This document shows, in pieces, positions 1 to 35,677 of a stretch of DNA of 35,677 nucleotides. Source of the DNA: a virus. Location of the stretch: positions 1 to 35,677 of IMG/VR virus record IMGVR_UViG_3300042453_002467, one strand, 5' to 3'. The notes under the pieces are model-generated. The model did not search any database. It worked only from the letters and a program-made list of their open reading frames with translations, and was not told the DNA's origin. How positions within the stretch are numbered: position 1 is the first letter of the stretch; each line of letters opens with the position of its first letter. Position numbers and translations under genes: made by a program.

Positions 1-127
1 GGTGTATGCGATGGTCAGCCGCCCGCGGACGCGCGAATTCTCGACGTGGGGATGCCTCCCAGGCGCGTACGAAGCGCCGACGGAAAAGGGCGTGGGCATC
101 GCGGGGGCCAAGCCCATCGACCTCATG
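1..127. repeat. Terminal direct repeat, left copy (assembly overlap of a circular genome)
   Basis: These 127 bases are identical to the last 127 bases of the window. A methyltransferase frame runs into the right copy and continues out of the left copy without a break, so the two ends are one locus. A length of exactly 127 is a common maximum k-mer in short-read assemblers, which favours an assembly overlap over a natural terminal redundancy. The unique map would then be 35,550 bp. Confidence 0.95.
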
Positions 128-319
128 CGCTCCATCGTGCGCGACTACAGCCGGCCGGGTGACCTCGTTTGCGATCCGTTCGCGGGCTCGGGGACGACGC
201 TGCTTGCCGCGTTGACCGAGGGTCGCCGCGCTGTCGGCGCCGAGGAGAAGCAGGAACACTACGACATCGCCACGCGCAGGCTGGCGAACGGATACACCCC
301 TACCATGTTTGCGGAGTGA
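2..319 (+). CDS. DNA methyltransferase, beta class, C-terminal part (gene continues from 35177)
   Basis: This is the C-terminal 105 residues of a 230-residue DNA methyltransferase whose start is at 35177; the gene is cut only by the linear ends. It carries the AdoMet-binding motif DPFAGSGTT (about residues 183-191 of the whole protein). The catalytic DPPY motif lies in the N-terminal part at residues 26-29. The order DPPY first, FxGxG second defines beta-class amino-methyltransferases (N6-adenine or N4-cytosine). There is no partner restriction nuclease nearby, so it is probably an orphan methylase that marks phage DNA against host restriction or in regulation. The target sequence cannot be read from the protein. 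It ends 3 bases before the next start. Confidence 0.93.
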   Translation: MYAMVSRPRTREFSTWGCLPGAYEAPTEKGVGIAGAKPIDLMRSIVRDYSRPGDLVCDPFAGSGTTLLAALTEGRRAVGAEEKQEHYDIATRRLANGYTPTMFAE

Positions 320-322
320 GAC

Positions 323-685
323 GTGGACACGCTACAGCAGCAGATCGACGACCTGCGGAGGCGCATCCGCGACCTCGAGAACAGGGAAAAGCTACGGCAA
401 CGAAACTACGTCAGACGCCGCGATCCGGTGATGCGCGGCGGTGGCGAGGCCCTTGTGCTCGCCCGCAAGGTGGCGCAGTGGTCGCAGCGTGACCTGTCCC
501 TTGCGCTGTCGGTGCGGCCCACGACGCTAATGCGATGGGAGCGCAACATCGTCCCCATGCAACGTTGGCGCGTCCTTGCTGCCGTCGAGGTGTTCCGCGC
601 CTCTGGCGTGCCGCCTCCTGCGTGGCCGATTGATGGATGGGACGGCACCGACGACCTAGACCTGTGGAGCGTGCGCAATGGCTGA
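323..685 (+). CDS. XRE-like helix-turn-helix protein with coiled-coil N terminus
   Basis: A 120-residue protein starting at GTG, with GGAG six bases upstream inside the end of the methyltransferase gene. Residues 1-30 are rich in heptad-spaced hydrophobic and charged residues (LQQQIDDLRRRIRDLE), suggesting a short dimerising coiled coil. Residues 40-85 resemble an XRE/Cro-type helix-turn-helix (ALVLARKVAQWSQRDLSLAL, then PTTLMRWER). It is probably a DNA-binding regulator, inferred from fold resemblance only. It overlaps the next gene by 8 bases. It lies far downstream in the rightward unit, unlike a classical repressor at the control region, so its target is unknown. Confidence 0.7.
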   Translation: MDTLQQQIDDLRRRIRDLENREKLRQRNYVRRRDPVMRGGGEALVLARKVAQWSQRDLSLALSVRPTTLMRWERNIVPMQRWRVLAAVEVFRASGVPPPAWPIDGWDGTDDLDLWSVRNG

Positions 686-1094
686 TTTCCTTTTTTCCTG
701 TGGCGTGATCGTCGACGACGAGCGCCCGAGGCAACACAAGCCCGCCCAGGTGCGGTGCATGGACGAGGAGCTGTTGCCGCACGTCGAGACGCCGCGTCGG
801 CTTTGCGGGCGATGCAAGGTATCCCCGGCAACCGAACGAACGCCACACTGCGCGCCGTGCCGTCGGGATATGATGTGTGCCGCAAAAGGAAAGGCACTCA
901 AGCGCCGCCACGCTGTAGCGAAGGCGCTGGATCACCTGCGCACCGTCGGATGGCTGGCAAAAACTAAGCAAAACGCCGTCACCGTCGACGAGTTGATCCG
1001 CGAGGGGTACGCAAGGATCGCAACCGCGCGTGACCGTGCGCGGCACGGCGTCGGCGATGACCGCGTGATTGTTGTGGAGGCGTCTTATGGTTAG
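678..1094 (+). CDS. Hypothetical protein with four-cysteine zinc-binding motif
   Basis: A 138-residue protein of unknown role. The middle contains CGRC (residues 43-46) and, about 13 residues on, CAPC, a spacing typical of a small zinc ribbon or knuckle. A basic stretch follows (KGKALKRRHAVAKALDH), compatible with nucleic-acid binding, and the C-terminal part looks helical. The start codon overlaps the end of the upstream gene by 8 bases, which implies coupled translation. No catalytic motif was recognised. Nucleic-acid binding is inferred from the cysteine pairs and basic segment. Confidence 0.7.
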   Translation: MADFLFSCGVIVDDERPRQHKPAQVRCMDEELLPHVETPRRLCGRCKVSPATERTPHCAPCRRDMMCAAKGKALKRRHAVAKALDHLRTVGWLAKTKQNAVTVDELIREGYARIATARDRARHGVGDDRVIVVEASYG

Positions 1095-1230
1095 CGAGAT
1101 CCTGATCATCCCGTCGATCATCATCGTGGCGTTCGCCCTCGGCGTCGTCGGTGTGTACGCGCAAGACACGGCCAGCGAACGACGGAGGCAGCGGCAAATG
1201 GACGAGTGGTGGGACGGCCGCGGTGAGTAG
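1087..1230 (+). CDS. Small single-pass membrane protein
   Basis: A 47-residue protein too short for usual gene callers. It starts at ATG 1087 with a strong GGAGG at 1076-1080 and overlaps the end of the upstream gene by 8 bases. Residues 4-24 form one hydrophobic helix (EILIIPSIIIVAFALGVVGV), followed by a charged tail rich in arginine and glutamate ending in WWDGRGE. It probably sits in the inner membrane with a cytoplasmic tail. Its position away from the lysis cassette argues against it being the main holin. The function is unknown. Confidence 0.72.
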   Translation: MVSEILIIPSIIIVAFALGVVGVYAQDTASERRRQRQMDEWWDGRGE

Positions 1231-1450
1231 CACCACGGAACGGACGGCGACCGCTGACGTGCGCACGATGACAGCCGCCCAGGCGCGGTACCATCTGACG
1301 CAGGCACGCCAGCGGATCGCTACCCTTGTCGGGATGCTGGACGACGAGAAGGCGCAAGCCGCGGCGCTGCGACGTGAAGTCGCACGCCTGCGCAGGCTGC
1401 TGCGTATTGTGTCCGACGCCGTCAGTGACCGCGGCGGACCGTCTGGTTGA
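1223..1450 (+). CDS. Small coiled-coil protein
   Basis: The likely start is GTG 1223, overlapping the stop of the small membrane protein by 8 bases, giving 75 residues. An upstream ATG at 1151 would overlap that gene heavily and is less likely. Residues 20-65 form a continuous amphipathic helix (TLVGMLDDEKAQAAALRREV, then ARLRRLLRIV), a probable coiled coil. It is the last gene of the rightward unit and runs head-on into the leftward structural operon, overlapping the end of that operon's last gene by 29 bases. The function is unknown. It may partner the membrane protein upstream. Confidence 0.62.
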   Translation: MSSTTERTATADVRTMTAAQARYHLTQARQRIATLVGMLDDEKAQAAALRREVARLRRLLRIVSDAVSDRGGPSG

Positions 1451-2123
1451 GCGACATCGCGATGATGTCGATGCTGCCGTTGCCGCTCGTCTCGGTGATT
1501 TCGATTCGGCGCTCTAGCGTCACCCACCGCGCCTCCGTGGGCTCGGGGTCGCGCCGCTTGATCCATTCGATGTTGGCGTACACGTTGCCCGCCAGCCCAG
1601 CGATCGCCCCCGCCGTCGACGTCATCGTTGTGGTGCGCGATGCCGAGTTTGTGCCGACGCCGTCGTACACCGCGAAGGTGGCCGACGTGGTGACTGCTGC
1701 GCCCCCCGCCGTGCGACCGACGGCCGCCAGGCGGGCGCGGGAGTAGGGGACCAGTGGGGACAGCTGGAACGGACGCACGACGAACCGGGCAATGATCGTG
1801 ACCGTCGACGAGGACGGGACGGATACCACCACCGACTCGCCGTAAATGTCCGCGCTGCCGCCGAGGTGGCCGTCGGCCGTCCAGATAGGATGCTGGAGCG
1901 CATTCCCCCACGGTGGACCACTGTGATCGATACCGAGGGCACCCTGCGGATTCAGCGGCGTGGCCTGCCCGTCGGCGAACGCAGGTTCGCCCGTGGCAAG
2001 CTCATACAGGTAGCGATTCCGCCCGGCGAGGGACTGCGCGATCCTCGCCGTGGCGGGGCGGGTGCCCTTTAGCTCGGACTGCCGCAACCACTGCGTCGAG
2101 GTGATGAATTGAAGCGGTGGCAT
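1422..2123 (-). CDS. Hypothetical distal tail / tail-fibre associated protein
   Basis: A 233-residue protein at the end of the tail operon. The sequence is rich in beta-prone segments, glycine, serine and threonine (for example ESVVVSVPSSSTVTIIARFV), typical of virion adhesion or fibre-tip domains. No signal peptide, membrane segment or enzyme motif is visible. Its N-terminal design (short helical start, then a beta-sandwich-like region) resembles the adjacent 448-residue protein. Genes in this position, after the tail hub, often encode receptor-binding or fibre proteins. That role is inferred from position and composition only. Confidence 0.65.
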   Translation of the reverse strand: MPPLQFITSTQWLRQSELKGTRPATARIAQSLAGRNRYLYELATGEPAFADGQATPLNPQGALGIDHSGPPWGNALQHPIWTADGHLGGSADIYGESVVVSVPSSSTVTIIARFVVRPFQLSPLVPYSRARLAAVGRTAGGAAVTTSATFAVYDGVGTNSASRTTTMTSTAGAIAGLAGNVYANIEWIKRRDPEPTEARWVTLERRIEITETSGNGSIDIIAMSLNQTVRRGH

Positions 2124-2132
2124 ATCGTCACC

Positions 2133-3479
2133 TCATGGGTCAAAGGCAAGCGTGAATCCGAGTACGATCAATTCCTGCGTCAGCGGGGCAGCTGTCGTCG
2201 TCGACGTCAGTAGGATCGTGAAGTAGTTTTCAGCGCCAGCGGTGAACCTTACGTCGGTGATGCTGGCGACGAAGTAATCGGTGGCCCCGATCTGCGTCAG
2301 CGCCACCGTCGACGAATTGCCCGCCGTCGCCTCGTTCACCGTGAAGCGCCAATTAGTGAGCGTGTCCGCCGCCTGATACTTGGCGCACAGGATCTCGCAT
2401 CGCAGCTTGCTCGACGCGCCTGTGGCGAATGGCGGCATCCATTGTCGGAGGTAGGTCAGGTTGATCGTGGTGGCGGTGTTTTGCGTCAGCGGGTAGCGCA
2501 CCCACTGCGTCGGCCCCTGCGTCGGGGACGCACCATAGGTGCCGAGCCATCCGCCCTTTGCTGTCCCCGTCGTCGGGTAGGACCCGAGGGCGATAGAGCA
2601 GATTGGAAAGTCGATCTCAGGCTCGGCGGTGAAATTTGCCTTGTTGAGATCCCGCGTCGTCGTCGTCGTGTAGGTGGCATTCCCCGGGATCTTGGCGCCA
2701 GTGAGGTATTCCCACAGCGTTCCGATCATCCGGTTGACGCGCGTCAGGACGTAAGCCGACAGCGGCGGCTCATCGACCGTCGGGTTGACCGCCGCGGTCA
2801 TCGACGACGGGATTTGATTCGCCGCGGCCGTCGTCGGCGTGAATGATGACAGCGCCGGATATGGCGTCCCGATGCCCGTTGCCGCCTGCGGGAGCAGGCC
2901 GTTTGCCTCGCCGGCAAAGGAATAGTCGGGGTACAGGCGCCAGCCGACCAGCGTGTCTAGGGTCTGCGCACCGGGCAGCAGCCGGCGATAGACGAGGAGA
3001 TATTGCCAGCCCGTCGGGAGCGTCAGCGAAAGACGCTGCACGCCCGAGACGGTGCCCGTATCCGTTGCTGTCACCATCGGCGTCGGACCGGAATCCAGCG
3101 CCCACGACGCTTTGCGCACCTCGACAAACACCGCATCGCTTACAGCGTCGCCACGTCGCAGGCAGTCGACCTCGAGGATGTGCTGCTGCTGACTCCCCGC
3201 CGGAATGAAGATCGGTAAGGCGAGGATGTAAAACGTGTCCGCGGTGTCCGTCGACGTCAACTCAATGGAGCGGCCGATCCGCTGCGACGTCAGCGGCATG
3301 TGCAGCGGGCATCCGCGGCCGGCACCGGTGTGATTGATGGTCAGCGTCGACGAAATGCCGTTCGTGCCGCACACGCGGTCCTGCACGTCCTGATAGTCAC
3401 CCGCGACGGCGCCAGCCTGCCATCGACGAAGGATTAGGGCATCCTTGGCCACCTCGCGCGTGCGTGCTCCATTCGGCAT
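2133..3479 (-). CDS. Hypothetical structural protein, candidate receptor-binding/tail-fibre protein
   Basis: A 448-residue protein lying 3 bases after the tail hub gene and 9 bases before the last structural gene. It is almost wholly beta-prone with many Ser/Thr and hydrophobic alternations, as in tail fibres and other virion surface proteins. Examples are SIELTSTDTADTFYILALPI near residue 70 and a C-terminal segment with NYFTILLTSTTTAAP. No catalytic residues or coiled coil were found. A role in host recognition is inferred from its place at the distal end of the tail module. Confidence 0.68.
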   Translation of the reverse strand: MPNGARTREVAKDALILRRWQAGAVAGDYQDVQDRVCGTNGISSTLTINHTGAGRGCPLHMPLTSQRIGRSIELTSTDTADTFYILALPIFIPAGSQQQHILEVDCLRRGDAVSDAVFVEVRKASWALDSGPTPMVTATDTGTVSGVQRLSLTLPTGWQYLLVYRRLLPGAQTLDTLVGWRLYPDYSFAGEANGLLPQAATGIGTPYPALSSFTPTTAAANQIPSSMTAAVNPTVDEPPLSAYVLTRVNRMIGTLWEYLTGAKIPGNATYTTTTTRDLNKANFTAEPEIDFPICSIALGSYPTTGTAKGGWLGTYGASPTQGPTQWVRYPLTQNTATTINLTYLRQWMPPFATGASSKLRCEILCAKYQAADTLTNWRFTVNEATAGNSSTVALTQIGATDYFVASITDVRFTAGAENYFTILLTSTTTAAPLTQELIVLGFTLAFDP

Positions 3480-3482
3480 CGG

Positions 3483-5759
3483 CTACCTCCACCGCGGCGT
3501 TCTATTGATGACACCGAAGGCGGGCGCCCTCGGCGGCGTCGAGACTGTGACCGCCATTTCCGACAGCGAGAACCCCGTGGCCGACGTCGCGTCTGTGCTC
3601 GCGCCGAAGTAGGGAGACAGCGTCACCACGTCCACGCCAGCCTCTACGACGAACCCAGGCGCAGCAGCGAGGACAAGTTGATTGCTTGCGGGAATGCTCG
3701 CCACACTGGTCGAATGCACGGCGTTTGCCGACACGTCGTACACCTGCACGCCGCGCCCCACGATGAAATCGTTTGCCGGGGTGGACGTCGAGGCATCGTC
3801 CGTCGTCGACAGCGTCAACGTCGCCCCTGCCGCGCTGGCGATCACGCAGGACGGGCAGATCACCACCACGGGCTCGAGGATCGCAAGCTGCACGTCGACG
3901 CGCCCATCGTCATAGCGCGGCCGACGTGCGATCACGCGAGCCCGTGCGCCTTCCAGCGTGCCGCCTTCCAAGTTGGGGAGGGTGGAGAATGCATCGGGCA
4001 GGCCCGACAGGGTGACCACGTCACCGATGCGCAGGTCGAGGTGGCGCAGCGTCAGCGACAGGCGGATCAGGCGCCGGGCAAGCCCACCGTCGCCGCGCTG
4101 GATGTTCGCCAGCATCGTGGGTAGCTCGGCCAGGCGCACGGTCGACGGGTGCGTGAACGCGGGCGCGTCTGGATCGCTGCGTGGCGCATCCGACACGCTC
4201 AGGCTCCGCATCTCCAGATCGAATGTCTGCGGGGCTCGCCGATAGCGTCGCGCTGTCACCGTGTCGACGAGGGGCACCTCCACGCCGAAGTCTCGGGTAA
4301 GGGGGCTGTATCCTGTCTTGACCGACGCCAGCGGGAAGATGCTGTCCTCGTCGGCGACGACCTCGACGCGGCTGTCAGGGATGACACTCCCTGCGTCTAG
4401 AGTCGTCGATGTCGTCGACCGCGTCGACGAGATTGAGAACACCGAGAGACGCCCCTGCGAATCGACGCGCGTGGCCGTGTCCGACAGTAGACACCATTCC
4501 CGCAGCAGGTCGGCCACGCTCATCTGGTCATCGATGATCAGCGACAGGTTGGGCGTGCCGATGTTTTCCCACGAGGCCACGTCGATCTCCGACGTGGTGA
4601 AGCCTGCGCCGAGGCGCCAGCCCGGGTTGTCGACGGAGACGATGGCGCGACCAGGCAAGAGGTCATAGGTCGTCGTGCCCTGCCCCTCGCGGCTGACCAG
4701 CGCATACAGCGGCGCGTTGCCGGGCGGCAGCATGGCGAGGGGACGCATAGTCGCACCGCCGCCGCTGCCGACGGTCAAGAACGAAAACACGTCCGGCAGG
4801 CGCGTGCCGAACAATCCATCCATGTAGAACGACAGGTCATTCGTCGCGGTGTTGGTTGCCTGCACCTCGACGATGCAGGCGCGGTCGCCCTCGGGCGACA
4901 GCAGCACGGCATACGTCGGATAGTTTGTCCCGAGCCGGAACACCGACGCATCGTCAACCTTGAATTGGACGACATCACGCCCACCAACAACCGAGAACGT
5001 AGGACGCGCCGCATTCGACACGATCGTTGCAGTCTGCAACCCATAGCCGACGGTGCGCTCGTAGTATTCCTGCGCGACGCTGGCCATCGACAGCGACCAC
5101 GACAGGTCGCCGCGATGCAGTGGCGCCGTGTCGATGATCCATGTCCCCAGAAGCTGCTCGAACCCGCCGCCCGCGGCGTCGAGCGTATACCCGTACAGGT
5201 ACGCGCGGCGGCCGACCCAATTGGGCGGCACGGTATAGACCGACTCGCCGTCGGTACGGCCCGTCCCGGTTTCGCCATACAGCGCAGCAGCCGTGGACCC
5301 ATACGCACCACGGGTGCAGTTGATCGCCCGCGCCTGCGCCTGACTGACGCTGCCGAGGATGATCGTTTCGTTGTCGGTGTAGATGACCTGCCCGTCCGAC
5401 AGCGCGGCGACGCCCGCTGTGTCGAATCGGACCTCGGTGTCCGAGGACGTCCCGTCAAGCCGAATGTACGCAACCGGGCGCGTGTTGACGGAGAACAGCG
5501 CCGACAGCGTGCGGGCCGTGTCGTCGAGGATGTCGACTTGCAGCGTGGCCGCCATTTCGCGGCGCTGCTGCATGTCGAGCACCGCTTCACCCTCCTCGAC
5601 GCGGGTGAGCCCCGCAAATTGCGTGTAGCCCGACAGGGCCGAGGCCACCGCGGACGGGACGGTGCGCTCGACGAACGCCACCGGGATGCCCTCGACACGC
5701 AGGGCGAGGACCAGATCGACGTGTGCGTTGCTGCCGGCGACTGTGGCGTAAAAGGTCAC
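3483..5759 (-). CDS. Tail hub / baseplate-like protein
   Basis: At 758 residues this is the second-largest protein in the genome. It follows the tape measure and one further tail gene, the usual place of the tail-tip hub. The N-terminal third describes beta-rich domains (YATVAGSNAHVDLVLALRVE and a segment around RAYLYGYTLDAAGGGFEQLL). The middle (VADLLREWCLLSDTATRVDS) has the pattern of hub proteins in which a short helix precedes a beta domain. The C-terminal part contains repeated beta-prone motifs with DVVTLS-type turns (IGDVVTLSGLP and VDVVTLSPYF), suggesting duplicated domains. Hub identity is inferred from size, order and pattern. There is no evident lysozyme motif. Confidence 0.72.
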   Translation of the reverse strand: MTFYATVAGSNAHVDLVLALRVEGIPVAFVERTVPSAVASALSGYTQFAGLTRVEEGEAVLDMQQRREMAATLQVDILDDTARTLSALFSVNTRPVAYIRLDGTSSDTEVRFDTAGVAALSDGQVIYTDNETIILGSVSQAQARAINCTRGAYGSTAAALYGETGTGRTDGESVYTVPPNWVGRRAYLYGYTLDAAGGGFEQLLGTWIIDTAPLHRGDLSWSLSMASVAQEYYERTVGYGLQTATIVSNAARPTFSVVGGRDVVQFKVDDASVFRLGTNYPTYAVLLSPEGDRACIVEVQATNTATNDLSFYMDGLFGTRLPDVFSFLTVGSGGGATMRPLAMLPPGNAPLYALVSREGQGTTTYDLLPGRAIVSVDNPGWRLGAGFTTSEIDVASWENIGTPNLSLIIDDQMSVADLLREWCLLSDTATRVDSQGRLSVFSISSTRSTTSTTLDAGSVIPDSRVEVVADEDSIFPLASVKTGYSPLTRDFGVEVPLVDTVTARRYRRAPQTFDLEMRSLSVSDAPRSDPDAPAFTHPSTVRLAELPTMLANIQRGDGGLARRLIRLSLTLRHLDLRIGDVVTLSGLPDAFSTLPNLEGGTLEGARARVIARRPRYDDGRVDVQLAILEPVVVICPSCVIASAAGATLTLSTTDDASTSTPANDFIVGRGVQVYDVSANAVHSTSVASIPASNQLVLAAAPGFVVEAGVDVVTLSPYFGASTDATSATGFSLSEMAVTVSTPPRAPAFGVINRTPRWR

Positions 5760-5762
5760 GGG

Positions 5763-7121
5763 TCACACCCTACTGTGGAGACGCAGATCGATCGAGTAGA
5801 GCGGCACACCAGGGCCGAGGCGCGTCGGCGCAAAGCCCGACAGGGTGTCCTCGGAGAAGTGCATGGCGTCGACGCGCGTGGCAAGCGACAGGGGCGCCAG
5901 CGTGGTCCCGCTGGCGATGTCGGCAAGGTGCAGCTCGAACGCGGCGCCAGCCCCGAACCGCTCAATGAACCCCTCCAGCGTGTCCCATGGGCCAGTGAGG
6001 CCACGGTCGACCAACATCCGCCGCTCGTCGACGAAGGCGAGCCCCATGCGCCACGACTGCATCCGCGCCGAGCGTGACACGCCCTGCACGCGCCCCGAGG
6101 CCGCGCGAGGCACGGCCACGACGCGCTCGCTAATGGGCTCCATTTCGCGCGGGATGTCGTTGCTAACCCACGATGCCGCGCACGCCTGCGTCGACACCTT
6201 GAACGCGCCGCCGGGCGGAAAGTCGCCGCTGCTGTTTGCACTGAATCCGACAAGACGCTCGTCAAACGTCGTCAGTGCGTTGGGCCACTGAATCCCGAAA
6301 GCATCCGATCCGAATCCTGCGTTTCTGGTGATGGTCAGTATCGTGTGCGGAGCAGACGGAGAAATGCTGCGCGTGACGTCGATGTCATAGATGTTCGTCG
6401 ACGCCGTGGCCGACTCCATGGCCTGTTTTAGCGCAAGGCAAAAGTCATCGGACGGGCCGACGGCAGACGCCGTCGTCGTCTTGACGTAGTCGCGCACGGC
6501 TGCGCCTGTTTCGACCTGCACGCCCCACACCTCGACGCTGCCTTCAAATGGTCCGGTGCTGGCGGGGTAAAGGAACAGCGAATTGGCGTTTCCGGTGACG
6601 ATGCCGGTGATGCTGAATGCGATGCGCCACCAGCCGTTCCCGCAATTCTGCGGCGGAAACAGCGTCCCGCTCCCCGACACCGTCGACAGCGTCGGGACAC
6701 CGGTGGACGACCACGCGATACGCACCAGATGCCGATCGACGTTGGCCGTCGTGTCGTACAGGTTGAAATCGGTGAGGTCCGCTGTCGCCTTGCGGACGAA
6801 CGCCGAGACTGTGGACGTGGCGGAAATCGACGTGATTGCCCGCGTGATGAATTGCGACGTCGCGGCAGTGATCTTGTAGATCATGAACGACGACGCGCCG
6901 TTTGGCGCGACGCCGTATCCAGGCACCGCGCCCACCGTGGCAGCCGTCGTCCACACGGAGAAATCCTCCGACGGCCAGATCAGATTGCTCGTGTAGTTGC
7001 CGCGCAGGTAGTACGTCCCGGCCGGGATGACCGCTGTCGCCGTCGTGACACCTTCGCTGAATCGGATCGAATTGTTCGCGCTCGTCAGGACGATCGCGGG
7101 CAGGAGGACAGGATAGGTCAT
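5763..7121 (-). CDS. Distal tail protein with inserted carbohydrate-binding-like domain
   Basis: A 452-residue protein directly after the tape measure gene, overlapping it by 4 bases. Residues about 40-215 match the pattern of a phage-borne carbohydrate-binding-like beta-sandwich module. It starts with NLIWPSEDFSVW, has a GNGWWRIAFSITG core and ends in VEVWGVQVETGAAVRDYVKT. The C-terminal half (ISERVVAVPRAASGRVQGVS and SWRMGLAFVDERRMLVDRGL) resembles distal tail proteins that join tube to hub. A glycan-binding module here could help in surface adsorption. The domain call rests on recognisable sequence patterns, not a search. Confidence 0.72.
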   Translation of the reverse strand: MTYPVLLPAIVLTSANNSIRFSEGVTTATAVIPAGTYYLRGNYTSNLIWPSEDFSVWTTAATVGAVPGYGVAPNGASSFMIYKITAATSQFITRAITSISATSTVSAFVRKATADLTDFNLYDTTANVDRHLVRIAWSSTGVPTLSTVSGSGTLFPPQNCGNGWWRIAFSITGIVTGNANSLFLYPASTGPFEGSVEVWGVQVETGAAVRDYVKTTTASAVGPSDDFCLALKQAMESATASTNIYDIDVTRSISPSAPHTILTITRNAGFGSDAFGIQWPNALTTFDERLVGFSANSSGDFPPGGAFKVSTQACAASWVSNDIPREMEPISERVVAVPRAASGRVQGVSRSARMQSWRMGLAFVDERRMLVDRGLTGPWDTLEGFIERFGAGAAFELHLADIASGTTLAPLSLATRVDAMHFSEDTLSGFAPTRLGPGVPLYSIDLRLHSRV

Positions 7122-8776
7122 GCTCCGGACCTCCGATTACCCGTGCGCTGAACGCGGGCGATTTCGCGTGCGGTGTCTTCTGGCAGCGGTCCGCCAACAC
7201 CATAGCTGATATTGATCACGAGGGGCCCACCGTCGCCGCCGCCGCGGGACGAGCGCGGGGACGCGCCTCGGTCGGTGGCGCTTTTTTTGTCGGGCAGCGG
7301 CCTGCCGATCTGGCCGCCGGCCGCCATGTGCTCAATGCCCGTCGCCGTGCCGCCCAGCGCGACACCAGAGGCAATCAGACCCGCCGCTGCTGCGCCCTGC
7401 GCCGCGGCCAAGGGTTGCAGGCCAGGGGTAAAGGCAGACACCACCGCGCGGCCGCCGAGGTCGATACCGCTGCCGATCAGGGCTTGCCCCGCGGTGCGCA
7501 TGAGCATCGTCGCAAGCGCCGCCTCAGCGTTTTCCTGTCCGGTGATCACGTCGTCAAGGTATTGCTGCGTCCCTGCCGTCAGCGTGGACAGCGCGCCAGT
7601 CGCCACCGATTGCAGGTCGCCGAACGAATCGGCGACGCTATCAACGGCATCTGACCACATGCCGGACCAATCGAATGCCGTCTCCTTCGCGTCAAGGAAT
7701 TCGGCGTTCATCCTTTCGATCTCATCGCTCGTCATGGCAATCGCGCCAGATAGCACCATCGCAGCATCGTCAGCGCCGAGGAATTCGGCGTTCATCCTTT
7801 CGATCTCGTCGGTCGTTGCCGTGACCGCGTGGCTGATGACGGTGAGGTCATCGGCAGCAACCATGGTCGCTTGACCGAACGGGTCCATGATCTCGCTCAG
7901 CGTTCTGGCGAAAATCTGCTCCCGATCTGCGTCCTGCTTGTCGCTGGCAGCCTGCGGCTTCTTGCTGGCCGCAGCCTTTGCTTGCAGCTTGTCGAGCTCC
8001 GATTGCGCTTGAATCAGTCCGCGGGTTGCGTCGGACTGAGTCTTGAGCGCGACTGACAATTCAGCCCTTCGCGCTTCTTCCTTGGCGATCAGGTCGTTGT
8101 TTTCGCGCTGGCGCCGGTTGAGCTCGTCTCGCTCGGCGCCGCTCATGCCGAGACGCCGGCTTTCCTCGATCAATTCAAAGGTCATCGCCTTTCGGCGCTC
8201 GATGCTTTTGTCGAGGTTTTCGAGCCGAGATTCGGTGTCTCTGACCGTCGCCTTGGCTTGAATGACGTCAAGCTCGCCCTGCGTCTTGCCGAATTCTGCG
8301 ATTTCCTTACGCGCCTCGCGCAGCTTCGCCGTCAATTCGATCGTGGCCGCGGTCGTCTGGTCGCGCATCGTTTTGCCATAGTTGGCAAGCGCAGCAGATC
8401 CGACCGCAAGGTTTGTCGTCGTCTCTTTCTGAACCCTCAGATACTCGTCCAGCAGCAGCGTCCCGCCGACGACGGCAACGGCAAACGGGCCGCCAGCCCC
8501 GAAGGCTGCTGCCATCTGGCCGACGCCTGCCACGACCTTGGCAGCCTCGCCGCCGGTCTGCCCGAGGGCACTAGCAACGCCGGAAATCGCAGCGGCCGCG
8601 GGGCCCATCTTTTCCTGTAGGCCCTTTGCAGACTTTTGCATCGCGTCGAGCCGGCCGCTCGTCGTGTTGGCGTTCTGCTCGACCTCGGACAGCTTGCCGG
8701 CGAATTTGGCAACCTCGGCCTGTGCCTGCTTCGCGTCGACGGTGATGACTGTCTCGATCGTTTGGCCCGCCATCAT
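7118..8776 (-). CDS. Tape measure protein
   Basis: A 552-residue protein that sets tail length and is threaded through the tail tube. It is largely helical, with long coiled-coil stretches (residues about 20-60 and 140-285), two glycine/alanine-rich hydrophobic segments (about 65-110 and 420-475) that could act at the host membrane, and a basic, glycine-rich C terminus. The position immediately after the G/G-T chaperone genes is diagnostic. It starts at ATG 8776 with ATGATGG, its first ATG overlapping the upstream TGA. At roughly 0.15 nm per residue, a tail near 80 nm is expected. A tandem 28-residue duplication lies at about residues 315-370. Confidence 0.88.
   Translation of the reverse strand: MMAGQTIETVITVDAKQAQAEVAKFAGKLSEVEQNANTTSGRLDAMQKSAKGLQEKMGPAAAAISGVASALGQTGGEAAKVVAGVGQMAAAFGAGGPFAVAVVGGTLLLDEYLRVQKETTTNLAVGSAALANYGKTMRDQTTAATIELTAKLREARKEIAEFGKTQGELDVIQAKATVRDTESRLENLDKSIERRKAMTFELIEESRRLGMSGAERDELNRRQRENNDLIAKEEARRAELSVALKTQSDATRGLIQAQSELDKLQAKAAASKKPQAASDKQDADREQIFARTLSEIMDPFGQATMVAADDLTVISHAVTATTDEIERMNAEFLGADDAAMVLSGAIAMTSDEIERMNAEFLDAKETAFDWSGMWSDAVDSVADSFGDLQSVATGALSTLTAGTQQYLDDVITGQENAEAALATMLMRTAGQALIGSGIDLGGRAVVSAFTPGLQPLAAAQGAAAAGLIASGVALGGTATGIEHMAAGGQIGRPLPDKKSATDRGASPRSSRGGGDGGPLVINISYGVGGPLPEDTAREIARVQRTGNRRSGA
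7695..7807 (-). repeat. In-frame tandem duplication in the tape measure gene
   Basis: A perfect 29-base direct repeat occurs at 7695-7723 and 7779-7807. The period is 84 bases, exactly 28 codons. The encoded units both contain DEIERMNAEFL and align over all 28 residues with divergence outside that core. This is the trace of an in-frame duplication, which would lengthen the tail slightly. Confidence 0.9.
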
Positions 8777-9144
8777 CGCCTCCGCGGTGGGGCCGCCGTG
8801 GCGCTGCTTCGCGCCGCCTCGGCCTGCCGTGCGTCGTCGGCCATCTTAGCAGACCGACCGCGGTCGATGACGGCAAAAGCATCGACAGCGTGCGTCGACA
8901 GCACGCGCAGGGCCTCGATCCCCGGCTTGCCCTCGCAGGCCCGCCACAGGGACAGAGGCCCCGTCACGTCGGGGTGATTGAGCAGGTGGCGCCGTGGACA
9001 GGTCCGCGTCTCGTGCTCGGTGGCGGCGAAGAACGCCATGGACGCCCCACCGTGACACCCGAACGCCTGCCGCCGCGCTCCAGGGCAGCGCGAGCAATCG
9101 AATTCGCTCAGGTCGACGGCGGTTGCTGCCCACAGCGCAGTGCT
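8773..9144 (-). CDS. Tail assembly chaperone, T extension made by -1 frameshift (G-T fusion)
   Basis: This frame has no ATG, GTG or TTG between 9144 and the internal ATG at 9039, yet its upstream part looks like protein. A -1 slip on GGGAAAA at 9144-9150 joins 205 residues of the G protein to 123 residues here (328 total). The extension has a cysteine pattern, DCSRCP then FGC then TCPRRHLL, and a following helix (PLSLWRACEGKPGIEALRVL). This is the arrangement of lambda gpG/gpG-T, whose T domain binds the tape measure and tail tube proteins. It stops with TGA overlapping the tape measure ATG. If no shift occurs, only an 88-residue protein from 9039 could be made. Confidence 0.82.
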   Translation of the reverse strand, partial: STALWAATAVDLSEFDCSRCPGARRQAFGCHGGASMAFFAATEHETRTCPRRHLLNHPDVTGPLSLWRACEGKPGIEALRVLSTHAVDAFAVIDRGRSAKMADDARQAEAARSSATAAPPRRR

Positions 9145-9150
9145 TTTCCC
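9083..9150 (-). promoter_or_regulatory. Programmed -1 ribosomal frameshift site (slippery heptamer plus hairpin)
   Basis: On the minus strand the heptamer G GGA AAA (9150 to 9144) is in the right phase of the G-protein frame: codons CCG GGA AAA GCA. Twelve bases downstream, GGGCAGC (9131-9125) can pair with GCTGCCC (9089-9083). Inside that loop a second stem, GAGC/GCTC plus AAT/ATT with one bulged G, can form. Lambda uses GGGAAAG at the same place, 5 prime of the tape measure gene. The zero-frame stop lies 11 codons beyond the site. Confidence 0.8.
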
Positions 9151-9758
9151 GGGGGAAGCTCGAGGAAATGTCGCGCAGCGACGTGTAGCGGGACCAGAAG
9201 CCCGGCGAGGCGCAAGGCAGGCATCGACTCGGCCACGGTGGCCTTCATGCCTTGCAGCCCGTCTAGCTTCGCCACGACGCCCACTATGACCGTCTCATAC
9301 ACGCCCTCAAGACGGGAATAGGCGTCACGGCGGGCCACGACGTCGTCTGACTTAATCGAATTGCGGATGGCGATCCACGCCGCCTGCGTCTGCGCGGACC
9401 ACAGGCGACGGGTGGCGTCGTCGACGATCCGCATCGTCACCACGATCCCGTCGAGGTCCGGGTCGGGCTGGTACTCGCCCAGCGGCTCCAAGGCATTGCC
9501 GTCGGTGTGCGCCAGCAAGTCGCGCGCAGCCGCAGCGACCTTGCCGCTGTCGCGCTCGCCGTGAGCGAGGCTGGCACGGGCCACCGCCTCGGCGACCTCC
9601 TGCCAATTGGTCGCGTCGTCAAGGGGGACGCGGGCCTTGCGGCGTGCGTCGATCTCGGTCTGACGTGCGGCACGCGCGGCCTCGTGGGCCTCGCGCAAAA
9701 CGGATTGCAGGGCGACGGGGTCGCCCTGCTGTCCGGGGTAGATCAGGATTGCGGGCAT
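9108..9758 (-). CDS. Tail assembly chaperone, G protein
   Basis: A 216-residue protein expressed between the tail tube and tape measure genes. The start is taken at ATG 9758 (MPAILIYPGQQGDPVALQ), because the longer frame up to 9896 lies wholly within the tail tube gene and has a low-complexity arginine-rich N terminus. The body is helical and charged, as in gpG-like chaperones, which coat the tape measure during tail assembly and are absent from the virion. The slippery site lies 11 codons before its stop. It begins 11 bases after the tail tube stop. Confidence 0.8.
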   Translation of the reverse strand: MPAILIYPGQQGDPVALQSVLREAHEAARAARQTEIDARRKARVPLDDATNWQEVAEAVARASLAHGERDSGKVAAAARDLLAHTDGNALEPLGEYQPDPDLDGIVVTMRIVDDATRRLWSAQTQAAWIAIRNSIKSDDVVARRDAYSRLEGVYETVIVGVVAKLDGLQGMKATVAESMPALRLAGLLVPLHVAARHFLELPPGKALRCGQQPPST

Positions 9759-9769
9759 ATGCCCGGACG

Positions 9770-11020
9770 CTACCCGACGGCGAGTACCGCCGGCAACGCC
9801 CCCGTGCCCATCGCCTGAAAACGCACGACGGGGAACGCGCCGCCGGCCTGCACGCTGGCCCGGAAATCGGCGGTCGGCAGCAGCGCATACACGCAAGCCC
9901 CGGCCTCGGTGCCGACCTGCAGCGCCACCTCGCGCACCGTCGACACGTCGCCAGCGCTGTCGCTGTCGCCGAGGAGCTGGTTGATAGACGGCGTGCCGCT
10001 GCTGTCGACAAGCTCGGCCAGCGCCGTCGCGCCCGCCGAGGCGCCAAGGTAGAGCTCGCCTTCGATCGTGAACGACTTTCCGTCGCCGGTGCCGCAGACA
10101 CCGCCCAGGCGGCCGTTCGCGCGGCTCGCCGTCTCACGCATGGCCGTCGCGCAGTTATAGGTGATCGAGCAATTGCGCAGCAGGAATTCCGCCCCGTCGA
10201 GGCGGAAGATCCCACCGTCGGACACGATCGGGCTGCCCGCCGTCGGGTCTGCGTAGGCGGGATTCGCCTCGGCCACGTCGGCGAAGGACGTCGGCGAGAA
10301 CACCGACGACATGCCGAGGATCCCCGTGTTGGGGATCGACAGGTTCATGCTCATCGGGGCACAGCCGAAGTAGTCGCGGCGCCAGTTGTCGCCCTCGGCC
10401 GAGAAGAACCCGTGGACGTGCTGTGTCACGCTGTCGCTGACCGAATAGACCGCGAACCGGAACACCGTAGCGGCGTTCGTCGGCGCGCCGCTGTATGGGT
10501 GGTCCAGCGTCACGCTCGTCGTCGACGCGCCGCCGCCCGAGGCCACGCGCCCGACCTGAAAGCCCGACGCCGTGGCGAACCCGATCACGGCGCCGTTCTG
10601 GACGTTCGCGGCGGAGGTAAATGCCACGATGCCCGACGCAGGCGTGTGGCCAGCGGCGGCAATCGTCGGGGCCGCGCCCGTCGTCGCGGGCGCCACCGCG
10701 CCGAACAGCGAGGCGAGCAGGTAGCCCTGCTCCATCTTCGCTTCCCAATCGGTGACGGCCGCGCCCGTGTTGGCGTTGACTCCCTTGAATTCGGTGGCGA
10801 CCGTGATGTCGGCGACGTCCTGCGCACCGCGGACGTGGGGGAAGCGCCGGCCCGACAGCGACCGCAGGTTGCGATCGATGGGCGTCCGATTGCGCGGGAG
10901 GAACGACGCGCCGTCGTCGGTGAGTTGCAGCGGAACCAGCGTGCCAGGCGTGCCGCTGAAGGTGGTCGCGTCAGCGTGCAGCGCATAGCGCAGGGTTTGC
11001 AGTCTGAGGATGTCGGTCAT
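9770..11020 (-). CDS. Major tail tube protein
   Basis: A 416-residue protein immediately upstream of the chaperone genes and downstream of the tail terminator, the canonical place of the tail tube subunit. The N terminus (LRYALHADATTFSGTPGTLV) and the body with alternating beta segments fit tail tube proteins with an inserted Ig-like or decorating domain. One stretch around residues 125-190 (GHTPASGIVAFTSAANVQNG) is beta-rich and may be that insertion. It is long for a tube protein (many are 150-250 residues), which supports an extra surface domain. The stop codon lies 11 bases before the G gene start. Confidence 0.78.
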   Translation of the reverse strand: MTDILRLQTLRYALHADATTFSGTPGTLVPLQLTDDGASFLPRNRTPIDRNLRSLSGRRFPHVRGAQDVADITVATEFKGVNANTGAAVTDWEAKMEQGYLLASLFGAVAPATTGAAPTIAAAGHTPASGIVAFTSAANVQNGAVIGFATASGFQVGRVASGGGASTTSVTLDHPYSGAPTNAATVFRFAVYSVSDSVTQHVHGFFSAEGDNWRRDYFGCAPMSMNLSIPNTGILGMSSVFSPTSFADVAEANPAYADPTAGSPIVSDGGIFRLDGAEFLLRNCSITYNCATAMRETASRANGRLGGVCGTGDGKSFTIEGELYLGASAGATALAELVDSSGTPSINQLLGDSDSAGDVSTVREVALQVGTEAGACVYALLPTADFRASVQAGGAFPVVRFQAMGTGALPAVLAVG

Positions 11021-11466
11021 CGCGTGTACTCCACGTCAAGGGTGATGCGCAGCCGCTTGCCCCCGTCGACGTCCTCGACGACGAAGGGCCCAAGGCTGTC
11101 CCCGGCCGGCGAGACAGCGACGATCGTTGATGCTGGCCGACCCCAATTGGTCGACGTGGCGAGCGCCCGGATGATCTCCACCGCGTCCTCGACAATTGCG
11201 GTGTCCATCGTCGCGCTGTCGGCGTCCATGACGTATTCGACAACGACGTCGACGGAGGTGCGGTAGCGCGTCGCCGTCGGCTGGACGTGGCCGATCGCGT
11301 TGCCCGATTTCGCCGACAGCCAGAAGCGCCGCGAATCGCCGATCGGCGCGTCCTCGCTGCCGTTGTCGTCGTGCTTGAATTTCGACGGCAGCCCTTGCTT
11401 GCGGATCGTCGGGGCGACGCCCGCGACGATGCCGACGAGGACAGGGCGCACGGCGGCCCAGCTCAT
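11017..11466 (-). CDS. Tail terminator / tail completion protein
   Basis: A 149-residue protein placed between the connector and the tail tube gene. The start is taken at ATG 11466 (MSWAAVRPVLVGIVAGVAPT), which overlaps the upstream TGA as ATGA; an ATG six codons earlier is less likely. Its alternating helix/beta layout, ending in LGPFVVEDVDGGKRLRITLD, fits minor tail proteins that cap the tube (lambda gpU-like). The function is inferred from gene order and size. Confidence 0.65.
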   Translation of the reverse strand: MSWAAVRPVLVGIVAGVAPTIRKQGLPSKFKHDDNGSEDAPIGDSRRFWLSAKSGNAIGHVQPTATRYRTSVDVVVEYVMDADSATMDTAIVEDAVEIIRALATSTNWGRPASTIVAVSPAGDSLGPFVVEDVDGGKRLRITLDVEYTR

Positions 11467-12374
11467 CGCGTGATCCCCACCCACCGCGGACCCTGCGATC
11501 CAGGCATGGGCGCGTCAGGCGTGACGTCGTTTTGCGACGCCGTCAGGAAATCGATCCGGTCCCACGTCGTCGCCTTGGTTTGCTCGTAGGACTGCTCGAG
11601 ACGCGAGACGTACTCCGCGGACGCCTGCGGCCACTGCCGCGCGAGGTGCAGCACGCACGCCGCGGCGTGCATCGGCTCCACCACGTCGTCGGTCATGATG
11701 TCCTCGTCGAGCACGCCACGGGCCGCCAGTGCGGGGACGACCATGTGATGCCACGTGGCGTTGATCACCTCCTCGAGCGTGGTGTCTGTCGCCGAGGCAA
11801 TCTTGCGGACGACCGGATATGCCTGCGTCAGATGCGTGGGCGTGAGCGCGACCGAGGTGATGCGCCGGACGACGCGGAAGGGCTCCTCCCATTCTCGCGT
11901 GACGCCGTCGATCGTGGCGCGGAAAAGGACATAGCCAGCACCCGCCATCGACGTCTGCTGCGCCGTGAGCGCCACCGACACGGCGATGCCTCGCACGGTG
12001 CTGTTGTTCCCGACGTCGCTGACCAGAGGCTCGGCCAGCCACAGCTCAGTGGACAGGCCAGACTTCGACGCGACGACGACGATTTCCCGCCCGGCGGTGG
12101 CGTCCGTGATCAAGTACCGCCGACCTGCGACCCACGTCTGCGCGGCCTGCACGGTGATCGAGTCGTCGCCCTCTTGATGGGCGCCCTGCGTCGTCGTCGA
12201 CAGCGGATCGATGGTCGCCGCGACGTAGGTGTCCGCCGCGTCGCTGGACCCGGTGCCGACACGCCGCGCCGTCGCCGACGTGGCGACGTGCGAGGTCAGT
12301 ACGCCATCGGCCGCGAGGCGCGGATAGGTCGTGATCGTCTCGGTCGACCCAAGGAGGACGCGCAACATAGCCAC
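11463..12374 (-). CDS. Head-tail connector / head completion-like protein
   Basis: A 303-residue protein. The first 160 residues are beta-rich (an Ig-like or adaptor domain with WLAEPLVSDVG and VLFRATIDGVTREWEEPF). The last 110 are helical (TPTHLTQAYPVVRKIASATD, then TTLEEVINATWHHMVVPALA), resembling the helical bundle of head-tail adaptors of the HK97 gp6 type. The start is GTG 12374, directly after the upstream TAA; ATG 12368 is the alternative. The downstream gene overlaps by ATGA. Connector function is inferred from the helical tail and from lying just before the tail terminator gene. Confidence 0.62.
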   Translation of the reverse strand: MAMLRVLLGSTETITTYPRLAADGVLTSHVATSATARRVGTGSSDAADTYVAATIDPLSTTTQGAHQEGDDSITVQAAQTWVAGRRYLITDATAGREIVVVASKSGLSTELWLAEPLVSDVGNNSTVRGIAVSVALTAQQTSMAGAGYVLFRATIDGVTREWEEPFRVVRRITSVALTPTHLTQAYPVVRKIASATDTTLEEVINATWHHMVVPALAARGVLDEDIMTDDVVEPMHAAACVLHLARQWPQASAEYVSRLEQSYEQTKATTWDRIDFLTASQNDVTPDAPMPGSQGPRWVGITR

Positions 12375-12626
12375 TTACATAACACGCACGGCGGCCGATG
12401 TCGACGGACCCCCCTGCCCGCGGCTTGCCTTGCCTCGTCGTCGTCGCTTGGTCTTTTCTTCTTCCTCCTCGGCTTCTTCCTCTGCCTCGTCCTCGGCGTC
12501 ATGCGCCACCGCGGACGAATTCAGCAGGCGCACGGCGAACGCCTTGGCGACGAATGCGCCGATCTCCATGCCGAATCCGATGGCGACGCATTCGACGATG
12601 ATGATGATCAGGTCCAGTAGGTCCAT
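12375..12626 (-). CDS. Small membrane protein with acidic then basic tail
   Basis: An 83-residue protein starting at ATG 12626, overlapping the stop of the metallophosphoesterase gene as ATGA. Residues 4-35 are hydrophobic and could span the membrane once or twice (LLDLIIIIVECVAIGFGMEI). Residues 41-58 are strongly acidic with nine glutamates in a row-like cluster, followed by a run of KTKRRRRGK. The alternating charge blocks suggest a soluble tail that binds a partner or nucleic acid. It sits at the edge of the lysis cassette, so an accessory lysis role is possible but unproven. Confidence 0.68.
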   Translation of the reverse strand: MDLLDLIIIIVECVAIGFGMEIGAFVAKAFAVRLLNSSAVAHDAEDEAEEEAEEEEEKTKRRRRGKASRGQGGPSTSAAVRVM

Positions 12627-13405
12627 CACGCCCTCCCGTCGTAGCACTTGCCGTCCCGCCAGAATCGTTGCCCGGTGTAGATGACGACGTCGGCGGTAAA
12701 ACGCCCAGACTCGCGCTCGACCCAAAATTCGCCATGCCCCTGCGTCCATCCGGTCGGGCCTTTCAGATAGGGCGCCTCGTCGACGGGGGCGAGGCAGGGA
12801 ATTCCGAATCCGCCGCGGACGTGCTGCGAGCCATCGGCGCCAGCGACGGGCATCGTGTGGATCTGTGCGCGGTGGCAGTGCCCGATGACGAGGGACATTC
12901 CGTACCGCAGGAGGTGCTGCTTTGCGTAGCTGTCGCCCGCGTACACCCCGTGGGTAAATCCGAGGTGTCCGATCTTGTGGACCTTGCCGTATGACGTCGA
13001 CGTGATGCCGAGGTCGACGAGGCCGAGGGCCGACTGCCACGTCTCGCGCCCGCGCAGCACGGGTGCCTTTTTGGCGACGTACCTGACGTATCGGTGCTCG
13101 TGGTTGCCCTCGACGTAGTGGATGGGGCGCTGCCCCATCGATGCCCGCAGTCGCGCGAGCTCGTTCTTGACCGCCTCGACCTCGGCCGCGAATTCGGGCG
13201 CGGGCTGTCCGTCCTCGTGAAGCGAGACGGACAGGAAGTCAGCGAAATCGCCATTGATGATCAGCCGATCGGGGCGCACGTCGTCGAGGCGTGCGAGGAA
13301 CGCACGCCAGGCGAAGGGGTCGTGATAGGGGACGTGAACGTCCGAGCACACAAGGATGTGCTCGACGTCCTCGCGCGTCTTGTGCTTCTTCTTTGGCTTG
13401 GTCAC
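12626..13405 (-). CDS. Metallophosphoesterase (calcineurin-like)
   Basis: A 259-residue enzyme of the calcineurin-like phosphoesterase fold. All motif blocks are visible: SDVHVP with D22 and H24, NGDFAD with D53, GNHEHR with N101 and H102, THG with H152, and GHCHRA with H176 and H178. These residues bind two metal ions, so the active site appears intact. The substrate is unknown; members cleave phosphomono- or diesters in proteins, nucleotides or nucleic acids. It starts at GTG 13405 after a GGGGGCG stretch. Its place between the lysis peptidase and a membrane protein is unusual for this family. Confidence 0.88.
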   Translation of the reverse strand: MTKPKKKHKTREDVEHILVCSDVHVPYHDPFAWRAFLARLDDVRPDRLIINGDFADFLSVSLHEDGQPAPEFAAEVEAVKNELARLRASMGQRPIHYVEGNHEHRYVRYVAKKAPVLRGRETWQSALGLVDLGITSTSYGKVHKIGHLGFTHGVYAGDSYAKQHLLRYGMSLVIGHCHRAQIHTMPVAGADGSQHVRGGFGIPCLAPVDEAPYLKGPTGWTQGHGEFWVERESGRFTADVVIYTGQRFWRDGKCYDGRA

Positions 13406-13418
13406 GTCGCCCCCGTCG

Positions 13419-13958
13419 TCAGGACGCGGCAGTCACCGTGCGCACGCTGATCACGCGGTACTGCTTTGGGCGCGTGCCCCAGACGGTGATGCCGCACAGG
13501 TTGACCGCGTCAAGCTCGGCCTCGCGCCCCGTCGCCGGGTCTGCGTAGGTGATCCGTTTGTTGCCGCTGGCGTCATGCCCCTCGGACAACAGCAACACGA
13601 AATGGTCGCCGAACACGTCGCCAGTGTGGTCGACGTGCGCGATGGTCAGGCCGCCACCGCGGAACGCCTCGCCGATCGCGCCGCGAAGCTGCGACGCATC
13701 GCCCGTAATCTTCTCGCTGACGACGAGGCCGGCGAGGCCGCCAAGTTGCGCGGTGATCGCCATGCTGTGCAAAAACGCCTTGCGATCGATGCCTGCGCTA
13801 TTCAGCAGCGGCGGTGGCATTTCGACACCGCGCAGCACGCGGGCCGCCTCGCAGAGACAGACCAGCAAGCAACCAGACCGGCCGATCGTCGACGGGCCGA
13901 ACCCCAGCGTCGCCTGCGACCACCGCGGATCGGCTTGCTTGTATCTCGGGGTCGTCAC
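13419..13958 (-). CDS. C39-like papain-fold cysteine peptidase, candidate endolysin
   Basis: A 179-residue protein with the layout of C39-like (papain-fold) peptidases. The start YKQADPRWSQATLG leads to the catalytic cysteine in TIGRSGCLLVCLCEA (C30), then the histidine in GDHFVLLLSEG (H119) and the acid in ITYADPATG (D140). Such domains in phages act on peptidoglycan cross-links, so host-wall lysis is the likely job, supported by the two small membrane proteins just upstream. It starts at GTG 13958 overlapping the upstream TGA as GTGA. There is no signal peptide, so export would need a holin. Confidence 0.78.
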   Translation of the reverse strand: MTTPRYKQADPRWSQATLGFGPSTIGRSGCLLVCLCEAARVLRGVEMPPPLLNSAGIDRKAFLHSMAITAQLGGLAGLVVSEKITGDASQLRGAIGEAFRGGGLTIAHVDHTGDVFGDHFVLLLSEGHDASGNKRITYADPATGREAELDAVNLCGITVWGTRPKQYRVISVRTVTAAS

Positions 13959-14176
13959 TTGCGGCCCGGGACGCGCACCCTCTCGACGGCGCCGACGATC
14001 ACCAGGGCAGCGTCCGCCATCCAGTCGTTGGATGGGTCGCGGTCCTCTTTCACTCGCTTTGCGACGGCTCGCAGTGCGCCGACGACGATGTCACGCGCGA
14101 ACAGTGCCAGTAGCACGGCGACGATATTGACGAGCGCGTTGGGTGTGGCGACGTCCTCGATCATCTTCTCGATCAT
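13955..14176 (-). CDS. Candidate holin, small membrane protein
   Basis: A 73-residue protein starting at ATG 14176, overlapping the upstream gene as ATGA and the peptidase gene as GTGA. Residues 13-32 are hydrophobic (NALVNIVAVLLALFARDIVV) and residues 52-66 form a second hydrophobic stretch (MADAALVIVGAVERV), with charged residues between. Small size, membrane segments and immediate coupling to the peptidase suggest a holin. The family was not recognised by sequence, so the call rests on topology and context. Confidence 0.7.
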   Translation of the reverse strand: MIEKMIEDVATPNALVNIVAVLLALFARDIVVGALRAVAKRVKEDRDPSNDWMADAALVIVGAVERVRVPGRK

Positions 14177-14409
14177 GGTTTCCCCTTGATTGCTCGGATG
14201 GCGTCCTCGAGACGGTCGAACCGCTTGTCGAGGTCCTCGCGCAAGCGGTCGACAGCAGTGCGCACAGCGTCGAGGGATTCCTTGCTCGCCTTGTCTGCCT
14301 TCAGCTCGGCAGAGACTTCCTCCAGCCGCTTGATCCTGCTTTGCGTCGTCGCCCACGCGGCGGCGGCGCCGGCGACAGCGGACAGCACAGCGGCGGCGAT
14401 CTGCTCCAT
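14173..14409 (-). CDS. Membrane-anchored coiled-coil protein of the lysis cassette
   Basis: A 78-residue protein; the start ATG 14409 has GGGGG seven bases upstream. The N terminus (AAAVLSAVAGAAAAWATT) is a single alanine-rich hydrophobic helix. Residues 25-75 form a charged coiled coil (KRLEEVSAELKADKASKE, then RLREDLDKRFDRLEDAIRAI). This resembles small lysis proteins of the hemolysin XhlA type in composition, although XhlA places its membrane segment at the C terminus. It may regulate or form part of the holin complex with the following gene. Confidence 0.7.
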   Translation of the reverse strand: MEQIAAAVLSAVAGAAAAWATTQSRIKRLEEVSAELKADKASKESLDAVRTAVDRLREDLDKRFDRLEDAIRAIKGKP

Positions 14410-14516
14410 TTGCGAGCCCCCGAAACGGTCTGCGTGAGCGCCTTGGTGCATGCCAAGGGAGACGCCGCCGAAGCGGGATGCGCATAGCGTAGCACGCACG
14501 GATGCGCTGTGCAGCC
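14410..14516 (-). promoter_or_regulatory. Gap upstream of the lysis cassette with small hairpin
   Basis: This 107-base gap is the only sizeable one between the repeat-protein gene and the lysis genes. On the minus strand it can form CCTTGG-CATGCA-CCAAGG (14458-14441). A weak promoter-like pair, CTGCAC and TACGCT separated by 17 bases, lies near its start. It could carry a start or control point for lysis gene expression, but no strong consensus is present. Confidence 0.3.
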
Positions 14517-15659
14517 CTATCGGTAGCGGTTGGGCACCGTGACCAGGAGAGACTTGGTCCGCCGGTATTTCTGTTCGCGCACTACCTCGGCAAGGCCCTC
14601 GCCGACGACGTCGCCGAGGACGATGGATGCCGCGCCCAGCGTGCGCACGGTGCCCGTCGCTGCGGCCAGTGCATCGGCGAGCGCGATGGTGGCGGCGCCC
14701 ACCGGGTAGAGCGTCTGTCCTGCGCCGATGGCCACCGTGTCGTCGAGGACGACCGCGCCCGACGCTGCCTCGACCGCGCTGCCAATGCCCTGCGGGACGA
14801 CGTTCGCCAGCGTGGGCGAGCCGCTGGCGTAGGTGGCGACGATGCCTGCGGCGGTGACCGTGACCGACGCCAGCGTGGGCGCACCATCGCCCGTGATCTT
14901 TTGCCCGCCCGCCGCGGCGATGGTGACCGTGTCGAGGGTGCGGGCCAGCGTGCCGCTGACGACAGGTGTGCCCGCTGCCGAGGACGTGGCATCACCCAGC
15001 GTCGCGGCCACGCTGCCGACCACAATCGGCGTGCCGACGGCTGCGGCGATGACGTCGGCGAGGACGACCGCGGCGGTGCCCGTGGGGGCTGCGGCGCCAA
15101 CGTTGCCGTCGGCCGCCACCACCACCGATGCCAGGGTGACCGCACCCGAGGACGTGACGCGCGGGCTACCCGTCGCCGATGACGTGACCGTGGCCAGCGT
15201 GATCGCCGCGGTGCTGACGATCCTCGGGCTGCCGGCGGCCGCGCTCGTGACCGTGGCCAACGTGGGCGCAGCAGTGCCGACGATGCGCGGCGACCCCGCG
15301 GCGGCGCTGACCACGGTGGACAGCGTGGGGGCGCCGCTGCCATTGACCCGTGGCGAACCAGAAGCCGCGGATACCACCGTGGCGAGGGTGACCGCCGCGG
15401 TACCCGTGATGGTCGCCAGCGGCCCGCCAGCGCCCGCTACAGTGACGGTGTCCAGCGTGGGCGAACCGGAGGACGTGACCTTGGGCGAGCCCGCCGCCGA
15501 CGAGACGACGGTGTCGAGGGTGATCGCCGCGGTGCCTGTGGCACCGAGCGGGTCCTCCAGCGTGATCGGCGGGTTGGGGTCGTGCGCAGTGAGCGTCGGC
15601 GCCCACTGCGTCTGCGCCCACGACTGAACGACGCGGCCGTTGCCGAATATCTTATGCAC
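14517..15659 (-). CDS. Tandem-repeat protein (about 15 units of 20-22 residues)
   Basis: A 380-residue protein built almost wholly of degenerate repeats following a pattern like GTAAxTLATVxSAAxGSPRxx. About 15 units run from residue 40 to 355. Each unit has two short beta-prone stretches and a GSP or GTP turn, which would suit an elongated beta structure. Unique ends flank the array: HKIFGNGRVVQSWAQTQWAP at the start and EGLAEVVREQKYRRTKSLLV near the end. The start is GTG 15659 with AGGAGG seven bases upstream. It lies between head and lysis genes. It could be a capsid fibre, a decoration or a surface adhesin; no known family was recognised with confidence. Confidence 0.75.
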   Translation of the reverse strand: MHKIFGNGRVVQSWAQTQWAPTLTAHDPNPPITLEDPLGATGTAAITLDTVVSSAAGSPKVTSSGSPTLDTVTVAGAGGPLATITGTAAVTLATVVSAASGSPRVNGSGAPTLSTVVSAAAGSPRIVGTAAPTLATVTSAAAGSPRIVSTAAITLATVTSSATGSPRVTSSGAVTLASVVVAADGNVGAAAPTGTAAVVLADVIAAAVGTPIVVGSVAATLGDATSSAAGTPVVSGTLARTLDTVTIAAAGGQKITGDGAPTLASVTVTAAGIVATYASGSPTLANVVPQGIGSAVEAASGAVVLDDTVAIGAGQTLYPVGAATIALADALAAATGTVRTLGAASIVLGDVVGEGLAEVVREQKYRRTKSLLVTVPNRYR

Positions 15660-15680
15660 GGCGACGACCTCCTACGTCGA

Positions 15681-16805
15681 TCAGCCCGACGCCGTGGCGA
15701 ACATCCCATTGAACGTGGGCGCTGTCGTCGCCGCGCAATTGGCGTCGAGGAACGCGATCGCGGCGTCGTCAAAGATGCGCGTCAGGTTGAACGCGGTATT
15801 GATGCCGTCGACGATCGTGACCATGTTCGCCACGACGCACGGCAGCCACGCGATCGGGTGCCCGATGAAAAATGCCACCGTCCCCGTCACCGACGCGGAG
15901 CACTGCATCTGTGTCAGCGTGCCGATCCCGTTGTCGCCCGCCGCCAGCGGCGCGAACCACTGATTGAGCGGGTGGTCCAAACGATTGACGATGCCCGATG
16001 CGTTGCCGGTCAACGATGGCAGCGTCGCCGCGTTGCCGTTGTGATCGGTGTAGGTCACCGTCGTCCAGTTGTGCGCGGTGTTGCCGAGCGCCGCCTGAAT
16101 TTCGATCGCAAGGAAATTCCCATCGCGGGAGTCGGGTTGGTCGTCGGCGGTGTTTTGATACCGCGTTGGCGTGCCGGTGACTGTCTCGGCCGCCGTCGAC
16201 GACATCGTTTTGTTGACCTCGAAGATCCGGTCATACATGAGCAGATTTCGCGGCGCGACCGACGACATCACATCGGCGCGGACGAAATGCTGCGTATCCG
16301 GTGAGGTCGGGTTGACGTAGAAAAACGCGCCCTGCGTCGCGTCGGTCGGCACGTTGCCGCCGGGCGCGTTGCTCGCCGCGTTCGCCGCTGCCGGGTAGTT
16401 TCCGACGCGCCACAGCGAATTTGTCGCGCCGACGACGCTCGTCGTGCCGGCTTTCTGAAACGTGAAGTCCTTCCGCTTGCCGAAGTTGCTGACCTCGTTG
16501 ATCAGGTCCGACAACGACGAGAAGCCGTGCATCCGGTGACGCCCGGCGATCTTGGCGACGGCGTGATCGACGCGCTCGACGCAGCGTTCAGCGAGGCCCA
16601 TGAAATCGCCGCCGTCGATGCGCCCCACGAAATCACCGCCGCGACCGCACCACACGCCGCCCGCGCCAGGCACGCCGCCGACGAGGATCGGGCGCTTCCC
16701 GTACCAATTGCGCATCGACGACGAAATGCCCTCGACTTGCTCTTTGCCCAACCAGCGTTCCAGCTTGCTGGCGTTCGTGCTGCGGTTTCCGATGACGTTC
16801 GCCAT
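15681..16805 (-). CDS. Hypothetical virion protein
   Basis: A 374-residue protein. The start is set at ATG 16805 (MANVIGNRSTNASKLERWLG) because of a GAGGGG just upstream; a longer frame to 16994 overlaps the neighbour with low-complexity sequence. The N-terminal 110 residues hold a glycine-rich section (GGVPGAGGVWCGRGGDFVGR), and the C-terminal 200 residues are beta-prone (NWTTVTYTDHNGNAATLPSL). No enzyme motif was seen. Its place between capsid-associated genes and the repeat protein suggests a head or portal-vertex structural protein. The family was not recognised. Confidence 0.65.
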   Translation of the reverse strand: MANVIGNRSTNASKLERWLGKEQVEGISSSMRNWYGKRPILVGGVPGAGGVWCGRGGDFVGRIDGGDFMGLAERCVERVDHAVAKIAGRHRMHGFSSLSDLINEVSNFGKRKDFTFQKAGTTSVVGATNSLWRVGNYPAAANAASNAPGGNVPTDATQGAFFYVNPTSPDTQHFVRADVMSSVAPRNLLMYDRIFEVNKTMSSTAAETVTGTPTRYQNTADDQPDSRDGNFLAIEIQAALGNTAHNWTTVTYTDHNGNAATLPSLTGNASGIVNRLDHPLNQWFAPLAAGDNGIGTLTQMQCSASVTGTVAFFIGHPIAWLPCVVANMVTIVDGINTAFNLTRIFDDAAIAFLDANCAATTAPTFNGMFATASG

Positions 16806-16813
16806 GATTCCCC

Positions 16814-17038
16814 TCAGGTTCCGCAGGCTCGACCAGCATACGCCCCGACATCGGCCGGCGGTGCGTCCTCGGTGGATGTGGGCTCGCTCCCGTGACCGGG
16901 GCGCCAAAAGCCCACGATGGCCCCGCAGGCGTCGCACGACCAAAAGACGTGCGTGGCCCCATCCTCGCCCGCAGGGGCCGCCACAGGCGACCACGCTGCG
17001 TGCCCGAGGCTCTGCGACGGGTCGACGGGATGCGACAT
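16814..17038 (-). CDS. Small protein with CDAC motif
   Basis: A 74-residue protein whose ATG (17038) overlaps the TAA of the upstream gene as TAATG, a mark of coupled translation. It contains HVFWSCDACGAIVGFW, a half zinc-knuckle (CxxC) with aromatic neighbours, and a lone cysteine near the C terminus. Its stop codon lies within the ribosome-binding stretch of the next gene. The function is unknown. Confidence 0.6.
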   Translation of the reverse strand: MSHPVDPSQSLGHAAWSPVAAPAGEDGATHVFWSCDACGAIVGFWRPGHGSEPTSTEDAPPADVGAYAGRACGT

Positions 17039-17442
17039 TAGTTGTTGCCGTCGGTGATCGTGAACGAGGTGATCTCGACAGGCTGGCCCGCCGTGATCGA
17101 CGTCGTCGTCAGGTTGAGGTCACTTCCGGACGTCGAGATATCGCCATCGCAGACGAACGCGCCCGTGCTGTCGACGAGGTAGAAAAACGCCGCGGTGCCG
17201 GTGTTGTTCGCCGACGTGTCGGTGCGCGGCATCGACGAGAACGTCAGCACGCCAGACGACGACGTGCCGCACGGGTCGGCGAGGGTGATTTCAGCCAGAA
17301 GCGAGCCCGAGGGCACGCCACCCTTAGCCGGCTTGCTGCCGCTGTAGATGCGCAGCAGACCAGCGCCGGCGCCGGCGTCGATGGCGGCGCGGATGGCGTC
17401 GATGCGGGAGTTGCGGACGGAGTCAGCGATGCGGACGGCCAT
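17038..17442 (-). CDS. Phage head-associated protein of a common unnamed family
   Basis: A 134-residue protein with a helical N terminus (RIADSVRNSRIDAIRAAIDA) followed by a beta-rich body (GLLRIYSGSKPAKGGVPSGS, then LLAEITLADP). Proteins with this exact layout (a DAI helix, a G-rich turn, LRIYSG and L-x-LADP) are frequent in phage head modules and prophages, usually without assigned function. A capsid-associated or decoration role is inferred. It starts 3 bases after the upstream stop codon. Confidence 0.72.
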   Translation of the reverse strand: MAVRIADSVRNSRIDAIRAAIDAGAGAGLLRIYSGSKPAKGGVPSGSLLAEITLADPCGTSSSGVLTFSSMPRTDTSANNTGTAAFFYLVDSTGAFVCDGDISTSGSDLNLTTTSITAGQPVEITSFTITDGNN

Positions 17443-17445
17443 TGA

Positions 17446-17592
17446 TCACCCTTCCTTCGAGCGGCGCTCGCGATTGATTTTTTCGGCGCCCTCGCGGGCG
17501 ATCTTGTGAGCCTTCTCCGCCGACATCGACGGGTTGGACTTCTTGATCTGCTCGGCCGCCTTCTCGACGGTGGAGCGCTTCAAGTCAGACAT
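17446..17592 (-). CDS. Small lysine-rich helical protein
   Basis: A 48-residue protein (MSDLKRSTVEKAAEQIKKSN and on to RRSKEG), starting at ATG 17592 and overlapping the upstream stop by 8 bases. It is helical with alternating lysine and glutamate, and has no cysteine or membrane segment. Similar small helical proteins sit next to head genes in many phages. Its role is unknown; a DNA- or protein-binding helper is possible. Confidence 0.65.
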   Translation of the reverse strand: MSDLKRSTVEKAAEQIKKSNPSMSAEKAHKIAREGAEKINRERRSKEG

Positions 17593-18058
17593 TCAAGCCC
17601 CCCTTGCGCTGCGGCTGCGTCGACGTCTGCTGTGACACCGTTCGCACCATCTGAGAAATGACCTTCGCGACATCACCCGCCTGCGCCTGCTCCGCTTGAT
17701 GCTCAGCATACCGCCGACGCTCGGAGGACTGCGAGATGAATTGGGCCTGCGCCTTCTTCCAGACGCTCAACATCCGCTCGGGATGCTCGCGCCGGATCAC
17801 GTCTTGTTCGTAGGCAAGGAATTCGTCGCCGTTCGGCAAGCGCTCGGCAGTCGCAAGGCGCCATTCGCCCACTTCGGAGATGAGGAAGCAGGGGAGAACG
17901 TGTTCTTTTCCGTCGACGACAGCGGAGACACGCTTGCCGAGGATGCGCGTCAACGCCTGACGCTGCGAGGTCGGCTCGCCTTCGCGGTCGACGCCACCAT
18001 CGACGAAGTCGATCACGTTCACGTCTTTGATGCTGATGAGTTTGATGTTTCGCTTCAC
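17585..18058 (-). CDS. Hypothetical head-module protein
   Basis: A 157-residue protein starting at GTG 18058, the first gene after the capsid terminator. The N-terminal 60 residues are beta-prone (LISIKDVNVIDFVDGGVDRE), followed by a helical, glutamine- and arginine-rich C terminus (KKAQAQFISQSSERRRYAEH, then a glutamine- and threonine-rich end). No motif was recognised. It may act as a head-associated assembly factor, judged by position only. Confidence 0.62.
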   Translation of the reverse strand: MKRNIKLISIKDVNVIDFVDGGVDREGEPTSQRQALTRILGKRVSAVVDGKEHVLPCFLISEVGEWRLATAERLPNGDEFLAYEQDVIRREHPERMLSVWKKAQAQFISQSSERRRYAEHQAEQAQAGDVAKVISQMVRTVSQQTSTQPQRKGGLNV

Positions 18059-18085
18059 TGTCCACGCCTCTCGTCGAGGGAAAGG

Positions 18086-18116
18086 AAAGAGGGGCCGCCG
18101 AATGCGGCCCCTCTTT
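18086..18116 (-). terminator. Intrinsic terminator after the major capsid gene
   Basis: A perfect 13-bp inverted repeat (AAAGAGGGGCCGC and its complement) surrounds a 5-base loop. On the minus strand it is followed by TTTCCTTTCC. It lies 15 bases after the stop of the capsid gene. It probably lowers transcription beyond the capsid gene so that capsid protein is made in excess over the downstream genes. Confidence 0.88.
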
Positions 18117-18130
18117 CATCCGACCAGACC

Positions 18131-19144
18131 TCAGGTCTTGTCGTAGATGATCTTCACACCGTGCTCGTCGGTGTGCTCGCCGACGGCCCAGCACCAACGA
18201 CCGACGGCCAGCAGGCTGTCCGTGCCCAAGTCGTACTGGAAGCCGAGCGACGGTTCGTAGCGCTCGGCCATCTCGGCGAAGCCGCGGACGCTGCCAGGCG
18301 CGCCGGTCTCGCCACGGCCAGCGACGATCAGTGCACCAACGCGGTCGGCGGCGCCGGTGTTCGCGGTGGCCATGATCGCTTTGTTGCCGGCGTAGATCGG
18401 GATCCCGGCGAAGCTGCCGCGGAACCCGTTGCGCGACACGTCGGGGCGGTGGTTGAAAAACGCGAGGTCGCCCGCGCCGCCACCCGTGAAGATCGACGAC
18501 AGCGCAGCGCCAGCGCCACCAGCGGCGAGCGTGCGCAGATCGGCGACACCAACCTCGTCGAGCACGAAGACCAGGTCTTCGCTCGCCGGGTTGTTGTCGA
18601 GCAACTTCAACATCGCATCGAGCAGGACGGCGAACGACAGCGGCGCGGCGGTCGGGTTCGCACCCGAGGACGACGCCGATTCGGTGAGACCCGAGAACAG
18701 CGCGAGCGCGTCGGTCTCGGCGCGCAGGTAGTGCGCCTCGATGATTTCGGTCATCGCGTCACGCACAAGCGGGAGCGCGGCCGGGTTGCCACTCTGGATC
18801 GCGGCGACAACCTGCGAGCGCGGCACGCCCGGGAGCGCGAGCTCGATGGCGTCGGTCGTCAGCTCGACGCCCTGAACCTTGGTCGTCGGGGTGATCGTGA
18901 CGTTGCTCGCGACACCCAGCGCGACGGCGGACGACGTGAAGTCGGTGCCCTCGGTGTCGTCGACAGCGGCGGCAATCGCGGACTTCTTGCGGATCTTGCG
19001 GTTCTTCGTCGCACGGCCCGAGATGTCGGCCATGTTGAGGAACGGCAGAAGGACATACTTGCCCCGGAGCGGGTCAAGCGCGATCTGCGACATGACCTCG
19101 GTGAGGAGCCAGTTAGCGACGGTGGTGGACGTAGTCTGTGCCAT
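18131..19144 (-). CDS. Major capsid protein
   Basis: A 337-residue protein after the scaffold gene and before a strong terminator, the typical setting of the HK97-fold capsid subunit. The N-terminal arm is polar (MAQTTSTTVANWLLTEVMSQ). The middle shows alternating beta and helix segments (VQGVELTTDAIELALPGVPR and SEDLVFVLDEVGVADLRTLA). A GIPIYAGNKAI segment precedes a C-terminal beta stretch (FQYDLGTDSLLAVGRWCWAV). No protease is encoded nearby, so maturation by cleavage seems unlikely. The HK97 fold is inferred from length, order and pattern. Confidence 0.85.
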   Translation of the reverse strand: MAQTTSTTVANWLLTEVMSQIALDPLRGKYVLLPFLNMADISGRATKNRKIRKKSAIAAAVDDTEGTDFTSSAVALGVASNVTITPTTKVQGVELTTDAIELALPGVPRSQVVAAIQSGNPAALPLVRDAMTEIIEAHYLRAETDALALFSGLTESASSSGANPTAAPLSFAVLLDAMLKLLDNNPASEDLVFVLDEVGVADLRTLAAGGAGAALSSIFTGGGAGDLAFFNHRPDVSRNGFRGSFAGIPIYAGNKAIMATANTGAADRVGALIVAGRGETGAPGSVRGFAEMAERYEPSLGFQYDLGTDSLLAVGRWCWAVGEHTDEHGVKIIYDKT

Positions 19145-19173
19145 TGCGGGACCTCATGCGCCTTGGTGGCGCG

Positions 19174-19851
19174 CTATGCGTTAGGCGCCTTGGTCGGGCG
19201 GGCCGAGAACCGCCCGACCCCAAGGGAGTTGCTGGTGTTGGCCTTGCCCAACAAGCCAGCGAAGAACGAGGACACTGCGCCAGGGTTGCGCGCCTTGAGT
19301 TCGGCGAGCGCTTTGCCCGACGGATCTTTCAACGCGGCCTCGACGTCGGGTGCGCTCACGGCAGCGGGGGCACCGAGCGCAGGAGCTTGACCCACCGCCT
19401 TAGCCGGTGGCGCGTTGCCGCCCGCAGCGCGAAACGCGGCGAGGACCTTCGCTTTCGCCTCCACCGACGACGCGTCGGAGTAGAGCGCACGCACGGCCTC
19501 GGGCAGCGAAGCAGCCTCGGCGTCGAGGCGCTTGCTCTCATTCTCCTCGTGCGCGCGCCAGCGTTGCGCGAGTGGCTCAAGCCCTTCCAGTTCGGCGAGA
19601 CGAGACTTGGCCGCGTCGAGGGCCTTGGCCAATTCGCCGGCCTTCTCTGCTTCCTCCTGCGCACGCTTGCGTGCATCCCTATCGGCCTTGCGCGCGGCGG
19701 CGCCCTCGGCCTTCAGTGCGGCGAGTTCGGCAGCGGCCGCACGAAGCGCAGCGAGGTCCTCGGCGGGCTCAGCAGCAGGCGCAGGAGTATTCGCGGCATC
19801 GGCCGCGGCGGGGGAGGAAGGCGCGCCCTCGGGGGCGGAGGTGGTCGTCAT
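19174..19851 (-). CDS. Scaffolding protein
   Basis: A 225-residue protein rich in alanine, glutamate and lysine, directly before the capsid gene. Residues 30-105 form a long helix or coiled coil (LAALRAAAAELAALKAEGAA, then KADRDARKRAQEEAEKAGEL). The C terminus has SSFFAGLLGKANTSNSLGVG, an amphipathic segment that could bind the coat protein. These are usual features of scaffolds that guide capsid assembly and then leave. The GTTATGTAAC box lies 21 bases upstream of the start. Confidence 0.85.
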   Translation of the reverse strand: MTTTSAPEGAPSSPAAADAANTPAPAAEPAEDLAALRAAAAELAALKAEGAAARKADRDARKRAQEEAEKAGELAKALDAAKSRLAELEGLEPLAQRWRAHEENESKRLDAEAASLPEAVRALYSDASSVEAKAKVLAAFRAAGGNAPPAKAVGQAPALGAPAAVSAPDVEAALKDPSGKALAELKARNPGAVSSFFAGLLGKANTSNSLGVGRFSARPTKAPNA

Positions 19852-19871
19852 GGTTCGATCCTACAGCGTCA

Positions 19872-19881
19872 GTTATGTAAC
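19872..19881 (-). promoter_or_regulatory. GTTATGTAAC box upstream of the scaffold gene
   Basis: The palindromic GTTA-TG-TAAC lies in a 40-base gap between the gpG-like gene and the scaffold gene, 21 bases before the ATG. The same ten bases occur before the portal gene at 22803-22812. The downstream sequence of both includes GTAGG(A/C)T. It is a candidate operator or promoter element of the head operon. Confidence 0.5.
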
Positions 19882-19891
19882 GCGCAAGCCG

Positions 19892-20410
19892 TCATCGTCG
19901 CCACATGATGCGCGAAATCATCTGCCACAACTTCGCCGTCTGCTCGGGCGTCAACCCCATGAACGGCCGCGCGCGCATCTTGGGCGTGCCGTAGTGGAGC
20001 CAGTACCCGACGACGTTGTGGGGTGGGCCCTGCTTCCCCTTTGCTCTCGATGCGCGTCCCGATTTGCCCTTGCGTTTTGTCCACACGGGCGACGTTCCGG
20101 TGTCGGGCGCGATGATGACCTCGACGTAGTCGGCGCCGATGGTCGCACCGCGCGCCTTGATCGAATTCATCAACCCGCCGCTGACGCGGAGGTCCACTTT
20201 CAGGTCCTCCCCAAGGTCGGAGAGATGCTTGCGATACCTCGGCCGATATGGGGCGAACGGCTTTCCATCGCTCCCGATCCCTTGGTCGGTGCGGCGAAGA
20301 ATCTCGCCGGGGACGAGGCCCTTGATGAGGCGCGCGATGCCGTCGCCGTTGAACCGGGGAGGTCCGCCGCCGCCGCCGTGGCCGCCGTATTTTCGAATTA
20401 TGATCCCCAT
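19892..20410 (-). CDS. Virion morphogenesis protein (Mu gpG / HK97 gp10-like)
   Basis: A 172-residue protein matching phage virion morphogenesis proteins. SDGKPFAPYRPRYRKHLS comes early, VSGGLMNSIKARG in the middle, then VVGYWLHYGTPKMRARPFMG near the end, the family signature. In Mu, gpG takes part in head morphogenesis; in HK97-type phages relatives act in head-tail joining. The N terminus is glycine-rich (HGGGGGPPR). It lies 3 bases after the minor head protein gene. Confidence 0.82.
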   Translation of the reverse strand: MGIIIRKYGGHGGGGGPPRFNGDGIARLIKGLVPGEILRRTDQGIGSDGKPFAPYRPRYRKHLSDLGEDLKVDLRVSGGLMNSIKARGATIGADYVEVIIAPDTGTSPVWTKRKGKSGRASRAKGKQGPPHNVVGYWLHYGTPKMRARPFMGLTPEQTAKLWQMISRIMWRR

Positions 20411-20413
20411 GGG

Positions 20414-21238
20414 TCACCCCTCGACGAGAGTTGGGGCCAATCGTAGCGTTTCGGTTACGTCGACGTCATCGCGTCCGCCGCTCGTGTCGAAGATGCGATA
20501 GCCCTCGGCTAGCGCGTCCTCGACGAGCGTTGGCGCCCACGAATGGCGACAGTTGTACCCGCCGCAGTAGTCGTCGACGGGGAGCCCTTGCCCGTTGTCC
20601 AGGCGCTCGGGGTTCGTCGCCGCCTTGCCAACCCATGTCCGGCAGAAGGGGCGATTCTTCGCGTCCTTCGGCCCGACGTAGACGTAGACGAGGTCGACGG
20701 TGTCCTCAATGTCGGCGGCAGCGGCCATTACGGCACGGCGACCAGCGGCCATCACTGCGGCATCGACTGCCGCCTGCGCTTGCACGCTCGTCACGCGCAG
20801 CACCTCCTGCACCTCGGCGACGACGTCGGCGAGACTGCCGCCCGTCAGCACGCCGCGGGACACGGCTTCGCGCATCGCGCGTTGTGCGCCATCAAAGACC
20901 TTGACCACGTCGGCCATCTGGCGGTCCATGATGTCGTCCAGTTCGGCGCGCACGTCGAGGGGCAGCGTAGACGGGGGCGCACCGTAGACGGCCTCCACGG
21001 CCGCCAGGGCGCGCGCGCCGGCCACGCTGATTGCTTCTTCGCCAGCGAGCCGCAGTCGGTCAGAGACCTGACGCAGCACCGCGGCGGTCGTCTGTCGACG
21101 GAGCAGGGTCGCCTCGCCCGGTTCGGTGTCGAGCGCGAGCACCGCGGCGAACAAGTCGCGCTCGAGCACGCGGGCGAGCGCCCGCAGATCGGCGATTGCC
21201 GCGTCTGCCTCGGGGCCCGCTGCGTCGGCGCCGCTCAC
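20414..21238 (-). CDS. Minor head protein (Mu F / SPP1 gp7-like)
   Basis: A 274-residue protein. Residues 5-175 are helical. The C-terminal part has the signature of Mu-F-like proteins: VGPKDAKNRPFCRTWVGKAA, then ERLDNGQGLPV and CGGYNCRHSWAPTLVE. In related phages this protein binds the portal and enters the head, with a possible DNA-ejection role. It starts at ATG 21238, overlapping the portal stop as ATGA, in the normal order portal then F-like protein. The cysteines are intact. Confidence 0.85.
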   Translation of the reverse strand: MSGADAAGPEADAAIADLRALARVLERDLFAAVLALDTEPGEATLLRRQTTAAVLRQVSDRLRLAGEEAISVAGARALAAVEAVYGAPPSTLPLDVRAELDDIMDRQMADVVKVFDGAQRAMREAVSRGVLTGGSLADVVAEVQEVLRVTSVQAQAAVDAAVMAAGRRAVMAAAADIEDTVDLVYVYVGPKDAKNRPFCRTWVGKAATNPERLDNGQGLPVDDYCGGYNCRHSWAPTLVEDALAEGYRIFDTSGGRDDVDVTETLRLAPTLVEG

Positions 21239-22776
21239 TCCTCACCCGCTCCCGCGCTGGTCTCGCGCGCCGACGTGAACGGGGAGCCGCCGACAGAGAC
21301 GGAAGCGATGCGCGCCACGGGGGCGACGGCCTGCGCCTTCGCGTCGAGGTACGCCTGCGCCTCAGCGCGCGAACCTGACAGACCCAGCATCACCCGGGCA
21401 TCGGCTTCGTCGACGACCTTCGCCGCGAGCAGATCGAGCACACGCTGCGTCTTGATCGCGTCGTCCTCATACGTCTTGCCCGTGCCCATCACGACCTCGA
21501 CGTAGGCTTCCCCGAAATCAGCGGGCGCCGTCGGCGAGAAACGCTCGAGGACGTCGATCACGATGGGCAGAAGGTGCTGCTCTTCGAATTCTTCGAAGAT
21601 TGGTCGCATCTCGGCGACACGCTGATCGTGCGGCGCGTTGGCGATAAGGCGCGACACGCCCGATTGCGGCGCGCCGGGCTCGACGGAGTATGCGTCCGGC
21701 GAGTTGCCACGCGACACGCCGAGTTCTTGCAGGTCACGGGTTGCGCTCGCCTCGATTGACGCATGGTCCGCCGATGGAGTGAGGAACGCCAGCGTCTCGC
21801 CCGTCGCCACCTGCACCGCAGCGTCGGGGCCGACAACAAGCTCGGACGTGTCGCGCATGGTGCCCGAGTAGACGAGCTGTGCGTGCGCTTGCAGGTTGAT
21901 CAGGTGCTGACGGTTGCTGCGCGCGACGTTCAGGTGGTCGACGTTGACGCTGACATCGCGATCAGGTTCGGGCCAGAAGCCGCCGGCCGGCGCTTCGGTG
22001 CGAATGAACGCGACGGGTAGCCGGCCTTCGTAGGTCTCCGATGCCGTGACAATGGTGCCCGTTTCGTTGACGCGCCGGTGCGTCCACGGCGAGAACGAGA
22101 CGAGGTTGCCCGCGTCGTCCTCGATCCATTCGCGCGACCACACCCACCAAAGCGGCGCCGCGTCCTTGTCGTGCTCGGTCGCTTGGCGAAGCGCGACGAA
22201 CCACAGCGCGTCGACGTCGTCGGGGGCCGAGTGATGGGCCATCGTCACGACGTCGTGCGGCCAGTAGAGATGCGCAACCGCCTTGCCCTCATCCTCGGCG
22301 CCGATCCTGCGATACCCAACGACGACAGCGGCGGCGCGCGCGCCGGTCGCGCATCGGCGCTCGGCCTCGCCCATGAGCACGTCGATCCCGATTTGTTCAA
22401 TCGCTTCCTCAAGCGCCTCGGTGCGGGGATCGTCCTCGGGCAGCGGCGCCCCGTCCTCGCCGTCGCTGAGGGTGCGCTTCGGCGGGGTCGCGTAGACGCC
22501 CGAATCCTGCCGCGCGAAAAACCGCAGCCAATTGACCGGGTCAACGGGCATCTTGTCGCCGGTGCGGGGATACGCCTTGGTGAGCGCGCCTTTCACGATC
22601 TGCTGCTGATCACCGACGTAGCGTTGCGCGAGCCCGCGCACGATGGCGTCGTAGTCGGCGGCCCGCGTCCGTCGCCCAGCGCGCAGCAGCGCAGCGAGTT
22701 GATCGGGAGTCCACGCGCCGGCGGCCTTGCGAATGTCCTCGACGATGGCATCGGAGACAGAGTTGGGAATGATCAT
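21235..22776 (-). CDS. Portal protein
   Basis: A 513-residue protein following the large terminase gene. It matches portal features: a helical N terminus, a central beta section with tryptophan-rich strands (PLWWVWSREWIEDDAGNLVS), a helix VDHLNVARSNRQHLINLQAH typical of portal stem regions, and a C-terminal helical crown. It forms the dodecameric ring through which DNA enters and leaves the head. The start ATG 22776 is separated from the terminase stop by a 38-base gap carrying a perfect palindrome. Confidence 0.85.
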   Translation of the reverse strand: MIIPNSVSDAIVEDIRKAAGAWTPDQLAALLRAGRRTRAADYDAIVRGLAQRYVGDQQQIVKGALTKAYPRTGDKMPVDPVNWLRFFARQDSGVYATPPKRTLSDGEDGAPLPEDDPRTEALEEAIEQIGIDVLMGEAERRCATGARAAAVVVGYRRIGAEDEGKAVAHLYWPHDVVTMAHHSAPDDVDALWFVALRQATEHDKDAAPLWWVWSREWIEDDAGNLVSFSPWTHRRVNETGTIVTASETYEGRLPVAFIRTEAPAGGFWPEPDRDVSVNVDHLNVARSNRQHLINLQAHAQLVYSGTMRDTSELVVGPDAAVQVATGETLAFLTPSADHASIEASATRDLQELGVSRGNSPDAYSVEPGAPQSGVSRLIANAPHDQRVAEMRPIFEEFEEQHLLPIVIDVLERFSPTAPADFGEAYVEVVMGTGKTYEDDAIKTQRVLDLLAAKVVDEADARVMLGLSGSRAEAQAYLDAKAQAVAPVARIASVSVGGSPFTSARETSAGAGEE

Positions 22777-22799
22777 GCTATCAAGCCTACCACGCGCGC

Positions 22800-22815
22800 G
22801 CGGTTATGTAACCGC
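22800..22815 (-). promoter_or_regulatory. Perfect palindrome GCGGTTA-TG-TAACCGC between terminase and portal genes
   Basis: The 16-base inverted repeat has 7-bp arms and begins at the first base of the terminase stop codon. Its core, GTTATGTAAC, recurs exactly upstream of the scaffold gene. No U-tract follows, so it is not a classical terminator. It may be a protein-binding operator or a transcription start element for the head genes. Confidence 0.55.
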
Positions 22816-24152
22816 TAGCCGACCGCGCCCCATTCGTCGGTGGGCGTCGTGCTCGACGTCGTCGACGTGGCGCCGGGTCGATGCACCGGCCACTGCCAGT
22901 GCGCCAGGTATCCCAACGCGTCGACGATGTGTGACTGATCCTTGTCGCCGGCCTTCTTCTCGGGTTCGCCGCTCTTATCAAATGCCTGCGTCTCTAGCGC
23001 CTTGACGAGCGTTGGGCACGCCTCGCCGTCGACGGTGACGCGGCGGTCGCGGAACAGCACGTTCAGCGTGTTCACCCTGTCTCGCACGGGTGGATTGCGC
23101 GTCCCGTGGATCGGGCGAAAGCCCGCTTGTAGCAGCAGGTGCACGTCGGACAGCGACGACGTGGACTTCAGCGCCGTGCCGCTCGCGTCGACGTAGGCGT
23201 TGATCTTCATCTTCGCGATCTCGTCGCGCGAGTAGCGTCGGCCGCGCGTGCGTTCGAGGTAGCGCCCGATCCACGCGGCCACGCGCTCCGCGTGCTCGTC
23301 CGTCGTCGTGCCGCCCTCCTTGATGATCTCGCCGACGATGTGGGCAACGCGCTTCTCGTCGTCGATTTCGGCGACGAGCCATTGCATGTTGCGGACGTTG
23401 AAGTCGCACCCGATGGCAATCCGCCCTCGACCAGGGCGGACGGTGTACGGCTGCACCGCGTGCGTCTGGCGCACGAACCGCGAATACACGCGGCCACCGC
23501 GCGCCGTGCGCACGCCCTCTAACTTCTCGGAGATGGCTTCATCGGTGCCGAGGCGCGCGCGCGAATCCTCGATGTACGACGCTGGCAGAAACGGGTTGTC
23601 CGACGTGCGGATGATGTAGCTCCGCGTCGTCGGGGCAGGGCGTGCCAAGATCAGGTCATACGCCGGCCCGTAACCCTCGGGGGTACCCGTCAGCAGCGTT
23701 TCGAGGGCACCGCCCACGCGCACGCGCTGCATGGCGGGCACCAACGCCTCGACGTCGCAGAGTTCCCATTCGTCGATCCACGCGCCGATGGCGTTGATGC
23801 CTTCGGTGCTGCGCGGCCTGTCGAGACTGCGGCACCACACCTCGAATTTGCGCCCCTTCCCGATCTCGAAGATATGGGCCTGCTTCCAGTGCCGATAGGG
23901 CACGCCCCACCTGTCGAGGTTTTCGGCGATCGACCGTTCCATGACGTCGCGCACCATCGGATAGGTGGGCTCACACCCGAGGATCGGACCATCCGCGCCG
24001 GCCCGCAGCCCCAGGTCGAGCAAGAACGCCACCCCGAGGCTCGTCTTGCCGCTGCCATACCCACCCGACACCACGCGAATCCCGGGCCCTCGGTCGGCAA
24101 GCACCTCGAGGTGCCGCTGCCCGAATTGGGCCACGCCCCGGGCGGTGGTCAC
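22815..24152 (-). CDS. Terminase large subunit
   Basis: A 445-residue ATPase-nuclease that cuts and pumps DNA into the prohead. The ATPase domain shows Walker A GGYGSGKT (residues 30-37) and Walker B AWIDE (about 124-128). The RNase H-like nuclease domain has D250 in GCDFNV, D322 in VDASGT, and a C-terminal acidic/His group in DQSHIVDALGY (405-415). All expected catalytic residues are present. The C terminus is serine/threonine-rich. The start GTG/ATG region at 24152 overlaps the upstream small gene as ATGA-type coupling. Lack of a cos-type signature means the packaging mode cannot be told from sequence alone. Confidence 0.92.
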   Translation of the reverse strand: MTTARGVAQFGQRHLEVLADRGPGIRVVSGGYGSGKTSLGVAFLLDLGLRAGADGPILGCEPTYPMVRDVMERSIAENLDRWGVPYRHWKQAHIFEIGKGRKFEVWCRSLDRPRSTEGINAIGAWIDEWELCDVEALVPAMQRVRVGGALETLLTGTPEGYGPAYDLILARPAPTTRSYIIRTSDNPFLPASYIEDSRARLGTDEAISEKLEGVRTARGGRVYSRFVRQTHAVQPYTVRPGRGRIAIGCDFNVRNMQWLVAEIDDEKRVAHIVGEIIKEGGTTTDEHAERVAAWIGRYLERTRGRRYSRDEIAKMKINAYVDASGTALKSTSSLSDVHLLLQAGFRPIHGTRNPPVRDRVNTLNVLFRDRRVTVDGEACPTLVKALETQAFDKSGEPEKKAGDKDQSHIVDALGYLAHWQWPVHRPGATSTTSSTTPTDEWGAVG

Positions 24153-24355
24153 GCATCGCCCCGGTCGTAGGTCGTCGACTCGTCCGCGTCGTGCTCGGTG
24201 GCCTCGTGGCCGTCGGCCAGATCGGCAGACGTCAACAGCAGCGTCGCCACCGCTCGGGCCGCGTCCGCCGACATCTCCGTCCGTGTCGAGCCAAGGACGA
24301 GGATCACAGCCTCGCCGCGCACGATGGTCCCGATCCCGTCGTCGCGGCCGCTCAT
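24149..24355 (-). CDS. Small hypothetical protein between terminase genes
   Basis: A 68-residue protein, overlapping its neighbours on both sides by 4 bases. It has a beta-prone start (GTIVRGEAVILVLGSTRTEM), then an alanine-rich helix and an acidic C-terminal tail (HEATEHDADESTTYDRG). No motif was recognised. Coupling on both sides supports that it is real. Confidence 0.6.
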   Translation of the reverse strand: MSGRDDGIGTIVRGEAVILVLGSTRTEMSADAARAVATLLLTSADLADGHEATEHDADESTTYDRGDA

Positions 24356-24630
24356 AGCTTGATCTCCCCGAGCGCGAACGCCTGCGCGACGTGCGCCAGC
24401 CGGGCGACGTGCTGCGGCACGGCGGGGCCAGCGGCGATCACGGCGTCGGCCAAGCGGAGCAATTCGGGCACCGCGACGATCGCCCGCAGGTCCGCGTCGG
24501 TGGCGACCACCCGATGATCGAATGCCGTCACCACGTCGACGCCCCGATCGGTGCGCACGCTCCCATCGTCGTCGACGTGCCAGCGTTCCAGCGTGATCTT
24601 GGCCATGCGGAACCGTTCAGCGTCGCTCAT
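24352..24630 (-). CDS. Small hypothetical protein upstream of the terminase
   Basis: A 92-residue protein starting at ATG 24630 (MSDAERFRMAKITLERWHVD), overlapping the upstream gene as ATGA. A longer frame to 24792 is arginine- and glycine-rich shadow sequence and was not used. It has a beta-hairpin-like start, then helical segments (ADLRAIVAVPELLRLADAVI). The function is unknown. Its place between the two terminase candidates hints at a packaging helper. Confidence 0.6.
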   Translation of the reverse strand: MSDAERFRMAKITLERWHVDDDGSVRTDRGVDVVTAFDHRVVATDADLRAIVAVPELLRLADAVIAAGPAVPQHVARLAHVAQAFALGEIKL

Positions 24631-24923
24631 TCCGCCGCCGTCGACGTCACAACCGCCGGCACAAAATCGACCGTGTCGACCTTGCCCTCGTCCTGCTGCA
24701 CCGGCTGCGCCTCGGCGACCTTGCCCAGATGGCGCTCGATCACGAGCTCGGCCGCCCGCAAGCGCACCTTCTCGTCGTCCGACACCAGGCACGAGCGCAG
24801 GGCCTCGAGCGCGTCAGGGACGAGGTCCGCCAGCGCGGACAAGGCTTCCGCTCGGGTGAATTTGCCCGGCAGCAGCTTAGGGCGGCCGGAAGGATTGCCG
24901 CTTTGCCCTTTCTTGAATGCCAT
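24627..24923 (-). CDS. Candidate small terminase subunit (DUF5681-like)
   Basis: A 98-residue protein beginning FKKGQSGNPSGRPK, the signature of DUF5681 proteins, which are often next to phage terminases. A helical segment follows (AEALSALADLVPDALEALRS, then KVRLRAAELVIERHLGKV), compatible with an oligomerising DNA-binding small subunit that recognises the packaging site. It lies two genes upstream of the large subunit. GGAAG precedes the ATG by 5 bases. It is small for TerS, so the call is moderate. Confidence 0.68.
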   Translation of the reverse strand: MAFKKGQSGNPSGRPKLLPGKFTRAEALSALADLVPDALEALRSCLVSDDEKVRLRAAELVIERHLGKVAEAQPVQQDEGKVDTVDFVPAVVTSTAAE

Positions 24924-24974
24924 TTACGCTTCCGTTGTTTTTCTTGATACCAAGGACCGTACCACAAACGACGA

Positions 24975-24993
24975 CGGGGGCACCATGCCCCCG
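24975..24993 (-). promoter_or_regulatory. GC-rich hairpin upstream of the terminase operon
   Basis: CGGGGGCA and TGCCCCCG pair as 8-bp arms around a 3-base loop. On the minus strand GTCGTCGTTTGTGG follows, with only a weak U-run. It lies about 50 bases before the candidate small terminase gene. It could be a weak terminator for the winged-helix gene or a leader structure. Confidence 0.45.
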
Positions 24994-25086
24994 CCGCCAT
25001 CCGGTACCGCGCTTGCCGTCGATGGTGTAGCGCGGCGCAGGAGCGCGCGCAAGCTCACAGGCACGCCATGCAAACGACCAGCGGGA

Positions 25087-25117
25087 CGTGTGCATTCCTG
25101 CCGCCGGATTGCACACG
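25087..25117. promoter_or_regulatory. Inverted repeat CGTGTGCA / TGCACACG downstream of the winged-helix gene
   Basis: Perfect 8-bp arms are separated by 15 bases, giving about two helical turns between arm centres. That spacing suits a dimeric DNA-binding protein. It lies just after the winged-helix gene's stop codon and before the terminase genes, so it may be an operator of the packaging/head unit. It could also form an RNA hairpin. Confidence 0.45.
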
Positions 25118-25122
25118 ACGGC

Positions 25123-25440
25123 TCAGGCCGATCGCAGCGCCGCGTCCCCAGCGTCCGACAACGCAAACACCGTTGCCGGGCGCCCCAGACTACCGGCCGA
25201 GGGGGCGCGAGAAACAAGCACGCCACCCGCTAGGAGCATGGCGACCGCCGTGTCTAGTTGCGCCGCAGTCATGCCGCGCAACGACCGCAGCAGATCGGAC
25301 CGCTTTGCCGGACCATGGCGAAGCGCAGCGATCACCATCGGCAAGATTTCTTCCATCGACCTTCCCGCACCTTGAGCCTTGACCGTGATCGGACGCATGG
25401 CTTTAGCCTTCGCAAAGGCTTCTTTTGTTTGCTCGTTCAT
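25123..25440 (-). CDS. Winged-helix DNA-binding protein
   Basis: A 105-residue protein with a winged helix-turn-helix pattern: MVIAALRHGPAKRSDLLRSL, then AQLDTAVAMLLAGGVLVSR and a wing RPATVFALSDAGDAAL. The N-terminal 30 residues are polar and lysine-rich. The gene is isolated, with a terminator and a palindrome upstream and an inverted repeat downstream. It may be a transcription regulator of the late leftward unit, possibly controlling its own gene. The start is taken at ATG 25440; ATG 25398 with AAAGG upstream is an alternative. Confidence 0.75.
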   Translation of the reverse strand: MNEQTKEAFAKAKAMRPITVKAQGAGRSMEEILPMVIAALRHGPAKRSDLLRSLRGMTAAQLDTAVAMLLAGGVLVSRAPSAGSLGRPATVFALSDAGDAALRSA

Positions 25441-25474
25441 TCCCGCACTATGCGGCAGCAGGACGGCGCAAGCA

Positions 25475-25505
25475 AGAAAAAACCGCAGCAGGATGCGCTG
25501 CGGTT
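25475..25505 (-). terminator. Strong intrinsic terminator of the leftward replication unit
   Basis: AACCGCAGC (25481-25489) pairs with GCTGCGGTT (25497-25505) around a 7-base loop. On the minus strand the stem is followed directly by TTTTCTTGC. It ends transcription coming from the primase gene, 35 bases before the winged-helix gene start. This separates early replication genes from the virion unit. Confidence 0.9.
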
Positions 25506-25537
25506 GGTGTTGGTCAAGTTGAAAAAAAGACCTACCC

Positions 25538-25554
25538 TCGGAATGACATTCCGA
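25538..25554. promoter_or_regulatory. Perfect 17-base palindrome, candidate operator
   Basis: TCGGAATG-A-CATTCCGA is a perfect inverted repeat with 8-bp arms and one central base. It lies in the AT-richer gap between the primase gene and the winged-helix gene. The size and symmetry fit an operator for a dimeric repressor or activator. There is no U-tract, so it is not a terminator. Confidence 0.6.
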
Positions 25555-25574
25555 TTCTTTTCCTTCCTAATTAG

Positions 25575-25601
25575 CAAACGACGCGCGTGGCCCGTCGTTT
25601 G
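25575..25601 (-). terminator. Possible first terminator after the primase gene
   Basis: CAAACGACG and CGTCGTTTG are perfect 9-bp arms around a 9-base loop, 63 bases past the primase stop. On the minus strand TTTG then CTAATTAGG follows, with only a short T-run. It may act in series with the stronger terminator 70 bases further on. The flanking sequence is unusually AT-rich for this genome. Confidence 0.5.
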
Positions 25602-25663
25602 TAGTGCCTCGGAAGGAACGGAAAGAAATCCAGAGCCAACCGAGACACCCCGATCCTACCCGA

Positions 25664-27949
25664 TCACCCGATCAGCCGCAAGCGCGTTGCAGGCCTTCCG
25701 CGGCCTCCGGTTGCGACCTTGTGCGCCTCGAGCCCGCCCTCGTCGGCCAGCCGGGCCAGCGTGGCGTCCAGGGCCATCGCATCCAATGACCGGCAGGCCC
25801 GCAGCAGGTCGGACCGGTCGCACCATCCCTCTGCATCGGCGAGCCGCTGGATCGCGGCCTCGACGTAGGCCACGCGCCCGGCCGCATCGTCCCACGCTGG
25901 CGCACTGTGGTCGCGCAGGCTGCGCGAGATTGTCCAGCCCGACGCCTCGGTCAGCCTGATAGCCGCCTCGGCCATGGGGCGCGTCACGCGCGGCCAGGCG
26001 GGCCATTCGCAGCACAGGATGGCGAGCGCGAGCGCGGTGCGGGTCGCCTGCTCCGCGCATCGGCCCAGCAGCGCGGGCGGCACATCACCCGGCACAGGGT
26101 GCCGCCGCCGATCGTCGCAGTGTTCGCCGTACTGGAAAAGCAGATCCGCGGCGCCCGCGTCCTCGGCCTCCTCGGGGACGTAGAGCGCCAAGGGATCGCC
26201 CTTCGCCGCGTCCCCGAGCTCGGGGTGCCCCCGATGCCACGCCTCGTGACTCTCCCTGCACGCCCTCACCGCCTCGGCCACGGCGCGGGGGATGGCCGCG
26301 CTGCCCGCCGCTGCCCGCTGGCGTTTCGGGAGCACCGACAAGCCCTCGCACCACAAGTGCCGGCCCATGAATCCATCCTCGACGGCGAGCTTTCCGATCG
26401 CATCGTGGAGCGCGGCAGGGGTCGACGACCCGAGGATCGTCAGTCCAGGCGCACGGATGATCCGATCCTGCCCGCCCTTCGTCGCGCTCGTCGCTGCGAC
26501 ATAGGACCCGGTCCCGATCGTCGACAGCGTCAGGATCAGCGCCCTCATCTCTTTCTGGTGCCCGTTGCGGCTGTCAAAGAGGCTTTTCAACCGCGGCCCG
26601 TATTCGTCGAGGACGAGTAGCAGCCCGACGCCCTGCGCCGTCGCCGCTTCGATGCGGTTGATCGTCGATTGCGTCGAGGACCAGTCGTTGGCCCCGATCG
26701 CCGCCGGCCAGCATTCGCGCAGCACCTGCTGTAGCGCCTGCTGCGGGCGCCCCTTGCCCGATGCCGTGGGCGCCACCGACACCACGATCGCGCTCGTCGT
26801 CGTCCGCTCGAACGTCCACCGCCGTTGCCCCAGCGCGGACCCAAGCGCCACCAACGCGCCCACGGTAAGCCCCGGTTGTGGGTAGTCCGCGCCGGCCAAT
26901 GCCCACGTCGGGAATGTGTCGCACAGGCCCCCCAGAGCGCGGATCTCCTCGAGCAGATCCCATTGTGCCCGGTCATCGGGCTCGGGGAGGCGCACGAATT
27001 GCCGAGGTTTCGCCACCGACGCCGACGGTGCCGAGGTGATCGCTTCCCCGTCGACGACGTCAAAGACCTCGGTGCCGGTGATCGCCGCCCCGCCGAAGGG
27101 ATCGGCCGGCAACCTGTCAAGCATATGCCCCGGCGCGTGCCCCTGCGGGTCTGGCTTCGTCGCCGCCTCGCGGACCTTGTGCGCCAGTTCCTTCTCCGAC
27201 CACGGCGGCGAGCATTTGGCGTTCCAATGGCGCATGACATCGAGCGCCGCGCCCTCGTCAAGCCCGAAGCCGGTCACGATCGCGCGCGCCACTTTCATCG
27301 CCGCGACATGCCCGCCTTGCCCCGACACGCTGCCGGGCATGCGTTCCGCGTACCGCCGTGCGCGTTCCTGCGCGACGCTGGCATCACGCCACATCATCGG
27401 CAGGGACGCGCGCTGTTGCGCCTGCGGCGCCGCCTTGGCGCGCTTGTAGGCGCGCATGGCCTCGACGACCCACGTAGGGATCGGTGCTGGCGGCACGTCG
27501 GAAAGGATCTCGTATGTCCCGCCCGCGGTGACGCTGCCCGGGGCGACGACGTAGCCCCCGATCCCCCGCGTGTCGACGTCGGGATATCCGAGGCACGCTT
27601 CGGCCTTCTGCGTGTTCCGCAACACGTCATCGTCGACGACGTCGTCAGGCATCGCGTAGTAGTAGTGAAAGCCCCCGCTAGGCGTCCCGACGACCAGCGT
27701 AGGATCAAGCCTGTCGTGGATCGGGTGTTCGCCGTTCCCGTCAACGTCGACGACGAACAAGCCCGACGCCCGCCCACACGCGATCCCCACTGCGCACGAT
27801 GGGTACCCAGCGAACAGATCGCGCAAACGCGCCTCGTCCGTCGTCGCCCTCGTCGTCCATTCGCCGATGATCGGGCGTTTGTTTTTGCCGACAGGAAACA
27901 CCGCCCATCCTCGCGCAGCGAGGCTCAGGGCTAGATCGATCGATGCCAT
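25664..27949 (-). CDS. Bifunctional primase-polymerase / helicase fusion
   Basis: This 761-residue protein is the largest in the genome. The N-terminal domain is an archaeo-eukaryotic primase (Prim-Pol): VVDVDG (D68 and D70), SGGFHYYY (91-98, H95) and DTRGIGGYVVAPGS (126-139) supply the metal and nucleotide-binding residues. A helical primase C-terminal segment (HWNAKCSPPWSEKELAHKVR) follows. The C-terminal half is an ATPase of the DUF3987 helicase-like type, with PTASGKG (394-400) and LLLVLDEY (443-450). It could prime and unwind at the phage origin. The stop leads into the gap with the terminators. Confidence 0.88.
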   Translation of the reverse strand: MASIDLALSLAARGWAVFPVGKNKRPIIGEWTTRATTDEARLRDLFAGYPSCAVGIACGRASGLFVVDVDGNGEHPIHDRLDPTLVVGTPSGGFHYYYAMPDDVVDDDVLRNTQKAEACLGYPDVDTRGIGGYVVAPGSVTAGGTYEILSDVPPAPIPTWVVEAMRAYKRAKAAPQAQQRASLPMMWRDASVAQERARRYAERMPGSVSGQGGHVAAMKVARAIVTGFGLDEGAALDVMRHWNAKCSPPWSEKELAHKVREAATKPDPQGHAPGHMLDRLPADPFGGAAITGTEVFDVVDGEAITSAPSASVAKPRQFVRLPEPDDRAQWDLLEEIRALGGLCDTFPTWALAGADYPQPGLTVGALVALGSALGQRRWTFERTTTSAIVVSVAPTASGKGRPQQALQQVLRECWPAAIGANDWSSTQSTINRIEAATAQGVGLLLVLDEYGPRLKSLFDSRNGHQKEMRALILTLSTIGTGSYVAATSATKGGQDRIIRAPGLTILGSSTPAALHDAIGKLAVEDGFMGRHLWCEGLSVLPKRQRAAAGSAAIPRAVAEAVRACRESHEAWHRGHPELGDAAKGDPLALYVPEEAEDAGAADLLFQYGEHCDDRRRHPVPGDVPPALLGRCAEQATRTALALAILCCEWPAWPRVTRPMAEAAIRLTEASGWTISRSLRDHSAPAWDDAAGRVAYVEAAIQRLADAEGWCDRSDLLRACRSLDAMALDATLARLADEGGLEAHKVATGGRGRPATRLRLIG

Positions 27950-27972
27950 GCTTTCTTCTCCCTCGTTGTCTC

Positions 27973-28001
27973 TTGCACGTCGACGCTGTCGACGCTAGCC
28001 T
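27973..28001 (+). promoter_or_regulatory. Possible rightward promoter inside the helicase-primase gap
   Basis: TTGCAC (27973-27978) and TAGCCT (27996-28001) are separated by 17 bases, the ideal sigma-70 spacing. The -10 match is moderate. The spacer contains a tandem 9-base repeat GTCGACGCT. Together with the terminator at 28041-28070 it could define a short plus-strand RNA of about 60 bases. Confidence 0.4.
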
Positions 28002-28007
28002 ACGTCC

Positions 28008-28070
28008 ACCACGCCGCCGCTTCTCCCTCGTCGACGTGTCCGCCCCGGTGAAAGCCGGGGCGTTGTTTTT
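28008..28070 (+). ncRNA. Candidate small RNA antisense to the leftward helicase-primase mRNA
   Basis: The 120-base gap between two leftward genes carries a textbook intrinsic terminator pointing rightward: CGCCCCGG-TGAAAG-CCGGGGCG followed by TTGTTTTT (28041-28070). No rightward protein gene ends here. With a promoter-like pair at 27973-28001, the most economical reading is a short plus-strand RNA of about 60 bases. It would be antisense to the messenger linking the helicase and primase genes. An accidental terminator-like hairpin is the alternative, and no transcript data exist here. Confidence 0.4.
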
Positions 28071-29794
28071 CAGAATGGCAGGTCATCGTCCCCCCAAGGA
28101 TCGACAGGCGCTGGCGCAGGCGCCTCGCCCGCGTCGTCATCGCTACCAGGCTGGCGCCCTGCCTCCTGCACCAGCCGCACCACGCGGGTGAAATCACCAT
28201 CGGGCTTCGTCTCGACCTCGACGACGCGGCGCATTTCGCCTGCTTTCAGTCGCTCGACCGCCTCGGCCACCGTCGTCGGCGCCCTCGTCCCGACATGCTG
28301 CGCCCACCATCGCGTTGCCTTGTCGCCGGCAAAGCCCTCATGCTCGACGCAGATCCATTCGCTCGCGATCTTCGTCGGCACCCACGTCGATGACGCGCCC
28401 TCGGGCTCCGCGGCATAGTAGTCCACGCGCACCGTCGGCGGGCCGTCGCCCGTGCGCTTGCGGTGAGTGAAGAATTCAACATTCCCCACCGCGTGATTCG
28501 TCGACGTAGTGCGCTTTCCGTCGATGGCCCCCGTCGACAGCACCGGCAGGTTGCTCGCCTGCTCGTTCGCTTTTTTCTCTGGCGGGGGGAATTCTGCGTC
28601 GCATTCTGAGCACGTCCGCGCCGACGCAGGTTGCTCCGCAGCACAGTTGGCGCACGTCTTGACCGGCGCGTCGCCGCCACCTTTGCCCGTCTTGGGCTTG
28701 ATCCTGACCTCGTCGACGGGCCCGTGTCTTGCGATGTTCCCGCCGTAGTCAAGGACCAGGCAATCCCGCTTGCCCTCGGCCGGGCGCATCCCGCGCCCGA
28801 CGATCTGGACGTACAGCGAGGGAGACATGGTGGCACGCACGATTGCGAGCACATCGGTACATGGACTGTCGAAGCCGGTGGTTAGGACGTCGCAGGAGAC
28901 GAGACACGGCAGGGCACGTCGACGGAAGCGACCGATGATCGCAGACCGCACCACGGGCTCAGTGTCGCCCGTGATCACAAGCGCCTCGCGTCCTCGAGCC
29001 TGCACCGCCGCGGCCAGATGGTGCGCGTGCGCCACCGAGCACCCGAAAAGCAGCGCCGACGTGCGCCCTGCGTCCAGCGCAGCGACGACGTCCTCGGCCA
29101 CGCGCTCGGTCACGGTGGCCACGTCGGCGGCAAGCTCGAGGTCACGCGCGGCAAACTCGCCTGCCCGCACGGACAGTGCCTCGGTGTCGATCTGCGCCCC
29201 GACCGCGCCCGTCACGAGCGGCGCCAGATACCCCTGCGCGATCAGGCTCGCCACGTCGACACGGTAGGCGATCGAAGTAAACAGGGCCCCGTCGCCTTGG
29301 GTGAGGTAGCCCTGCGACAGCCTGTACGGGGTGGCGGTCAGACCAACGACCCGCAATGCGGGGTTCACCTCGCGCAAGCCCCTCACGAGCGTCTGGTACT
29401 GCCCGTCGCCATCCGGGGGGATCAGGTGCGCCTCGTCGACAATCAGCACATCGACCACGCCCATGTCCTTCGCTTTGCGGGCCACGGTCTGCACGCCGCA
29501 GACGGTGATCGGTGCTGTGCCCCGCTGCCCCAGCGAAGCGGACCAGATCGCCACCGGCGCACGCTCGCCCCAGATCCACCGGCACGCCGCCGCGTCCTGC
29601 TCGATCAACTCGGCGCGGTGCGTGGCAATCACGACGCGCCCGCCGCAGTCCTGCACGATCACCCGCGCAAGCTCGCCGAGGATCGCACTTTTGCCGCCGC
29701 CCGTGGGCACCTCGACGAGCGGGTGCAGCCCACCGCGCTCCCAATACGCGAGCACCGCGTCGACCGCGGCCTGTTGGTAGTCACGGAGTTTCAC
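28070..29794 (-). CDS. SF2 DEAD/DEAH-box helicase with zinc ribbon and SSB-like C-terminal tip
   Basis: A 574-residue helicase. The start is GTG 29794, overlapping the upstream TGA as GTGA and giving the usual N terminus KLRDYQQAAVDAV; ATG 29806 is an alternative. Motifs: PTGGGKS (30-36), DEAH (120-123), TATPY (153-157), TTGFDSP (305-311) and QIVGRGMR (330-337). A four-cysteine zinc ribbon (CANC then CSEC, 381-398) follows. The C terminus ends DPWGDDDLPF, close to the acidic tip that bacterial SSB uses to bind partners. It probably unwinds or remodels DNA at the origin or during recombination. Confidence 0.9.
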   Translation of the reverse strand: MKLRDYQQAAVDAVLAYWERGGLHPLVEVPTGGGKSAILGELARVIVQDCGGRVVIATHRAELIEQDAAACRWIWGERAPVAIWSASLGQRGTAPITVCGVQTVARKAKDMGVVDVLIVDEAHLIPPDGDGQYQTLVRGLREVNPALRVVGLTATPYRLSQGYLTQGDGALFTSIAYRVDVASLIAQGYLAPLVTGAVGAQIDTEALSVRAGEFAARDLELAADVATVTERVAEDVVAALDAGRTSALLFGCSVAHAHHLAAAVQARGREALVITGDTEPVVRSAIIGRFRRRALPCLVSCDVLTTGFDSPCTDVLAIVRATMSPSLYVQIVGRGMRPAEGKRDCLVLDYGGNIARHGPVDEVRIKPKTGKGGGDAPVKTCANCAAEQPASARTCSECDAEFPPPEKKANEQASNLPVLSTGAIDGKRTTSTNHAVGNVEFFTHRKRTGDGPPTVRVDYYAAEPEGASSTWVPTKIASEWICVEHEGFAGDKATRWWAQHVGTRAPTTVAEAVERLKAGEMRRVVEVETKPDGDFTRVVRLVQEAGRQPGSDDDAGEAPAPAPVDPWGDDDLPF

Positions 29795-30378
29795 GTTGCA
29801 CCCCACTGTGCCGCCATCGCCTCAGCGATCCCTTGGTAGGTCTTGCTGCGGATCTTCCACCGATCCGGCGATGGTCCGAGTTTGTTTTGTCCGCTTGGTG
29901 TTTGATTGCCCCGCCTCGCCCGCGGCCCACCAGGGAGCACGGCAGACGGCAAGAGGGGCGGAAGGCCCTTCAACCACAGGCATGTCGCCTTGCTCGCGTC
30001 CTCGCCGTGTTGCCAAGGCTGGATGATTTGATCCGGCTTGCGCCACCTCGACGACAGCGCCCCGATCGGGTTCTCGATAGCGATGCGCCCGATCGGTGCG
30101 TTGGCGAGCGCGAGAACGAACGCTAGCGCCTGCTCAGTCTGCGCGGCGCGTTCCGGCCTGCGCTTGTTCCAATGCAGTCCCGACGACGCCAGATAGGTGC
30201 AGGGCGGGTGAGCAATCATCATGTCCCACCCGTCGCCGATGACGTCGAGCACATCGCCTTGATGGTGCGGGCCCGGTCTGTCCGTCGGTAGAAGGTCGCA
30301 AGACCACGCATCGTGCCCCAAAGCACGGAAAGACTCTCGCACCGTTCCGCTGTATTCGCACGCGACAAGCACCCTCAT
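29791..30378 (-). CDS. Cytosine-C5 DNA methyltransferase-like protein
   Basis: A 195-residue protein of the phage cytosine methyltransferase-like family. It has an AdoMet-binding start (RVLVACEYSGTVRESFRALG), the catalytic-loop motif PPCTYL (58-63, C60), IENPIG (101-106) in the place of motif VI, and a conserved RKPDQIIQPWQHGEDASKAT stretch. It is short because the usual target-recognition domain is missing, so activity and target site are uncertain. It is the first leftward gene from the divergent promoter and overlaps the helicase gene by GTGA. Confidence 0.82.
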   Translation of the reverse strand: MRVLVACEYSGTVRESFRALGHDAWSCDLLPTDRPGPHHQGDVLDVIGDGWDMMIAHPPCTYLASSGLHWNKRRPERAAQTEQALAFVLALANAPIGRIAIENPIGALSSRWRKPDQIIQPWQHGEDASKATCLWLKGLPPLLPSAVLPGGPRARRGNQTPSGQNKLGPSPDRWKIRSKTYQGIAEAMAAQWGAT

Positions 30379-30430
30379 CCGATCACCTCCCGATCACGCG
30401 CGGATCCGTTCCGCGTCGCGCCCTAAAGCC

Positions 30431-30459
30431 ACCGTAGCCTTGATCTGCACTTTCGTCAA
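30431..30459 (-). promoter_or_regulatory. Leftward early promoter
   Basis: On the minus strand TTGACG (30459-30454) and TACGGT (30436-30431) are separated by 17 bases. The -35 box lies within the palindrome shared with the rightward promoter. It would drive the methyltransferase-like, helicase and primase genes. The leader to ATG 30378 contains GGGAGG near the start codon. Confidence 0.75.
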
Positions 30460-30472
30460 GCGCACGCTTGAC
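30455..30472. promoter_or_regulatory. Palindromic operator shared by divergent promoters
   Basis: GTCAAGCG-CA-CGCTTGAC is a perfect inverted repeat with 8-bp arms. Each arm contains most of one -35 hexamer, one facing left and one facing right. A protein bound here would block both promoters at once, or choose between them. The likely ligands are the small HTH proteins of the rightward unit. Confidence 0.78.
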
Positions 30473-30496
30473 ACGTCAGCAGATCGGGGCTACAGT
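30468..30496 (+). promoter_or_regulatory. Rightward early promoter
   Basis: TTGACA (30468-30473), a perfect -35 box, lies 17 bases before TACAGT (30491-30496). Transcription would start near 30503 and run into the small wHTH gene at 30543. Its spacer and -10 region mirror the leftward promoter, sharing GCAGATC at the same place. Confidence 0.85.
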
Positions 30497-30542
30497 GATC
30501 TCATCAACCGCGGCGAACGCCGCACACAGCAGGGAGACACAG

Positions 30543-30740
30543 ATGACCAGCAAGCAGATCAACGTCGTCGATTTCGTTCGCAACAACCCCGGCTGCTGCA
30601 TCATGGACGTCGTCCGGTACGAGTGGGGCGGGCGTGGGCACATGGCCAGCTATGCGCGGGTCAATCGTCTCGTCCGTGCTGGCGTGCTGCGCAAGCAGCG
30701 TATCAGCGGTAGCCGTGTGGCCTTGTTCGTCCGCGCCTGA
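30543..30740 (+). CDS. Small winged-helix-like DNA-binding protein, first gene of the rightward unit
   Basis: A 65-residue protein; the start ATG 30543 follows CAGGGAGACACA and lies after the predicted transcription start at about 30503, so the longer frame from 30468 is not used. The sequence (DFVRNNPGCCIMDVVRYEWG, then SYARVNRLVRAGVLRKQRIS) fits a winged helix: recognition helix, then a beta wing ending SRVALFVRA. As the first gene after the shared operator it may be the autoregulator that binds the palindrome. This is inferred. Confidence 0.78.
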   Translation: MTSKQINVVDFVRNNPGCCIMDVVRYEWGGRGHMASYARVNRLVRAGVLRKQRISGSRVALFVRA

Positions 30741-30768
30741 CGCACCACGCACTACAGGGAGACACATC

Positions 30769-30873
30769 ATGCAGTGGCACACACTCTGCCCGACGATTCG
30801 CCGCGCCATCATGCGCGAGGCCGCCCGACGCGGCATTCCCGTCGACATCTACTTCGCCCAGATCGGAGGCTGA
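30769..30873 (+). CDS. Tiny basic protein (34 residues)
   Basis: A 34-residue protein (MQWHTLCPTIRRAIMREAAR, ending YFAQIGG), too short for usual callers. It starts at ATG 30769 after a copy of CAGGGAGACACA, the same ribosome-binding block as the gene before. It is arginine-rich and helical in the middle. The next gene starts 1 base after its stop, which supports a real translated gene. The function is unknown; a small inhibitor or adaptor is possible. Confidence 0.62.
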   Translation: MQWHTLCPTIRRAIMREAARRGIPVDIYFAQIGG

Positions 30874-30874
30874 C

Positions 30875-31570
30875 ATGCAGTCGCTCAAGATTCGTCTGCG
30901 CGAGGCGATCGATGCCCGCGCCCCCAAGATCCTTGTGTATGGCGGTGCCGGCGCCGGAAAAACCACGCTGATTGCATCGCTCACTGGAAAGATCCTGATC
31001 ATCTCTGCCGAGGCCGGGCTGCTGTCGCTGGCCGGCGCCGACATCGATGCCGACGTGGTCGAGGTCACGTCGATCGAAGCCCTCCGCGCCGTGTATGCCG
31101 AGCTTCGTGCCGGGGACCATGGATACGCATGGGTCGTGCTCGACAGTGTGTCCGAGATTGCCGAGGTGGTCCTATCCGCGGAAAAGCAGAAATCGAAGGA
31201 CCCGAGGGCCGCCTATGGCGCCTTGTCCGACGAAATGGTCAAAATCATGCGTGCTTTCCGCGACTTGTCGTGCGGCGTGTATTTCTCGGCGAAGCTGGCG
31301 TCGACCAAGGACGAGGCGACGGGCAAGGTCAGCCATTCGATCGGGATGCCAGGCGCCAAGCTTGGCGAGGCGCTGCCCTACTTGTTCGACGAGGTGTTCC
31401 GCTTGATCGTCGTCGACGAGGACGACGGCGCGGGCGGCAAGGTGGCGTCGCGCTATCTGCTGACCGCCACCGACGGAAGGAGCGTCGCCAAGGACCGCAG
31501 CGGGAAGCTTGACGCCTACGAACCCGCCGACCTCGGCGCGGTCGTGGCGAAGATCGGCGGTGCAGCGTGA
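30875..31570 (+). CDS. Sak4-like RecA-fold recombinase ATPase
   Basis: A 231-residue RecA-fold ATPase with Walker A GGAGAGKT (23-30) and Walker B-type WVVLDS (86-91). Size, layout and the following DUF669-type gene match Sak4-like phage recombinases, which promote single-strand annealing or exchange together with an SSB-like partner. The C-terminal part (KVASRYLLTATDGRSVAKDR) is typical of the family. It starts 1 base after the tiny upstream gene and overlaps the next as GTGA. Confidence 0.88.
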   Translation: MQSLKIRLREAIDARAPKILVYGGAGAGKTTLIASLTGKILIISAEAGLLSLAGADIDADVVEVTSIEALRAVYAELRAGDHGYAWVVLDSVSEIAEVVLSAEKQKSKDPRAAYGALSDEMVKIMRAFRDLSCGVYFSAKLASTKDEATGKVSHSIGMPGAKLGEALPYLFDEVFRLIVVDEDDGAGGKVASRYLLTATDGRSVAKDRSGKLDAYEPADLGAVVAKIGGAA

Positions 31571-31767
31571 GTGACCCGGTGTGGCGGGGGTGTCCGCGTT
31601 GCGATGCAAGGGGCTGCGTAGAGGTCGACGAAATTGCGTCAGACGCAGCGGGCGATCTGCGGTTGCGGATCACATGGTACCGCGGCGTTCAGCAGTTTGC
31701 GTGCGACACGAACGTGAGAGCCGACGATCTGCGGCGGGGTGATTTCGGCTGCGGATACGACGATTGA
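31567..31767 (+). CDS. Small zinc-ribbon protein
   Basis: A 66-residue protein starting at GTG 31567, overlapping the Sak4-like gene as GTGA. It has GCPRCDARGCVEVDE near the start and CDTNVRADDLRRGDFGCGYD near the end; four to five cysteines suggest one zinc site made from both ends. Such small ribbon proteins in recombination modules bind DNA or other proteins. The function is otherwise unknown. Confidence 0.7.
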   Translation: MSDPVWRGCPRCDARGCVEVDEIASDAAGDLRLRITWYRGVQQFACDTNVRADDLRRGDFGCGYDD

Positions 31768-31840
31768 CACGCTTGGCCCACGTCACGGGCCACCAGCCGA
31801 CCGCGGGGGATAGGCGCCCGCATTACAGCAGAGGCAGACG

Positions 31841-32389
31841 ATGAGCGACTGGAACGACGACAACAGCAACGACAGCATGGATCTCGGATTCGACACCGCG
31901 ACGGTGGACGCGCCGTCCTTCGATCTCCTGCCGCCCGGCCGGTACCGCGTGGCTTGCACGTCGGCGAAGGTGGCCCCGAGCAAGAACAACCCGAGCACGG
32001 TGATGGCCACGATCGAGGAGACGATCGTCGACGACGACAGCCCACACCGTGGGCGCAAGATTTGGAGCCGCTACGTCGTCGCGCACGCTGACGGCAAGGT
32101 GATGGCCCGCGGCCGCGCCGACGTCACGCGGATGCTCGCCGCGTATGGCGTCTCGGGCTCGTCGCTGGCGCCTGTGCTCCACCGCGAGTGCGTCGCTGCT
32201 GTCGACGTCGAGCCGGCGAAGGGCGAGTGGGAGGCGCGCAACAAGATCAAGCGCCGCGAGGCCGTCGCCGGCCAGGCACCCACCGCGCCGAAGCCCGCGG
32301 CGCCCACCGTCGGCGGTGCTGCTGCGGCGAAGCCTGCCGCTGCCGCGCCTGCGTTCCTTGCCCGGCGCAAGCCCGCGCAGGGCGAGTGA
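31841..32389 (+). CDS. DUF669-type protein, probable single-strand DNA-binding partner
   Basis: A 182-residue protein. Residues 20-130 match DUF669: LLPPGRYRVACTSAKVAPSK, then TVMATIEETIVDDDSPHRGR, and a central HREC-type strand. DUF669 proteins are encoded next to phage recombinases and probably bind single-stranded DNA. The C-terminal 45 residues are a flexible alanine/proline/lysine linker (a run from PTAPKPAAPTV onwards). No acidic SSB-type tip is present here, whereas the helicase has one. The start is ATG 31841; a 73-base gap precedes it. Confidence 0.8.
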   Translation: MSDWNDDNSNDSMDLGFDTATVDAPSFDLLPPGRYRVACTSAKVAPSKNNPSTVMATIEETIVDDDSPHRGRKIWSRYVVAHADGKVMARGRADVTRMLAAYGVSGSSLAPVLHRECVAAVDVEPAKGEWEARNKIKRREAVAGQAPTAPKPAAPTVGGAAAAKPAAAAPAFLARRKPAQGE

Positions 32390-32417
32390 ACAGCAACGCA
32401 GCACACAGGGAGCGAAC

Positions 32418-32831
32418 ATGTCCTATCTGCCCAAGGTAATGAGGCCGATCACAATCATCGGAACGATTGACCCGAAAAAGGAATACACGACCACGGAGGC
32501 AGTCCGCGTGGTGTCGTGCGGGCCCCATGCACTGCGCGAGTGCGCCATCGCTGGCGACCTTCCCGCCAAGCAAGTCGTCGACAACGGCCGGTGGCGGTTC
32601 ACTGGGGCCGATCTGATCGACCTCGTGGAGAAGCACGCCAAGATCGTCGAGCAGCTTGCCGCCGAGAGAAAAGCAAACCTCCGCGCGAAGCAGCGTGAAT
32701 GGAAGCGCAGGAACGTGGAGAAGATCAAGAAACAGCAGCAGCAATTTCCGATGAGTGGAAATGCTCCGTCTCGTGAGCAGTTGCTTGCCGAGATCGATCG
32801 ATTGCGCGAGGCCGTGGCAAATATGGTTTGA
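32418..32831 (+). CDS. Helix-turn-helix protein with coiled-coil tail
   Basis: A 137-residue protein starting at ATG 32418 after CAGGGAG. Residues 22-75 resemble an excisionase/MerR-type helix-turn-helix (YTTTEAVRVVSCGPHALREC, then GRWRFTGADLIDLVEKHA). The C-terminal 60 residues are a basic, glutamine-rich coiled coil (AERKANLRAKQREWKRRNVE) ending in another short helix. It may bind a specific DNA site and oligomerise. No integrase is encoded, so a classical excisionase role is unlikely. Confidence 0.72.
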   Translation: MSYLPKVMRPITIIGTIDPKKEYTTTEAVRVVSCGPHALRECAIAGDLPAKQVVDNGRWRFTGADLIDLVEKHAKIVEQLAAERKANLRAKQREWKRRNVEKIKKQQQQFPMSGNAPSREQLLAEIDRLREAVANMV

Positions 32832-32848
32832 CGATTCCGCCGCGTGTG

Positions 32849-32918
32849 GCCCCGAGCGCGGCAAACCGATCGCGTGGTGCGATCGGCCTCTGTCGGTCGG
32901 AAGGTCGGGGCGCTTTTT
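32849..32918 (+). terminator. Branched hairpin with U-tract, terminator or attenuator
   Basis: GCCCCGA (32849-32855) pairs with TCGGGGC (32905-32911), followed by GCTTTTT. Inside, CCGATCGC and GCGATCGG form a perfect 8-bp hairpin with a 5-base loop (32866-32886). The next gene starts only 14 bases past the U-tract, so it could tune expression of the following small regulators. It is more elaborate than a simple terminator. Confidence 0.6.
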
Positions 32919-32931
32919 CCGAGGTGATGAC

Positions 32932-33171
32932 GTGATCGACAGGTACCGCGGCCCGCGCCGCATTCGACTCGATGGCGAGCGCCTTGCCGCCCTGCGGGTC
33001 GCGCGAAACTACAGCCTCGCGCACGTCGCCAGTGTGTGCGGCGTGACCAGGCAGGCGGTGTGCCTGTGGGAGCAAGAACGCGCCGTCCCCGACGACCGCT
33101 GCTGTGACCGGCTGGCGTCCCTTTTTGGGCCCGACCTCGCGCCGGCCCTTAGCGTGCGGGTGTGGGAATGA
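32932..33171 (+). CDS. XRE-family helix-turn-helix protein
   Basis: A 79-residue protein; the start GTG 32932 has GAGGTG just upstream. Residues 15-60 match the XRE/Cro helix-turn-helix: LAALRVARNYSLAHVASVCG, then VTRQAVCLWEQERAVPDDR. It is about the size of a lambda-type Cro or a small repressor. It overlaps the next gene as ATGA. It may bind one of the palindromes in this genome; which one cannot be told. Confidence 0.82.
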   Translation: MIDRYRGPRRIRLDGERLAALRVARNYSLAHVASVCGVTRQAVCLWEQERAVPDDRCCDRLASLFGPDLAPALSVRVWE

Positions 33172-33326
33172 GCGGCCCCGTAGCGATGGAGCGACAGCGT
33201 AAGCGCGAGGTCATCCTGCGATTGATTGCGCTCGGTCTGACCGAGACAGTGATCGCCGAACGTGCAGGGTGTGGGCTGACGATGGTGCGCAAGGTCCGAC
33301 GCCAAGTGCGGGAGGGGAAGCTGTGA
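33168..33326 (+). CDS. Small helix-turn-helix protein
   Basis: A 52-residue protein linked to both neighbours by ATGA and GTGA. It contains a helix-turn-helix of the resolvase or sigma-region-4 kind: REVILRLIALGLTETVIAER, then AGCGLTMVRKVRRQV. It is basic overall. It is probably a DNA-binding accessory to the XRE protein before it or to the resolvase after it. It is too short for usual callers. Confidence 0.72.
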   Translation: MSGPVAMERQRKREVILRLIALGLTETVIAERAGCGLTMVRKVRRQVREGKL

Positions 33327-33694
33327 TCATCACCGCAGTAGTCCCGATCGAAGGAATGAAGCTCGGCGCGGCGCTGAACGCGCGTGTCCACTGGACCCGA
33401 CGCGCAGCACGCGCGAAGAAGGAACGCGCCACGGTGGGGTGGGCGATGCACGCGCACCGACGACCGATCCTGTCGAGGCCGCCGACGATCTGCACGCTGG
33501 TCCGCATCGCGCCAAGGATGCTCGACGACGACAACCTCGCGGGCGCATTCAAGTCGATCCGCGACGAGGTGGCGTCCTTTTTCGGCGTCGACGATGGTCC
33601 GAAAGGCCCGATCCGATGGTGCTACGAACAGCAGAAGGGCGAGCCGAAGCAGTATGCGGTCCATATCTGCCTCACATGGGAGAACGAAGGATGA
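33323..33694 (+). CDS. RusA-like Holliday-junction resolvase
   Basis: A 123-residue protein starting at GTG 33323, overlapping the upstream TGA. The central motif RMLDDDNLAGAFKSIRDEVA (residues 65-84) and FFGVDDGP (86-93) supply the acidic residues expected of RusA (D69/D70 and D90/D91). A basic, aromatic C-terminal segment (IRWCYEQQKGEPKQYAVHIC) follows. RusA cuts four-way DNA junctions, removing branches before packaging. It is coupled to the nuclease gene by ATGA. Confidence 0.8.
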   Translation: MIITAVVPIEGMKLGAALNARVHWTRRAARAKKERATVGWAMHAHRRPILSRPPTICTLVRIAPRMLDDDNLAGAFKSIRDEVASFFGVDDGPKGPIRWCYEQQKGEPKQYAVHICLTWENEG

Positions 33695-34455
33695 CGACAA
33701 AACCGACAAAACCCGCGCGGCGCCAGTACCGCGACACCGGCGGCGCAAAGCTGCCCGGCGTGACCACTGTCCTTGGGGTGCTCGACAAGCCTGCGCTTGT
33801 CGGGTGGGCCGCGACGACAGCGGCGGAGGCGACGGCCGAGGCGTGCGCCAACGGGCTGCCGCCCGACCAGGCGAGGATCCTCGGCAGGGCTGCGGTGTTT
33901 TCTCGCCGCGACAAGGCGGCAGACCTCGGGACGCGGGCGCACGCCATGGTCGAGGCGCATTTCCGCGGCGAGCCCGTCGTGGTCGACGTGTCCGATCCCG
34001 AGGCGGCGAAGGTGGCCGAGTGCGCACAGCGGGCCATCGCCCACATCGAAGCGACCTGCGACCGCGTCGTCGCCGTCGAGGTTGCCCACAGCGTCGACAG
34101 CGTGCCGTGGCGCATGGGCGACCTGCCAGGCTACGGTGGGACGCTCGACATGATCGTGGAGCGCGGCGGTCGGTGGTTCGTCGCCGATCTCAAGACGGGC
34201 AAGAGCGCACACGACGAGGTGGTGCCCCAATTGTCTGCATATAGACACCTGTGGCTGACCCACCCCGACGCGACGCCGTGCATCGACGGGGGGCTTGTGT
34301 TTCACGTCCCGATCGACGGCGAGGGCGTCAGCGAAATTGCCATCGACAGCGCCACGCTGGACGCGGGCTGGCGCGTGTTTTGCGGGGCCCTGATCGTGTA
34401 CCACGCACGCGGCAACGCGAAGCTGCCCAGGGAGGCCCATGACGACGCTGGATGA
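33691..34455 (+). CDS. Cas4/RecB-like PD-(D/E)XK nuclease
   Basis: A 254-residue nuclease. GTRAHAMVE (80-88, H84) and the PD-(D/E)XK core are visible: E130, then GGTLDMIVE (D153), ADLKTGKS (D166 and K168) and QLSAYRHLW (Q180 and Y184). This is the RecB/Cas4-type active site without the C-terminal iron-sulfur cysteines of true Cas4. It probably resects DNA ends to feed the Sak4-like recombinase. There is no adjacent CRISPR array. It starts as ATGA with the resolvase gene and ends 17 bases inside the MazG-like gene. Confidence 0.85.
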   Translation: MTTKPTKPARRQYRDTGGAKLPGVTTVLGVLDKPALVGWAATTAAEATAEACANGLPPDQARILGRAAVFSRRDKAADLGTRAHAMVEAHFRGEPVVVDVSDPEAAKVAECAQRAIAHIEATCDRVVAVEVAHSVDSVPWRMGDLPGYGGTLDMIVERGGRWFVADLKTGKSAHDEVVPQLSAYRHLWLTHPDATPCIDGGLVFHVPIDGEGVSEIAIDSATLDAGWRVFCGALIVYHARGNAKLPREAHDDAG

Positions 34456-34780
34456 CCTACAAGCACGATGTGCGCGGTCGAGCCTGCGCAAAACGCAGCC
34501 GTGGGCGCCCCAGACTGACCGGCAGGCGATGGCGGCCCTGTGGCTGTGCGCGGAGGCAGGCGAGGTCGCGGACGCCGTGCGACGGTGGTCGCTGACCGAG
34601 GGCGACACGATCACGCTCGCAGAGGTGCGAGACGAGCTTGGGGACGTCCTGTGGTGCCTCAGCGAGTGCGCCACGCTGCTTGGGCTGACGCTCGAGGAAT
34701 GCGCTGCGGCACAGCGGGTGAAGCAGGAACGGCGGTATGCCGATGTCATCGCACTACACGACACCGAGGGTCCGACCTGA
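34439..34780 (+). CDS. MazG-like nucleotide pyrophosphohydrolase
   Basis: A 113-residue all-helical protein with the MazG-family metal motifs: EAGEVAD (E39, E42) and DELGDVLW (E66, D69). MazG enzymes cleave nucleoside triphosphates to monophosphates and can alter host nucleotide or alarmone pools in phage infection. AGGGAGG precedes the ATG, inside the nuclease gene. The C terminus is short, so it is the compact single-domain type. Confidence 0.88.
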   Translation: MTTLDDLQARCARSSLRKTQPWAPQTDRQAMAALWLCAEAGEVADAVRRWSLTEGDTITLAEVRDELGDVLWCLSECATLLGLTLEECAAAQRVKQERRYADVIALHDTEGPT

Positions 34781-34813
34781 CCTGTCCGTGATACCGTCGA
34801 GGGTGGAGGATAT

Positions 34814-35029
34814 ATGCGACAACGACCGACGCCGGACGAGCTCGCGGCGATGACCGAGAACGAGATCCACGCGCTGTCCGCGGTGATGTTCGCCGAGGGT
34901 TCATCGGGCAAGCCCGAGGCAGAATTCGGAGACGCGGAACGTGCGCTGGTCGCCAGCTATCTGCGGATGGTGGAGCAGCACCGGGCGATGTTCCCGAGGA
35001 CGGAGGTGCCTAATGCCAGGCCAACGTGA
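34814..35029 (+). CDS. Small hypothetical protein with GKPE-x-x-F-x-D motif
   Basis: A 71-residue protein starting at ATG 34814 after a good GGAGG. It is helical and acidic. The segment GKPEAEFGDAERALVASYLR is paralogous to GKPESAFTDRDWGLVQKIYR in the next gene, so the two small genes probably arose by duplication. No function was recognised. It overlaps the following gene by 17 bases. Confidence 0.68.
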   Translation: MRQRPTPDELAAMTENEIHALSAVMFAEGSSGKPEAEFGDAERALVASYLRMVEQHRAMFPRTEVPNARPT

Positions 35030-35153
35030 TGAGGCGAAGTGGGCCCGCGCAAAGCGGGCCGTGAGCGAAAGCAAGGGCAAACCCGAAAGCGCATTCACCG
35101 ATCGCGATTGGGGCCTTGTGCAGAAAATCTACAGGGAAATGGGCGGCACCTGA
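35013..35153 (+). CDS. Small hypothetical protein, paralog of the preceding gene
   Basis: A 46-residue protein starting at ATG 35013 within the end of the upstream gene. GKPESAFTDRDWGLVQKIYR matches the motif of the gene before, with a short basic start (QRDEAKWARAKRAV). The pair lies just before the methyltransferase. Its function is unknown, and it is too short for usual callers. Confidence 0.62.
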   Translation: MPGQRDEAKWARAKRAVSESKGKPESAFTDRDWGLVQKIYREMGGT

Positions 35154-35176
35154 CGCCCACGTCGACGAGGGAGAGT

Positions 35177-35677
35177 ATGACGGCACAATTGTATCTCGGA
35201 CGCTGGCAGGATGCGCTGGCGCAGATCGATCGCGTCGATGCGGTGATCACCGACCCACCCTACGGGGCGCGGACGCACGAGGCCACGAACGCCCACATCG
35301 CAGGCAGCGACCTGCCCGACGGCGCCGAGCGAACAGCCATCGCCTACGACGCGATGGCGCCTAGCGAGGTTCACGCGCTCGTCGAGGCATGGGCGTCGCG
35401 GTGTCGCGGGTGGATCCTCGCCATGACGTCGCACGATCTGATTGGCGCCTACGAGCAGGCCTATCGCAACGCGGGACGCGCCACGTTCGCGCCCATCCCC
35501 ATCATCCAGAAGCGCCCGCGCCTCGTCGGGGACGGGCCTGCGTCGTGGGCGGTGTATGCGATGGTCAGCCGCCCGCGGACGCGCGAATTCTCGACGTGGG
35601 GATGCCTCCCAGGCGCGTACGAAGCGCCGACGGAAAAGGGCGTGGGCATCGCGGGGGCCAAGCCCATCGACCTCATG
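35177..35677 (+). CDS. DNA methyltransferase, beta class, N-terminal part (continues at 2)
   Basis: This frame is open to the window end and continues at base 2, giving a 230-residue protein. It starts at ATG 35177 with GAGGGAGAG just upstream. DPPY lies at residues 26-29 (VITDPPYG), the catalytic motif. The region after it (ILAMTSHDLIGAYEQAYRNA) is a helical part of the methyltransferase fold. The AdoMet motif comes later, across the join. See the C-terminal entry for the class and likely role. Confidence 0.93.
   Translation, partial: MTAQLYLGRWQDALAQIDRVDAVITDPPYGARTHEATNAHIAGSDLPDGAERTAIAYDAMAPSEVHALVEAWASRCRGWILAMTSHDLIGAYEQAYRNAGRATFAPIPIIQKRPRLVGDGPASWAVYAMVSRPRTREFSTWGCLPGAYEAPTEKGVGIAGAKPIDLM
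35551..35677. repeat. Terminal direct repeat, right copy (assembly overlap)
   Basis: This is identical to 1-127. It closes the circle: the methyltransferase reading frame passes through the join in the same phase. Confidence 0.95.

Follow-up and report, generated by a model that had tools for sequence, protein, structure and literature searches.

A mirror-symmetric early promoter pair and its putative shared operator in a group of uncultivated tailed phages

The region at 30431–30496 appears to control early transcription in an uncultivated tailed phage that is probably lytic; a Cro/c2-like HTH protein would bind a single dyad there and repress two operons together. We put the probability of this reading at about 60%. 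Two host sigma-70 promoters, placed back to back, would start a leftward replication operon and a rightward recombination operon. After early transcription, a dimer of the protein encoded at 32932–33171 would bind the GTCAA-N8-TTGAC dyad and cover both −35 boxes, so that both operons would be turned down jointly. Because this protein would be made from the rightward operon, it would also feed back negatively on itself, giving an autoregulated early shut-off. Mirrored CAGATC boxes in the middle of the two promoter spacers may be the second part of a composite operator, to which additional copies of the HTH protein or another phage protein would bind, and a protein placed there would also block polymerase.

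Genome organization around the divergence point

The window (the whole stretch of DNA analysed, an IMG/VR virus record of 35,677 nucleotides) has identical 127-bp ends, at 1–127 and 35551–35677; the genome is therefore complete and circular, with a length of 35,550 bp. A DNA methyltransferase gene with a TDPPYG motif spans the junction at which the window ends meet on the circle. The control region is the main point of strand divergence in this genome: leftward genes run from 30378 down to ~1422, and rightward genes run from ~30.5 kb, across the end of the record, to ~1.1 kb. The few opposite-strand open reading frames within the rightward stretch are short and were taken as spurious. Searches with Rfam and for tRNAs gave no matches, and a search for close cultivated relatives found none.

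The leftward genes begin with a DNA methyltransferase (phrog_757; 29791–30378, minus strand), the place of which is not kept in relatives, followed by a conserved helicase that forms the left flank of the junction (28070–29806, minus strand), a primase-polymerase (prim-pol; 25664–27949, minus strand), a hairpin with a T run that resembles an intrinsic terminator (25481–25505, minus strand) and then the terminase genes. This hairpin would close the leftward early unit ahead of the packaging genes. Several hairpins are present between prim-pol and the packaging genes (25479–25560), of which the strong terminator-like one is that on the minus strand from 25505 to 25481. In the rightward direction, a poorly conserved 65-aa protein that is unlikely to be a regulator (30543–30740, plus strand) precedes the conserved Sak4-like ATPase of the right flank (30875–31570, plus strand), an SSB-like protein, HTH proteins, a RusA-like protein (so named from a reading of its protein sequence), an exonuclease and a MazG-like protein; the last gene of the unit encodes a 138-aa protein with paired Cys motifs (678–1094). 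The gene order bears out one part of the sequence-only reading: the control region is divergent, with a replication unit to its left (methyltransferase, helicase and prim-pol) and a recombination unit to its right (Sak4, SSB-like, RusA-like and exonuclease), and two predicted early promoters face outward between these putative early operons.

That reading had also proposed a coupled or exclusive switch. Back-to-back promoters 8 bp apart could sterically exclude each other, such that either leftward or rightward transcription wins, as in a decision between lysis and lysogeny. However, both arms hold lytic replication or recombination genes, no integrase or lysogeny repressor was recognised in the proteins scanned with PHROGs, and a capsid query against 84,980 bacterial and archaeal genomes found no relative, and hence no prophage relative. 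We consider an exclusive switch of this type extremely improbable. A lysogeny switch of any kind is unlikely in the window phage, many genes of which are still unannotated.

Anatomy of the promoter pair and dyad

The rightward promoter (TTGACA-N17-TACAGT; 30468–30496, plus strand) has its −35 box at 30468–30473, its −10 element at 30491–30496 and a predicted start at ~30503. The leftward promoter (TTGACG-N17-TACGGT; 30431–30459, minus strand) has its −35 box at 30459–30454, its −10 element at 30436–30431 and a predicted start at ~30424. The two −35 boxes, both near consensus, lie back to back and 8 bp apart. All of these elements were found where the sequence-only reading had placed them, as were GCAGATC in both spacers and GGCTAC(A/G)GTG at both −10 regions, and a single symmetrical site does overlie the −35 boxes of both promoters. 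This dyad, GTCAAGCG-CA-CGCTTGAC (30455–30472), is the proposed operator core; it covers most of both boxes and is centred ~40 bp upstream of each predicted start. Its description as a perfect 18-base palindrome needs correction, as GTCAAGCGCACGCTTGAC differs from its own reverse complement at two central bases: 16 of 18 positions are symmetrical, and the 8-bp arms flank a non-complementary CA.

When arms of 40 nt were compared about the centre, 26 of 40 positions matched, the best value in the window (next best, 23); at least 26 matches were reached in 2 of 40 Markov shuffles, and arm identity taken alone is weak evidence. The individual elements carry more weight. The sequence GCAGATCNNGGCTACRGTG occurs exactly twice in the window, in the two promoter arms. 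The rightward promoter is the sole sigma-70-like site genome-wide that scores at least 9/12, and a back-to-back sigma-70 pair is present once in the genome and in none of 40 Markov-3 shuffles.

Conservation of the mirror in relatives

We compared 80 IMG/VR loci that encode Sak4 relatives. About a dozen distinct relatives, referred to here as class A, share the mirror at the helicase/Sak4 junction, and because of this conservation the promoter mirror cannot be attributed to chance. Its form is GATCTG-N6/7-GTCWA-N8-TTGAC-N6-CAGATC; exactly 8 bp separate the −35 boxes, and the promoter spacers are 17 bp long. GTCWA-N8-TTGAC is at the identical position in all class A relatives that have upstream sequence, and CAGATC is present in both spacers of most of them (a few have one mismatch). 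A scan of 2.9 million IMG/VR viral contigs for the mirror recovered 15 stretches, all from class A relatives; the mirror was found away from the helicase/Sak4 junction in a single relative, which has it there as a second copy. Cellular genomes yielded a single match, which is inside an efflux gene and was judged to be chance, and a one-arm pattern matched IMG/VR contigs at a chance-like rate. The sequence-only reading took the region for one promoter duplicated in inverted orientation. Outside the motifs, the two arms of one genome have an identity of 0.33, and arms from different genomes one of 0.35; arms of the same genome are thus not especially alike, which rules out a recent inverted duplication.

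The dyad is partly explained by the promoters alone, because GTCAA and TTGAC double as their −35 boxes and the inner 8 bp are often asymmetrical (0–3 of 4 pairs are symmetrical in class A). Two near-consensus sigma-70 promoters might therefore suffice, with polymerases competing for the common −35 region and no phage protein on the dyad; the constant N17 spacing and the poor symmetry of the inner bases in several relatives would both fit. Against this stand the second mirror copy described below, which retains TTGAC and CAGATC in its reverse arm without a −10 element, a 1-nt movement of CAGATC relative to the constant 17-bp spacer, and the dyads of two other classes (C and D, below), which are at the same junction and are not −35 boxes. 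We regard promoters acting without a dyad-bound protein as unlikely.

The second mirror copy is in the class A relative L094, at 7447–7491, between prim-pol and the packaging genes, and retains GATCTG-N7-GTCAA-N8-TTGAC-N6-CAGATC. The forward arm contains TTGACA, CAGATC and TAGACT. In the reverse arm, TTGAC and CAGATC are at the mirror spacing, but the spacer has diverged and there is no −10 element, nor any gene that would require one. Retention of the half-sites without a second −10 implies that the mirror is a binding site and more than two promoters. This copy is a single case and is the best evidence that we have for the mirror as an operator or protein-binding site, a role for which it argues. 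Around it, at 7340–7500 of L094, six CAGATC boxes fall within 140 bp, some of them as inverted or direct pairs.

A candidate regulator and its operator classes

The rightward early operon encodes a small candidate HTH regulator, the 79-aa Cro/c2-like protein at 32932–33171 (plus strand). It matches Pfam HTH_31 at 27.9 bits, against a curated cut-off of 27, and its AlphaFold model (pLDDT 92.5) has a predicted fold resembling P22 c2, SinR, DdrO and CylR2. This protein was one of three that had been put forward as candidate binders of the dyad, with those at 30543 and 33168. It alone among the HTH genes is present in all mirror-bearing genomes that cover the region and is retained as the candidate; the other two are not conserved among mirror-bearing genomes and were dropped as regulators. 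The HTH protein at 323–685 was likewise rejected, being absent in G003, G004 and G006.

Homologues of the 32932–33171 protein are encoded downstream of sak4 in other clades, the junctions of which bear different dyads: TCAA-N9-TTGA in class B, TTCTATC-N7-GATAGAA in class C and TTGTAGC-N4-GCTACAA in class D. The recognition helices of the small HTH protein (TRQAV, T(S/A/G)AAV, SVASL and TAAA in classes A, B, C and D, respectively) track the operator class at the junction, and no cross-class dyad was found at the helicase/Sak4 junction among the junctions compared. In the full genomes examined, the class A or class C dyad is confined to the junction, with two copies in G002. The window genome has a single zero-mismatch dyad and accordingly no tandem operators of the OR1–3/OL1–3 kind. 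The fifth base of the class B half-site varies symmetrically in some phages (C/G in L023, G/C in L311 and A/T in L024). A clean dyad is missing in L021, L022, L036 and L037 of class B, which counts against the main reading; L009 also has none, its upstream sequence being too short. The class C dyad of L039 has a shorter spacing. At the class C junctions (L040, L043, L046 and others), two TTGAC boxes face inward across TTCTATC-N7-GATAGAA. This suggests overlapping promoters that point towards each other and have leaders in mirror image, so that the junction would be symmetric here too but arranged in another way.

On the Sak4 tree, which they track closely, the operator and HTH classes change only five times; this tempers their association, and discordant loci therefore carry weight. 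In L311, Sak4 and the helicase are equidistant from all classes, the HTH protein is clearly class B (66%) and the junction has a perfect class-B-type dyad, TCAAGAAT-A-ATTCTTGA; this locus supports pairing of HTH protein and operator. In L037, the HTH protein is class B whereas Sak4 and the helicase are class C/D-like, and no C, D or clean B dyad is present; its bearing on pairing is ambiguous. G037 has a class-A-like HTH protein (66% identical, helix SRQAV) and neither the helicase nor Sak4, and a search of it for GTCWA-N8-TWGAC found none anywhere; a similar HTH protein with the operator missing counts as evidence against pairing. G037 (L350 and L351) is a mosaic phage that has the class-A-like HTH protein, exonuclease and methyltransferase in common, but not the helicase or Sak4. 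In two of its promoter-like sites, the spacer contains CTAACGCGGCGTTAG or a sequence close to it. Overall, the association between HTH and dyad classes, with G037 as the negative case, leads us to infer that the 32932–33171 protein binds the dyad over both promoters.

A more far-reaching reading is that HTH protein and operator have been exchanged as a pair at one mirror-symmetric site, giving at least four incompatible specificities, and that in class A two proteins bind a composite of dyad and CAGATC. We offer this only tentatively and think it rather doubtful. Such a paired exchange would resemble the immunity types of temperate phages, yet these phages show no sign of lysogeny.

Binding of the HTH protein to the dyad might instead activate, switching both operons up together. 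Relative to each predicted start the dyad is centred near −40, the position used by class II activators, and one promoter has a weak −35 box (TAGACA) in L011, L013, L015 and L020. In the window, however, the −35 boxes are near consensus and covered by the site, as repression predicts, and the gene of the putative regulator lies downstream of the promoter. Activation seems to us distinctly unlikely, and joint repression remains the preferred account of what the protein would do.

CAGATC elements

The CAGATC elements lie at 30480–30485 (plus strand) in the rightward spacer and, as its mirror, at 30442–30447 (minus strand) in the leftward spacer, and all class A arms have CAGATC or one mismatch to it. 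In leftward arms, the distance from TTGAC to CAGATC is 6 or 7 nt depending on the relative, and the promoter spacer is always 17; this shift indicates that CAGATC is separable from the promoter and is not a core promoter part. Genome-wide, 38 CAGATC sites were seen and 35.9 expected, which is no enrichment beyond GATC content; GATC itself is over-represented in the whole window (300 strand matches, with 219 expected from dinucleotide shuffles). Additional boxes are present in the leftward leaders of L011, L012, L017 and L019, relatives that are closely related to one another, and some of these boxes are ~31 and 20 bp apart.

The boxes could be initiator sites of a replication origin, opened by the promoters. 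The position between replication and recombination genes would suit an origin, as would the additional boxes in these four leaders and at the second site of L094. But CAGATC lacks the genome-wide enrichment noted above, the mirrored pair is missing in classes B–D and, by eye, no AT-rich unwinding stretch could be made out in 30380–30545. We judge an origin to be very improbable and favour a role for CAGATC within the putative operator.

As to what might bind CAGATC, the 138-aa protein at 678–1094 is a weak candidate that appears to be class-A-specific (every full class A genome has it, as do 0 of 3 full class B/C genomes compared). Self-regulation of the methyltransferase (29791–30378) through CAGATC is unlikely, because CAGATC is not enriched genome-wide beyond GATC content; the gene is also missing in most mirror-bearing relatives.

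Comparison with known control regions

In lambda, early control operates at pL and pR with Cro and cI. The window resembles lambda in that its two putative early operons would start from divergent promoters and one of these operons would supply a small Cro-like HTH protein. It differs in that its back-to-back promoters share a single dyad, whereas in lambda an immunity region lies between the promoters and the operators are in tandem, and in that no cI or integrase was recognised in the window phage.

The earlier contrast with classical phages, said to use separate operators, was overstated: in the temperate telomere phage PY54, Cro acts through a single palindromic operator in the cI/cro region (PMC4488713). 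The window shares with PY54 a phage Cro-type protein, here a putative binder, and a single palindromic operator (PMC4488713), but places that operator between replication and recombination operons. The CI–MOR system of TP901-1 has divergent promoters and a composite OM–OR operator that forms a lysogeny switch with two characterised repressors (PMC7250872). The window likewise has divergent promoters and two element types, both conserved in class A, as in a composite operator; its CAGATC binder, by contrast, is putative. In plasmid pLS20, the overlapping divergent promoters Pc and Pr are regulated by the Xre-family protein RcoLS20, encoded by one of them, with looping between operators (PMC4207663). 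The window would likewise have overlapping divergent promoters, one of which would drive the gene of a small Xre-family HTH protein, although pLS20 controls plasmid conjugation with DNA looping and the window junction shows one dyad. Bidirectional promoters of Escherichia coli have a −10 element in common and starts ~10–23 bp apart (PMC12825309). They are like the window in their pseudo-symmetrical DNA, divergent transcription and possible competition between polymerases, but the window pair is not a bidirectional promoter in the sense of Warman and Grainger, as its −10 elements are separate (30431–30436 and 30491–30496) and its predicted starts are ~79 bp apart.

Small HTH proteins that act on operators shared by divergent promoters are already known (PMC4207663, PMC4488713 and PMC7250872). 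What seems new, judging from the sequences compared, is the composite site in mirror image, together with an HTH protein and operator that appear to have been exchanged at a fixed junction.

Implications

If the proposed control is correct, a single dimer site would govern leftward and rightward early expression alike, and the small divergent promoter part could serve as a useful laboratory regulator. Four natural pairs of HTH protein and operator at one location would give access to the recognition rules of Cro/c2-like proteins. They would also make it possible to ask whether distinct repressor specificities arise in phages that do not form lysogens, perhaps directed at relatives that infect the same cell.
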